Positions 1 through 64,000 of a DNA stretch of 64,000 nucleotides are shown piece by piece. A model generated the notes under the pieces. The model ran no database searches. It saw nothing but the letters and a program-made list of their open reading frames with translations, and was not told the origin of the DNA. A program made the translations under genes and the position numbers. This DNA comes from Bedellia somnulentella (lineage: Eukaryota; Arthropoda; Insecta; Lepidoptera; Bedelliidae), in contig OY755170.1 of the NCBI GenBank assembly GCA_963576735.1, positions 14,678,567 to 14,742,566 on the forward strand. The letters run 5' to 3'. How positions within the stretch are numbered: the stretch's first letter is position 1; each line of letters begins with the position of its first letter.

Positions 1-80
1 TCCACCGCCGTCGCCACCTGCTGGGCGGCGGCGCGCAGCTGCTCGCGACACGCGTTCGATGACAACGTCGGCGCCACTAC
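1..80 (-). CDS. rhea: Talin coding exon 18, partial at window edge
   Basis: VVAPTLSSNACREQL and AAAQQVATAVE continue R2 after the AG at 82-81. The exon runs off the window, so its 3' end and the rest of the rod (R3 to R13 and the dimerisation helix) are not visible. Confidence 0.92.
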
Positions 81-3000
81 CTGATATACAAACATTGCAT
101 ATCACCTTGTGTTTGTTACGATTTTTAAATTATGAAACAAAGATGAAGTATTTATCCATACCTTGGCACACGCGACGAGCTGGCTCGTGGCGAGGGCGCA
201 GTGGGTGGCGGCCGCGATTATGCCGTTCTGCAGCTGAGGTTCGTCCCGACATTGCGCTGCCACGTTCTTCGCTTTGAGCACCAACGCCGCCGTCGTGTTT
301 GCCACCGCCTTGGCCAGCGATAGTAAGATATCCTACGATCACATATACATGCTATTACTATCACTTAATACTGCTTTATATGTAGCAACAATGACAAACC
401 GAATTGTTTAACACGTTTTAGTAGGTTATTGCCTAAAGCATTCCAAACTTGTTTAGTTGGGTGAGCACAAGGTAATTTGGCATCTTTCTATTACATGTGT
501 ATTGTACTTATCCCGCAAAGACGAATTACGCCACATTGCTTCTATGTCAAATTAATACTGAAATTATACTATACAAAGGTATATGAAGCTACTAACACTT
601 TGATATCACACTTTACTAGCACTGTAAGTATTATTAAAGATCACCGCTTTCTGAATTGAAGGGGATATTAGTAAATTTTATTTAGCTGTAGTTATTATAT
701 TTTTGCTATTACATTCACTTTTTACAGACAGTTAGTCGGAAATAAAACCCCAGCAAATTAACAAAGCAAATGTATTAACAAAAATATTCACATTAGCACA
801 ATTAAAATATATCAAAAAATAAGTTTTTAGGGGTGATCTGTGTGAAGTAAACATTTAACATAATAAACACTTTGACTTCATTATAAATTTCTGTTAGCTT
901 GCAATATTTGTTTTTTTAACAGTATAGAAGATAAAAATGACAAACTATATTAGTAAAAACTGACAGGTCCATAAAGTGTTCCCACTAACCAGTACAATCA
1001 AATGTTTAACATTAAGGGACATTAATACAAATGAACTATGAATACCTAAATGGCTTTTAAAAGTGCATATTTACCAATAAATATACATTAAATTATTATT
1101 CAATTGAGATTATCTGTTCATCAATTAGGATTTCTGATCAATACCATTTATTACGTAAATACCTAATCGGAAAAAACCTTATAATTAAACTATGTCTTCA
1201 ACGCATGTGCCTAGACTAGATGAAATAAAGCATGGCTTTGTACATATACAGCTTTTGGTTTGTACACTTCATTAATATAGTTAGTAAAATACTAAACAAT
1301 AGTTTATATTAGGACTAGATTAGTTAGCAACCCAAAATTTCAATATTAAGTTCTCAGTATAATTAATTACAAATTAAACGTAATACGATAAGGTAATGTC
1401 AGCTATACTATTGACTGGAGTCTTTTATCTATCTTCCTACGCACATCTTACAGGTTTTTGGTTTTATCCAAAAACCAAGTGATTACGTTTACTTCTCTAA
1501 TACACATCAAGATTCTTTTCTATTAAATCGGAAAAGAGTGATGTGGCCACAGTTCTCATTTCTTCAACATAAAATATAGCTAGTTAAGTATATTAGACCT
1601 TAAGCGTGACTATTAGGAAAGTTGAGTCTACAACCGAAATATAGTATAGGATTCAGACAGAATCGAAACAATGACCATCCTCGGGCGTGGCCTCATTCGC
1701 GGAGCACACGCCGCTCGGCAGCAGATGTTGTACGAGGAACGCTATCAATACAACTACTACGGCTATCAAAAACAGAATGTTAAGCCAGTTTTCCTTCCAG
1801 ATAGTTTGCAGCTCCAGCTCTAGACAAATACACCGCGGACAACATTTCTCCTCAGTCCGCGGACAACGCTTTCGACAATATTTACAAAACCCTTTCAACT
1901 CAGCGTTGCCCGTCGTCTGAAAAGTAGGGTTATAAAATATTCTTATTTCAGTCTTTCCTTCTTGCTTGTCTTTTTCATTATTCAATAATACTGTAGTTTT
2001 GCGATCTCTCATTTCGCTAGTGTAGTACTTTTCACTTCTTTTAACAAAACTCTCAAGATCATCTCGTTTCTTTTTATTTATTTCTGACTTCAAAAAGCTA
2101 ACTTCACCTTTTTCCATAAACGTTTCGGTAGTGGTGAGCACACGATTATATTTATCCAAGTTAAAGAGTTTGAGGTTGACGGAACCGCTCACTTTAACCT
2201 CTGGACCCGTTCTAGTCACATCGTTGCGGATGCTCTGACATTCTATTTTCTTAGAGGAGTTATGCTTGTTCAGTTGCTCGTTTATTACATTTTTCTCTGT
2301 TGTACCCGACAAAAAGAACTGTTCCCGCAAAAGATCATTCTTTGTCTTAGAGTCGAAATTAACGTTCTCATAATCGTGATCGTTCGTATCGATGTCTACG
2401 TTGGCATAGACGTGATGGGCAAAATCTGTTTTGAAATTATATATTTTGTCGGAGGTATCGTTTCGAGGGTTAAGGGCGGGGGATGGCGGGTGAGACAGGT
2501 AGTGTTGGCAGTTTTCGAGGACTTGTCCTAGCGTGGAGTGATCTTGTGAGTTTTTCTGTGCGAAGTGCATGTTGGAGTAGTCTAGCGAGCGGTAGTAGTC
2601 GCTGTCGGACTCCTCGAGGATGACGTCGAGGCGCTGCGGTGGCGGCGGGCCCAGCCACTGCCGCGTCGTGTCCACGTCCTCGTACAAACCATCGTCATCT
2701 TTGAACTTCTCCTCCTCCGCGCCCACGTTGAAGTCATCGCAATACGCATCCTTATCTCTACTGAAGAACACCTTGTAGAAGTTGTCGTAGCAATAATTTA
2801 GCTTTCGATACAAGTACGACTTTTTCGTAGTCCTGGTTTTGTTGAACGTGTCGCTGTGTCTAGTTGTTTTTACCTGAGTTTCCTTGTCCTCTTCGGTCTC
2901 TTCGCCGATGGTATGGAGAACACTTGTCGACGCTTCACCTACGCGAGACGCTGCATTCAAAAGGTTCTGACGAGGCTATAAAAATAAACAATTGAATTAG

Positions 3001-6000
3001 TTTTATGATTATTTTATGGTACCTGAATTATAAACCAGTATTTTTTTTAATGCTTACCTCCTTGGTTTCTGGTTCCGCAGCTTTCAGAAGATCAGTAAAA
3101 GCGCTGCAAAGCTTACGAGTTGCGTCTAAGAGACGATCGCCGTTATCTTGGTCGTCCAATAGTGCTGCCAGCATCTGCACACCTATAAAAATTATTGTAA
3201 ATTTAATATTTATGAATAATTACAAAATAAAGGACAATAATAGTAAAAGCATAATAATTAATTCATACCTTTGCTCATCTCTGGAAGGTTACTGGTGATG
3301 GTAGTAATGGCTGCGCCTACAGCTGTATGATCGACTTCTTCGGTGGGACCTGCACATAAAAGCATAAAGTTAATTGTTTAAAGATAAGCCAGAAAACGCA
3401 TATATATATTAATTCTGAACCGATATGTTACCTGCAGTAAGTGTGACTACTTGCGCAGTGGCGGCGTTCATAGCGGCTATCTGAGATGTGACCAACTGTT
3501 TGCTGGAGTCCATCGTACTTTGCTTCCATTTGATAGAGCCTGCGTCACCACCAAGCTCCGGTAATGATGCCTATGAAAACAAATAAATATTATAACCATA
3601 AGCAGATAGCAACATTATCAAGTCAAGAAATAGATTTTATGCATATAATCTAATAGTTAGAGTTAGTAAGAAATCGATTTTATCCATATAATCTAATAGT
3701 TGGCTTGGCAGCCGTACTTATTTTTTTAGATAATATGACACACTTAAACTGATATCACTTACCCTCGTTAGGTGCGTTTCAGTTTGCTTGATGATTTCTC
3801 TTCCTGAAGTGATAGTAGAAAGGAGAGCGCGTTGCGGCTCTGACAATACTGACGTTACTTTCGTCTGCTGACTCTGGGATGCCTATTTACAAAATTTAGT
3901 TAATATTGTCGAATAAAAACGAAGGAGATATACCAAGTAACGCATAATAGGAAGCTACATACTGTGTAATATTACAATTGCAATCAAGCTTGACCAAAAT
4001 ATAGATGGAAAATTTACCTACACAGCCTATTTCCATCACTTTAGGTCCAAAATGAATGCGTGGAACAAATAATTTTCTCTGTTTAGCTGTAATTTATTGC
4101 ATAAATATGAAAAACAGAATAATATAAGTAAAAAATAAAAGAAGCTTACGGTAGGCGGCGCATGTCCGGTTATGATCTGTCCCGAGATGGTGGTTTGCTG
4201 AGCGCTGATCATGTGACCCATGGCAAACGATTTGGCACCTACATCGGCACACAGCCATAACAAAGCAATAAATTAAAATCGCTAAATCATATATTACAAA
4301 AGCATTGCCTACTAAAAACAACTCTTTTTTGTTTTGAGGTGAAATTGGCTTGCCGATATGAAAATACAAGAAATAAAATTGTGCCTGTGATTAAGCATGT
4401 GAAACGATTATAATATAACCAATTTCTTATTGAAGCACAATGTGGAACCAAACTAATAACCAAAACTACTAGTGTATAGTTGCGAAAACATGATTATTGA
4501 AATACATACAAATTGCATATTTTTACTAATATACTATGTACAAGTAGGAATAATTGTTACCCTCAGCTCCTGGTCTCAAAACGGCCGGCTTAGCCACAGA
4601 CTCGGTGTTCACGCGGCCGGATTTGAAGGTATCGTGCTGGATTATGTTAGCCCTACAACAACATACAATTTATATATTTTCTGCGTGTAAAAATTAAGGA
4701 ATATGGCAAAGTTATTTAATTAATAAAATTATAACAAAACTAACTCCTAAATTTATAGAATTGTCTACTTATTACAGCCTGATTAAGTCAGAGCTGAATG
4801 TAAAATTATCTTTCTCTTTGATTATACTCATATTAGAAAAAGACACATTTGTTCTAAGATTAGAGATGATGATCTTTGAGAAAACGTAATTCTATTATAA
4901 ATTTGCTTTAAAATAACAGTACAATAATATTTTTTACTTCAATATTGCCGCATCTAAAAAAGAACAGAAATCAATTAAAAAGTAATATCGGATACTAACT
5001 TGCTGGGCGAAACAGAGTCTTCCAGCATAGCTGAACCCTCATCCCCCTCGATGCCCACGTGATCTTTAGCCCGTTGCTTCCGTAAGATAATGTCGATGTA
5101 TCCCGCGATCACCTGCAGGATTTGCTCGGCCTCCGTCGTTTGCACCGAGTAGTATTGGTCGCTGTAACATATATCAAGGTTATCACCACACCCGTGGACT
5201 GGAGCCTATCCTGAATGTAGTGATTACATCATCACTCACTAAATCGTCCTTCGCACTTGTTTAGTTAGGTTGGTGGAGTTTAACGACTACCTCGCCCTCG
5301 AAGCCTTCGGGTATCAAACCCAAAGGTCATAAGTCACGCTAAATGGCTAACCATGTAAGTTTTAATATTTTTATACCTATTCAATCTCTCAATACTGTTA
5401 CAATATCATTGGCGCAGAAAGATGATTTTCAAAAATTTAGATATAGAAAATAGAAATAACTATGGATATCCTTAAATAGAAGGAATATCCTACCTGTAGT
5501 CACCAAAGTCAAGGGTGAAGGTGTTAGGCGATGCACACCAGCGCCGAACAGTGGTCAGTGGCCAAGACTGCAGAATCTCCTTAGTCTTCTCATCCAGACG
5601 AAGAATGGAATCCTTGGTCACGCCCAGCAAACGGGGCACCAGTTTGTTTTTACCCTTCATTTTTTCCTGTGAAACATCAGTTATATTATAGTATGACCTT
5701 CTTAAGTTCCTGTTCCTAAATGTTTGAAGTTATAAGGTGACTTACTTTAACTAAGAAGAAAGCCACGCCATAGGTTTTGAGCGAGCGAGCCGCTTTGGTA
5801 TAGAGGACCTTCGAGTCGAGTTCACTGAGGCCCGCGTGCTTGCGATGCTCCTCGAAGATTTTCTTCTCGATTCCTTTCACTTTCATGTATGATGCAGGTA
5901 AAAACTCTTTGAGGCTGTAATATACATTGTTTAATTAGATTTTATTTTATTAACGTGTTGGTTGATATAAACAAATTTTTTAGACAGTAATAAAATAAAT

Positions 6001-8117
6001 GATAATTCTGTGCAGGCTTGTAATAAAGAATTAAAGTTATTAAAAACTGTAGTTATCATTAGATGTTATACAACGTCGTAATATTTCATTACATACAAAG
6101 TGAGTTGCGAACAAAGTTTGTGTTTCTATTTAACGAAGCTAAGTGGTTGTGCGATACCACCCTCAGCGCAACTATAAATAGATTTTCATTATGTCTAATA
6201 GTTTGAAAGGGTGAAGTCTTACATGTGGAGGCAATTGGGGAAAATACAAAATCAATTTTATTATTTACTTACTCTAGGAAGCCAGGTTTGTGTTTCTCCT
6301 CTTTGTAGTCACCAAATTGAATTTGACACTGGATGCCGGCGAACTCGCAAGCTATTGAGGAAATATCAAATTTAGTAATGTTCCAATAGCTGGCTATGAA
6401 AGTTTATACTACACAACCGCAACTAATTTTATACATGTTTTATAAGTGCTGTAGTTAAGAGTTGTATTTGAAAATAACAACTTTATTGCTTCCAAAGGGA
6501 AAAAGAATGGCATAAAGAGGTTAGTAATTTAACACTAACATCCTTTCAAATCTAAACCTTTCTCTGTTTTAAATCGCCAATAGTTGTAATTTAAACGTGA
6601 TTATGAATTGTAATTATTTGTCAATGTTTTTGATATATAGAAAGTTTCAAACCTATAATTTTAAAACTTTAAATTGTAACTTGATAAAGTGTCCCTGTTG
6701 ACTTTCAAAAGCTGATCTTCCTGACTTAGGTTGCATTAACGAAACAAGACTGACTACAAGTGCTACCTTTCTCCTGCGTGATTGGATGCGTCCCGTCCAG
6801 GATGGTGTCCCGGGCCTGCACGTAGAGTAAGTTGAGCTGCACGGGGTCGCGCGAGTCCACGTTGCGGTCCGAGAAGAACAGCTTGCGGCGCAGCAGCAGC
6901 GTCTCTGACACGTCTACGCCTTGCTCGCGGAGCGTCTTGGAGGGCTCCACCCAGTTTACTGTGTAAGACGTTTTATATTGGGATATGTATGCTAAGAAAT
7001 TCAGTAGTGTCTTCGAGATCTACTCAGTTTACTGTGTAACACACATTATATAAGAGCCAGCAGTAGCGTCTCCGACACGTCCATGCCTTGCTCGCGGAGG
7101 GTCTTGGAGGGCTCCACCCAGTTTACTGTACACACATACATCATTTTGGTAAATGGGTACTAACAAACACGCAACACACTATATGCGTACTAAGAAAGTC
7201 AGTGGCGTCCGTATGGCAGTCAAATAATGAATCTTTTGAGTATTTATATTGTTTTTTTTTACAATATACAATTTAATGATAAAGGTACCTTCATCATCGG
7301 TTTTAAGTTTCTTTCGCAATTGGTCCATCTTTGCGTCCCTTTCTTTTTCTTGGTGTTTTCGTTTCATAGTCAGAGTTCCATAATTTGGCTTTTCACACGG
7401 ATCAGCTTCCTCTTTTTGGTCTTCGCGAACCTATTACATTAATCATTTTAGTTAGTAATACATTCCACATTTATTGATATTATGCCTCTTGTAATTGCCA
7501 TTAAGTTTCAAGAGTTAAATATTTAAATTAAATCGACTCACCAATCCATATTCGTCATAATTTGTAATACCAATTTTGGTGCAGATAACGACCATCAAGT
7601 TGGCAACTATCTGACTGTCATCCACTAACAGTGTCTTAACGGTTCCTGAAACAGTGAACATAATCAATACTGGTCATTGGACACGTAAACGTATCTTAGG
7701 AAGCGTATCATAGATGACAGGTTGTGCTACTAACCGTCAAGCATTTTCACTCGCAGATTTCTAGTTTTCTTGTTATATTCGAGCAAATCTCCATTATGCA
7801 GAATATAATAGCCGAGACTACGAGTGGGCTCCAGCCAAATGCCTTTTTTGTTGTCTTCCACTGATGTTAGAAAGAGACCGTACTCTTTCGCTGTAAATGA
7901 CATAAACTTTAATGAGTTTTACGTTTACAACATCCGATCCAATTCATAGAAATGAAACTTACGGTCTCCTTGGTTTGCTTCCAATATTTTTTCTCTAATA
8001 ATACGACAGGCGTCGTATACCGTAGTGGAAGGATCAAACTGCATGGTTTTCACCACTTTGCCTCCTTCTAACGAGATTTTCAGTGATAGTGTCGCCATTT
8101 TGCTAAGTGAATATGCC
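1..8117 (-). CDS. rhea: Talin, 5' portion of gene (18 coding exons, continues beyond base 1)
   Basis: Talin links the cytoplasmic tails of beta-integrins to actin at cell-matrix adhesions. Coding exons, in transcript order on the minus strand: 8098-7963, 7890-7735, 7645-7542, 7430-7289, 6958-6767, 6351-6273, 5914-5746, 5666-5494, 5161-5000, 4652-4561, 4238-4150, 3882-3763, 3570-3432, 3349-3269, 3182-3058, 2975-2874, 332-162, 80-1. All introns are GT-AG and all phases agree; the first 16 exons give 687 residues. The protein follows animal talins throughout: MATLSLKISL start, KKGIWLE, LREQGV, SRDPVQLNLLYVQARD, RRWCASP, PRQNLLNAASRVGEAS, LVLKAKNVA. Residue numbers agree with vertebrate talin (PRQNLL at 654). 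The rod from late R2 onward lies outside the window. The gene symbol is the Drosophila name. Family assignment is very secure; exon ends are read by eye. Confidence 0.97.
162..332 (-). CDS. rhea: Talin coding exon 17 (R2)
   Basis: 57 codons, DILLSLAKAVANT to LATSQLVACAK, residues 688-744. It contains AALVLKAKNVAAQC and IIAAATHCALATSQLVAC, among the most conserved rod segments. The donor is AAG|GTATGG at 161. Phase is 0 at both ends. Confidence 0.95.
333..1652 (-). other. Talin intron remainder / possible 3' UTR of the alternative exon
   Basis: AT-rich sequence with no recognised coding or repeat element between coding exon 17 and the stop of the candidate terminal exon. It would be intron in the long talin and 3' UTR in the short one. 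Confidence 0.6.
1147..1152 (-). terminator. Possible polyadenylation signal for the alternative talin exon
   Basis: AATAAA on the minus strand is the first canonical signal downstream of the stop at 1653, about 500 bases away. Such hexamers are common by chance in AT-rich DNA, so this is weak support. Confidence 0.2.
1653..2975 (-). CDS. Candidate alternative 3'-terminal talin exon encoding a membrane-anchored tail
   Basis: The frame of exon 16 passes through its donor and stays open for 406 codons to TGA at 1655-1653. There is no ATG in the first 101 added codons (first at 2570), which argues for a spliced exon rather than a separate gene. The tail begins VKTTRHSD. It has a basic, Tyr-rich start (KKSYLYRKLNYCYDNFYK), an acidic stretch, PPPPQR, two Y-x-N-V motifs (2397-2408 and 2361-2372), and a Cys cluster at about 1822-1893 (CKYCRKRC, CCPRCIC). 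A hydrophobic run at about 1718-1787 (NILFLIAVVVVLIAFLV) is followed by some 26 residues. No known family was recognised. If used, the product would be 1093 residues: FERM head, R1, the first part of R2, then this tail. Function is inference; a nested unrelated gene starting at 2570 (305 residues) is the alternative. Confidence 0.62.
   Translation of the reverse strand, partial: PRQNLLNAASRVGEASTSVLHTIGEETEEDKETQVKTTRHSDTFNKTRTTKKSYLYRKLNYCYDNFYKVFFSRDKDAYCDDFNVGAEEEKFKDDDGLYEDVDTTRQWLGPPPPQRLDVILEESDSDYYRSLDYSNMHFAQKNSQDHSTLGQVLENCQHYLSHPPSPALNPRNDTSDKIYNFKTDFAHHVYANVDIDTNDHDYENVNFDSKTKNDLLREQFFLSGTTEKNVINEQLNKHNSSKKIECQSIRNDVTRTGPEVKVSGSVNLKLFNLDKYNRVLTTTETFMEKGEVSFLKSEINKKKRDDLESFVKRSEKYYTSEMRDRKTTVLLNNEKDKQEGKTEIRIFYNPTFQTTGNAELKGFCKYCRKRCPRTEEKCCPRCICLELELQTIWKENWLNILFLIAVVVVLIAFLVQHLLPSGVCSANEATPEDGHCFDSV
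2874..2975 (-). CDS. rhea: Talin coding exon 16 (start of R2), canonical splice form
   Basis: 34 codons, PRQNLLNAASRVGEAS to the final ETQ. The acceptor is TTTTTATAG; its TAG is also an in-frame stop, so the reading frame opens exactly at the exon edge. The donor is CAG|GTAAAA at 2873, which departs from GTRAGT at its last two bases. Splicing to 332 joins in phase 0 and restores the canonical R2 sequence, continuing DILLSLAKAVANT. The frame also stays open through this donor (see 1653-2975). Confidence 0.93.
3058..3882 (-). CDS. rhea: Talin coding exons 12-15 (rod bundle R1)
   Basis: Exons are 3882-3763, 3570-3432, 3349-3269 and 3182-3058, residues 499-653. They encode amphipathic helices, including LSTITSGREIIKQTE, SSKQLVTSQIAAMNAATAQV, HTAVGAAITTI and VQMLAALLDDQDNGDRLLDA, in the order seen in vertebrate R1. 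Donors are GTAAGT, GTAACA, GTATGA and GTAAGC. Confidence 0.93.
4150..4652 (-). CDS. rhea: Talin coding exons 10 and 11 (head-rod linker)
   Basis: Exon 10 is 4652-4561 and exon 11 is 4238-4150, about residues 438-498. The sequence is poor in predicted structure, and its end, MISAQQTTISGQIITGHAPP, matches the SGQ-x-x-x-GHMPP region that closes the vertebrate linker. In vertebrates this linker is a calpain target; no cleavage site is claimed here. Confidence 0.9.
5000..5666 (-). CDS. rhea: Talin coding exons 8 and 9 (F3 integrin-binding domain)
   Basis: Exon 8 is 5666-5494 and exon 9 is 5161-5000. Visible motifs are KMKGKNKLVPRLLG, RRWCASPNTFTLDFGDY and QVIAGYIDIILRK. The Arg-Trp of RRWCASP corresponds to the Arg358-Trp359 pair that binds the NPxY region of beta-integrin in vertebrate talin, so integrin binding is expected to be kept. 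Exon 9 ends in the acidic MLEDSVSPS stretch that leads to the linker. Confidence 0.95.
5746..6351 (-). CDS. rhea: Talin coding exons 6 and 7 (F2 to F3)
   Basis: Exon 6 is 6351-6273 (ACEFAGIQCQIQFG, HKPGFL) and exon 7 is 5914-5746 (LKEFLP, ARSLKTYGVAFFLVK). Both use GTAAGT donors. The segment ends at the start of the F3 phosphotyrosine-binding-like domain. The AFFLV stretch corresponds to the hydrophobic pocket region used to contact the membrane-proximal integrin helix in vertebrate talin. Confidence 0.94.
6767..6958 (-). CDS. rhea: Talin coding exon 5 (F2 domain start)
   Basis: Residues 180-243. It reads NWVEPSKTLREQGV, ETLLLRRKLFFSD and SRDPVQLNLLYVQARD, the best conserved part of the FERM F2 region. 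The first 68 bases, with their acceptor, are duplicated in the intron immediately upstream (see 7058-7125). The donor GTAGCA is weak. Confidence 0.95.
7058..7125 (-). pseudogene. Partial duplicate of talin coding exon 5 within the intron
   Basis: This repeats the first 68 bases of exon 5 with few changes, reading NWVEPSKTLREQGMDVSETLLL, and keeps the acceptor (TACAG|TAAACTGG). The copy ends where exon 5 continues with RRK, has no donor, and meets a stop a few codons later (ALI-stop). Flanking intron sequence up to about 7215 also resembles that next to the real exon, so the event was a tandem duplication of some 150 bp. It is most likely a non-functional duplicate. Confidence 0.8.
7289..7645 (-). 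CDS. rhea: Talin coding exons 3 and 4 (F1 domain)
   Basis: Exon 3 is 7645-7542 and exon 4 is 7430-7289; the interval 7541-7431 is an intron. Together they cover about residues 98-179, with GTVKTLLVDDSQ, ICTKIGITNYDEYGL and then a basic stretch ending LRKKLKTDDE. The basic, less conserved part fits the F1 loop that contacts acidic lipids in other talins (family knowledge). Donors are GTGAGT and GTACCT; the second is weak. Confidence 0.92.
7735..7890 (-). CDS. rhea: Talin coding exon 2 (end of F0)
   Basis: This exon completes the F0 domain (residues 46-97). It contains EYGLFL, NKKGIWLEPTRSLGYYIL and NGDLLEY, which match the F0 core of known talins. The acceptor is TTTACAG and the donor GTTAGT; the exon enters and leaves in phase 1. 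Confidence 0.93.
7963..8117 (-). CDS. rhea: Talin first coding exon with 5' UTR remainder and start codon
   Basis: The ATG is at 8098-8096, context AAA-ATG-G. The N-terminus MATLSLKISLEGG begins the F0 ubiquitin-like domain, residues 1-45. A pyrimidine-rich acceptor (TTCGTATTTGCAG, AG at 8119-8118) lies 19 bases before the ATG, so the exon begins at 8117 and at least one non-coding exon lies further upstream. The donor is GTAAGT at 7962. This start is preferred because it reproduces the family N-terminus exactly. Confidence 0.95.
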
Positions 8118-9610
8118 CTGCAAATACGAATACTAACTGTAATCTAACTGAATCAGACGAATAGAAATTTACATTAATCTTGTATGCTAATCTAATTGAA
8201 TAAGACGGACATAGCTCTAAGGGTCCGAGGCGGTGCCCCGGAGACGCGCGGTGACAAATAACAGGGTTTCGTGATGTAAATTTTATTAACTGCAGAGGGG
8301 CGGGTTCATTGTTTATCAAAAAACTTGTGTATGGTTGCCGGTAAATTTAACTAAATGAGTCTAGACATTTAATGAACGCGATATATTAATGACCGCGTAG
8401 TAAAAATCTTTAAGTACTAGAATAAAATAGAAAAAGACCTGTGAATGGTAGCAGTTTCTAATTTGGTGGTAGATGGGGGTTCGTCTAACGAGACAGCGCT
8501 ACAGCGGCGCCTGCGCTCTTGGCTGAAGGATCGGTGGCGTTGTACCGCGCGGCTCGGATCTTTTTGGGGTGAGCCCTGCCATCAAACATTTGCATGTAAA
8601 TTAAATAGTTGAGTCACTTTACTGACATATTTATACGCTTAGAGACTGTCATTAGTAAAACGATTAGACGATATTTGATGCTTCATATGTACGATAGTAG
8701 TAGACCTAATAGAAATAGAGTCTAGTATTTTTAGGCGATTGCAGAGCTATTTTCATTAAAATACGATCGAGGAAAATATTGTGATTCCGTCTTTTGTATA
8801 GCTTGAACGTGTATCACATTAAAAAAAGGAAACATTTAATATACCTATTATGAAAAGTGGAGAATATTTCATTTTTAAGTAACGGGTACAGATTTCATAA
8901 TGAACGAAACTATAGGTTAATATAACCACCTTAGATCTCAGCAAGCGTCGCCAATTGTCGTGAAGGGCGTGCTCTATGCGCTCACGCAGACTTTGTCACG
9001 TGACCGCCGCCACCGCCGATGTTTCCAGTGACTCGCTTTCCAATGAAATCTGATGACAATAGAAAGACATGTTATCATAAGGTAACTGGTACATTGTAAA
9101 ATATAATATTAACCGGTGAGATTAATATATAACATCAGTGTTGCAATTTGATGATCAATTTACGAACAGTAATATAAATGACTCAGAAGTACATACGGGC
9201 GGGCACACCTTTCTATCATACCTGGCTCTAAACATTCTGAGCCAACTATTTATTATAGTTTGTGTAGGTGCTTTACTACACCATCGGCGGAGAAACTGTT
9301 GGGAGCGACGCTAGCCATTTTAAACACAAATGCGTAAACGTAAAGTTTATTTTACTCGTAAACAATGAAAACGATGGGCCGCTCTGCGCGAGCACAAAGA
9401 TATTTTTGAAAAGATATTAATAGGATTGGTTGAAGTTGTTGCCTGTAGTAAGAGAATAGTGTATATTCGATTTGGGTTGACGAACTGTCGACAGTCATGT
9501 TAGTCGCTGCAACTTGTTATACGTTGAGTATTAAAATTAATAACGTTAAGAAAATGCTGCCTAATGATCCAAATAGACAGTGCTATGTTTATTATAAGAT
9601 TCTCGCTGAC
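8118..9610. other. Upstream/first-intron region with GC-rich patches
   Basis: No coding exon recognised. GC-rich patches lie at about 8220-8260, 8490-8580 and 8990-9030 (including CACGTG within GTCACGTGACC) in an otherwise AT-rich background. They could be promoter elements or non-coding exons of talin, but no paired splice sites were found. Confidence 0.3.
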
Positions 9611-9611
9611 A

Positions 9612-9659
9612 ACCGCCCAATATTTTTTGATAATAACTTATCAAAAAATATTGGGCGGT
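9612..9659. repeat. Perfect 22-bp inverted repeat, 4-base loop
   Basis: The arms 9612-9633 and 9638-9659 (ACCGCCCAATATTTTTTGAT and onward) are exactly complementary, with loop TAAC. It is too short for a typical terminal-inverted-repeat element and is not part of any repeat family recognised in the window. Confidence 0.95.
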
Positions 9660-9794
9660 ATGTATCATAGTTTTATAAAAGTGAATAAATTCGTAGCTAA
9701 CACAGTAACGGCAACGATGATTAAGAGTATTTTTTAATGACTAACAAAAGTTATTGACACTAAGGCCAGTCTCTCAAAAAGATCAAAACGATAA

Positions 9795-9905
9795 TTTAAC
9801 GTTTACGCCATATGCACCCGAAGGCTGGCAGAAGTACTACTACTTCCTAACATTACGTGCAATAAATAATGTGACCTAGTGTTCAGACTACACACGTTAC
9901 AGAGA
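9795..9905 (-). repeat. SINE-B fragment, degenerate
   Basis: It carries the family signature (ACGTTTACGCCATATGCACC, then GTGACCTAGTGTTCAGA), a diverged version of the sequence at 56575-56905. Confidence 0.5.
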
Positions 9906-10810
9906 GCAAGGCGTAACCTCTTAGTAACTAATATTATACTTTATAAATAAATGAAAATAAAGCATAGCTATATATTTTTTATGTTTAATACTCAGGACTT
10001 CATAAACATTTCAAAAACAAGATAATTGAAAGATTATATTCTCGTTGTGTGCAATTAAATCTTAATATATCAAAGTAAGAAACTGGTGTAAATCCTTTAC
10101 ATGTCTGCTTTGATAATAAATTGAATTTGTAACATCCATCAGTGACTACATACTAAGTATGTAGCTGTGTAAATATGTTTGATTGATTGACTTATTTTTC
10201 ATGTCTCTAATATATGAACATATATTACCATGATAAATGTCAATTGCTAATGAACAGCAAAAGAGAGCGTGTCATATGCTAATTCAAGTGCTATGAAATA
10301 AAAGTTAGCACATTACTAAATACCCAAGCCCATAAACTTTTGAAATTGAAAGTGGATATTGCCCATTGCCTCCTCACTAGTTGTATGCTGCAGCCCCGGG
10401 AGCGTGTTGGAATGCCATCTCACGAATAACGATGACATTGCGCTGAACGAACACTTTTACGAGAGATATTAAATTTTGCATAACTTTCTCGGGTTCACTT
10501 CATTTCCAGGAATGTACAGCTGGAAGATTTTACAATTTTTTGATTTACTGTTGAAGGAGTTTGCACTGTAAGTTAAGGATTGAATTGAAATTGAATTTAT
10601 GTCGTTTTTTTTAAATGCGTACTTCACATATAATATACTTATTATAGCTGATTCTTGTATAACACAAGAGATTAGACCGCCAACTATACTTGAGTTTAAG
10701 AACATGTTTAAATTGTAATTCTATTTTAAATTATCGATCGCGTAGTAAATAGTTGAACAGTGAGCATGGATCCGTCACAATCCAATAGCGATCTGTTTCG
10801 GGTTCGCAAA

Positions 10811-11055
10811 CATACATACATATACTCACGGCTATAAATCCCTAGGAGGGGCAGCCAGAGCTAAGGAACTAGTAATTCCTCAGCCACTTTTGGAAAGTTG
10901 AGTGGGGGAAAGATGGCAAAATAAAGGTTGTTGGTGATGGGTCTCCAACCACATCGCCCAAAAATCCCTTAAAAGCCATAATACCGTTAGTCGCCTCTTA
11001 CGTAAACCCAACACCAGAAATGGGGTAGTGTTATTCTAAGCCGACACTACACAGC
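10811..11055 (-). repeat. SINE-A copy (about 240 bp)
   Basis: The sense strand runs from GCTGTGTAGTGTCGGCTTAG to TATAGCCGTGAGTATATGTA plus a (TATG)n tail. It contains GGTTGGAGACCC, one mismatch from a polymerase III B box. This is one of at least 13 copies in the window. Confidence 0.85.
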
Positions 11056-13305
11056 TTTTGATAATATAGCAAACCCCTTTGATAATAAAGAAGTAAATTC
11101 AGTAGAATCTGAAATTAGCCCTTCTTACTTGTATTTTTTTCTAAATCTAGTTTAGCTGATGTTGTATGGAATACCTTTAGTTTCTTTTATATATATTCTT
11201 AATACCGGCGCCAAGCGGAATCGCGCCGGTCTGCCAGTATATGATAGTAGGATGTGATGGTCATAAGTAAATAATTAATAAACGTTATTTTGAATCATTA
11301 CATAAAGTTTCATATATTCTAAAATGTCTTTTTAGGTTGTATTTAGAAAATTAATATATATAAAAATACTAAAAACTTTTTGCGTTATATATTCGAACAT
11401 TTTCAAACGTTGTCATTACAAGACACTGATTTTATTACTATCATCGTTTTAATATCGTAACATCACAACACTATGAAATAGAGAAAAGCTAGCTAGCAGT
11501 TCTCATAGATATTTAATTTATGTTAAGTATTGGAAAAGTTTGCTTTAAATGCTTGGAGTAAAATGATCATTAATATTTAAGGTCATGTGCTTGTAAATGA
11601 CTAAATATTTTGATTAATTTCAATCGAGTGAAGAACTTTTGGACACATAAAACACTCTTAGAAATCTCAATAAAAATCTCTATTTTTATTGAGATTTCTA
11701 AGATCTAAGTAATCGAGCGTTTTCTTAAAACAAAACGAATAAAGGATATATTTATCACCACAAATTACATAAAAATCGAATTACATAGCTCTAGGTCCAA
11801 GCTATTGATACAAGAATAGATGCGTATATAGTATTCAGATATATAGATTATTTAATAGATATTAAATGTATACTGTAACTTTATTAAATACTTGCCAGTT
11901 ATATAAGGGTACAGAAAACCCAAATATCTCTTAATAGTACATCACACAAAATGTATGTTTCGACTAACAGAATTTAAGAAAAGCGCTGGGTTAATATGTT
12001 TTGCGCACCTGTTCATCACTTGAATTTATGAAGAGATCCCTTATTAAGCGTGTGTATTCTTCAGTAATAGCACTTATTGTCACTTAGTAATCTTAAGAGA
12101 AGTTAGATGACACAACCGATAATATATCAAATCCGAACCGTACTTGCACCATGGTTGAGGACCTTTCGATAGGAGTTCTAGTGAAGAAGTGCACAGATGG
12201 AGTGGAAAAAGTAGAGAATAGGCTAGGGGCGGGTACGCAAGAACAGATCTGCCTAGGAAAGTGTGACAAATAAGAGGAGCGCATGCGTAAGTAAATGATG
12301 GGCGGACGGGTCGATAGGACTCCGGCGCCGTCGCGTCTGGCGCCTGAGCCAGTCTACGCCCTCTCTTCTCAGCAATTCTCGCAGCCTCTTTATACACACC
12401 GGTTATCAGGAGACGACGCCGGATCAGATACATGCTTTATTTTGTACGGACCAGCGAAGTTTTACAAGTCTACACATATGCCAACGGCTAGATAGATTTG
12501 TAGAAAAGGACTTACTGGTTCTCTTTCGTTTTTTTCATCTAACATATTATATAAAAATTTAGACGCAACCGAACTAATCCTATGCAAAAAATTCAATATT
12601 AGATTCAAAAAATGCATTCTGATAGATAGGATAAGTAACAGCCAAAATGCTAATTTCGGAAGTAAAAAAGTAAAAAAAAAAAGTAAAAAGTGAAGTGCGA
12701 ACTTAATTGTGTAAACGTACTTCTTTCTTATCAAAATAGGGATGGTAATACTTTTCTTTACATTCTAGATTTCTCTACTCGAGCTGGCTAGCCTTTTTGA
12801 GTTTTTTTTTGGGGGTAGGAATAGATCCGATATTTGACCCGTCATAGATGTTGCGCCAAGAAGACAAAAGAACGAACACATACACCTCATTATTTAAATT
12901 CGTTATACCTACATTAGAAGTAGAAAGAACAAGACTAGAAAGATAAGTTAAAAGGGTATGAAAGTGCATTTAGGGATATTAGGACTTGCGACTTTACTAA
13001 CAGATTTTGTATAAATGGTAAAATTTCTGCTTTACTTTCGTTATACTTCGAAGTAATCCAAGTGTATAAGTTTTAAAATAAGAGATACTGCCGCTCCGAG
13101 CGAAGCCGGCCGCATCTATGAAATGTGCTCTTTACACGTACAAAATAGTTCTCGTCACTTGATACGTACGTTTTAGCAGAAAGCCCCCAAATCTTGTAAT
13201 GGCGAGGGGAAAAATAAAATTGTTTGTAATCAATATCATCTTCCTTTTTGGTATTTGACGTGATCCGCCGCGTGCCCTGCGACCGGAACTTGTCACCATG
13301 TCCGT
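11056..13305. other. Non-coding stretch upstream of talin
   Basis: Apart from the hairpin at 11657 and a GC-rich patch at about 12295-12360, nothing is recognised. The ORFs across 12080-12500 are overlapping, low-complexity and show no family features. Confidence 0.4.
11657..11702. repeat. Perfect 21-bp inverted repeat, 4-base loop
   Basis: The arms 11657-11677 and 11682-11702 (CTTAGAAATCTCAATAAAAA) are exactly complementary, loop CTCT. It has the same architecture as the hairpin at 9612-9659 but an unrelated sequence. Confidence 0.95.
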
Positions 13306-13557
13306 CTAAGGAAATGCCATAGTAAATCTTCTATTAGCGATTTGGGGGCCGACACGAGGGTCGAATTTGCTAAGAAAAGCAGCAATGGATCTGTCTATAA
13401 TGTCCGGGTAAGTGACATCGTAAGTAATGCTATACGCATGAGTAGTTCTAGAAGATAAAGCCCTATATTTGCCTTTTGTGAAATGTCTGGAGATGTAAAC
13501 TGCTAATGTTATCAAAATAACAAAACATGTAATCAATGAAACACCACTGCTTTTCAT
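13306..13557 (-). CDS. Small ORF with hydrophobic N-terminus, unrecognised
   Basis: 83 codons starting MKSSGVSLITCFVILITLAV. The first 21 residues could be a signal peptide or single membrane anchor. The rest is soluble in character (YDVTYPDIIDRSIAAFLSKF) and codon use does not look random. The ATG abuts the edge of a SINE-B copy (13558-13745). No family was recognised and no polyadenylation signal is close by. It may be a short secreted or membrane protein gene within the talin upstream region, or a chance ORF. Confidence 0.25.
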   Translation of the reverse strand: MKSSGVSLITCFVILITLAVYISRHFTKGKYRALSSRTTHAYSITYDVTYPDIIDRSIAAFLSKFDPRVGPQIANRRFTMAFP

Positions 13558-13745
13558 GCCAGAGACGTGAGTTTAAATCCGGAGTCGGGCCTACAATAAT
13601 GTGACTTTTGTGAATCTTACACGGCTGATTTGTAAATAGTAATATAGTATTATAATCGTACAAAACGGCGCTATGCCCGTCCCCTATCAGGTGGATCCAC
13701 TGTCCGAAGAAAATTTGGTGTTCTGAACACCAAGCAAAAAATAAG
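13558..13745 (+). repeat. SINE-B copy
   Basis: It opens with a tRNA-like remnant (GAGTTTAAATCCGGAGTCGG) followed by the family body (CGTACAAAACGGCGCTATG). Confidence 0.55.
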
Positions 13746-13777
13746 ACATGCAACATTACTTATCATTTGTACCTCAT

Positions 13778-13917
13778 ACGCCCGATTTCTGAATTGAGTA
13801 TTCCAGCTGAGAACAACTTAAGTATCGTTCTGTCGCATTGAAATCCTAACAACCGAATGAGACAAAACGATACTTAAGTCGTTCTCAGCTTGAATACTCA
13901 ATTCAGAAAACGGGCGT
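13778..13917. mobile_element. Foldback MITE, 140 bp
   Basis: Two arms of about 57 bp, beginning ACGCCCGATTTCTGAATTGA and ending in its complement CAGAAAACGGGCGT, are separated by about 25 bases. It has the form of a snap-back miniature element; the flanks (AT / TA) do not settle the target duplication. Confidence 0.8.
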
Positions 13918-16900
13918 TAGTGATTTACGGCGTCAACATTGAGAGTTTGAAGTATTATGATCTATTAGCTTAACGCTAACCCATTCAATGAATGAATTAA
14001 ATCATGAATTCCTATATACTACTTCAAAGATACTTCATCCGTACAGTTCAAATAAGGTTATCTGATTTCGAAAGATAGTTTTCAATACAAATAACTAAAA
14101 AAGCAATACAATTAAAAAATAATAATTAAAAGACGCTGTGAACGCCTCTAGTGGTGAAAGCCGCGGGTGCCGACACCCCAGGAAGCGCTCCCGCCACCAA
14201 TCAGCCGGCCGAGAGTCTCACCAGCCTGCCAATCGTGCCAATCGACATCTCTAATGCAGCGACAACTTAATTAATGTCCAAGTTGAAGCGAATCCTTCCG
14301 GATCTCTTCCGGTTAAACAAACTCGCCTATTGCTAGACAGTTACTTGTGTGCTGTTCGGGACTTAATCTCATTGTGATGACGGCAAAGCATTTGTATGCA
14401 TGTATCGATTTTATTGATATCGTAAAATATTAAAAATGAAGTAGTCGAGGACTCAACACTATCAATTTCCTAAGCGTTTTTAAAATGTTTTACTTAGATC
14501 TGACAAACTTAAAATCTTTTCGACTTTTAGGTTGAGTAAAGTAAAGGTTGGATAACGAAAGATATGATCAAAAAATATTTTTGTGAAAACATAACCAATA
14601 AAACGAATCAAAAGCGTTAAGTAATATAATGCGTCAAGTCTAAGTAATCGTTGTGTGTTGCAAAATAATTTAAATTAAATGAAAAATAAGTTTTCTCCTC
14701 ACATATTCATTATAAAGATAAAAGTAGTAAATATAGATTCATTTTTTTACTGTGATATTATCTACAACATGGTATCAAATTATGATTCATACTATTACGA
14801 CTACTTAAACTAATCATTATTGCGTATCAAAATGTGTTATCTAATAACGCTAAATTTACAGACAAAATAAGTATGTTTTTTTTTATATAAAATCTCGTTA
14901 TATAAGTCTCAAAGTTATAATTACCGACTCTTAATTATGAAAATTAGTTTCCAAATTTCAAGTTTCGTAGAAGTTTGAATTTCGCCTCCCCTAACTTTCT
15001 TTTCAAATAATTTCAATACCGATGTCACTTGCGCAATTTTTGTCAATACTTATTTGAGGCGTTCATTCGTAGCAACATAAAAGTTTGAATACTTATGAAG
15101 AAATTCAATTTAAAGGCTAAGTGGAAGCACTGAATAATTAAATAAGTTCATCAAAATCATGGGTGACCCAGTCAACGTCGATGGACAACTTGTAAAAAAA
15201 AAGACAAAAAGTTTATTTTTCAAAATAAAGTTAAATACTATCATTTTTTGAACGTCAAATTTTTTGTACAAATATGTGATCAACTGTTATATGTTTCTTT
15301 TTATAATTTTTGACTGAGTCAAAAACAAAATTAATGGAATTGTTTATTTTAAAGTTTTTATAAAAAAGCATGAGCAAATATGCATTTAAGTTATTTAAAT
15401 TTTACCTAGGTACATAGGTATAAGAACATATGTGTTCTTCAACAATTAGCCAAAAAGCGGCCAAGAGCGAGATGGACTCGCTAATGAAGGGTTCCGTAGC
15501 AGCACTAGCAGCAGGTAGGTAACATAGTAATATACAAGTTTTTGTAGTTCGTTGTAAGTTTGATTGACGTGTTATCTACTATATAAATATAAGTCGGGTT
15601 TTCCTTCCTGACGCACGAACCGATTTCCACGGGTTTGCATTCGTTGGAAAGGTCTCGGGCTCCGTTACTATAAGAAAACAATGGTTCACGTTTTATGCGT
15701 AAGGCCTGTGATAGTAAAATTATTGTTATATATTTCAGTGAAATTAATAAATTAGGTAAGTAATTTGATTTATGACGTTTAAAAATAGAACTACTGGCTA
15801 GATCTCATTCAAACCAATTTTCGTTAGTAGTTTGTATAGTAATACACATCATATATTTTTTTCAGTTTTATCATGCCCATATTTTAGAAGTTACGGGGGG
15901 GGGGACACACATTTTACCACTTTGGAAGTCTCTCGCGCAAACTATTCAGTTTTGAAAAAATGATATAAGAAACCTCAATTTAATTTTCAAATACCTTTTA
16001 ATAGGTTTGATGAAAAAAAAATTGAGTTTCAGTTCTATGTATGGGGAACCCTAAAAATTTTGGTTTTTTTCAGATTTCATTTTAAAATCTTAATGCGGTT
16101 TACAGAGTACATCTACGAACCAATTTTCAATAATGTAGTTCTTATAGTTTCGGAATAAACTGGCTGTGACATACGGACGGACGGACGGACGGACGGACAG
16201 ACAGACAGACATGACGAATCTATAGAGGTCCCGTTTTTGCCATTTGGCTACGGAACCCTAATAAAAAAGGATCAAGTGTCACTTTAGGAACATTAGTGAC
16301 GTATGTATAAAGCAAATCATAATGGTTCTGTAAGAGCTTCAGCGGTTTATTTCGTTTGAAAAAACATCACGAATAGTAATTGGTTTTCTTACAAAATAAT
16401 AATATAAGAAAAAAAACAACAGTAAAAGCTCAAGCATGCTGCATAAATATAGTAGTTACTTATTGAGACATTAAGTGACAAATATTTCGGATTGGGTTTA
16501 TTTCTTAATTGTAATTATACTCCATAAGTAAGTCAGGTTTTACCTAAATATAATGTAGATTTATGACGAAATATTTGAGGTCGAGACGCCATTAGCGTAA
16601 CTATTCATATCATTATAACATTTAAAGGTCTATAAAGAAACATTACAGCAAGTTTGTATTTATACTTCAAACCATTATACTCCTAAAATCGAGAAAAAAA
16701 ATTTGTTAACTTGAATTGAACTTCATTAAGTACTAAGAGAGATGGACACATCCTTTATATTATATTCGTAGTAATTATATAATTATCGAATGTTTTCTTA
16801 AAAATTTAAGTCGCTAGGAAGACGAAATAACCAAAATATTGTGGAGCAACTTTGATTGAATGATTGATTAAAAAAATTATGGGTTAAAAATAGTTTAGTT

Positions 16901-17790
16901 TCTATTGAAAATAGAAGAAATGCCTGATAATTACAAACAATATTTTCATAAGAAAATTGTATATATAATTTAAGAAGAATTAGTTAAAACCGTTCCGAAA
17001 GATTTTTGTTACAAACACGGGACACGAAGTTTTTATACATAAATAAGGAGTTAGACGTATAAGTATCATGTTTTATATTTTAGCATCATGCCTATAATAT
17101 AAAAAATATACTGATCTGCACCACAGGTGAAACGTTATCAGCTAAACACCCGTGTGATTTGATTTCGTCGTAAATGTTTACGGTCAAATTAGTATGCTAC
17201 GTCAAAAATATTCCTATTTCTAAACTAGAAAGCCTAACACAGAATAAGGAAACTTTATGAGGGTCTTATTTTATTGTGGATTTAGTTAACACATATTTAC
17301 TGTTATTTTTTACTAACCCAATTAATACAGATTATATTTTATTATGCCAAGGGTTTAATATATAAAAGATAGACATAAAAAATTATACTCGTACACGTAA
17401 AATTTTGCTTGTGGTGTCTAATTCTTGCAAATGTGTGTTATCTTACAACACTGAAACGAATAAAAGTATTTTATTTACCTGTTTATCTGAAGTCGGGAGC
17501 TTAAAAATCAATCTACTGTTATATAACGACACAACCTGTTTCCGTGGCATAACACAATGAAGTCTATATCTTCCGAACGAGAAACTTAATTTGTGTAATT
17601 TAATTATTTTTATAGTACTTATAAGTCTGAATTGAATTTGTACTGTCTGTTTACGTGAAATAATATCTATTATCAAATCATTGGAATTCAAAACGACTAA
17701 AAATCACCGTAATCCATTGTTCTTAAGTTGAACAAGAAAAAAACCAGTATACCAAAATGAGGAATAAATGACTACTTTATTTCTAGTTGT
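13918..17790. other. AT-rich region with low-copy repeats
   Basis: No gene recognised. A GC-rich patch lies at 14140-14235. A Helitron-like start (A|TCTACTATATAAATATAAG) is at about 15573. The stretch 16165-16262, with (ACGG)n then (ACAG)n and a GGCTACGGAACCCTAA end, resembles a repeat common in Lepidoptera. Confidence 0.45.
16171..16212 (+). repeat. Tetranucleotide tract (ACGG)n-(ACAG)n
   Basis: Six GACG units followed by four GACA units, inside the repeat that ends GGCTACGGAACCCTA at 16255. Confidence 0.9.
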
Positions 17791-18035
17791 ATATACATAT
17801 GCTCACGGCTGTAAATCCCTAGAAGGGCTTTACAGTCGTGCTAAAAGCTAAGGAACTAAAAGTTCCTCAGCCACTTTTGGAGAGTTGAGTGGAGAAAAGA
17901 TAGTAAAATAAAGGTTGTTGGTGATGGGTCTCCAACCGCATCGCCCGAAAATCCCTTAATAGCCCCAATACCGTTAGTCGCCTCTTACGTACACCTACTG
18001 GAAGAAATGGGGTATTCTAAGCCGACAATACACAG
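17791..18035 (-). repeat. SINE-A copy
   Basis: Full-length copy in antisense, from the CATATGCTCACGGCTGTAAA side to GCCGACAATACACAGC. It shares all family blocks with the copy at 10811-11055. Confidence 0.85.
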
Positions 18036-18171
18036 CAACTTTTTAGTTTTCATTATCAGAAATGGGTAAAAGGATATATTTTCAAAGGTGTGAGAAAATT
18101 CTGGTTCTGAAATTTAACTGGGCTGTTGTAGGCTGAATTATGTGCTATGAACGATAATCTATCCTTAATTT

Positions 18172-18270
18172 AAAAACCTCATGTGGGGATTATTACTAAT
18201 AAATAAAGAATAAATAAATAAAAGAAAAATTTCAACACAGACGCGGGTTTGATTCCTCCTTCCTCCGGGT
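18172..18270 (-). repeat. Fragment of the tRNA-like repeat unit
   Basis: It has the CCTCATGTGGGGATTATTAC block and a decayed B-box region (GCGGGTTTGATTCC), as in the array at 27245-29758. Confidence 0.6.
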
Positions 18271-18849
18271 CCTTTATTTATTGATTAATCTATCCTGGTA
18301 AATGGGCGATGATGATGATGACATTTGGTCATCTATTTATCTATTTCAAATAGTTTTAGCCAGCGCTCTGGGGTCAGAATAGACAAATATGGTTTGAAGA
18401 TAACAGTTTATGTATCGTACTTTGACCAGAGACATAATGGTGGTTATTATGTCTATCTCAGATATTTGCAGGCCATAATTTATTCAACTAGAAAGAACTG
18501 CGTAAGATGTGAAACATGGACGACATATTGTGTATAATTGTTCCTTAATGAAATATTAGTTTATTTTATACGGACATATATATTAAATTTGTAAGATAAG
18601 TACTGAGTGAGAAATTATTATTTATTTTAATGTGTTTCGAATAAGAAAAATAGTAGGTGCCAAAAAGATTAACTTTAAGTGTACAAGAAACGCCCATGTA
18701 TGGTTTTGCAGTTGCAAGAAATAGCTTTGGGCAGGAAATGAAATTAGACTTAAGTGTTTTTATAATATATTGTTTCCATGTTACGGTGTTATATTTACCG
18801 TAATTATCAATCAGACATATGGACCAAATAGCAAGTGTGCTCAAAAATG

Positions 18850-19015
18850 CAGGCGTACGAAGTAGGAAGATTTGATGAGCATGGTATGAGAAGATTGATG
18901 GATGTGAACGAAGCTAAAGAGGTTTGCCAGGATCTTACAGTGGCGATCGATAGTCTCTGCCTACCCCAATGGGAACTAATGGCGTGAGTTTATGTATGTA
19001 TTTATCAATCATACA
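18850..19015 (+). mobile_element. RTE-type LINE, 3' end fragment
   Basis: A decayed C-terminal coding end reads RRLMDVNEAKEVCQD, followed by CTCTGCCTACCCCAATGGGA and the tail GGCGTGAGTTTATGTATGTA. A second copy of this end is at 61565-61685, and a related coding end is on the minus strand at 44640-44900. The tail resembles that of SINE-A. Confidence 0.7.
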
Positions 19016-19613
19016 TATCACGCAGTAATTGTATCAGATGTCAAAATAATTGCGTTTGTTTGAGATCGAACACCTTTTAGTTGCCGTTTTTCATAGATAA
19101 TGGCCGGAACCGTTTGTGAAAATGACTTACACTTGGTCGTGTTACACTATTTTAATTCCTTAAGTGGTAAGGTTACAGGGGGGGACATTGTGTGTGACTT
19201 GAGAAGTTTATTTAAAGCTATTCTCTCGGGAATAGTAAGTTATTTGAGAAATCTTAATATCTTTTAAAAGACTTGTGGAAGTATGAGAGAAATATATTGA
19301 AAGATATCTTCTTTTATACTTTCTTATCAATTGTGTCGTTTTAAATCACATATTATTTTTTGGTGAATTAATTAAATGGTTTTTAGTATATAAAAAATGA
19401 GAGAACAAGAGCATGATTCTTTAAATTATTTTATTTATTTTGTCAATGCTTTGTGTAAATAATAAATAATTATGTATGCCTTTTGATACTGCCGTTAAAT
19501 TTAAAAACTAGGTGATTTATACGCCGCCCAAGTTTGAGTTTTTCAGAAACCTCATCCATCATATTATATTATTATTCTAACAAAATCCGGTAGTTTAAAC
19601 TATAGACAACTTT

Positions 19614-19845
19614 GGGAGCTCAGTGGGCAGAACACCCGCCTATCACGCAGAGAGGCGTGGGTTCGTATCCCGAGTTGGGCCAACACCAATGTACCTTTTT
19701 AAAGTTTTGTATGGTAAATTTATCATGGTTGTTAAAAGTGGAGGAAATCATCGTATGGAAACCCAGATGGCTAAATAGAACTTAATCATGTGACAGTGGA
19801 TTCGTACAAAACAGCGATAGGCCTGCGCCGTATCATATGAGTACG
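19614..19845 (+). repeat. SINE-B copy with tRNA-like head
   Basis: The head has an A-box-like AGCTCAGTGGGCAGA (from 19617) and a B-box GGTTCGTATCC (19660-19670), so a tRNA origin is likely. The body continues to GATAGGCCTGCGCC. Confidence 0.75.
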
Positions 19846-19849
19846 ACGA

Positions 19850-20200
19850 TTCACGCGTTTATGCCATATATCCCCGAAGAGGTTGGCAGAGGATACTTTC
19901 GATCACTTCACGTTACATTGTCACCTGGTGTTCAAAGTGCCCACGTTTTGCTTGGACAGTGTACTCGCGTGATAGGGCAGACCTATCGCCGTTTTGTACG
20001 AATACACTGTCACATGATTAAGTACTACTTAGCCATGTAAGTTTCCTCACTATGTTTTTCCTCACCGTTAACAACTATGATATATGAACCACGCATATGA
20101 CTTAAGAAAAGACAAACTACCCTAGGCCTGACCCGGGAAATGGATCCACGCCTGTCTGCATGAGGCGGTGCTGTTTTAGCCATTGAGCTATCAGGGTATA
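19850..20200 (-). repeat. SINE-B copy, opposite orientation
   Basis: Its tRNA-like head lies at the right end (reverse complement reads TAGCTCAATGGCTAAA and then a degenerate B box and GGGTCAGG). The body carries the CCCCGAAGAGGTTGGCAGAG and TATCGCCGTTTTGTACGAAT signatures. It converges tail-to-tail on the copy at 19614-19845. Confidence 0.7.
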
Positions 20201-20474
20201 TTCAATCAGTAATGATTTTCAGATCTTTAGAATAATTATTGAAATCGGACTTCTCTGACTTCACTATCTAAGCTCAGTTATTATACGAATTTAAAGCATG
20301 TTTAAAATAATACAGATTTGTCGATGTTTTGCTTAAGTTAAATAAAAATACAGTGGCGAAAGCGATATATAGAGCCAATGGGATTGTATTGTAAGTATCG
20401 TTGTATGAATCAAATCATAAACGCTTTACTATGAATGTATGTATAGTGAATGAATCTATGAAAGCTTATAAAGC

Positions 20475-20535
20475 TAGAAGCTAGGAGTTGGGCGGGCGGC
20501 GGCGGGCGGCGGCGGGCGGTACGCTGGGGCGGGCC
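20475..20535. promoter_or_regulatory. GC-rich GGGCGGCGGC repeat island
   Basis: Several tandem GGGCGGCGGC units with GC-box character stand out from the AT-rich background. A related island is at 21298-21350. They may mark a promoter upstream of talin; no core promoter element was identified. Confidence 0.3.
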
Positions 20536-21413
20536 CAGAAACTAATGCACGTAACTTTTAATGCACTTTTATTAGGAATTAATGAGTTGATTCAGGTGAA
20601 TTACATTTAATGTCAGCCGTTTTTGACCAAATAATGGTTTTAGTAATCGTGCTGAATTTAAGAGTAGTAATGTGGTGCAGTTCTTTTACTCAATTAAATT
20701 AAACGATTTCTATTGCGGGTTCAAACTATGAAAAACTATAAAATGTAACAAAGTAAGATTTGCGATAAATAAGCGGCAATAGAGACACGCAGATACATTT
20801 TAGGATTTCAGTAGTAAGCTATTTCAAAGTTTATTAGGGCAAAACCGAAGTCCATTTATGTTTACGAAAACGGTGTATAACCAACCTGAGCAATTACATT
20901 ATTTGCTGTTCAGACTGTACATAATTCATATGATTAAATAGCGTATTTAATAAGTAGATGGTTTAATACTGAAAACGGTCAATTATGTGAAAAATGTAAC
21001 ACTAGAAAAAAGAAAAATCTATCACATAATATATCATCGCAGTAGTGGTTTAAAGTAGAAACTTTGTATAAATATATCAATTAAAAAACTTAAATTACTA
21101 ATAATAAAATATGCAAAATATAAAACATCTAAAACAACCACATTGCAGCAGGCAATACAATCAAAGCACATTCATTAAAATAAGCGGTAATACGAATAAT
21201 AAAAATAAAAATTCGCAGGCAATTCGCAATAACATAAAAATAGGTGTGATCTAGGAATTGTAGCTGAAGAGGGTGGAACAACACGCTGGGAGATAGAGCG
21301 GGTGGCGGCGGGCGGCGGCGGCGGGCGTCGACCGAGCCGAGTCGACGGACTCTTGTCAACAAGTCGAGCTGAAAACGTTCACCACGTGACGGTACGGTAC
21401 AAGTGTCACTTAC

Positions 21414-21500
21414 CTCTGAACGGAACTGCGCCCCATCGCGGTGACTGCTTTCCACCTTGCCGACTACTTGCTCCAACGTGACAGCTCTCTCATCACTATT
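21414..21500 (-). promoter_or_regulatory. rhea: Candidate non-coding 5' exon of talin (donor at 21413)
   Basis: On the minus strand a near-ideal donor, TTCAGAG|GTAAGTG, ends a moderately GC-rich stretch about 13.3 kb upstream of the acceptor at 8118. This is the best candidate seen for the missing first exon, but the transcription start is not defined and the link is inference. Confidence 0.3.
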
Positions 21501-21699
21501 ACTTTTTTAAATTACTAAATTGATTCATTTCACTGCTTAGGCCAGAGCATTTCTATTAATTTATAGTGACAAAGGCAAGCAATACTAACTGTTAAGGCAC
21601 ATAATTTAAAGGTACCGTAAGGTAAAACTTCAGAGGAGATATTTTTGAGTAATAAAATTGGTGAAGTATGAAATAAGTAGGTTTCGCAAATTGGGAGAG

Positions 21700-21900
21700 A
21701 TGAGAGAGCAGAGGTCCGGATTCGCGAACGGACCGCAGCGGAATGTGTCGGGAGAGCGGAGTCGCGACTAGATCTAGCCCTTCGGATCCTGGACGCCACC
21801 GACACTTCCATAAGGGGAGGTTGGCGCTTGCGCGTAGCCACCGTCGCCGTCTCCCTCACATCAGCTACACCCGAGAAGGACGGGACGCATGCAAGGGGTG
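21700..21900. promoter_or_regulatory. GC-rich island
   Basis: About 200 bases rich in CG dinucleotides (GTCGCGACT, CGCGAACGGACCGCAG). Similar patches lie at 22490-22600 and 25510-25680. ORFs through it are arginine- and serine-rich and look like composition artefacts. Confidence 0.25.
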
Positions 21901-22787
21901 ATTTTAGGAGGGTGAGCTTCGATGGAAATACATCTCAACCTCCGCTCGGATTTCCGTCCGTTTGATTTCGCTTATTATAGCTCAGTTTGTTTTAAAATAC
22001 TTAATTACGTTTTTACGATAATAAACACTAACAGACTTAGTTGTTACAAGCTTACATGTGCTCGTAATATCTGATAACTAAGTTACACATATATTATGAT
22101 TTATCCTACCCACCTCTAACCTGTTATTAAAATTTTATTACGATAAAGTTCGATGACCTATAAGTAATCATCCCTTTTCTATTACTTAAAGATTAAGATT
22201 CAAGGCCTAGGGACGGTCTCTAAAATCACTTGATTTTTCTTAATAATAGCACAAAAGCAAGTATATTAATCATACTACCCCAGTTGAGTAGTCAAAGAAT
22301 TCGCTAGCCTATGAAATCGCAGAAGCAATATTAAAGTTGAACAGAGAAATAAATTCGCATATCTCAAATCTTTCTCCAAATCAATTCCTACAAGTATTCA
22401 TGTAACAATGAAGAGATGAACAAAATCAATAGAATTAAGTGGCAGGTAGTCAGTGGTAACATAAGTTTTGTTTGCTAGGCAAATAGCCAGCTTAGGAGAA
22501 GTGGCAACAGCGTTGCGAGGCGCAAAGCGGGGGTAGGGGTGCGTGACGTTTCGGAAAACTGACTTCAACGCGAAGGGTTGTAACTTGTTAGCGGGCGCGC
22601 TCGACACTTTGATACTAATTCGAGATGACCCGCGATGGATTCATGTTTAGCGAGCCGGAGCACAGCAAACCTAGTTTGTGTTACGCATCACTTGTTTGTG
22701 TCCCCACTTCTACGGTGTCTAAACGGTAGCTCATATCAGCATTATGACAAATGCACTCAGAAGAGGATCCTATTCAATGATAATATA

Positions 22788-23767
22788 TAGAGATGCACCG
22801 AAATTCGTTAAACATTCGGTATTACCGAAGTTCGTATTCGGCCGAATTTCGGTTAGATTAGGCAGATTTAGCCGAAGTTCGGTTGGGATTCGGTGGATAA
22901 TAAATAAATAATAAAATGTACTGAACAGTAAATAAATGCTGTGTGCGTCGAGTTTTGGTGTTTGTTTTAAATATAAAAGAAACGCATTAAAAAAATATTC
23001 AAACATAAAGCAAATTAACATAATTGTTGTTTTATAATTATTGTAAATTTTGATAATTATTGTCTCAGTAATAAGTGAAAATATGTTTGTTTTGTTGTTG
23101 TAACTTGTTCTAATTTTCTAGTTTATATAAACAGCTGCTGACGTACTGTCATTACCATGTAGGGCTCACAATGAAAACCAGTTCCGATTTTGTGTATATT
23201 CATACACAAATCAGAAATTACTGATTGTGGGCCCAATTTAGCGAAAACATTTCTTTAAATTACCATTGAATATTGTATTAAAAAAATCATCGTCTATAAT
23301 ATATACTAAAAAAATACTTTTATAAATCAAATACTTATCTTATACGTTGCCGTGTAGTGCCGGCTTAGAATGTTACTTTCTAGCCACGGGTGTCGTAAGA
23401 GGCGATGCGGTGGGAGACCCATAACCAAGGATACTTTATTTCTATCTTCTTGTCCCCTATCGACTTCTAAATGTGAATGAAGAGTTTGTAGCTCTGAAGT
23501 ACTGGGTACCGCTTTTAGGGTTTATGGCCGTGAGTATATGTATGTTTGTATTGTATGTACTTATCTTATAATTCTTTCTGACTTATTTTAAGTATTTATT
23601 TATGTAACAAAGCAAATCCATACTGTCAAATACTTATAATTCTTAATTGATCAAAAACGCGCGAAATATAAACGAACTTCGGCCGAAATTCGGCTTCGGC
23701 ATATATTCTCACCGAACATTCGGCCGAATTCGACATTCGGCAGAACCCACATTCGGTGCAAGACTAA
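22788..23767. mobile_element. Non-autonomous hAT-like element
   Basis: The ends are inverted: TAGAGATGCACCGAA at the left and ATTCGGTGCAAGACTA at the right. Subterminal ATTCGGCCGAATTTCGG repeats occur at both ends, as in hAT elements with AGATGCACCGA termini. There is no transposase. A SINE-A copy (23349-23552) sits inside. Confidence 0.7.
23349..23552 (+). repeat. SINE-A copy inside the hAT-like element
   Basis: Sense orientation, from GCCGTGTAGTGCCGGCTTAG to GGCCGTGAGTATATGTATGT. It lacks the CTAACGGTATTGGGGCTTTT block seen in other copies. Confidence 0.8.
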
Positions 23768-23770
23768 ATA

Positions 23771-23976
23771 TACATACATACATACATATAGTCACGACTA
23801 TAAATCCCTGGATGGGGTAGCCAGAGCTAAGGAATTAGAAATTCTTCGTTGTTGGTGATGGTTCTCCAACCTCATCGCCCAAAAATCCATTAAAAGCCCC
23901 AATACCGTTAGTCGCCTCTTACGTACACCCACCGGAAGAAACTTGGTAGTGCTATTCTAAGTCGACACTACACGGC
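23771..23976 (-). repeat. SINE-A copy
   Basis: Antisense copy with a (CATA)n tail at its left end, ending TCGACACTACACGGC. It adjoins the right end of the hAT-like element. Confidence 0.85.
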
Positions 23977-26900
23977 ATCACTAAATATACAAATAGAAAA
24001 TATTTATGTATAGCTTTATGGCTTTTTTCTCGGTTTACTAACTTATTCTGATTCTCCGGAACTGTTCTATTATTATAACGTTTCGTTGACATTACTGTTA
24101 AAATAACATAGCAATATGAAACAGAAATTGAAACTCTCATTGATGCAATATGATAAGTAAGCAATGGTACTACATCAATTAAAACACCCCCCTGAGACGA
24201 ACCATTGCTGGCGCTCCAATAACAATTTTCATAAGGGGATCAAAATAATTGGTGCACTCAAGATGTATGCGAATAAGATGAAACTCGTGTTAGTAAATAT
24301 TATTTAATAGTATTGTCAGCAAAGTGGCGTGGAGAAGCAGCTGTCATAACAGAAGCAAGAGTAGGTAGTCCTATCTAGACGACACTAAAGAAAGGATTTG
24401 TTTAGCGTTCACTCTACCTACTACCGCTTAACTGTATGCGACATTTTTAAGTTGGGGATCGATTGCGAACATTCTATTTTGACTGAAATTTTAACGCTGC
24501 TGCTATCCACTTAGGTTTTTTTCTAGGAAAAGGCTGCAGTTCTAAATTTTATAAACTAACTGAGTTTGACAACCATTCCAATTTAATAAAATGTCTCTCA
24601 TAACGATAACAGAACACACAAATAGACCAGTCTTGTAAAGAATGAAAGAAACCCGTATGGGTTAAGAGTTTTTAAACTAAATTTCAATTAAATGGCCTAC
24701 GAATGCTACTCGTTCACAATAATATACATACATACATACATCCATCACAATAATAGTTATACAAAATATCGTAGCAAGTTTATATAGAGTTTTTAAAAAC
24801 CTTTACTTATTTCATTACCTTTCGATCATTTTCTATGTATTATATTATATATATTTTTTAAAAACTTACCTAAAATTGATGACTGCGCCAGTGTCTGCGT
24901 TAATATTTTTATCATTCGTAGCGGTGCAATATTGAATTACTTTATTACAGTCACCCAAGAAGTGTTCCTGATGACAAAGAAACATAAATTTAGAAGAATT
25001 TATTATATTCTTATCATATTAAAAAATACTAGGTTGTCAGTGTGTTGTAGTAGTACTAAGAAGAGCAGTATCAGCAACCATTAGAGCGCAGATAACTGTT
25101 GTGCTGGTACACACGAGAGGTGACATTCAAGCGGCTGACACCACGTGATGTTGGAAAGGATCAATAACCCTACCAACGCAAACCACCCCAACGAATTAAG
25201 GCGTGAAATAACGTAGTGAAATATTTACATAACTTTTAACTTATTTATCTAACATAGTAGAATACTATGGTTGAAGAGTTATATTTTTTATTATATGTGT
25301 ATTTTACTATTTGTGACTACCAAAAGTGTTTTAAATCAATTAACGCCCTTTTTTATCGTAAGATAAAATTTGCTTTACGAGACTCTAAACAATACAATAT
25401 ACATCGCCTACAAAAAATTCCCTAGCCAAATTTTTACTATCATCGAAACTGAGCATTTTGAGATGATTATTTAAGCAATCGAATAGAATCTTTTCAGAAG
25501 AAGGAAATGGGGTTTGGTTTGGAAGTGAGATTCGGTCGATGGTGTGGCCCGGGCGGGCGGGCGCCACGGTTCTGAGTGCGGGGAATCAATGCGGTCGTGC
25601 GTCTCTCTCTAGGCGCCAGCCGCCGCGGCGCCGTCTGCCGGGCCCGCTGTCTACCGCCGCGCTGGAGCCTCTTACATAACGCCACCATCCAATCAACACT
25701 TTTTCAGTTTTCTTTCAAAGCTTAGCAATCGACGGAAATGAAATTCGTATACGAAAAATATTTTTCTAATTCTATACGAACAACATGACAATATATCGAT
25801 ATAATCTGCATGAAATACTTATGTTCTTTAAAATACTACTCTTAGAAACTGGATTTATTTATTTAGATTATTTAAAGTAATTTCAACCAATATTCAACTA
25901 AGATTTAATTGTATAAAATTATTAAAAGCTCTCTAGTTTCAATAAAGTATAATATCGAATTTAATTACTTTGATGTTATTTTAACTACAATTTAAAAGCA
26001 TAAGTTCAACCGCCAATAACATCCAAGTGAGCTGCGAGGCCCTTTAGAGATTAGATACTTGAACTGGAAGTAGTGATGTGTAAGTGAAACTAAAATAACG
26101 CGGGGAATCCGCGGAACTTCATTTAAATCTTTGTATTACGTCTATTCATAATATACGCCAATTAGCATGCTATTGAAACATTAATCCCTTAATAACTTAT
26201 GACATCGACGTTATTAAGTTTATCATTCGTTATTTTCAAAATTGAAACACTACAAATGTAGTTATATATAAATATATATATGCTGTAGATGCATTTATAT
26301 GTGCTGTAGATCTAAGTATAATTTTTTCTAGAACTTTTTTGTAAGAATACGTAGTCAGGAGACAAAGCGCATTTTCAACAAACTTCATCAAAAATGCAAA
26401 ATTAAATATTTTTAAAATATGTATTATTTTTTGAAATATTCTATGAAATAGTGCTTTTAAAGCACAACCTTAGCCCGTTATAGTTAAAGCACGTCCCTAA
26501 TAAAGGCTAACCTAGTGTCAACAGTGGTGGCAGCAGCGCTTAAAAGCGCGGTTATTATTGGCTTTATTGGGTTTAAGTGGTATCACTCAGCAAATAAAAA
26601 CAGTCAAATGGGAGCCGAACTCGCGTAGGGTTCAATGCAATAATTTATAAAAGTTATAAAGAGAAAACAAGATTTATTTGCGTATTTGTGCGAGTGTTGA
26701 GGAGTGAGTAGGCCCTCAAACAGACTAAACAATTTCGAAAATTTGCTATAATGGAACGAACGAACAACTTCAGAAGAAAGGTTTCTTTGGAATTTGTTGG
26801 TTCGTTTGGCTACAATACTTCATGCTAAATGTTGTTAGCAGAAGTAGTGATACACTGAGTCAGGGCAGTCAGTCTGTATAAATTCCACTACCCGTGCAAA

Positions 26901-27244
26901 GCTGACTACTGATATTTATTTTTAAAAAACGGCATAGTGCGAGTCGGCTTATGCACTTATGGTAATGCACTATTGATAGCCCATGGACTTCAGATGTCTT
27001 TAAATGAGGTCATTATACAAATACATACCACATACTTAAATACATATATATATATATAATAGTTGAGAAGAAATCAAGTCAAGTATCGCCAATTGTACGA
27101 TGTGAGTCAAGTATCGCCACATAATGATGACTTAACTCACATCACTTTGCATTAGCCAAGGGAAGATTCTTCAAATTAACTTGTTTTTTATTTAGAGCGT
27201 TTTTTTAGATATTAACTTTATTCCTTTAGTAAAACGTTATAACC
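23977..27244. other. Non-coding stretch
   Basis: No gene recognised. A GC-rich island lies at 25510-25680. A Helitron-like 3' remnant (CTACCCGTGCAAAGCTGACT) is at about 26888. The rest is AT-rich unique-looking sequence. Confidence 0.4.
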
Positions 27245-27339
27245 TCCTCAGATAATTTAATGTTTTTTTGACATGAATTCCTCATGTGGGGATTATTACT
27301 CATAAATAAAAGATGTTATTAAAGGAAAGAAAAATTTTC

Positions 27340-27412
27340 GACACTGGCGGGGTTCGAACCCGCGACCTTCGGGTATACGCCCCCGTCGCTCTGCCAACTG
27401 AGCTACAGTGTC
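27340..27412 (-). tRNA. tRNA-like sequence, copy 1 (probably not a functional tRNA)
   Basis: It has a perfect 7-bp acceptor stem (GACACTG/CAGTGTC), a D arm (GCTC/GAGC), a T arm (GCGGG/CCCGC with loop TTCGAAC), and A and B boxes. The anticodon arm is abnormal: only CGGG/CCCG pair, around an 8-base loop GGCGTATA without a normal T33. It is more likely the tRNA-derived core of a repeat than a decoding tRNA. Confidence 0.55.
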
Positions 27413-27660
27413 AGTTGGCATCCAGCGCGAAATTTCTCTATCCTTTGTTTCTTTCTTTTTTACACGTTCAAGTAGTGTTTGCGTTTCCTACCTCCGAATT
27501 TTAACTAATTCGGACGGCCACTTGTCTACCTTTTCAGATAGAATGCAAATGTTGGAAACGCTTAACTATCACATAATTTAATGTTTTTTTTGACATGAAT
27601 TCCTCATGTGGGGATTATTACTCATAAATAAAAGATGTTATTAAAGGAAAGAAAAATTTC

Positions 27661-27733
27661 GACACTGGCGGGGTTCGAACCCGCGACCTTCGGGTATACG
27701 CCCCCGTCGCTCTGCCAACTGAGCTACAGTGTC
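27661..27733 (-). tRNA. tRNA-like sequence, copy 2
   Basis: Identical to copy 1, 321 bases further on, with the same abnormal anticodon arm. Confidence 0.55.
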
Positions 27734-28049
27734 AGTTGGCATCCAGCGCGAAATTTCTCTATCCTTTGTTTCTTCTTTTTTACACGTTCAAGTAGTGTTT
27801 AAAAAAATTTTCTTTCCTTTAATAACATCTTTTATTTATGAGTAATAATCCCCACATGAGGAATTCATGTCAAAAAAACATTAAATTATGTGATAGTTAA
27901 GCGTTTCCAACATTTGCATTCTATCTGAAAAGGTAGACAAGTGGCCGTCCGAATTAGTTAAAATTCGGAGGTAGGAAACGCAAACACTACTTGAACGTGT
28001 AAAAAAGAAAGAAACAAAGGATAGAGAAATTTCGCGCTGGATGCCAACT

Positions 28050-28122
28050 GACACTGTAGCTCAGTTGGCAGAGCGACGGGGGCGTATACCCGAAGGTCGC
28101 GGGTTCGAACCCCGCCAGTGTC
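28050..28122 (+). tRNA. tRNA-like sequence, copy 3
   Basis: Opposite orientation, followed by GAAATTTTT, which could serve as a polymerase III terminator. Confidence 0.55.
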
Positions 28123-28208
28123 GAAATTTTTCTTTCCTTTAATAACATCTTTTATTTATGAGTAATACTCCTCAGATAAACATCATTTGTAAAATTACAA
28201 TTTTCTAG

Positions 28209-28408
28209 NNNNNNNNNNNNNNNNNNNNNNNNNNNNNNNNNNNNNNNNNNNNNNNNNNNNNNNNNNNNNNNNNNNNNNNNNNNNNNNNNNNNNNNNNNNN
28301 NNNNNNNNNNNNNNNNNNNNNNNNNNNNNNNNNNNNNNNNNNNNNNNNNNNNNNNNNNNNNNNNNNNNNNNNNNNNNNNNNNNNNNNNNNNNNNNNNNNN
28401 NNNNNNNN
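28209..28408. other. Assembly gap of 200 N
   Basis: The sequence just before the gap (28123-28208) nearly duplicates 29672-29758, including the unique-looking edge CTCCTCAGATAAACATCATT. This suggests that the array was not resolved by the assembler. Confidence 0.98.
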
Positions 28409-28578
28409 CCTCCGAATTTTAACTAATTCGGACGGCCACTTGTCTACCTTTTCAGATAGAATGCAAATGTTGGAAACGCTTAACTATCACATAATTTAAT
28501 GTTTTTTTTGACATGAATTCCTCATGTGGGGATTATTACTCATAAATAAAAGATGTTATTAAAGGAAAGAAAAATTTC

Positions 28579-28711
28579 GACACTGGCGGGGTTCGAACCC
28601 GCGACCTTCGGGTATACGCCCCCGTCGCTCTGCCAACTGAGCTACAGTGTCAGTTGGCAGAGCGACGGGGGCGTATACCCGAAGGTCGCGGGTTCGAACC
28701 CCGCCAGTGTC
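28579..28711. repeat. Palindrome of two tRNA-like cores head to head
   Basis: A complete minus-strand core (28579-28651) is joined directly to a plus-strand core lacking its first bases (28652-28711). This forms a near-perfect inverted repeat of about 60 bp with almost no spacer. Confidence 0.9.
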
Positions 28712-28958
28712 GAAATTTTTCTTTCCTTTAATAACATCTTTTATTTATGAGTAATAATCCCCACATGAGGAATTCATGTCAAAAAAACATTAAATTATGT
28801 GATAGTTAAGCGTTTCCAACATTTGCATTCTATCTGAAAAGGTAGACAAGTGGCCGTCCGAATTAGTTAAAATTCGGAGGTAGGAAACGCAAACACTACT
28901 TGAACGTGTAAAAAAGAAAGAAACAAAGGATAGAGAAATTTCGCGCTGGATGCCAACT

Positions 28959-29031
28959 GACACTGTAGCTCAGTTGGCAGAGCGACGGGGGCGTATACCC
29001 GAAGGTCGCGGGTTCGAACCCCGCCAGTGTC
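28959..29031 (+). tRNA. tRNA-like sequence, copy 4
   Basis: Same 73-nt core; start of the exact 320-base period. Confidence 0.55.
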
Positions 29032-29278
29032 GAAATTTTTCTTTCCTTTAATAACATCTTTTATTTATGAGTAATAATCCCCACATGAGGAATTCATGTC
29101 AAAAAAACATTAAATTATGTGATAGTTAAGCGTTTCCAACATTTGCATTCTATCTGAAAAGGTAGACAAGTGGCCGTCCGAATTAGTTAAAATTCGGAGG
29201 TAGGAAACGCAAACACTACTTGAACGTGTAAAAAAGAAAGAAACAAAGGATAGAGAAATTTCGCGCTGGATGCCAACT

Positions 29279-29351
29279 GACACTGTAGCTCAGTTGGCAG
29301 AGCGACGGGGGCGTATACCCGAAGGTCGCGGGTTCGAACCCCGCCAGTGTC
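29279..29351 (+). tRNA. tRNA-like sequence, copy 5
   Basis: Same core, 320 bases after copy 4. Confidence 0.55.
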
Positions 29352-29598
29352 GAAATTTTTCTTTCCTTTAATAACATCTTTTATTTATGAGTAATAATCC
29401 CCACATGAGGAATTCATGTCAAAAAAACATTAAATTATGTGATAGTTAAGCGTTTCCAACATTTGCATTCTATCTGAAAAGGTAGACAAGTGGCCGTCCG
29501 AATTAGTTAAAATTCGGAGGTAGGAAACGCAAACACTACTTGAACGTGTAAAAAAGAAAGAAACAAAGGATAGAGAAATTTCGCGCTGGATGCCAACT

Positions 29599-29671
29599 GA
29601 CACTGTAGCTCAGTTGGCAGAGCGACGGGGGCGTATACCCGAAGGTCGCGGGTTCGAACCCCGCCAGTGTC
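29599..29671 (+). tRNA. tRNA-like sequence, copy 6
   Basis: Same core, 320 bases after copy 5 and last in the array. Confidence 0.55.
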
Positions 29672-29758
29672 GAAATTTTTCTTTCCTTTAATAACATCTT
29701 TTATTTATGAGTAATACTCCTCAGATAAACATCATTTGTAAAAATTACAATTTTCTAG

Positions 29759-30844
29759 CTATCACGATTTATTAGAAAACGTTTGGAGACAACCGGACAG
29801 GCAGAGAGCGGCGGCGGCGCTACGAGAACAGGGTCCCGTTTTCATCATCAGTTACGAAACCCCAAAAACTAAAATTAAAGTACTAATAAATATACGGAAA
29901 TATAAAACATACAACGTTTCGTGAGATACAGCTTGGAGATGGCGACAGACGGACGAACAGACAGACACCAAACTCTCAGTAACAGGGAACTCTTTTGTTA
30001 CGGAGCATAAATATCTCGAAAATTAACTATGATTTATTCTTAGAAACCGCTCGGTAATAAACCACATAAAAGTAGAAAAAGCAGTATGCATATTTCAATA
30101 TAGTTAGTCAGCATTCATATGATTGCATATTTTCTAGCCGAATGGCTAAAATTAAACCCAGCGATTAGTCATTTCTTTTGGTCCGTATATTTTTCACTTG
30201 CCATGATGCAATCCATCAAGTATTCAATGCAAATTATAGATACTTTGGTTTCTTAAGGTGTTTTAAGATTTAAGCATGAAAATTGTGAAAGATAAATAAA
30301 CCTACAATGAGTTTCTAACTAGAAAACCCAATTCAGGATCCGGCGATTTGCGGAATTGGATTCCTTTGTAAAGTTATCCCGCGCCAATACGTATGAGATG
30401 TAAAAAAAACTCAGCTCAGACGCCTGATAACATTTGAAAAGCAATTCAATAACTCGGGTATGCCTTTCTTCATGAATGTGTACAGAAAATAACTCAGTTT
30501 TCAGCTAAAAACTTAACTACAGCTTATGATTTTTATTATGTTTAGAATCGGAACTTTGCTATTATTGTTTGTTCGAAATTTTGAAAAGAGGATTCACTTA
30601 TGGAACATATACTTTATATAAATATAATATAGCTGAATTGCTTCGCCTTAGGATAGCACTAACCCATTTTTCCTTGCGGATGTTGTAATAGACGACCTAG
30701 GGTTTTGGGGCTTATTAAGTGATTGTTATCAAATGAGAAGTTAGGGTAAATCGGAACAACCTCTTCCTAATTCACCGACGAAAAACGGATGACGTGACGT
30801 TATCGATTCGACGCATACGAGTATATTGTCTTAATGTTTGTTAA
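29759..30844. other. Non-coding stretch, partial repeats
   Basis: Contains repeat-like pieces (GGGTCCCGTTTTCATCATCA at about 29830, GACAGACGGACGAACAGACA at about 29944) related to the repeat at 16165-16262. No gene recognised. Confidence 0.45.
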
Positions 30845-31082
30845 GCCGTGGTTGAAAGGGTTAGTGATATTCTAAGCCGGCACTACACGGCTCACTAAGG
30901 AGACTAAGGGTATGGGGCTTTTAAAGTAGTCTTTGGGCGATGCGATTGGAGACCCATCGCCAACGATACTTTATTTCTACCATCTTGTCCCCTATAAACT
31001 TCCAAATGTAGCTGAGGAGATTCTAGTTCCAAAACTCTGGCTGCCTCTTTTTGTGACTTATGGCCGTGAGCACGTATGTTTG
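30845..31082 (+). repeat. SINE-A copy, diverged
   Basis: Sense orientation, with GGGCGATGCGATTGGAGACC and TGACTTATGGCCGTGAGCAC. It is more diverged than the copies at 10811 and 57431. Confidence 0.8.
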
Positions 31083-31232
31083 GTAAAACAATTTACATTT
31101 TTCGCTTGATCATTGGATACTTGAGATCTAAGTTTTACCTAGTTTAGGCTCCAGTCTGCCACAAAATTTTATGCTTACACTTTTTTGATATTTCGACTCG
31201 TGGTGCTAAATAACCGCTTATTTTTAGTTTCA

Positions 31233-32175
31233 TCTATACTTATAATAAATCTGTAGAGAGGTCAATTCTGTACATGAAATATATTTTCAAAATAACTATC
31301 AGGTGGTGATTTGGGATCGATACTGATGCCAAAAATGCAATCAGTAAAATTTTTGTCTGTCTGTCTGTCGGTTTGTATGTGCCTTATGGAAACAAAAACT
31401 ACTCGACGGATTTTAACGAAACTTGGTAGAATTATTCTTCATACTCCTGGGCGGGTTTTCGTATACTTTCCAGCAGAGTAGTAAAGGGGAATTTTGGGAA
31501 AACGGGAGAAGTTACTCCATTTTTTAAGCTTCCGTCGCGTGTGCAGCCTTAATGGTTAAACTTACATAGAAATCATGTACGACGGAAATATTCGTCATAA
31601 AATTATCTAAAAAAAATCCTCAACAGTTTATGTCTATCTTTTACGGTTGACTCACAATAACACGTGTAATTCCTGATAGCTTAGCAGTTCGGAACATTCT
31701 GATTATATTTGTTTACTCTTACGTTTGTAAACCTCTCTCTCATCCCTAATTTAAAAAAGGTGACATTATTACCTATTCAATAAAAAAGAATCATAGAAAT
31801 CGGTAGAGAAACACCGAAATTATACATAAAATAAGCCATCGCGCCCGTGACCAAAACCAAATCTTTACTAATTTACATATAACATACTAGATGGCGCCAG
31901 TAGTTGCATCCTACATCACGTAATGATTTATTTTTTATATTGTTATAAATACTTCATAGCGTTTTATTCCAAAATTTGCTATTAAACGGAAATACTGAAC
32001 CGTTCATTAAAGCGCATTCAAAATCACCAAACTACACTGTTTAGGGAGTGCTATAAAGTTAATAAATTGAAAACATTGCGCTGAATTTCACAATGCTTGA
32101 GCAGTGACTGAAGAAAGAAAACTCAGATATTTAAAAAAACACCGCTACCCGTGCGAAGCTGGGACGATCCACTAG
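31233..32175 (+). mobile_element. Helitron-like non-autonomous element
   Basis: It begins TCTATACTTATAATAAATCT after an A and ends CTAG before a T, the A|TC...CTAG|T form of Helitrons. CCCGTGCGAAGCTGGG near the end can form the short 3' hairpin expected. No Rep/helicase is present. A second copy begins at 42140 and supplies an empty site for an insertion there. Confidence 0.7.
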
Positions 32176-32570
32176 TAATAAATATTAAGTAGTACTTATT
32201 TAAGAAATAATTTATTAACTTGTATCTTCTCAAAACAATCAATAAACATTTTGATTCGGGTTTGGAATATCTTATTCTAATTACAGTGAAACTTGGTCAA
32301 GTGATTCCTGGGTAGAAACTTGCATATTTAGAACAAATGCTCAGGTTCTATCGTTTTGCTACTGTTTTTTTTATTATTAGGAAGAAGGAAAGCTACCTAT
32401 AGCGGATTCGATCTTTAGGTTTTACCATAGTAGCACTTTACACACATTAACTTCAGTAACAGGGATATTATTCCCTTTTGTTTCCTCACATATGCTAACG
32501 AAAAAAAATGCACGTAACAAATTTGTAGCCTCAATGACCTCCAGTTTTCAATAAGTTTCAGTACTTAAAT

Positions 32571-32763
32571 GGGTACATACATAGGTACATATACTCACGG
32601 CTATAAATACCTAAAAGGGGTAGCCAGAGCTTCCGAATAAAAGTTGAGTAAGGAAAAATTGCAAAATGAAGGTTTTTGGAGATGGGTCTCCAACCGCATC
32701 GCCCAAAAATCACTTAAAAAGCCCAAAAAACACTGTTAGTGCTATTCTAAATCGACACTAAAC
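32571..32763 (-). repeat. SINE-A copy, internally deleted
   Basis: Antisense copy with a (TACA)n side tail; part of the 5' half is missing. Confidence 0.8.
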
Positions 32764-33699
32764 ACTTAAATGGGTCTTAATGTAAAAAACTAAAATGAAA
32801 GTATAGTTATTATTTTCAACTGAAGTTTATGAATATAAGTCAGACACGCGATGAAACGTGATTTAAATTCAGTTTATATAAATTCTTGTACTGACAAAAA
32901 ATAGAGGACTTATAAAGCAAATGTGTTTAAATTATGAAGCACCACACTATAGAAGACTGTACAATAATCTCAGATTTAAAATATATTATATTCTATGGTA
33001 CCAGTGATAATAATCTAAATGTTTAGTAAGTCCAACATCTAAACCGTTACTAAAAATGTGTCGATAAATTACGCCTACTGTTATTGTACAATTCAAGTGA
33101 CTTTGGGCCGTGTGTATCGGCATAATATAATTTGCGTGGGTAGGCGTGGCAACTTTCACGCGCTCTTTACTCTGCGCTGTGGGCCAGCGGCAGCGGCGTA
33201 TTATGGGGCAGGCAAAGCGTGGGCCGGCTCTACACCTTGCACTGCATCCAACTAGACTGTACTGACTCACTATCAATGACAAATCAAAGCAGTAACCATA
33301 GGCCGAGTGAGAAGAAGAAACATTTTATTGATTCTTGTAATTTTTGGTGAATGACGATGTCGCATTTAAACAGCTTGACCAAATATTTCATTATTATTCT
33401 TCTAACGATACCCTTATAGGGAAATTTTGGAAAATGTAAAACTAGTTTAGGTGAATAAAGATAAAGAGTTTAACAAATTTATTACAACATCCATGCCATA
33501 CTGACTATATAATGTTTATGGGTATTTCTTATTCTTACATGTTTTCTATGTCCGCGTAAGAATAGCATTTGTTTTCTGAGCAATCTCAAATTGTATCTGC
33601 TGATAGGGTTTCGTACTTATTTAAATTTTTTTGCTCAGTAAATAATATTATGGTAAATATATTAGATTATTTTATTTAAAAAAAAATATAGGCAAAACG

Positions 33700-35300
33700 T
33701 CATGACCGTGGCGTGTCCGTTTTCCAAAATATTGTGTGTATATGAAGGTTTATATTAAAAAAATCTAACATAATCGCTATATTATTGTCCTAATAGTTTC
33801 TTTTTTAGTTGTTTATCTTTATATAATATAGATATTTAAGCTATTTCTTATGTATATCACTAAAATTTCAGCAGTAACTTTGTACGCAAGGTTTTGCGTC
33901 TCGACCGTAGAACTGGATAAAAAATTCCCGTAAATCAAAACTATTAGTCGTTGCCTGGTATTCTTTTTTTTAATTATTTAGCCCGGTATCACCAATCTAT
34001 TTGTCTTTTCGTTGATAGCAGGGATCCTGTATTGACTGACTTTTTTCAATTTAAATGTAATATATTTTAATCCGTCAAGCATACCGTGTGTGGACCGTAG
34101 TTTCGGATTTAAAGGTAAGTTCTTATGTTTTACTTATAAATTTTTGTAATATGTTGTCAAAAGCAGTATACTTACTGCATAATTTTTTTTGTTGCTTTTG
34201 CTTTATGTTTTTTGAGGTTTTGATGGGAATGGTCGAAAATTTTCGCGACCATAGGTGTCTCGACCGCAGGTTTTTCAATTTTTTTTTGCTACGGTCGCGA
34301 CAAAAACAAACACGGTCGAGACATTTAGGTTTTAGGCCATACGCCTACGGTCTATAAATAAAGAATAGTAATAATCCCCACATGAGGATTTCATGAACAA
34401 AAAAAAAAGATTTAAATTATTGTTTTTGGTATTGATAAACTTAGTTATTTTTCAGTTGAGTTACTTATCAATATACATTTAAAGAAAAATACAGTTTTCA
34501 CATCAAGTTTTATATTTACACAATTCACATGCTATTTTTTTACAACCTATATATACTATTTTTATACTTTTTGAAGCATTTATTAGTTCATTATTTTTAT
34601 TATACTTATATTACTGACAATAATGCCTTATCTTTTTTTAGAAACGAAGAATAAAACGAGAAGATGCTCGTAAACGTAGAGCAAGAAGCAAATACAAGTC
34701 GCAAGAGGAGACAAGAAAAAAATACTATGGATGATATGATATACTTTGAATGATTATATTACCTTACAGACTGCAATAATAAAAAAATACATGTAATTGG
34801 TAGTTTTATTAAAATAATTCAGAACTACTCTGTTCACTACACAGGTAAAGACCACAAGCCATTGCTCAATTCAAAGAAGCGTTATGTAGATCAGTGAGGA
34901 AAGACTTTGTCCAGAGTGGCCATGCGACAGGCTTATTACTGTCACAGAATTTAATAGTAACACAACAACCTGTGTGTCAGGATTGTTTGTTATTGTCGCG
35001 ACCGTACATGCCATTTAGGCGACCGTATCTGTTATTTTCAAGACCGTAGATGATATTGTCGCGACCGTACCTTATTAACTTCATGCAGCCTAAAAATCAT
35101 TAGGTTTCAATGCATAAATAAGTAGGTTATTTATAATATAACATCGGTACATTAAACAAACCAAACACATAAAACAATACAATTTGTATTCATACGTGTA
35201 TGAAACTCTCAACAAATCAGTCGCGACCGTAGCAACAAAAGTCGCGACCGTAGCTTTTTCCTCCCTTTTCCCCCTTTTCCCATTTTCATTAAGCTAAGCC
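33700..35300. repeat. Region with clustered GTCGCGACCGTA motifs
   Basis: Five exact copies of the 12-mer (34290-34301 inverted, 34995-35006, 35058-35069, 35220-35231, 35241-35252) and about eight near matches (33898, 34092, 34241, 34257, 34311, 34346, 35021, 35041) lie within 1.4 kb. A short basic stretch, KRRIKREDARKRRARSKYKS, is encoded at about 34640-34700 before a stop. This may be a decayed transposon with transposase-binding repeats; no termini were found. Confidence 0.6.
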
Positions 35301-35431
35301 ACTATTTTAAGGAACTTCTTTTGGTCTAATCTATAAGAAAAACAATATACTTTTTTGAAAAAAACATGTTAACAAAAATTTTATTATTTTTTTCATATGT
35401 GAGAAATACCCTTATATTCTCTGCTACTAAC

Positions 35432-35668
35432 TCATCTAAATGTTATGATAGAATTGGATGAATTAGTCATATTTCCTGTATTGTACGTAAATCCAGCTTT
35501 ATCATAACTGATGTTATAAACGACTGTACAGCTCATAGATGTTAATTTCAATATCGATGCATTGGTGGACGAGCGTGCGGTTATAGTATTTATTATCGAT
35601 CTATCACTCAAACAATCCTCAGTTGTTTTCACTTGACCGACGTTTTCGATTAAAGCAGCAACTTCCAA
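35432..35668 (-). pseudogene. Short ORF of unknown origin
   Basis: 78 codons beginning MEVAALIENVGQ and ending NMTNSSNSIITFR. No domain recognised. The composition is protein-like, and it lies between repeat remnants, so a transposon fragment is more likely than a gene. Confidence 0.15.
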
Positions 35669-35764
35669 AGGAGGCTGATTTCATTAGATTTTGAAACTTA
35701 TTCGATGCATTAAAGAAAACTGTAGAGAATTTAAAAAAAAATTGGCGCTGTCTTCGAGTAGCAT

Positions 35765-35967
35765 TACCCAGTGTGAGACCGTGGGTATCGTATGATCGTC
35801 TAAAGATACGGGACTTTTTAGGTGGTGTTGGGCGATGCGGCTGGACACGTACAATTACATTTATTTATTCGTCCTTATTTCACTTTTAACTTTTGTAGCA
35901 GCTAAGAAATTGTTGAGATCGAAACTTTGGGGTATACCTTTTTTTACGATTTTAGGCCGTGAGTAAG
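35765..35967 (+). repeat. SINE-A copy, diverged
   Basis: Recognised by GGGCGATGCGGCTGGA and the terminal TTTTAGGCCGTGAGTA; the rest has many substitutions. Confidence 0.65.
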
Positions 35968-36699
35968 TGGAAGAAGATCTTCTAACCAATACGGTTAAGA
36001 AGAAGTTACCGGATAAACATTTTATGTTACGAATGGAAGGCACAAGTTCAAACGTATTATTTTCACATTAATGGATTATCATAGAAACTTATTATGTAGC
36101 TCGAGACCAGCTCTTTTTATTTGACTCGTGTATAATATTGTGAACAGATAGCACACAGCCGCACTGCACTTCCGCTGAATTCTCTTACATCACGCACATA
36201 TCGCTACTAAAATAAACTATATTAATATGTTTGAGAAATTTTCGAATCTCAATAATTTTAATGTGACGACTTGTCACAGCAGTTGTGAGAAGGCTCTATT
36301 TTGCAATATTGCGTGAACCGGTTGACTTGGGCGTATATTACGCAATGTCCATTACAGGCGTAGGTGTTTGCCAACAACACTTGACAAAAATGTTATTCCT
36401 TAATTATGCTTTTGTGGTTTTATGGCTGCAAAGTAATTATACAAGTATTACTTAAGTAAGATACAAAAAACATAGATAATTACCATTTCACTATCATTCA
36501 TGCAACATTTCGTCGTTGAAATTCATATAACAAATTGATCAGCCTCAAACGAAAGCTTTAACATGAACGATGGTTGCTTTAAAGGTCATTATTAGGCTTG
36601 CCTGCACTTAAATAATGGAACTATTGTATGCTCGGATAAGCCGTCTCGTCGTCGGTTATTTGGTTCGATTAAAACGCTACTCGCTACATCAACTTCTGA

Positions 36700-36915
36700 A
36701 ACCCAGGGTACCGCAAAACTAACAATATTATGTGGCATCTGAGGGGTAATAGGCGACTTAGGAAATTGGGGATCTTTATGTAGTCGTTGGGCGATGCGGC
36801 TAGAAACCCTCACCACCTTCATTTTACAATAATTTACTTAACATCAAAAAGTAACTGAGGAATTTCTCTTTCTGAAGCTTAGCCTACCCTTTTCTGGGAT
36901 TTATATCTGTAACCC
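36700..36915 (+). repeat. SINE-A copy, diverged
   Basis: Contains GGGCGATGCGGCTAGAAACC and CTGAGGAATTTCTCTTTCTG in family order; the tail is lost. Confidence 0.65.
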
Positions 36916-39900
36916 ACAAAAAACTATGTTTATGAGAAATCCATAAATTTGAGAAAACTTGGCTTTCAATTTTATATTAATTATAAAATTGTTTATATTA
37001 TTCGTCTGATGATGGGCCAAGAGGTTGTTTGTGACGTTTTCCGAGACGCGAGAGAACTGAAGCTTGTAATGTTGAAAACATCGATTCGGTACATCCGGTG
37101 CGTTACCGTCTGAAAATACTGTTGATAATGGGGTCATGAACATCCGTTCCGCATTCTCCACTCTAAACCTTTAATTGTTCACTCTAATAATTCCGCTTCA
37201 CCTCAATCAATTTACATTAACTGTCAATCAATAAAAAGTACTTCGTTTCATTAGCTGAAATAATTTAGTATTTAGTAATTGTTAGTTCCATGTACGTATG
37301 TAAATTATTAGTATTGAATAGTGTTAAAAGATAAAATAGTTTATTTTTTATTTTGAGACTGTTGTTCTGAATGATGCCACTTGGCTTTTTTTATATTAAC
37401 AAACATATTGTGTATATGTGCTGCAACACCGTTGTTTAAAAATATTTGTAAACATCTTATCTTAAACTAATAGATTTAGTAGCTGATGTTGGGAATTGTT
37501 ACGATCTGTTAGAAATTGTTTAATGTTTTAAGTGCTCCTACACTGATGGAAAATGTTAACAAACATTTATAACAGATGCAAAATCGTGTCTCTCGCTGTT
37601 TGGGTTTACGTTCCGAAGCATCTAAACGAAAATGGAAAAAGTTTTGCTCAGTGTTATATTTAAATACAATTTGCTCATGTTTTTTTTTAGAAATGTTTAC
37701 TAACTTTACCTCATATGACAATGTTTTCTAACTTTAAAGAACAGTGTTGGAGCATTTTATCATGTGATATCGATCGTAACTTCAAATGATTATTATTATT
37801 ACGAAAAAGAATTGATCGTCTCTAATTAATATGATCTGTAAACGTTGTACCGATTTAAAACAATATTTCACCAATGGAAAGCTAAAATCTTCAGAAGTAA
37901 TATAAGGTGCATTATAACACCCTTTTTTTATTATTATTATTATAAATAGGCAATATTTGAATGATATTTTTAAATTAAATTAATAATTTAATTAGGTAAT
38001 GCAGATAATATTTTTGACAGACCGCCCTATAGATATTATTCAGTATGCCTTCGTACGAGTTTATAGGTACGTAGTTTATAGGATTACTCAATTGGGTCGT
38101 GCGCTTAAACTGGCAGCAGGCCAAATAGTGGATTCATTTCATTAATGTACCGAAGCGTACCTACATGGGACTGTGACTCACCTGTCTGCACCATCATAGT
38201 CTCAGAGAGCAGATAAGTACAACCAACACTTCAACGGAGGCGTACACAAATAATCATTTAAACTAGTGTAGATGTAGTGTAGGTTAGGAAGACGTAAGCA
38301 AAAGTAAACTATTAAAATTCAAGACGAAAGCCCGAGCGTGAATGGAAAAATCCTCCTATTAATAATTTCACAAATTATGCATAATATACGCTGGCATGCT
38401 AGACAGTTTACGTTATATGTAATTGGAAGTGAGAATCGTATATATCATTGCTATGTTATGTTAATATAAAATATGTTTTTTATAGGCTTATTCCTACCTG
38501 TTCATGTCTAGATTATTATTCACTTACAATTTAATTATACTGGGATCGCCGTAACAGTAGTTTATTAATTTTATACATTCCAAATACTTTCCGTTACACA
38601 TTATTTTTATTACTTAAAGAGATAGCTATTGTTATAAAATAAAAATTATTTAGCACATTTCAAAAACTCAATTAGACTCAACGTTACATACTAAGTAGGA
38701 CATTTTTGTTACCTTGTGTTTACAATACCGACTTTTTTCTTAGTCTGTGCATTTCCGTGATGGGAGCAAGCCTACCGCAGCTTTGTATGAATTCACTATC
38801 ATGACATAAAAAACATGACTCAATCATGTGGGATTCCCTACGATTTTGTCCCATATCATTAACAAAATTTATAATTTAACTAAAATATGGCATGAGAAAG
38901 GATACATTGCTTTAAAAGAGGTGGTGTTCACACTGATCTGGTCAAGGTTGATCATAATATAAATAAAAAAAATATTAAAAATATGAAGGCTTATTACTTG
39001 TGCTTGAGAGTTCTCTGAGGGATTTAAAAATAATCTTGTGAAAACTGTTGAAAACTTCACCAGTGTAACGGAGAAAGAAATTTGCTTTAACTGTCAATAT
39101 ACATGTGACAGTTAACTGGTTGAATTCACCGATTAATTTATTGCGTAGTAAATTCATGAAACACCAGTGTTCAATCACATTGCTAGTCTGTTGGTCAACA
39201 GGATTAATTTGAACTAACATCCAATAATTCTATTGAATAACCCAATCATTACGGCTGGCATTGTCAGGTGGGCGATTTGAATTGAGTTAGGGATCATATT
39301 GGAATTGAACTTTATTGACTTGGCACACAAATAAATTGGTATTTGGATGGCATTCCCATTTAAAAAAAACTTTTGCATACAAAGTAAAAGGTTGATGTCT
39401 TTAATGAGATTTTTGGTAATTCATTGATTTGAATATGCTTTTATCAGAACTGGGTTTGAAAAGCTATGCACTACTCTAACCTAACCAATTTTTAATACCT
39501 GTGATGAATATGTATATGTTAAGATGTATCTTAGTATATAGTATCAAAGTAGAATAATCTCAAAGTTATGCTAGTTGCTGTGCCTAACAACCCTTCAAGC
39601 AAACAGCATATATTGCATTCAACTGAATGTCTGACTGAAGTTAGCTACTGAATTGAGAGCAGGTGTTCAATGAATGGACCAAGCATCCAATCAATTAGGA
39701 GATTTAACCAGTTGACTGCGACATACATATTTATTAAACAGATTAAATACTAAAGAACTGTGATTTTTTGTCCATATTAATCTATTGGAAAAAGTCTCAC
39801 AAACACAACTAATAAATACTTTCCTTGACACTAGGAAGAAAGACTGTAAATTTAATGCTGCTATGCTGCAGTTCAGAGCAAAATTTAGGCTTAACAACAA

Positions 39901-41780
39901 TTACATGAGGATTTTTTCAAATTAAATTGGTATTATTATTAGATGGGTGGTAAAGGCCATGGGTTTCTGCACTGAGCCCGTCATGGCAGGCTATTGTGCG
40001 TGGACCTACGGGTGAATTAAATTATTACTTTGTTGCGAACAATGAAGTGGCTGTGTGGCACCACGAAATATCTTTAGGCAGAAAACATATTATTCAATTT
40101 AGCTGCTACCTATTCGGCGGGATATGTATCCTGTCCACATGTATAGGTAATTAGGAAGGAGTGCACTTAAAACTGCACTTCAAATTTAATACTAACTGAC
40201 TGTATATGCCTGACAAATTTATTTTCTTTTGGCATATAACTATCTTACATCACATCAGACAAGTTCATTAGGTCTATAGTTCAGAGTAAGCCATGTCATG
40301 TCATGAGGTGAAGAATCAAATAATTCATTTTTAAAAATCGATCCTTGATGATGTATTGTGACACTAGTCACTAATTATGAGGCTCAACCTCATGACTCAT
40401 CATTGCAGCTTACAGAAGATTTGTTTGTGATCAATTATTAGTATTTCTTTATTAGAATGAAAATGAGTCATACAAGATGACCAATAATTGATTTGAAAAT
40501 GTGTAAATAGTAGCTTATTTTAGAACTATGATGTCATGTAGAATAGACTACGACTTATATGCGAGGCCATTTAGCGACCTCTAACTAAAGCTCTAAGATC
40601 AACGCTTTGTATAAAAATTGAGAGATGAGAAAGTAATACGTCATCGATCAATATTGCTATAGAAATTATAGCCCAATATATATTTCCTGTTTGTAACAAA
40701 ACTAAATCTAGATTATAGAAACTTTTTGATATGTCTATACACTGACGCTGACATCATATGTCATATATAACATGTTATTGTTTTGCAAGATGACAAGGAT
40801 TTACATGGAAGCGGAAGTAGGTTATCCTATTTTTACATAAATTATGAAAACCTGAAAGCTCCTTACAAAATGGCGTGAATATTACACTACCATTGTGAAT
40901 ATACGAATACGATAAAAAGAACCAACGCGCCCCATACGACCTACATTCGGTCGGGTTATATTTCTGATAGAACAGATGTAAGGTTTCAACTGAGTATTTC
41001 TTTATTTTATATAGTAAAACTGGTCATTATAAGAGTGTTAAATAAATAAAGTTAAAAAAATAAATACTTACAGTTAACTTTCTTCTTATTTAACAAAAAA
41101 ACAACAAAAATAACACTTTATTCGGCACAAGCTCTTACACGCCCATTGTAACACACAGGTTTATTTGCGCCACCTATCGGCGAGTAGGAAAAGGAGAAAC
41201 AAAGTTTGTTTTCTGATGTTGTTTAAACTGTAAAAGACGAACTGACCTGCTACCAAGCTCATGTTGCTGTGTTGTGTTTGTGATTGTGTTATGTTGAGCT
41301 CTTGAGCGTGTAAAAAAAGTACTCCGAGTTGATTTTTTACGTCAAGCTTTAGTTAGACGATTTCCCCAAGTACTGTCCTAAATACTTCATCTTGTGTTTA
41401 TACACATTTATCAAGTTATAATTTTTTTTAGCAAAAGTAGCTTGAGCTTCAAGTTTAGAACTTATTAAGCCACTTTTGGAAGTGAGAAAGGATTAGTATT
41501 ACATAAAAAAATTTTAGCCTTTTACCATAGAATAAAGTGGATACTAAGTTTGTGCCTTTTACATTGAAATAACAAATTTCAAATAACTTATCTTGGCCCC
41601 TGGATTGCCTGAACCGGGGATCAAACCTACTAAAAACAGGAAACACAAAAACACTGTAATTAATCATAGCGAACACAATACATTTTTTTTTGGATAATAC
41701 CTGTTCGTGAATTTTAACAGCTAATGTGAATAAACCTACAGAATGATCCTAAGTACACCGGACATATGATATTTAACATA
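36916..41780. other. AT-rich stretch without recognised genes
   Basis: No coding exon or repeat family recognised over about 4.9 kb. One strong minus-strand donor, ACAG|GTGAGT at 38182/38181, follows ATGATGGTGCAG and could end an upstream non-coding exon, but there is no other support. Confidence 0.35.
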
Positions 41781-41979
41781 CATACATTATGCTCATGGCC
41801 TCAAATCCCAAAAAGGGGTAGACAGAGCATGAAAATCCTCAGCCACATTTGGAAGTTGTTAAAGAGACAAGTGGTAAAAATAAAGTATCATTGGTGGTGG
41901 GTCTCCATCCACATCGCCCAAAAACTTACGACACCCGTGGAGTAGGAGTAGTAACATTCTAACCCGGCACTACACGGCA
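41781..41979 (-). repeat. SINE-A copy
   Basis: Antisense; ends CCCGGCACTACACGGC, with a shortened centre. Confidence 0.8.
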
Positions 41980-42392
41980 AATGTTATTTAAATGTATATA
42001 TTTTCTGTAGAAGTTGCGATTTTTTGTAATAATTATCTTACTAAAGAACCACCCAAAATAAAGTCACTACTATCGGTACCAAAGATACAAAATTTTTGAA
42101 GTGCGTGTTGGCCACGAGCAAAGATAGGGTTTCGTCTATCTATACTTATAATAAATCTGTAGAGAGGTCAATTTATACATGTACATGGTACATAAAATAT
42201 ATTTTCAAAATAACGTTTATTTTGATTTTAACGGGTGATTATGATTAGTTATCTATACTAATGCCAAAAATTCTAAAAGTAATATTTTGTCTGTCTTTCT
42301 GTCTGTCTGTCGGTTTATATGTTCTTTATTGAAATAAAAAGTACTCGACGGATTTTAACGAAACTTGGTACAATTATTCTTCATACTCCACT

Positions 42393-42822
42393 AGGGCAAG
42401 CGCGAGCACTATTTTATCGACACGATAACGGTTAGAATGAAAGATTAGAAGAAAGATTAGAAGTAATAGGTTACGGTGGTATGGTCATGTAATGAGAAGG
42501 GATGAAATGCATGTGACTAAAAAAGTGATGAATATGAGTGTAGATGGATACAAGGGAAGAGGAAGACCAAAGAAAGTGTGGATGAACTACGTGAACGATG
42601 ATATGGGAATAAAAGGTGTAAGCTCCGAAATGGCGTATGACAGAGACGAATGGACGAGAAACACAAGTTGTGCCGACCCCACCTAGTGGGATAAGGGCAG
42701 GAGAATGATGATGATGATAACGGTTAGAATGAGATGGCAGTATACGATACTAAGTAAGTGTGTAAGAGATGGCTGCTTTATCGCACGCGATAACTAGTTT
42801 AAACACCGCTCGTGCTTGCCCT
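42393..42822. mobile_element. MITE with AGGGCAAGCGCGAGC termini
   Basis: The inverted ends AGGGCAAGCGCGAGC and GCTCGTGCTTGCCCT differ at one base. The element lies inside the Helitron copy and is itself interrupted by an RTE fragment at 42441-42715. Confidence 0.75.
42441..42715 (+). mobile_element. RTE-type LINE, 5'-truncated 3' end
   Basis: It encodes the C-terminal end of an RTE-class protein (RLRWYGHVMRRDEMHV, KGRGRPKKVWMNYVNDDMG, CADPT-stop at 42686) and ends in a (GAT)n tract. A 17-base direct repeat, GATAACGGTTAGAATGA, flanks it (42424-42440 and 42716-42732) and is the target-site duplication. Confidence 0.88.
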
Positions 42823-42994
42823 TCTGGGCAGGTTATAGTATACTCTTCAGTAGAGTAATGAAGGGGAATTTTGGAAAATTTTGGGAAAACGAGAGAACTT
42901 ACTCCATTTTTATATCTTCCGTCACGTGTGCAGACTTAATGGTTAAAGTCATATAGAAATTATGTATTATGGAATTTTCACAGGATTGTGCATG

Positions 42995-43040
42995 CAAAGT
43001 GGTGTTGGCTCAAACCTCGAGTCGGGCCTACACCAATTTG
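42995..43040 (+). repeat. SINE-B head fragment
   Basis: GGCTCAAACCTCGAGTCGGG followed by CCTACACCAATTTG matches the B-box side of the SINE-B head. Confidence 0.4.
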
Positions 43041-43863
43041 TCTCGTCTTTAGTCATCTCATTTGATTAATTTATTATGGTCTAGGGTTAAAATATCCTAA
43101 TAAGTTGGACGTATGAATTTAATTTTGGGTAAAACATCAATAATTAGTCTAAATACCAGTTTTCTTAAAGGCAACTTTGCAGTCCTATTTTTCGATTCTC
43201 TGCCTAATTTTGTTAAATAGGATTTTGTCGTCGAAAAGTTAAGATCTTTTACGTACGTACAGCTACGAGTATTTATTAAAAACGCACAGTTGAAACTTGA
43301 TGAGATCACAATTCCATTAAAATTTCAGATCGGATTATTCTTACCACATATTACTATCACATAGTAATAACACCTGAAGTAATATTCGGTCATCAAAATA
43401 TACGATTATATACAAACCGGAGTAGCTTTCTAACCAAAGGAATTATATGTAATGTATGTCATTAGAATTAAATTCAATCTGATGGAACCATACTTTAATC
43501 TCAATGAGTTGTCGCACAAGAAAACAAGTGCATTGGTATTTGACCACATTGCAATGTATCTGCCATACACGGAGCGGTCTACCTATATCGGTACGTTTCC
43601 ACCATATTGGGTAGAGCAGTGAATTAACATATACTACATTTTACGTCCACGTCCAAGGCTGTTCTAATACAACGATAACGCTACTGATGCAAACAGTATG
43701 GGCAGAGTAAGTTTTAATGTGAACGGTTGCGCTCAAATGCGAAAGCTTTATTAAATCTATAATTGAAATTGAATGGTAAAATCATTTAAAATATTTTCAT
43801 ATTTCATTAAAGTTTAATGGTATAACTGTAAATATATTTTACAGGAGCTATAGGTTCACTATC

Positions 43864-43934
43864 GATACAGGCGGGAATCGAACCCGCGACCTCGAGTATA
43901 CGCCCCGACGCTCTGCCAATTGAGCCACCGTGTC
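43864..43934 (-). tRNA. Diverged tRNA-like sequence, dispersed copy
   Basis: 71 nt, related to the array cores. Here the anticodon stem is five pairs (TCGGG/CTCGA) around a 7-base loop GCGTATA, nominal anticodon GTA but C at position 33, and the acceptor stem has a mismatch. The flanks (CAGCGCGAAATTC, CCCCACATGAGGTTTTCATG) match the array units, so it is a dispersed member of the same family. Confidence 0.5.
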
Positions 43935-44284
43935 AATGGCTGCCAGCGCGAAATTCTTCTATCCTTTATTTCTTTTACACGTTTATGTAGTGTTTGCGTT
44001 TCCTACCTCCCCACATGAGGTTTTCATGAACAAAAAGATTTAAAATACATTAAGTGTTTAATAAATTAATAGTTAAAAAACACTAAAAAAACACGCTTTA
44101 TCACAAGAGCTTTCTAACAAGTCCAAACACGGCTATGATACGATAATCCATCATGAAGTTTCAGTTAATATCTTCCGGCTCCATCATCAGTTCAGCTCGA
44201 CAGTACCATATTATTGTATTGTCATCAAAATCACATACAACCGCCATTGTTTTTACGTAGTTTTCTAAAATTTAATTACACTGA

Positions 44285-44600
44285 ACATCTCCTGACAATT
44301 TCACCTAGTGGTCAGAGTACCCACGTTATGCTTGGACGTGCAGAGCCGGGGCAATATGGCATTATGGGGCAGGCCTATCGCCGTTTTGTACGAATACATT
44401 GTCACATGAAAAAGTTCAACTTAGTCTCATTTCCACATGTTCAATGCATTCTTGTAATATAGGGTAGGCCTATCTTAAAAAAAGTATTGCCTCGACTCTG
44501 AGTTCGAAACCATCCTCGCGATGTTTTCTCTCACCGTTAGGAACCGTGATACATTAACCCCGCATAAAATTGATGTGAGCCCGACTGCATTACACTGAGC
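44285..44600 (-). repeat. SINE-B copy
   Basis: It carries ACAATTTCACCTAGTGGTCA, GGCCTATCGCCGTTTTGTAC and ATGTTTTCTCTCACCGTTAG in the family order. Confidence 0.7.
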
Positions 44601-44639
44601 TATCACTAATACTCACACTATTAGTTCTATAAAGATTGG

Positions 44640-44900
44640 CAGATACTACCAGTCATCACTTTGTACAATCCTGACAAACATCTCCAGCTTCATTTACATC
44701 CATCAATTTTCTAATACATGCTCTTTTATTCTTCATATTTTGGACACCTGTATTTTTGAGCACATTCTCGATTTGGTTCAAATGAGTCCTCCGAGGTCGT
44801 CCTTTACTAACATTTTCTTCCACATTGGCTCTATAGATCGCTTTCATCAATTTACTATCATCCATCCTCTCTATGTGCCCAAACTATCTTAACATTCCTT
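44640..44900 (-). mobile_element. RTE-type LINE C-terminal fragment
   Basis: It reads MDDSKLMKAIYRANVEENVS, KGRPRRTHLNQIENVL and RKLMDVNEAGDVCQD on the minus strand, a conserved C-terminal signature of RTE-like insect elements. No catalytic part is present. Confidence 0.8.
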
Positions 44901-44986
44901 TTACTATCTTTTTTACATTATTATCTTTCTCACAGCACCTTTCACGAATGCCGCTATTTCTCACTCGATCACATTACCTTCGAATT

Positions 44987-45047
44987 TCTAATTCCTTAGC
45001 TCTGGCTACCCCTTCTAGGGATTTATAGCCGTGAGTATATGTGACGT
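44987..45047 (+). repeat. SINE-A 3' end fragment
   Basis: Only the last 60 bases are present (TTAGCTCTGGCTACCCC to GCCGTGAGTATATGTG). It abuts LINE-A. Confidence 0.75.
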
Positions 45048-45057
45048 GATGTGATAT

Positions 45058-45773
45058 GTCGAGCAAGCACTGAAATTAATGGCATCATATCTTTATAAAA
45101 GAACTTTAAAGGTTGAAATTAATGGAACCACGTCGGAAGGATCGGAAATAGAGATGGGCCTTCCTCAAGGTTCTATATTTGGCCCATTACTGTTTCTGAT
45201 TTATATTAATGATTTACCATATATGGTACAAACGTATTCTGAGATAGTTATGCTTAATTATTTAATGTAACGAGATCCTCTACATCTCTTGACGACGTAA
45301 ATAAAGCTATCTCACTGGTATTGCATTGGTTTACTGTAAATAACCTGGTTCTGAATGCCAAAACACTAAATGTATTAAATTTTCTTTACCGAATGTTAGG
45401 CAAGTTGATGCCAATATTGTTATTGACAGTGAAAAAGTAGAATTAGTGAAAGAGACAAAATTCCTAGGGATAATAATCGATTCTGAGTTGCAATGGGGAC
45501 CCCATATACTAACACTTTCTAAAAAGCTGAGCTCAGCAGCGTATGCCGTGCGTAAGATTAGAGAAATAGCAGACATAGAAACAGCTCGCATTGTTTATTT
45601 CAGTTATTTCCTTAGTATTATGTCGTACGGTATTTTATTATGGGGTAAAGCGGTTGATTTTCATAAAGTTTTTGTCTTACAAAAGCGAGCTATCCGATCT
45701 ATTTACATGTTAAGGTCGAGGTATTCATTGCGCGAAAAATTTAAAGATATTGGCATTTTCAAATCAAATCAAA
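45058..45773 (+). mobile_element. LINE-A: decayed reverse transcriptase, first part
   Basis: It encodes RT motifs EMGLPQGSIFGPLLFLIYIN (45150-45212), then after frame breaks FLGIIIDSELQWG and SYGILLWG. The ADD catalytic motif is lost: the region after PYMVQTYSEIVML runs into stops near 45270. The element is interrupted at 45773 and resumes at about 48143. Confidence 0.85.
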
Positions 45774-48142
45774 TCAATCGTTTATTGCATTCATCAATGT
45801 GTATAACAGTTCTTATTTCATAATTTATAACAGTTCTACATTGAAGACCCGGTGGGGCACAGCAATTTCTTATATCTAAGTTATTTTACAATAAAACTGA
45901 ATAGGAGAGGAGGAGGAAATTCCATAGAAGAAATTATAACTTTCATTCTCACACAAACACACACAAAACAAATACATACACAAGCACAACTTTAGAGCAT
46001 ATACATTTTCATGTAATATTGGCCGTTTCTAGCACTCTTTCATCCCAAATTTCTTCTAAGTACTCTTAATCGGGTCAATTTATACATTCAAGGTTACATA
46101 AATTCATAAGAAGCTGAAAATTGGCACAATTGTTCAAAACATGATTATAAATGAAACCTTAAAAGTCCCCATCGTTCCGAGGTGTGCTAAAAAATTTACA
46201 CGAGGTCAAAGGTCAAAAAAATGAGTTTTTTGCGATTTTAAGCGAAACAGTGAGTTTTTCCGCAAAATCACCCTGGTACAAAATTGTAGATCAGAAAATT
46301 CTCTACAAAAAAGATATCAATAATTTTGTTCCTAAAACCCACCATTTTGAAGATATAACGCGTTGAAAAGTTCGATCATTGGTAATCTTCATACTTTGCA
46401 CACGTTTCCACGCCACCTATGACTTATGTACTTATTTACGCGTTTTATTTTAACGTGGTATCCCCTGTAGGCCTATTCCACGGGTCTGCAGTGATTTTAT
46501 TTGTTTTAAAACTATTGTAAAATATTATTGTACATATCGGTTGGTTAAAATAATGGCGGTGTAATTGAAAATGAAATGATTAATATTCCTCGTCTGATTC
46601 GTAATTTTCCAGGATTACTGTTTCTTGTTCTTCGTCTTCTTCTTGTTCTTCTTCCTGTTCTTCTTCTTCTTCTTTTTCTTCTATTTCACAGATCAACTGT
46701 CCCACTAGCGATTCCTCATTGGTATCAAATGAGTCTTCTAGATTAGCTGACTCAACATTAGAGCACGATCGGCCTTGGCAGTTTGTGCATGCTAGGGAAC
46801 AAAACAGTCCAACTTTTCTGCATCCACATTTAGCATTACAATACAACCTTTTTTACAGTTGAAAATATTGAGTTGAGAAGTTTCTCAGGTGCTGGTGGAA
46901 ATAAAGTTAGAACTGGCTCTAATGTATTGTCGACCAACTTCCAACCCCAGTCTTAAGGGGGCCAGCTGATTACCAAGCCACACTTGAACTTGGTAATATA
47001 CCCGAAATAAATGTTGGTGAGCAGCTACTGGGGTTGGAGGTAAAGAAGCTAGTTGTACTTGCTTTTTATTACGCGTATTTTTAACAAAAGTTGCATATCG
47101 CAACTTATCTAAGCAAGTAAGTAAGTAGTTTTCATATTTTAACTTATATTGTATAGAAACAAGTTACAATCACCAATAGCAAATAAATTTAAGTTATAAC
47201 ACCTTATAAGTGATGTTCATACGTGGCGTACATGTGCAAAGTATGAAGATTACCAATGATCGAACTTTTCAACGCGTTATATCTTCAAAATGGTGGCTTT
47301 TAGGAAAAAAAATATTGATATCTTTTTTGTAGAGAATTTTCTGATCTACAATTTTGTACTGAGGTGATTTTGCGAAAAAACTCACCGTTTCGTAAAAATC
47401 GCAAAAAACTCTTTTTTTTGGCCTTTGACCTCGTGTAAAATTTTTAGCACACCTCGGAACGATGGGGACTTTTGAGGTTTCATATATAATTGAATTTATG
47501 TAACCTTCCTCCTTATTTTAGGCCTAAATTGACCGGACTATCTGTTATGCTGTAATAGCACTTACTGATCAAGAAAAATTTTAGTTTTGTTGAAAATTTT
47601 GCATATGGTTCTATATTTTTTAACGAGTTTGGAAGATGGTTATATATTTTAATTGACATGACGAATGGGCTAGACGTGTGTAGAGTTAATTTTGAAATTG
47701 GAAGGGTCAGTTTATTTCTATGCCGAAGTGAGTAATACGTCTGAGATTCATCGCGATTCTTGTACAGTTCTTGGTTATTTCTGACAAATTTACACATTTC
47801 CATAATATAAATAGACGGAACAGAAAGTATTTTGTTATTTCTAAAATGCGGTTTACAGCTTTTGAGTTGTTCGATGTTAACAATAATCCGAATCATTTTT
47901 TTCTGCAATGTAAGTAAGGCTGGAGCTTCCGTACTGTTTCCCCACAATATAATGCCGTAACTGAGCCAGGAATGGGCGTATGCATAGTATACGGCCTTAG
48001 CGGTTTCAAAATTTGTTGTTTTTTTAATTTCATTTAAAGCATAAACAAATCTACTAATTTTCGATACTATTTTATTGATGTGACTTTTCCAGTTAATGTG
48101 CGTGTCAATATTAGTACCTAAAAGCGAGAATTCGTCAACTAC
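45774..48142 (-). mobile_element. LINE-B inserted in LINE-A, itself interrupted by a TIR element
   Basis: Read on the minus strand, it starts near 48142 with NVVDEFSLLGTNIDTHINW and continues through SWLSYGIILWGNSTEAP, KSCKPHFRNNKILSVPSIY and CYYSIT at 47545. After the TIR element (47540-46067) it resumes EYLEEIWDERVLETANIT-stop near 46010. It ends with GCAATAAACGATTGATTTGA and an ATTTG repeat tail at 45774-45800. It is 5'-truncated, lacking the RT core. Confidence 0.85.
46067..47540 (-). mobile_element. TIR element copy 1 (CXC/acidic protein remnant)
   Basis: Long terminal inverted repeats of about 320-340 bp. The right end is TAGTCCGGTCAATTTAGG on the minus strand; the left is the decayed TAATCGGGTCAATTTA. 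A 3-bp target duplication TCT lies at 46064-46066 and 47541-47543. Inside, on the minus strand, are pieces of a protein: MRYATFVKNTRNKKQVQLAS, then after a deletion and frame breaks CNAKCGCRKVGLFCSLACTN and an acidic Glu-rich end YESDEEY. Removing the element and one TCT restores the LINE-B frame exactly. Confidence 0.9.
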
Positions 48143-48600
48143 ATTTAATTTTAACTGTCCCTTGCCAATACATATTTGAGAATTTAATGTATGCCAAAAA
48201 GAATAAAGGCCAATTTAGTAAATAGTGATAGGCATACTGTTAACACTCGAAATAAGGAGAAACTTAACGTACCGAAGTGGAGACTTAATAAAATAAGTAA
48301 CTCCTTTATGGGACTACCCCTGAAAATGTTCAACAAACTTCCTTCTGACATATTGGGATTGCCTGTGGCCTCTTTTAAAAAGGCAATTAAAGCCATGCTT
48401 TTAAAGAAATCTTACTACAGTGTTCAAGAATTTTTTAAACGACATAAGCCCAACGCGCATATGACCATGTCCGTAAAGCTATAAATCTTCCCTCGTTATT
48501 CCTAGGAATAATTGTCTGGTGAGGATTTTTCTTCTCACGTTATGTGATTGGTTTTTGTGATGGACAATTGATTTTAATTATATCAAACTAAAGTTTGGTT
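48143..48600 (+). mobile_element. LINE-A: C-terminal continuation after the insertion
   Basis: It resumes LTVPCQYIFENLMYAKK and, after one frame shift at about 48183-48225, NTRNKEKLNVPKWRLNKI, GLPLKMFNKLPSDI and KAIKAMLLKKSYYSVQEF to a stop near 48484. This is the usual C-terminus of this LINE type and continues KFKDIGI at 45766. Confidence 0.8.
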
Positions 48601-48661
48601 TAGTCGCATAGAAATTTTTTTACAAAGTAAAAACAAGTTTATCAACTGAAATTGTACAAAC

Positions 48662-50007
48662 TAGTCCGGTCAATTTAGGCCTAAAATAAGGAGGAAGGTT
48701 ACATAAATTCATAAGAAGCTGAAAATTGGCACAATTGTTCAAAACATGATTATAAATGAAACCTCAAAAGTCCCCATCGTTCCGAGGTGTGCTAAAAATT
48801 TTACATGGGGTCAAAGGTCAAAAAAATTAGTTTTTTGCGATTTTAAGCGAAACGGTGAGTTTTTCGCAAAATCTTTCCAGTACAAAATTGTAGATCAGAA
48901 GATTTTCTACAAAAAAGATATCAATATTTTTTTTCCTAAAAGCCACCATTTTGAAGATATAACGCGTTGAAAAGTTCGATCATTGGTAATCTTCATACTT
49001 TGCACACGTTTCCACGCCACCTATGAGGTAGTGTACTTAGCGCGTTTTATTTTAACGTGGTATCTCCTGTAGGCCTATTCCACGGGTCTGCATTGATTTT
49101 ATTTGTTTTAAAACTATTGTAAAATATTATTGTACATATCGGTTGGTTAAAATAATGGCGGTGTAATTGAAAATGAAATGATTAATATTCCTCGTCTGAT
49201 TCGTAATTTTCCAGGATTACTGTTTCTTGTCCTTCGTCTTCTTCTTGTTCTTCTTCCTGTGTTTCTTCTTCTTTTTCTTCTATTTCACAGATCAACTGTC
49301 CCACTAGCGATTCCTCATTGGTATCATATGAGTCTTCTAGATTAGCTGACTCAACATTAGAGCACGATCGGCCTTGGCAGTTTGTGCATGCCAGGGAATA
49401 AAACAGTCCAACTTTTCTGCATCCACATTTAGCATTACAACCTTTTTTACAGTTACAAAATATTGAGTTGAGAAGTTTCTCAGGTGCTGGTGGAAGTAAA
49501 GTTAGAACTGGCTCTAATGTATTGTCGACCAACTTCCAACCCCAGTCTTTAGGGTCCAGGTGATTACCAAGACACACTTGAACTTGGTAATATACCCGAA
49601 ATAAATGTTGGTGAGCAGCTACTGAGGTTTAAGTTATAACACCTTATAAGTGATGTTCATACGTGGCGTACATTTGCAAAGTATGAAGATTACCAATGAT
49701 CGAACTTTTCAACGCGTTATATCTTCAAAATGGTGGCTTTTAGGAAAAAAAATATTGTAATCTTTTTTGTAGAGAATCTTCTGATCTACAATTTTGTACT
49801 GGAAAGATTTTGCGAAAAACTCACTGTTTCGCTTAAAATCGCAAAAAACTAATTTTTTTGACCTTTGACCCCGTGTAAAATTTTTAGCACACCTCGGAAC
49901 GATGGGGACTTTTGAGGTTTCATTTATAATCATGTTTTGAACAATTGTGCCAATTTTCAGCTTCTTATGAATTTATGTAACCTTGAATGTATAAATTGAC
50001 CGGACTA
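48662..50007. mobile_element. TIR element copy 2, interior inverted relative to its ends
   Basis: The ends are TAGTCCGGTCAATTTAGG and TAAATTGACCGGACTA, with the 3-bp duplication AAC (48659-48661, 50008-50010). The minus-strand interior (49577-49182) encodes the second half of the same protein as copies 1 and 3: WGWKLVDNTLEPVLTLLPP, FCNCKKGCNAKCGCRKVG, then the Glu-rich end. The N-terminal part is deleted at about 49623. Compared with copies 1 and 3, the gene lies in the opposite direction with respect to the two distinguishable ends. Confidence 0.88.
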
Positions 50008-50337
50008 AACCATATTTTGAAAAAATGTGAATGTAAAGAGTTTCTTTGTTGCTTCTTCTCTTTACGAACACCTTCCGAAGCAACGGATTAATGATAAATT
50101 AAAAATTTTGACGTTCCAATTCCAGTATTTAACTTTATTTTGAAAAATAAACTTTATGACTTTTTTTGACTTTTTATATGAATGTATGTATGTTTTTAAA
50201 TAGTACAAGTGATTTGATAGATCGAAATGTCATTAATGGAAATTAAGATGTCATCTTTTTATAAAATTGCTGTTTGTTATTAGATATATAGTCAGTCAGT
50301 TTTGCCTTTTATACTTACATATACTTCTATATATACA

Positions 50338-50854
50338 CAGTGATGGATTTACACTAGGGGCAGTCTTAAAGTGAGAACTTGAGTCTTCATTAGATGACGA
50401 ATTTGTGCACTTTCATGCTCATTGCACCGAAAAAAAGATGGAAAAAAATTCACCTTCTGATCTTCTGAAACTTTTGCACTCAAACGACCTTTATACTGAG
50501 TTTCCAAACTTAGAAATCGCTTATCGAATATTTATAACTTTAGCTGTAACAAACTGTAGCGCAGAACGATCGTTTTCTTGTTTAAAACGAGTTAAAAATT
50601 ACTTGCGTTCTACAATGGGTGCAAATTGACTTAATAGCTTAGCTATTCTATGCATAGAGTCATATGTCCTTCAACGTTTAGATTGTGAGGATTTAATCGA
50701 CCAGTTTGCGATTCAAAAAGCCAGGCGAGTTTGCCTGTGAAAAAAGTAATGCAATACCAATATAAGTCGTCCTTAAGGCAAAATTTATAATTCTATATAA
50801 AGAGTTTCAAATTCATTTCGCGTATCAACTACAACTCGTGCAAATCCATCACTG
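50338..50854 (+). pseudogene. hAT element derivative with transposase C-terminal remnant
   Basis: The ends CAGTGATGGATTTACAC and GTGCAAATCCATCACTG are near-perfect inverted repeats, with an 8-base flank TATATACA/TATATAAT that may be the target duplication. The interior (50403-50740) encodes the hAT C-terminal dimerisation motif LAVTNCSAERSFSCLKRVKN followed by LRSTMGAN, a stop, and LNSLAILCIESYV. The catalytic core is absent and the remnant is dead. Confidence 0.85.
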
Positions 50855-50996
50855 TATATAATACATAATAAATTTTCTTTAATTAATTAAATACTCTGAT
50901 TCTTAAAAAATAAGTTATCAAAACTATTAAAATACAATTCCGATCATAGGGCGGCACTTTCTTCAGTGCCCCAGGGCGGCATAATTGTAAATCCGT

Positions 50997-50998
<2 letters not shown>

Positions 50999-51076
<78 letters not shown>
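50999..51076. repeat. (AT)n microsatellite
   Basis: An uninterrupted AT dinucleotide run of about 75 bases. Confidence 0.97.
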
Positions 51077-51077
<1 letters not shown>

Positions 51078-51224
51078 TATATGTACGTAGAAAAGGCAAA
51101 ACTGACTGACTATATATCTAATAATAATAACTCAGCGGGAATCGGACCCACAACCTTCGGATCGAGAAGCTAGTCGACCATGGACGTCGTAAATAATTAC
51201 TAGCAGAGACCAAATATTTATGAC

Positions 51225-51300
51225 TAGCTGTTCCCCGCGACGTCGTCCGCGTCACTTTGTGTTTTTAAATAAAAAATAATATATCTTAAAGTACTTCTGC
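51225..51300 (-). repeat. Helitron-like 3' end remnant
   Basis: The minus strand reads CGACGTCGCGGGGAACAGCT then AGTCA, similar to the ...GGG-CTAGT ends of Helitron-like repeats elsewhere in the window. Confidence 0.4.
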
Positions 51301-51437
51301 GTAAATGATATATTTTTTGTTTTCTTGTGGCAGAAGAACATACTGATTTTCCCCGCAATCCGATCTTGACAATACGACATATAGTTGGCCATGTGAAAAA
51401 CAATCTTAGCCGTAAGCTCCACTTAAATCAATTGTTG

Positions 51438-54104
51438 TGAAAGATACACCAAAGCCGTGGTTAACTCCCAACATAAGGTTTATGATGCGACTTCGGGATG
51501 AAGCACATAGTAAGGCTAAGAGGGAGAAGAGTGAGACTAGCATTAAGTATTACAAAGATTTGAAACATCAAGTTATATCATCGTTACATGCTGAAAAAAA
51601 GGCTTTTTTCGAGCATTCCATTAACAATAATGATGGTGATTCACGAACCCTTTGGAAAAATTTGAAACGTTATATCTTGCCAAATAAGCGCGATGTTGAA
51701 CTGCCACCTTCTTTTGATGATCCAGATAAGATTAATGATTTTTTCTGTACCGTGCCAGGATCTTGTAACGTTAGTATTTCAGACTTGACTTTTTTTGAGT
51801 TTAACCGCTACGGAGACAGCACATTATCGTTGGAACCAGTGACGAGCGATATTGTTTATAAAGCTGTCAAAAAAATCAAAACAAAAGCTACAGGTTTCGA
51901 CAAGGTTTCGACAGAATAAATATTGACATGATACTTCTGACATTTCCTACTACACTTGACGTATTGACAGCCATTGTTAACAAAAGCATTATCTCTAGTA
52001 AATTTCCTTCTTTTTGGAAAACAGCCAAAATCACACCGCTCCCGAAAAAGCCTAATCCTACCCTTACTTCCGATTTACGAGCAATCAGTATACTCCCATG
52101 TGCATCGAAGATAGTAGAAAGGGTGGTATATGATCAGCTTTCGAAATACCTAGAGGGGAATAATATTTTGCCGGAGCTTCAATCTGGTTTCCGCAAAAGC
52201 CATTCAACAGCAACAGCGCTGTTAGATGTTGTCAATAATGTTTTAAAAGATCGCGATAGTGGGTTAAGCACGTTATTGGCATTATTAGACTTTTCTAGGG
52301 CTTTCGATTGTTTGTTTTCTACCCTGGCTCTATCCAAGATGTCGTATTATGGATTTGATGTCGCTACAGTTCGTTGGTTCGAAAGTTATTTGTCCGACCG
52401 TAAGCAATTTGTCGAATTACGTAAGAGGAATGGTGTAGTCCTTACATCCTCCGAGAGAACACTAGAGCGAGGAGTTCCACAGGGTTCGATATTGGGTCCA
52501 CTCTTGTTTATTCTCTACACTGCAGATCTTGTAAATAGCATAAAAAAATGCAAGTTTCATATATATGCAGATGATTTGCAACTGTACATTTCTGGTCATC
52601 CCAAAAATATAGTAAACACAGTAGGTAAATTGAATAATGATCTAAATCAAATTGCTGCTTGGACGGAAAAGAATTGCCTTGTTTTGAACCCGGCGAAATC
52701 TAAGTTCATGATTCTTGGTACTAAGACTCAGATCTCTAATACGTTGGAGGCCTTAACGACTTGTGATGTAGCTAACATGGATCAACCATTAGAAAGAGTC
52801 TATGAAGCACGAAATCTAGGCATACTGATGGACGGGGAACTGCGGTTCGTAAACTATGTTCTGTCAGTAGTCAGCAACTGCTTTTATAGACTCAAAATTC
52901 TATACAATATTCGCGATTACCTAAGTGAGAATTTGCGTGTTCAACTTTGCGAATCATTGATATTGTCTAGGATAAACTATTGTGACGTGGTCTATGGTGG
53001 TTGCATACTGGGTCGTACACAGAGGCTTATACAACGTGTGCAAAACGCATGCGCACGTTTTTGCTATCGTATTCCTCCTCGCTCCCATATCACCCCGTAT
53101 TTGAACGAAGCAAAACTTTTAAATATGAAGGGTCGTAGATGTTTACATCTCGCAAGTCTTATGTTCAGTGTAGTTAGGCTTGAATCACCGGCTTATTTGC
53201 ATAAAAAACTGCAATGGTCTAAAAGTGACTATCAGTTCAAAGTCAGGGCGATCTTGCCTCTGCACCGATCAGTGGCGTTCCGGGGTAGTTTTAGGTTTGC
53301 TGCGTCCAAATGCTGGAACGATATTCCCCCACCTATACGTGCTGTGACTGGTAGAATCACTTTTAAGCGCAAGCTTAAAGAATTCCTACTAGCCCAGCAA
53401 AACCCGTCCAGCAAGGCTCCATAGAGCAATCAAATGTTTTCCTTTCATGAAACCTATCCTATCCTGTCCAATCCTGTTCTCATTATTTTTATTATTATTT
53501 TTTAGTATTTATTATTTGTATCTCGTAGTTACGTATCTTTAGGTATAGGGAAAAGTTATTTTTATTATTTATATTTTTAGAAAATACTAAACAATATATA
53601 TGTTATTCTGATGTATTCGTTACAATGTATGTTTTTTTTATGTTATTTTTATTGATTCTCTTTATATGTCGTATGATTATGAGCTATATATTTATATCGA
53701 CTATTTGTTTTTACATAAGTAATGTATTATATATTGTATTCCGCTTGTATGACTCTCGTGCTGTCACTGGAGAGCGCTGACTGAAAATCAGTGCTGTGAG
53801 GTAACTCCTCACAGTTTTTGCTGAGTCAGCGCCATTTCGCTGTTCAATGGCACAATGTTTTTTTTTAGTTTATCATTTTAATTTGTTAATAATTTCCTCT
53901 TTTTGATTTTGTGTTTCTTTGTAAACATTTAAGGTATTATTTTTATTGTTTTTTATATTTTCACTGTTTTTTTGTAGTTGTAAATATTTTGTTAACTTTT
54001 GTTTTTTTTTTTGGTTTCGTTATTATTATTTTTGTGTTGCATATCTGTTGTGCCATATTTACGGCGAATAAATGTATTTCTTCTATCTTCTTCTATTTCT
54101 TCTA
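51438..54104 (+). mobile_element. Jockey/CR1-like LINE, 5'-truncated, near-intact reverse transcriptase
   Basis: Reverse transcriptase of a non-LTR retrotransposon. The first ORF (51437-51919) covers the post-endonuclease region (KPWLTPNIRFMMRLRDEA) to KATGFDKVS. A one-base shift near 51910 leads to the main ORF (51928-53424, 498 codons). The main ORF has LLDFSRAFDCL (motif A), ERGVPQGSILGPLLF, FHIYADDLQLY with YADD at 52564-52575, and a C-terminal half ending in RITFKRKLKEFLL. The endonuclease is missing. The 3' UTR holds a nested stem-loop (53774-53832) and ends GGCGAATAAATGTATTTC with a TTCTTCTA repeat tail. It looks fairly young but cannot encode a full element. Confidence 0.92.
53774..53832 (+). 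ncRNA. Structured element in LINE 3' UTR
   Basis: The outer stem GCGCTGACT/AGTCAGCGC is 9 bp, and the inner stem CTGTGAGG/CCTCACAG is 8 bp with loop TAACT. A related LINE end at 62975-63034 folds the same way with different paired bases. It may be recognised by the element's reverse transcriptase (inference). Confidence 0.65.
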
Positions 54105-54679
54105 AATATAAAAAATCTTTTACAAAATGAAAGTGTATTGAGTAAGTATTAGGTATTACACGACACGACGAGATGTAGAAAATATATTTCGGATGTTTAT
54201 ATATTATTATAACGCTTCGATGTATCGTACATAGCAAAAACCAATAATATACTGAATTCTACTGTTCCGTAAAGAGAGAGAGAAAAGATACCAAGGAAAA
54301 ACAAAGTTAAAGCCAAGTTTCAGTATTTATATAAAGCCAAGTTTAAGTATTTATACAAAAACAAAAACGAAATCATACCGCTATGTAGAATATATATAGT
54401 CAGCGCCATCTAGTGTTAATTCATGACCACAAAAAAAATATTTGTTTCAACGACTATACCTCCAAACATAGATAGTACACGAATTTTAATGATGATTTGT
54501 TAATGTTAATGCCACGTTTCAAAAAAATGTACACCACCTGTTTTTGCACTGTCGCAAATGTTTGATGATTTTGGGAAGTTATGTATAGCTAAATTTTATT
54601 GCAGAAGTATTTTTAAATGAAAGCTTATTTAATAAACTAACACTAGAATAAATATACATAACATAAAACATAAACATAA

Positions 54680-54765
54680 ACGTTCACGCCGAATATCCCC
54701 GAAGGGGTTGGCAGAGGTACTAATACTTCTGAACATCAAGTGACTTTGTCACCTGGTGAGAGTAG
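54680..54765 (-). repeat. SINE-B 3' part fragment
   Basis: CGTTCACGCCGAATATCCCC and ACTTTGTCACCTGGTG match the family. Confidence 0.7.
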
Positions 54766-56022
54766 AATAAATATCAAATAATTATAATGAGAATCAGTTG
54801 TAAATGAACATATATTTTCGCTCTGATGACATAATTTTTTGAGTGTCCCACCAACAATTTGATACAAATAAAACGTGTTTGCTAATTTTTTTATATGAAA
54901 ACCCTTTCTAAATTTCAGTTTTGTGTAAAGGTTGTACGATGTTTTATTTATTTTTAATGCATTTTCCCTAATTTATACATAACTTTTCCATTATTTGTAC
55001 GATAGTGCTGTCCCAAAATTTACGAAATCCTCACTAATCAGTTTGGTGACGGCTCATATAGTAGATTTTTTACACATAATACGATCAAGTAGTCTTTTCT
55101 TTTGTGCTAGTGGAGTCAACGTCTGCAAAGAGCTGGATGTGTTTTAAGCTGAAGCACCTGTAAGTCATTTTTGAAAGTCAGTTTGGTGTGCTCATTTCTT
55201 CCTAATAGTGGCGAATTACTGTTTCAGGAATATTCAATTTGATTGAGGTGCTCATAAGGTTCCAAATTCCAATAAAATATATAACTATTCTGTGATCTTT
55301 TGAGGTGAAAAATATGTATTTGTGTGGAACCAAACAGAGGTGACGGTCAGTTTGCTGACGTCAAGTATACACATACACAAGTATAAGCTTCTCGCGCGTG
55401 TCACCTCGCTCGCCGGCCAGCGCAGCGCAGCGTCTTGTCTTGCGCTTCATGTACGCGTGTCAATTTTGTGGCAGAGTAATTTTAAAATTGTATTATCTTC
55501 TAAGATGTTAATTTAAATGAAGTGATGTAAAGGACAATCAATTGTTCACAATTCAATAATCTTAATCAACAACACGTTTATTTTGATAAGGATTAATGTT
55601 AGGTTTTAAAAAAATATGGAAATAATTGGCAATAATGCATTATTTTGACCAAATTTGATTACCATAAGAATGGTTATAGTGAGTCAATCTTAAAAGCTAG
55701 ACATATACTGTTCTGAAATTTTTTTTAGAATATTTAAAGAGGATTAATTTTTCAGTACATACTTTTTGGGTTACTTCAACCGTTTACGCAGCGCATACAA
55801 CGAAGCCTGCAAATATGAATAATTTTCCCCGTTTTTGCAACATCTATCGCTGATTCTTTGCTTCTATTAGTTGCAGCGTAATGCTATGTAGCTTAAAGCC
55901 TTCCTCAATAAATGGACTATCTAACACAAAAATATTTTTTCAATTTGATTGGGTAGTTCCTGAGATCCTAGGGTTCAAACAAACAAACAAACAAACTTTT
56001 CAGCTTTATAATATTAGTATAG

Positions 56023-56062
<40 letters not shown>

Positions 56063-56149
56063 TAGATTTTCGAGGGTTTAAATGGTTTTAAATATAATAA
56101 TATAAATTTCACTCCTCTTATGTCTAAATTAAACTAAAAAAAACTCAAT

Positions 56150-56465
56150 CCTTGACGCTGTATATCCTCGAAAGCGTGGCAGAGATACTAGTTCTTCTTA
56201 ACATCATGTAACATTGTCACCTTGTGGTTAGAGCACCCACGTTTTGCTTGGGTAGTGTACTTACGCAGTAGGGGGCAGGCCTATCACCGTTTTGTACGAA
56301 TACACTGTCATATAACTAAGTACAACTTTCAACCGTTAACAACCATGATAAATTAAACATACAATATGACTTTAGAAAAGACTAATAGGTGTAGTACCGA
56401 CCTGGGATATGAACCCACTGCTGTCTTCATTTTAGGCGGGTGTTGTCCCCCTTGAGCTATCATGA
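56150..56465 (-). repeat. SINE-B copy
   Basis: It runs from TATCCTCGAAAGCGTGGC to the tRNA-like head at about 56400-56465 (minus strand TGATAGCTCAAGGGGG). Confidence 0.75.
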
Positions 56466-56574
56466 GTTTAAAAAAATGGATATCGTAATAATTAAATAAA
56501 ACAAAAGCGTGGCAGAGATACTAGCACCTCTGAACATCAGGAGACATTTTCACCTCAAAAAAACACAAACTCAA

Positions 56575-56905
56575 ACGTTCACGCCGAGTATCCCCGAAGA
56601 GGATGGCGGAGGTACTAATACTTCTGAACATCACGTGACATTGTCATCCAGTGTTCAGAGTACCCACGTTTTGCCTGGACAGTGTACTCACGTGATAGGG
56701 GGCAGACCTATCGCCGTTTTGCACGAATACACTGTCACATGACTAAGTACAACTTATACATGTGGGTTTCCTTACGATGTTTTCCCTCACCGTTAGCAAC
56801 CATGATAAAATACACACATGTCTTTAGAGACAAATTGATGTAGGCTCGACCCGGGATTAGAATAAACGATAAGCGGCGTTCTACCCACTGAGCTATCACG
56901 TTGTC
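56575..56905 (-). repeat. SINE-B copy, best preserved
   Basis: It carries CGTTCACGCCGAGTATCCCC, AGTGTACTCACGTGATAGGG, TATCGCCGTTTTGCACGAAT and GATGTTTTCCCTCACCGTTA in order. The minus-strand head has GATAGCTCAGTGGGTAGAAC. Confidence 0.8.
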
Positions 56906-57078
56906 ACAGTACCCACGTTTCGTCGTGTTCAGAATACCCACGTTTTGCTGGGATAGTGTACTTACGCAATAGGGCTGTTGCCTATCACCGTTTTACCCGA
57001 ATGTACTCTCATATGACTTAGTATACAACATGCAACCGTTAACAACTATGATAAATAAAACACACAATATGACTTTAG
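56906..57078 (-). repeat. SINE-B partial copy
   Basis: A tandem partial copy with TACCCACGTTTTGCTGGGAT and CCTATCACCGTTTTACCC. Confidence 0.65.
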
Positions 57079-57079
57079 A

Positions 57080-57918
57080 AAATATTTTTTAACAAAAAGA
57101 AAACCGACTTATGAGTTGAAAAATCCACCGAAAATAAACAATCAAGTACTAAAAAGAAAGAAATAAGTTTTTTAATTAAATATGAGTTCTGTGATTAACA
57201 CCTTAGGAATTTCTTTTCCACACGCGTCAGTTCAACCTACCTAAATCTTAAAATTCTCTTAAATTAATTTGTGAGTCGGTGCCAGCCTGCGTGATAATTG
57301 ATAATAAGTGTTTGTTTCGCACTTCATGTAAATTGATATTTGTAGGTATTACCATTTAAAACGTTTGGCGATAGATATACATGTATATTGTTTAGATTGT
57401 AATAATAAGAGATAGATAGTAGGGAGATAGCTGTGTAGTGTCGGCTTTGAATAGCACTACCCCATTTCTTCCGGTGGGTGTACGTAAGAGGCGACTAACG
57501 GTATTGGGGCTTTTAAGGGATTTTTGGGCGATGCGGTTGGAGACCCATCACAAAAAACCTTTTCCCCAATCAAATTTCCTAAAGTTGCTGAGGAATTTTT
57601 AATTCCTTAGCTCTGGCTACCCCTTTTTAGGATTCATAGCCGTGAGTATATGTATGTTGTTGTTTAGAAACATATGTATGTATAGTAGGGTGAATTTAAT
57701 TTTGTTTACCGGCACCGACTCAAAAATTAATTTAAGAGAATTTTATGATTCAGGTAGGTTGAACTGACGCGTGTGGAATACAGAAATTCCTAAGGTGTTA
57801 ATCACAGTACTCATATTTAATTTAAAAACTTATTTCTTTCTTTTTAGTATTTGATTGTTTATTTTTGGTTTTTTTTTCAACTCTTAAACTTTTTTTTCTT
57901 TTTGTTAAAAAATATTTT
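57080..57918. mobile_element. Foldback element with arms of about 210 bp
   Basis: The arms 57080-57290 and 57706-57918 are inverted copies (AAGAAAACCGACTTATGAG, CCTTAGGAATTTCTTTTCCA, TTAATTTGTGAGTCGGTGCC) with modest divergence. The loop contains a SINE-A copy. There is no coding capacity. A transcript would form a long hairpin. Confidence 0.85.
57431..57660 (+). repeat. SINE-A copy, best preserved
   Basis: Sense orientation: CTGTGTAGTGTCGGCTTTGA, GAGGCGACTAACGGTATTGG, GATGCGGTTGGAGACCC (B-box-like), then TTCATAGCCGTGAGTATATG and the TATG tail. It lies in the loop of the foldback element. Confidence 0.88.
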
Positions 57919-58065
57919 ATTTTACGAGTTTTAGAGATGGGTAGACCTGGCAAAGATGCCTCTCGCTCGGCTGAGGAAGCGACGTTTACTGTATTATTCT
58001 TCGTATTGCCAACTAACTGAAGATTTTGGCATATTGCACAGTATTAAATAGGCTCAACCATATGT

Positions 58066-58250
58066 AACGTTCACGCCGAATATCCCCGAATGGGTTAGCA
58101 GAGGTACTAATACTTCTAAACATCACGTGACATTGTCACCTGTTGTTCAGATAACCCACGATTTACTTCGACAGTGTACTCACGTGATACAGGGCAGGCC
58201 TATCGGCGTTTTGAACAAATACATTGTCACATCATTGTGAGTTTCGACAG
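58066..58250 (-). repeat. SINE-B partial copy
   Basis: CGTTCACGCCGAATATCCCC through CCTATCGGCGTTTTGAACAA; the head is lost. Confidence 0.7.
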
Positions 58251-58715
58251 TCCCCTCGATTTCCTGGGATGCCATCAACAAATCCAGGTCAGGTCATAAC
58301 AAAAGAAATGTTTAGTGAACCTGTACTTCCCTTCATAAAAGCTACGAAGAGGAGTATAAATCTAGATATAAATGTTGAAAGAACTATTTCCTAACTCCAA
58401 GTGATTGAGGACCTACCTTCCATCATCAGCTCAGCAGCATAACATTATGATTTCCAAAAGCAAATGCCAATATAACTTCAGAAAATATGTAAAACGCGGT
58501 ACATGTGCCTATAAAACTTCAGGATTCCCCTCGATTTCTCCAGGATCCCATCATTTGGCCCTGATATCCTCATCATGGTACCAATCCGGGAGTATCTACT
58601 TTCTAATGAAAAAATATTAATCAAAATCGGTTCATAAATGACGAAGTAATCGGCGAACAAACATAAAAAAATACGGTCGAATTGAGAACACTCCTTTTAT
58701 TGAAGTCGGTTAAAA
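58250..58715 (+). mobile_element. Lepidopteran repeat ending AAGTCGGTTAAAAAG
   Basis: GATTTCTCCAGGATCCCATC, TCATCATGGTACCAATCCGG and TTTATTGAAGTCGGTTAAAA resemble a family common in Lepidoptera. An internal partial duplicate of the first block (CTCGATTTCCTGGGATGCCA) is at 58256. No coding capacity. Confidence 0.55.
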
Positions 58716-60062
58716 AGACTAATTGGTGTAGTACCGACTCGGGATGGGAACCAACGCCTGTCTACATGATAGTCTATCATGAGTCTAAAAAATGGTTATC
58801 GTAATAATTCAATAAGTTCCAATAAACCTTAGGTATAGTGGTAGGTGGTAATGCATTATAGGCTACTTTAGCCCGTACTCGTATATTGCAAATAGATATT
58901 TTGTAAATGAAAGATTTTCGTGGCGTAAAAGCAGCTAGAAGTAAGGTTTACAAGATGCAAATGAGATATTTACACTAAATGAAAAAAAAACAACTTACCA
59001 ACCAATTAGATTAAAATGAATTTTTGTTGTCGTGGTAGTTTATTGTTGTTCATTTTAGTTTCTATTCATGAATTTTATCTACAAATCTGTAACTGAAAAT
59101 GGTTACGTAAATTGCACGATTCCTGCAGTAACTACAAAAGTATTTTTATTATAAAATAAAAAAAAATCCAACTTAGAGAGCTTTTCGACAAATGGAAATG
59201 CAGCTCAGTAAAGATAAGCATCGTGATGTTTTCCTCCGGATTTGTATCACAAATCTTGTGTAAGTAGTTACTTTGAAAAATTGCAGTACACGCCGCGGCG
59301 AGACAACAGTGGGTAGGTTTAACAAGGGTTCATCAACAGGGGCGACGACAATTCGTCGGCGGCGGCTCCTCTCGCTCGGGTACACGCTCGCTCTGCGAAC
59401 TGTTATGAATATTTTTTATTGCTCAAGGGTACCACATCTTGGAGGGTGGAAACTATCCCGATGAATTGTTAGATAACTTTGATTGCGCGATTCACTTTCG
59501 TTGATAGGTAAAGTTAAATAAAGACATTATCTTATTCGAAGGGGAGGCAAGATGCATTGTAGCGAAGTTATTACTTAATTTCAAAATTGACAATAGCGGC
59601 TGTTTTGCCAATTAAGAACAACAACATTTAATTTAAAGAATCTGATAAGCGATAGAAGTTTGCTAGCAGGGCATTTTTTATGCGTCTCGTCGCGTGTACT
59701 TATCATTAAAATATTTTATTATAGTGGGGCACGTAAGGCTTAGAAACTCTCCTCCACCTTTTCTCCACAGTATACCGGCAATTATATAAAATATATTGCT
59801 AACGCAAACTAATATTTGAGTACCAAAACACAATAAAATAATATATTTTTCTATATTGATTTATACGTAACCTTTTATTCCTTTAAGCAATAGAAAGGAG
59901 CCTACTAGATTTATACTATCGATTTTTTTCATTTCACCAACTAATAAAATAACTAGTTCTTTGAAATATCCCAATTTACTTAGGAAAACTTAATAAAAGA
60001 GATTCAGGTACAGGAGATTATGAACGAGTATTTAAGCTCCGGGGTTGACATAAATTGTATAG
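58716..60062. other. Non-coding stretch with a GC-rich patch
   Basis: A decayed SINE-B head is at 58730-58790. A GC-rich stretch at 59285-59400 (GGCGGCGGCTCCTCTCGCTC) has overlapping short ORFs on both strands but no recognised exon. Confidence 0.4.
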
Positions 60063-61460
60063 TAGTCCGGTCAATTTAGGCCTAAAATAAGGAGGAAGGT
60101 TACATAAATTCATAAGAAGCTGAAAATTGGCACAATTGTTCAAAACATGATTATAAATGAAACCTCAAAAGTCCCCATTGTTCCGAGGTGTGCTAAAAAT
60201 TTTACACGAGGTCAAAGGTAAAAAAAATGAGTTTTTTGCGATCTTAAGTGAAACGGTGAGTTTTTTCGCAAAATCACCCCAGTACAAAATTGTAGATCAG
60301 AAAATTCTCTACAAAAAGGATATCAATATTTTTTTCCTAAAAGCCACCATTTTGAAGATATAACGCGTTGAAAAGTTCGATCATTGGTAATCTTCATATT
60401 TTGCACATGTACGCCACGTATGAACATCACTTATAAGGTGTTATAACTTAAATTTATTTGCTATTGTTGATTGTAACGTGTTTCTATACACTATAAGTTA
60501 AAATATAAAAAAAACACTTGCTTAGATAAGTTGCGATACGCAACTTTTGTTAAAAATACGCGTAATAAAAAGCAAGTACAACTAGCTTCTTTACCTCCAA
60601 CCTCAGTAGCTGCTCACCAACACTTATTTCGGTTATATTACCAAGTTCAAGTGTGGCTTGGTAATCAGCTGGACCCTAAAGACTGGGGTTGGAAGATGGT
60701 CGACAATACATTAGAGCCAGTTCTAACTTTACTTCCACCAGCACCTGAGAAACTTCTCAACTCAATATTTTGCAACTGTAAAAAAGGTTGTAATGCTAAA
60801 TGTGGATGCAGAAAAGTTGGACTGTTTTGTTCCCTGGCATGCACAAACTGCCAAGGCCAATCGTACTTGAGTCAGCTAATCTAGAAGAATCATATGATAC
60901 CAATGAGGAATCGCTAGTGGAACAGTTGATCTGTGAAATAGAAGAAAAAGAAGAAGAACAGGAAGAAGAACAAGAAGAAGACGAAGAACAAGAAACAGTA
61001 ATCCAGGAAAATTACGAATCAGACGAGGAATATTAATCATTTCATTTTCAATCACACCGCCATTATTTTAACCAACCGATAAATAAAACGCGCTAAGTAC
61101 ACTACCTCATAGGTGGCGTGGAAATGTGTGCAAAGTATGAAGATTACCAATGATCGAACTTTTCAACGCGTTATATCTTCAAAATGGTGGCTTTTAGGAA
61201 AAAAATTATTGATATCTTTTTTGTAGAGAATTTTCTGATCTACAATTTTGTACAGGGTGATTTTGCGAAAAAACTCACCGTTTCGCTTAAGATCGCAAAT
61301 AACTCATTTTTTTACCTTTGACCTCGTGTAAAATTTTTAGCACACCTCGGAACGATGGGGACTTTTGAGGTTTCATTTATAATCATGTTTTGAACAATTG
61401 TGCCAATTTTCAGCTTCTTATGAATTTATGCAACCTTGAATGTATAAATTGACCGGACTA
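60063..61460 (+). mobile_element. TIR element copy 3, most complete
   Basis: Inverted repeats of about 350 bp with ends TAGTCCGGTC and GACCGGACTA; 3-bp duplication TAG (60060-60062, 61461-61463). The plus-strand gene remnant (60531-61036) reads MRYATFVKNTRNKKQVQLAS, AAHQHLFRLYYQVQVWLGNQ, WGWKMVDNTLEPVLTLLPP and FCNCKKGCNAKCGCRKVG. It shifts frame near 60860 and ends in a Glu-rich tail, YESDEEY-stop. The CXC-type cysteines recall Tesmin/TSO1-like domains. The N-terminal part and any catalytic domain are missing, so this is non-autonomous. Confidence 0.9.
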
Positions 61461-61564
61461 TAGGTACTCTGCGCTGTTCGCATATTACTATAACAAACTG
61501 CACTAACAGAGACAGTGCTCATAAAGGCAGGTGTCTGAAGTTTAAAGAGTAAACGAGCATGTAT

Positions 61565-61685
61565 TAAAAAATATATGAATGTGAACGAAGCTAGAGAGGT
61601 TTGCCAGGATCGTACAAAGTGGCGATCAATAGTCTCTGCCTACCCTAATGGAAACTAACGGAGTGAGTGTATGTATGTATGCGCA
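61565..61685 (+). mobile_element. RTE-type LINE, 3' end fragment
   Basis: MNVNEAREVCQDRTKW is followed by TCTGCCTACCCTAATGGAAA and the tail GGAGTGAGTGTATGTATGTA. It is closely related to 18850-19015. Confidence 0.75.
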
Positions 61686-61917
61686 AACTAGTATCAGGTA
61701 TTTTTAAACGGTGGCGAGATATGTTGGATAGTAATTGTAAGATGAAAATATTATGATGGTTATTCTTAACGCTTAAATTTAGATTGTAAATTTTTAATTT
61801 AATTATATTTGAATTGTATACTTTTGAAGGTTGTAATCCTACTGATATGAAATGTTTTTCTATTATTGTTACCTATTCGTTACAAACAAAAGCACACAAA
61901 CAAATATTTTCTCTTTA

Positions 61918-62104
61918 TATATACATACATATACTTACGGCCATATATCCCAAAAAGGGGTAACCAGAGCTTCAGAGAGAACCCCTCCGCCACATTTGAA
62001 AGTTGTTAGGGGAGAAGATGGTAGAAATAAAGTATCGTTGGTGATGGGTCTCCAACCGCATAGCCCAAAAACCACTTAAAAAGCCCGACACCTTTAGTAG
62101 CTTC
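61918..62104 (-). repeat. SINE-A copy, 5' truncated
   Basis: Antisense; tail side (TACATACATATACTTACGGC) present, first ~50 bases of the sense strand missing. Confidence 0.8.
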
Positions 62105-62632
62105 TTTCTGTTTATAATAAGATTAAAAAGTTACTTTGTTATCAATTTTAAAAATCCCCTGTCATCCGTATCCGTGGTACCTATTATTTTTTACAATGCA
62201 TGGGTGTATAACCAATTCTCATAGAACATTCATACAATATCGAGTAATCATTTATACAAATGTGTATACTCCCTTAAAGCGTCAGTGTCAATCAGTTTTT
62301 GGGAGGATTGGGCGGATTATGTGTATGTCTGCTGTAATAAGTTACCCTACAAGCTTCTTAAAATCTTGGTGGCAACCACTTTCAATTTGGTTATACGAGT
62401 TACTTTAATAAAAAACCGTTTTTGATTTTCCACTTCTGTCTGTCTACAATTTAGTGCCCACGATTCATATACCGCAATTTAATTTTTAAGTGATATTGCT
62501 TTTGTTTGAAGCGTGGACGTAATAGTTTGCCAAAGTACTTAAATGTAATTATGGTATTATAGTGGATGTTTCTGTCTTTTCAATGGTTTTTTAAATATTT
62601 CTATAAAATTACCTTTTTTTTTCTTTTTTTTC

Positions 62633-62812
62633 TTTACGGTATTGGGGCTTTTAAGAGATTTTTGGGCGATGCGGTTGGAGACCAACAACCTTTATTTCAC
62701 CATCTTATCCCCACGCAACATCCAAAAGTGGCTGAGAAATTTCTGATTCCTTAGCTCTGATTCCTTAGCTCTCTATCCTTTTAGGGATTTATAGCCGTGA
62801 GTATATGTAAAG
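62633..62812 (+). repeat. SINE-A copy, 5' truncated
   Basis: Sense orientation from CGGTATTGGGGCTTTTAAGA to ATAGCCGTGAGTATATGTA; TCTGATTCCTTAGC is duplicated internally (about 62737-62770). Confidence 0.8.
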
Positions 62813-63060
62813 AAAAGAAAAGAAAAGATATCATTTATTCATTGCCTCTGGGAACAATAAGACATTACATTTTTACAAAAACACACACAATTTTAACAAA
62901 GAACAAAACAAAAAATATATTAATAAAACATTTAGGGACATACATAATTAAAGTCCCCTCAAAGGCAAAGAAAAGGTTGCTGACTCAGCATTTATTAAAG
63001 GCATAACCTTTAAAACTGATTTTCAGTCAGAACCGATTGTGTCACGTCACGGACCCTATC
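62813..63060 (-). mobile_element. LINE 3' UTR fragment
   Basis: The minus strand ends GGCAATGAATAAATGATATC with a CTTTT repeat, matching the end type of the LINE at 51438-54104. It contains a stem-loop at 63034-62975 homologous to 53774-53832. No coding part. Confidence 0.7.
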
Positions 63061-64000
63061 ATAATACTACTATATCTATAAATAATACTTAAATAAATAA
63101 ATTTACAAAGTATAACCTTAAGATGTATTATTGCAAAATATAAATATATAAAACTAACAATTTGAGATAATACTTAGACGTACGATAAAACGATAAACTA
63201 AATCAGACTATTTTTGTACACTACATAAAATTTAATCATAAATACATACATACAACCGTTACATAAAATGTATGTATGTTTGTTTTTATATATATGAATC
63301 TGCTACTTACAACCTGTGAAAAATTAGTAAATGAAAAATGCACGACAATATGTTTTCAATATAACGAAATCAAAATGAAGAGACTGATTTATTACAAATC
63401 TGGTGGTGGTATTACTTCCAGAGATTTATTTCCCTTATGTAATCGTGTATACAATGTAAATAACTCCGCATAATAGGGGGGCAGTTACAATGTTACATCG
63501 CGCTTGCCACGTACACATACGAGGTACTTTCGAAAAAGAAAATGATTGATTCAATTTTAATAGAGTAGGTTCTTGAAATAGGTAGATCTGGATTTTGAAA
63601 AATAAGGGCGTGTTAACAGTGAGCAAAATGGCGGCTGGGCGGGCGGTCTTTACACTCGCCCACCTGTAGCTTCAACTCTGATTGGTTCACTCGCTATATC
63701 CTTGGTCTGAAGGACTTTCAATCCCACTGTTAGAGTCAAAGAAAATATATATGCCTCCCTATTTTAGCATGAAAAAGTAAGGGACATCCGTGTACATTTT
63801 CAATTATAATCGTAAAAGTAATATGCATTCATTCGACACATTATTAATTAAAGTAAAAAAAATACACTACATCTTTACCGAAACAAAATATGTAGCCTTT
63901 AATTAGGTAATCTCCGTTTGCACCTGCCTATAGCAACTTAAGCGGATCCCTTTAAATAATCTGCACATACTCGTATAATATAATAAAAGCAATCTGGTTG
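63061..64000. other. Window end, no recognised gene
   Basis: AT-rich, with a GC-rich patch at 63605-63665 (AAAATGGCGGCTGGGCGGGC) and a nearby ATTGG box at 63681. A promoter for a gene beyond the window is possible but unsupported. Confidence 0.25.

What the first reader, a model, noticed from the sequence alone, without database searches (positions are those of the whole stretch)
1653..2975. Talin exon that reads through its splice donor into a 406-codon tail with a membrane segment
Seen: the frame of coding exon 16 opens exactly at its acceptor, crosses the donor CAG|GTAAAA in frame, and stays open for 1218 more bases with a tail that has ordered features (Tyr-rich, acidic, Pro, Cys cluster, hydrophobic segment). 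No ATG occurs in the first 101 added codons. Known: talin is a cytosolic integrin activator whose head binds integrin and whose rod binds actin and vinculin. Inference: intronic polyadenylation would yield a membrane-tethered head-R1 protein able to bind integrin but not transmit force through the full rod. It could be a tissue-restricted modulator or competitor of full talin. I do not know of a described talin form like this.
Basis: partly seen in the sequence, partly recalled or inferred. Interest (0 to 1): 0.88.

Follow-up and report, generated by a model that had tools for sequence, protein, structure and literature searches.

The report
Membrane-anchored talin form in butterflies, moths
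In butterflies and moths the gene for talin, the protein that switches on cell-adhesion receptors from inside the cell, seems to carry a conserved extra ending inside one of its introns that would turn the talin head into a protein fixed in the cell membrane; the ending is kept in dozens of related sequences, but its RNA has yet to be seen.

Summary
Talin exon 16 (2975-2874, minus strand) runs through its donor CAG|GTAAAA and stays open for 406 codons to a stop at 1655-1653; the frames of the other 15 exons close 1-37 codons past their donors.

The tail is conserved coding sequence. Of 37 protein homologues (34, three more), 24 reach the end of exon 16 and 23 read straight through it in frame; the spacer behind it varies from 9 to 40 codons (22 rows). 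All 37 rows that cover it, window included, keep TE[IV][RH]IxYNP and one hydrophobic segment. In 23 of 24 read-through rows, window included, the codons exclude G at donor position +5: a conserved weak donor.

Best reading: intron retention or intronic polyadenylation makes a 1093-residue protein: talin head, R1, tyrosine-rich scaffold with an NPxF motif, cysteine cluster, membrane anchor, no actin-binding rod. I think it tunes integrins as a membrane-held talin head.

Not shown: transcript, topology, binding. Joined forms found are gene models only (four named Lepidoptera). No description turned up in five searches of an open-licence library. A sub-threshold match to baculovirus family DUF2616 is a lead only.

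The parts
3058..8098 (-). Talin coding exons 1-15: 8098-7963, 7890-7735, 7645-7542, 7430-7289, 6958-6767, 6351-6273, 5914-5746, 5666-5494, 5161-5000, 4652-4561, 4238-4150, 3882-3763, 3570-3432, 3349-3269, 3182-3058 (FERM head F0-F3, linker, most of R1)
   Evidence: In-phase GT/AG model guided by PDB talin alignments and Pfam
2874..2975 (-). Talin exon 16, end of R1
2868..2873 (-). Donor GTAAAA (no G at +5), read as the first two codons of the tail
   Evidence: for the window; 23 of 24 read-through rows, window included, cannot have G at +5
1656..2873 (-). 406-codon tail; stop TGA at 1655-1653
   Evidence: homologues
2763..2828 (-). Block 1, TKKSYLYRKLNYCYDNFYKVFF, one of the two best conserved stretches
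2667..2690 (-). GLYEDVDT, conserved tyrosine in an acidic context
2574..2633 (-). RLDVILEESDSDYYRSLDYS, conserved double tyrosine
1917..1955 (-). KTEIRIFYNPTFQ, NPxF motif; TE[IV][RH]IxYNP in 37 of 37 rows that cover it
1824..1886 (-). Cysteine cluster CxxCxxxC...CCxxCxC
   Evidence: CCxxC in 33 of 38 rows; absent from P0031 and P0033-P0035, not covered by fragment P0032
1815..2054 (-). Stretch with a sub-threshold match to Pfam DUF2616
   Evidence: E 0.0076, 16.5 bits against a cut-off of 25
1722..1787 (-). Predicted transmembrane segment
   Evidence: Hydropathy in 37 of 38 rows, the exception being fragment P0032
1656..1721 (-). Short C-terminal end with two cysteines, predicted outside
   Evidence: Two or more Cys after the segment in 33 of 37 rows; more K/R on the N side in 31 of 37
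1147..1152 (-). AATAAA, possible poly(A) signal (no more frequent than chance)
677..682 (-). AATAAA, possible poly(A) signal (no more frequent than chance)
162..332 (-). Talin exon 17, used when exon 16 is spliced normally

Best explanation
Lepidopteran talin has a conserved alternative 3' end. When the weak donor of exon 16 is not used, the transcript runs on into the unusually long intron 16 and the talin frame continues for about 400 codons to a stop, probably with a poly(A) site inside the intron. The protein has the talin FERM head (F0-F3), the linker and R1, then a tyrosine-rich cytosolic scaffold with an NPxF motif and usually a cysteine cluster, one membrane helix and a short outside end. 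It lacks R2-R13 and with them the main actin-binding and dimerising parts (recalled). Shown: the frame, its conservation and junction, the hydrophobic segment, the +5 weakness of the donor. Inferred: the transcript, the topology, that the held head still binds Rap1, lipids and integrin beta tails, and that it tunes integrins without carrying force. The NPxF motif may bind talin's own F3 domain (a PTB fold) or another PTB protein; my guess is a self-ligand that occupies F3 until an integrin displaces it. The confidence is for the membrane-anchored talin form; for the integrin-tuning role alone I would say 0.45, for the self-ligand 0.2.
For: 34 homologues and 3 more. 24 of 37 reach the end of exon 16; 23 of these read through in frame, and the spacer of 9-40 codons is in frame in all 22 rows that show both ends. 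Gene models joining talin exons to the tail in Spodoptera exigua, Colias eurytheme, Papilio machaon and Pieris macdunnoughi. No G possible at +5 in 23 of 24 read-through rows, against G in 11 of the 15 other donors of this gene. Intron 16 is 2541 bp against 72-415 bp for the other 15. One hydrophobic segment in 37 of 38 rows; more K/R on its N side in 31 of 37. TE[IV][RH]IxYNP in 37 of 37 covering rows. Tail GC is highest at the third codon position, as in the head.
Against: No transcript seen: with length limits fit for the whole isoform, one search returned three gene models and one genomic-looking ORF, and ten of the 37 homologues read in from intron 15, so are unspliced (my count). The P. 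macdunnoughi model was made in genome-and-protein mode; the other three were not checked. AATAAA is at chance level and the exon 17 acceptor is not unusually weak. P0019 has other residues before block 1. The P. machaon model jumps from exon 16 into the tail, and P0031 lacks block 1. The +5 pattern could come from selection on the residues or from shared descent. No structure model could be made.
Confidence: 0.72

Rival explanations
1. The tail is a nested gene with its own promoter or first exon inside the talin locus, and its open frame back to exon 16 is incidental.
For: P0019 has residues before block 1 that are not exon 16. No transcript is known.
Against: The tail has no Met before codon 102 although three of its best conserved stretches lie before it. 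The variable spacer is open and in frame with exon 16 in 22 of 22 rows that show both ends, which an untranslated stretch would not keep.
Confidence: 0.07
2. The tail is a talin ending, but it is reached by splicing from exon 16 (or an earlier exon) to an acceptor inside the tail rather than by reading through the donor.
For: The Papilio machaon model jumps from KETQ to DKQEYGSDF; P0031 lacks block 1.
Against: 23 of 24 rows at the junction read straight through, and block 1, which such splicing would skip, is one of the two best conserved stretches. The P. machaon model may be a predictor's choice of a GT donor (inference).
Confidence: 0.1
3. The membrane-anchored talin form exists but acts mainly as a brake: it occupies integrin tails or sequesters Rap1 and PIP2 and so competes with full talin.
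For: It has the head and lacks the rod; an NPxF motif could also mask F3 (inference).
Against: Membrane recruitment of talin is an activating step in vertebrate work (passages of PMC5701058 and PMC4589889). Nothing here tests activator against brake.
Confidence: 0.3
4. Chance open frame or annotation artefact.
For: None found.
Against: 37 homologues with E down to 5e-148 and invariant motifs; shuffles.
Confidence: 0.01

Closest known systems
Full-length talin (talin 1/2, fly rhea)
   Same: FERM head F0-F3, linker and R1, encoded by the same exons
   Different: The predicted form stops just past R1, has no further rod, and ends in a membrane segment
Truncated talin 2 isoforms of mouse testis and kidney (PMC2702505, abstract and passages)
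   Same: Conserved shorter products of a talin gene made by alternative transcripts
   Different: Those lack the N-terminal half and keep the C-terminal rod; this one keeps the head and replaces the rod
Talin head freed by calpain cleavage (recalled)
   Same: A head without the rod, able to act on integrin
   Different: Made by proteolysis and soluble; this one is gene-encoded, keeps R1 and is membrane-anchored
Membrane versus secreted immunoglobulin mu chain by poly(A)/splice choice (recalled)
   Same: Choice of 3' end decides whether a product has a membrane segment
   Different: Unrelated protein; here the membrane form comes from reading through a donor
Pfam DUF2616, listed for a nucleopolyhedrovirus ORF (PMC8951894, one passage)
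   Same: Profile match that starts at profile position 5 in each of the 9 rows whose coordinates I saw
   Different: Best 22.0 bits against a cut-off of 25; no relative in three viral-contig scans

Membership tests
Talin | FERM head with F0, F1, F2 and F3 | tested here: met
   Pfam FERM_f0, FERM_N, FERM_M and IRS/PTB in the three full-length homologues
Talin | Rod bundle R1 | tested here: met
   Exons 13-16 align with talin 1 R1 structures
Talin | R2-R13, C-terminal actin-binding and dimerisation parts | tested here: not met
   Absent from the read-through product by its stop codon; only the exon-17 form can have them, and the window holds just the start of that
Intronic-polyadenylation (composite terminal exon) isoform | Exon extends past an ordinary donor to an in-frame stop | tested here: met
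   23 of the 24 homologues at the junction
Intronic-polyadenylation (composite terminal exon) isoform | Transcript with a poly(A) end inside the intron | not testable with these tools
   No RNA data at hand; AATAAA count at chance
Single-pass membrane protein | One hydrophobic segment long enough for a membrane helix | tested here: met
   19-residue hydropathy maximum 2.1-3.2 near the C terminus in 37 of 38 rows
Single-pass membrane protein | Insertion with the talin part in the cytosol | tested here: inconclusive
   Positive-inside count fits in 31 of 37 rows; no experiment
PTB-domain ligand (NPxF/Y) | NPxF/Y motif kept by selection | tested here: met
   YNP in 37 of 37 covering rows; the last residue is F in 36 and L in P0031
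PTB-domain ligand (NPxF/Y) | Binding to a PTB domain such as talin F3 | not tested
   Structure prediction not accepted
DUF2616 | Score at or above the Pfam gathering cut-off | tested here: not met
   Best seen 22.0 of 25 bits

The most novel reading that the evidence does not exclude
Lepidoptera split talin, by regulated use of one weak splice donor, into a force-bearing form and a membrane-anchored head that carries its own integrin-like NPxF ligand and phosphotyrosine scaffold: a self-gated integrin switch not known from other animals; and baculoviruses of Lepidoptera share ancestry with part of that tail (DUF2616).
Probability: 0.12. Interest if true: 0.93.

Novelty: new variant of a known kind. 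Interest (0 to 1): 0.77.

Why it matters
Talin is the central integrin activator and force sensor of animal cells and is treated as a cytosolic protein. A conserved, gene-encoded form that fixes the head in the membrane and drops the rod would separate integrin activation from force transmission by natural design, and would make it testable what the head does alone. It also shows a large, motif-dense protein domain sitting inside an intron of a well studied gene; database entries already carry it as 'Talin-1' of Papilio machaon or as unnamed products.

Tried and rejected
Chance ORF: rejected. Known domain in the tail: none above cut-off in Pfam; in NCBIfam four weak families in one or two rows each, best E 0.0068; in the PDB by sequence nothing but a kinetochore chain at E 0.67; in PHROGs one weak hit, E 0.067, for two proteins scanned. 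Relatives in viral contigs and phage records: none. A wider family by a profile of 15 tails: the same 34 proteins, none new. Poly(A) signals as evidence: rejected, at chance. A weak acceptor of exon 17 as evidence: rejected, its pyrimidine share of 0.50 lies within the range of the other 15 (0.38-0.75). Gene models as proof of transcription: rejected for P. macdunnoughi (passage of PMC8085124), not checked for the other three. dN/dS: I had no homologous DNA. Docking of the NPxF motif on F3 by structure prediction: never run. That DUF2616 includes AcMNPV Ac34 is recalled; the passages did not confirm it. The DUF2616 control used 110-residue reversed or shuffled pieces of four rows against whole real proteins, so it is not a fully matched control. 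Papers on such an isoform: searches showed none in the titles and abstract beginnings listed (1 of 2, 4 of 4, 0, 15 of 30 and 7 of 7 papers listed); most subscription journals are not held.

Full report
WHAT IS THERE. The window holds the 5' part of an insect talin gene on the minus strand. Guided by PDB talin alignments and Pfam, I modelled 16 coding exons with in-phase GT/AG junctions: 687 residues covering F0-F3, linker and R1. The start ATG at 8098 is assumed; two of the three full-length homologues carry extra N-terminal residues in their gene models. Exon 16 (2975-2874) ends CAG|GTAAAA. Exon 17 (332-162) is intact and continues the talin alignment; by my count the 16/17 boundary falls at about residue 665 of talin 1, just past R1 (R1/R2 limit at 655/656 recalled). 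Between them lies an intron of 2541 bp; the 15 introns before it are 72-415 bp. The exon 16 frame stays open through the donor for 406 codons.

MORE THAN CHANCE. The frames of the other 15 exons close 1-37 codons past their donors; in 20,000 shuffles of the tail's own bases the longest open run was 177 codons. The decisive evidence is homology: 34 proteins with E from 5e-148 to 2e-13, and three more when the whole isoform set the length limits (the fourth hit there, P0021, was already known). A profile search with 15 tails gave the same 34 and none new.

THE JUNCTION IS CONSERVED. Of the 37 homologues, 24 reach the end of exon 16. Of these, 23 read straight on in frame with V as first residue, and one, the Papilio machaon model, jumps into the tail. 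Twelve of the other 13 begin inside the tail; one, P0019, has other residues before block 1. The stretch from the junction to block 1 varies from 9 to 40 codons and is in frame in all 22 rows that show both. Ten rows have foreign residues in place of exon 15 before PRQNLL, so they look like unspliced genomic reading of intron 15 (my count). Four are gene models joined to earlier talin exons: Spodoptera exigua (P0005), Colias eurytheme (P0036), Papilio machaon (P0037), Pieris macdunnoughi (P0038). These four are Lepidoptera by my knowledge; I looked up only Pieris. The organisms of the other 33 rows are not named, so restriction to Lepidoptera is an inference. From the window to the three full-length butterfly models the head is 87-90% identical over aligned residues, the tail 53-62%. 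P0033-P0035 form a distant group on a long branch.

A CONSERVED WEAK DONOR. Because the donor is read as codons, homologous proteins tell some of its bases. Codon 2 after the junction is T (9), N (6), K (3), I (3), F (1) or R (1, P0002) in the 23 read-through homologues, and K in the window. T, N, K, I and F codons never have G as second base, so 23 of 24 donors cannot have G at +5. Of the 15 other donors of this gene 11 have it. The rows are related by descent and selection on the residues could also cause this, and I computed no full splice-site score; still, an exon junction that ordinary talin needs keeps a suboptimal donor. The exon 17 acceptor is not unusual.

ANATOMY OF THE TAIL. The best-conserved 12-residue stretches are YRKLNYCYDNFY, KTEIRIFYNPTF and ILEESDSDYYRS. 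TE[IV][RH]IxYNP is kept in 37 of 37 rows that cover it (36 homologues and the window), the distant group included; the residue after NPx is F in 36 and L in P0031, and the residue before Y is F in 26, V in 8, I in 2, T in 1 (my count). The motif lies 47-51 residues before the membrane tryptophan in 31 of 37 rows and 35-42 in six. Fourteen tyrosine columns are at least 80% conserved; the YxN and YEDV contexts look like SH2 sites (inference). A cysteine cluster sits before the helix: CCxxC in 33 of 38 rows, missing in P0031 and P0033-P0035, not covered by fragment P0032; P0024 lacks the first half. One hydrophobic segment is present in 37 of 38 rows, P0032 being the exception, with more K/R on its N side in 31 of 37 and two or more cysteines after it in 33 of 37. 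This predicts a cytosolic talin part and a short outside end.

HOW IT MOST LIKELY WORKS. Shown: a conserved coding extension of talin, its membrane-type segment and motifs, a donor without +5 G. Inferred: when exon 16's donor is passed over, by intron retention or because an internal poly(A) site wins, the extended messenger is made; AATAAA counts do not help. The product keeps what the head needs to meet the membrane, Rap1 and integrin, loses the autoinhibiting and actin-binding rod parts (recalled), and is held at the membrane by its own helix. Recruitment of talin to the membrane is an activating step in vertebrate work (passages of PMC5701058, and PMC4589889). So I expect a force-free integrin modulator held at the membrane; activator or competitor is open. 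The NPxF motif is a plausible ligand of a PTB domain, and talin F3 is one (passages of PMC10198623).

AGAINST. No transcript was seen; one search gave gene models and one genomic-looking ORF. The P. macdunnoughi annotation used Braker2 in genome and protein mode (passage of PMC8085124). P0019, the P. machaon model and P0031 depart from the simple read-through picture at its 5' end.

COMPARED WITH THE KNOWN. Mouse talin 2 has conserved short forms, but they lack the N-terminal half (PMC2702505, abstract and passages). Fly papers on talin do not mention such a tail in the passages I read (PMC6453563; PMC4230843). Searches listed no paper describing it; listings show titles and beginnings of abstracts only, and one search listed 15 of 30.

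A SIDE LEAD. Pfam DUF2616 matches 16 of 38 rows at E up to 1, best 1.5e-4, below its cut-off. In the nine rows whose coordinates I saw, the match starts at profile position 5; of the 20 rows listed singly do not match. None of eight reversed or shuffled 110-residue decoys matched DUF2616. PMC8951894 lists DUF2616 for HearNPV ORF38 (one passage). From memory the family includes AcMNPV Ac34, which by passages of PMC5089780 is present in all sequenced alphabaculoviruses and, by its title and abstract, retains Arp2/3 in the nucleus; that link was not confirmed here. Shared ancestry of host talin tail and virus protein would be striking but is unproven.

Noticed in passing
7049-7125 (-): Partial tandem copy of the start of talin exon 5, with its acceptor, just upstream of exon 5 (NWVEPSKTLREQGMDVSETLLLA); it then diverges.
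   Followed up: partly
27248-29749: Cluster of seven tRNA-like genes in about 320-bp units, in both orientations, with near-identical copies; Rfam scores all seven 55.1 bits, ARAGORN reads a four-base anticodon. An eighth tRNA lies at 43862-43935 (-).
   Followed up: partly
51862-53421 (+): 520-codon open frame with a reverse transcriptase domain (Pfam RVT_1, E 1.9e-30), probably part of a non-LTR retrotransposon.
   Followed up: no
1815-2054 (-): Tail stretch with a repeated sub-threshold match to the baculovirus family DUF2616.
   Followed up: partly
P0019 (homologue, no window coordinates): The one homologue whose residues upstream of block 1 are not talin exon 16: frameshift, other splicing, or a lost link in that species.
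   Followed up: no
45344-45820 (+), 47516-48214 (-), 51416-51916 (+): Open frames of 159, 233 and 167 codons with no Pfam match at E up to 0.001.
   Followed up: no
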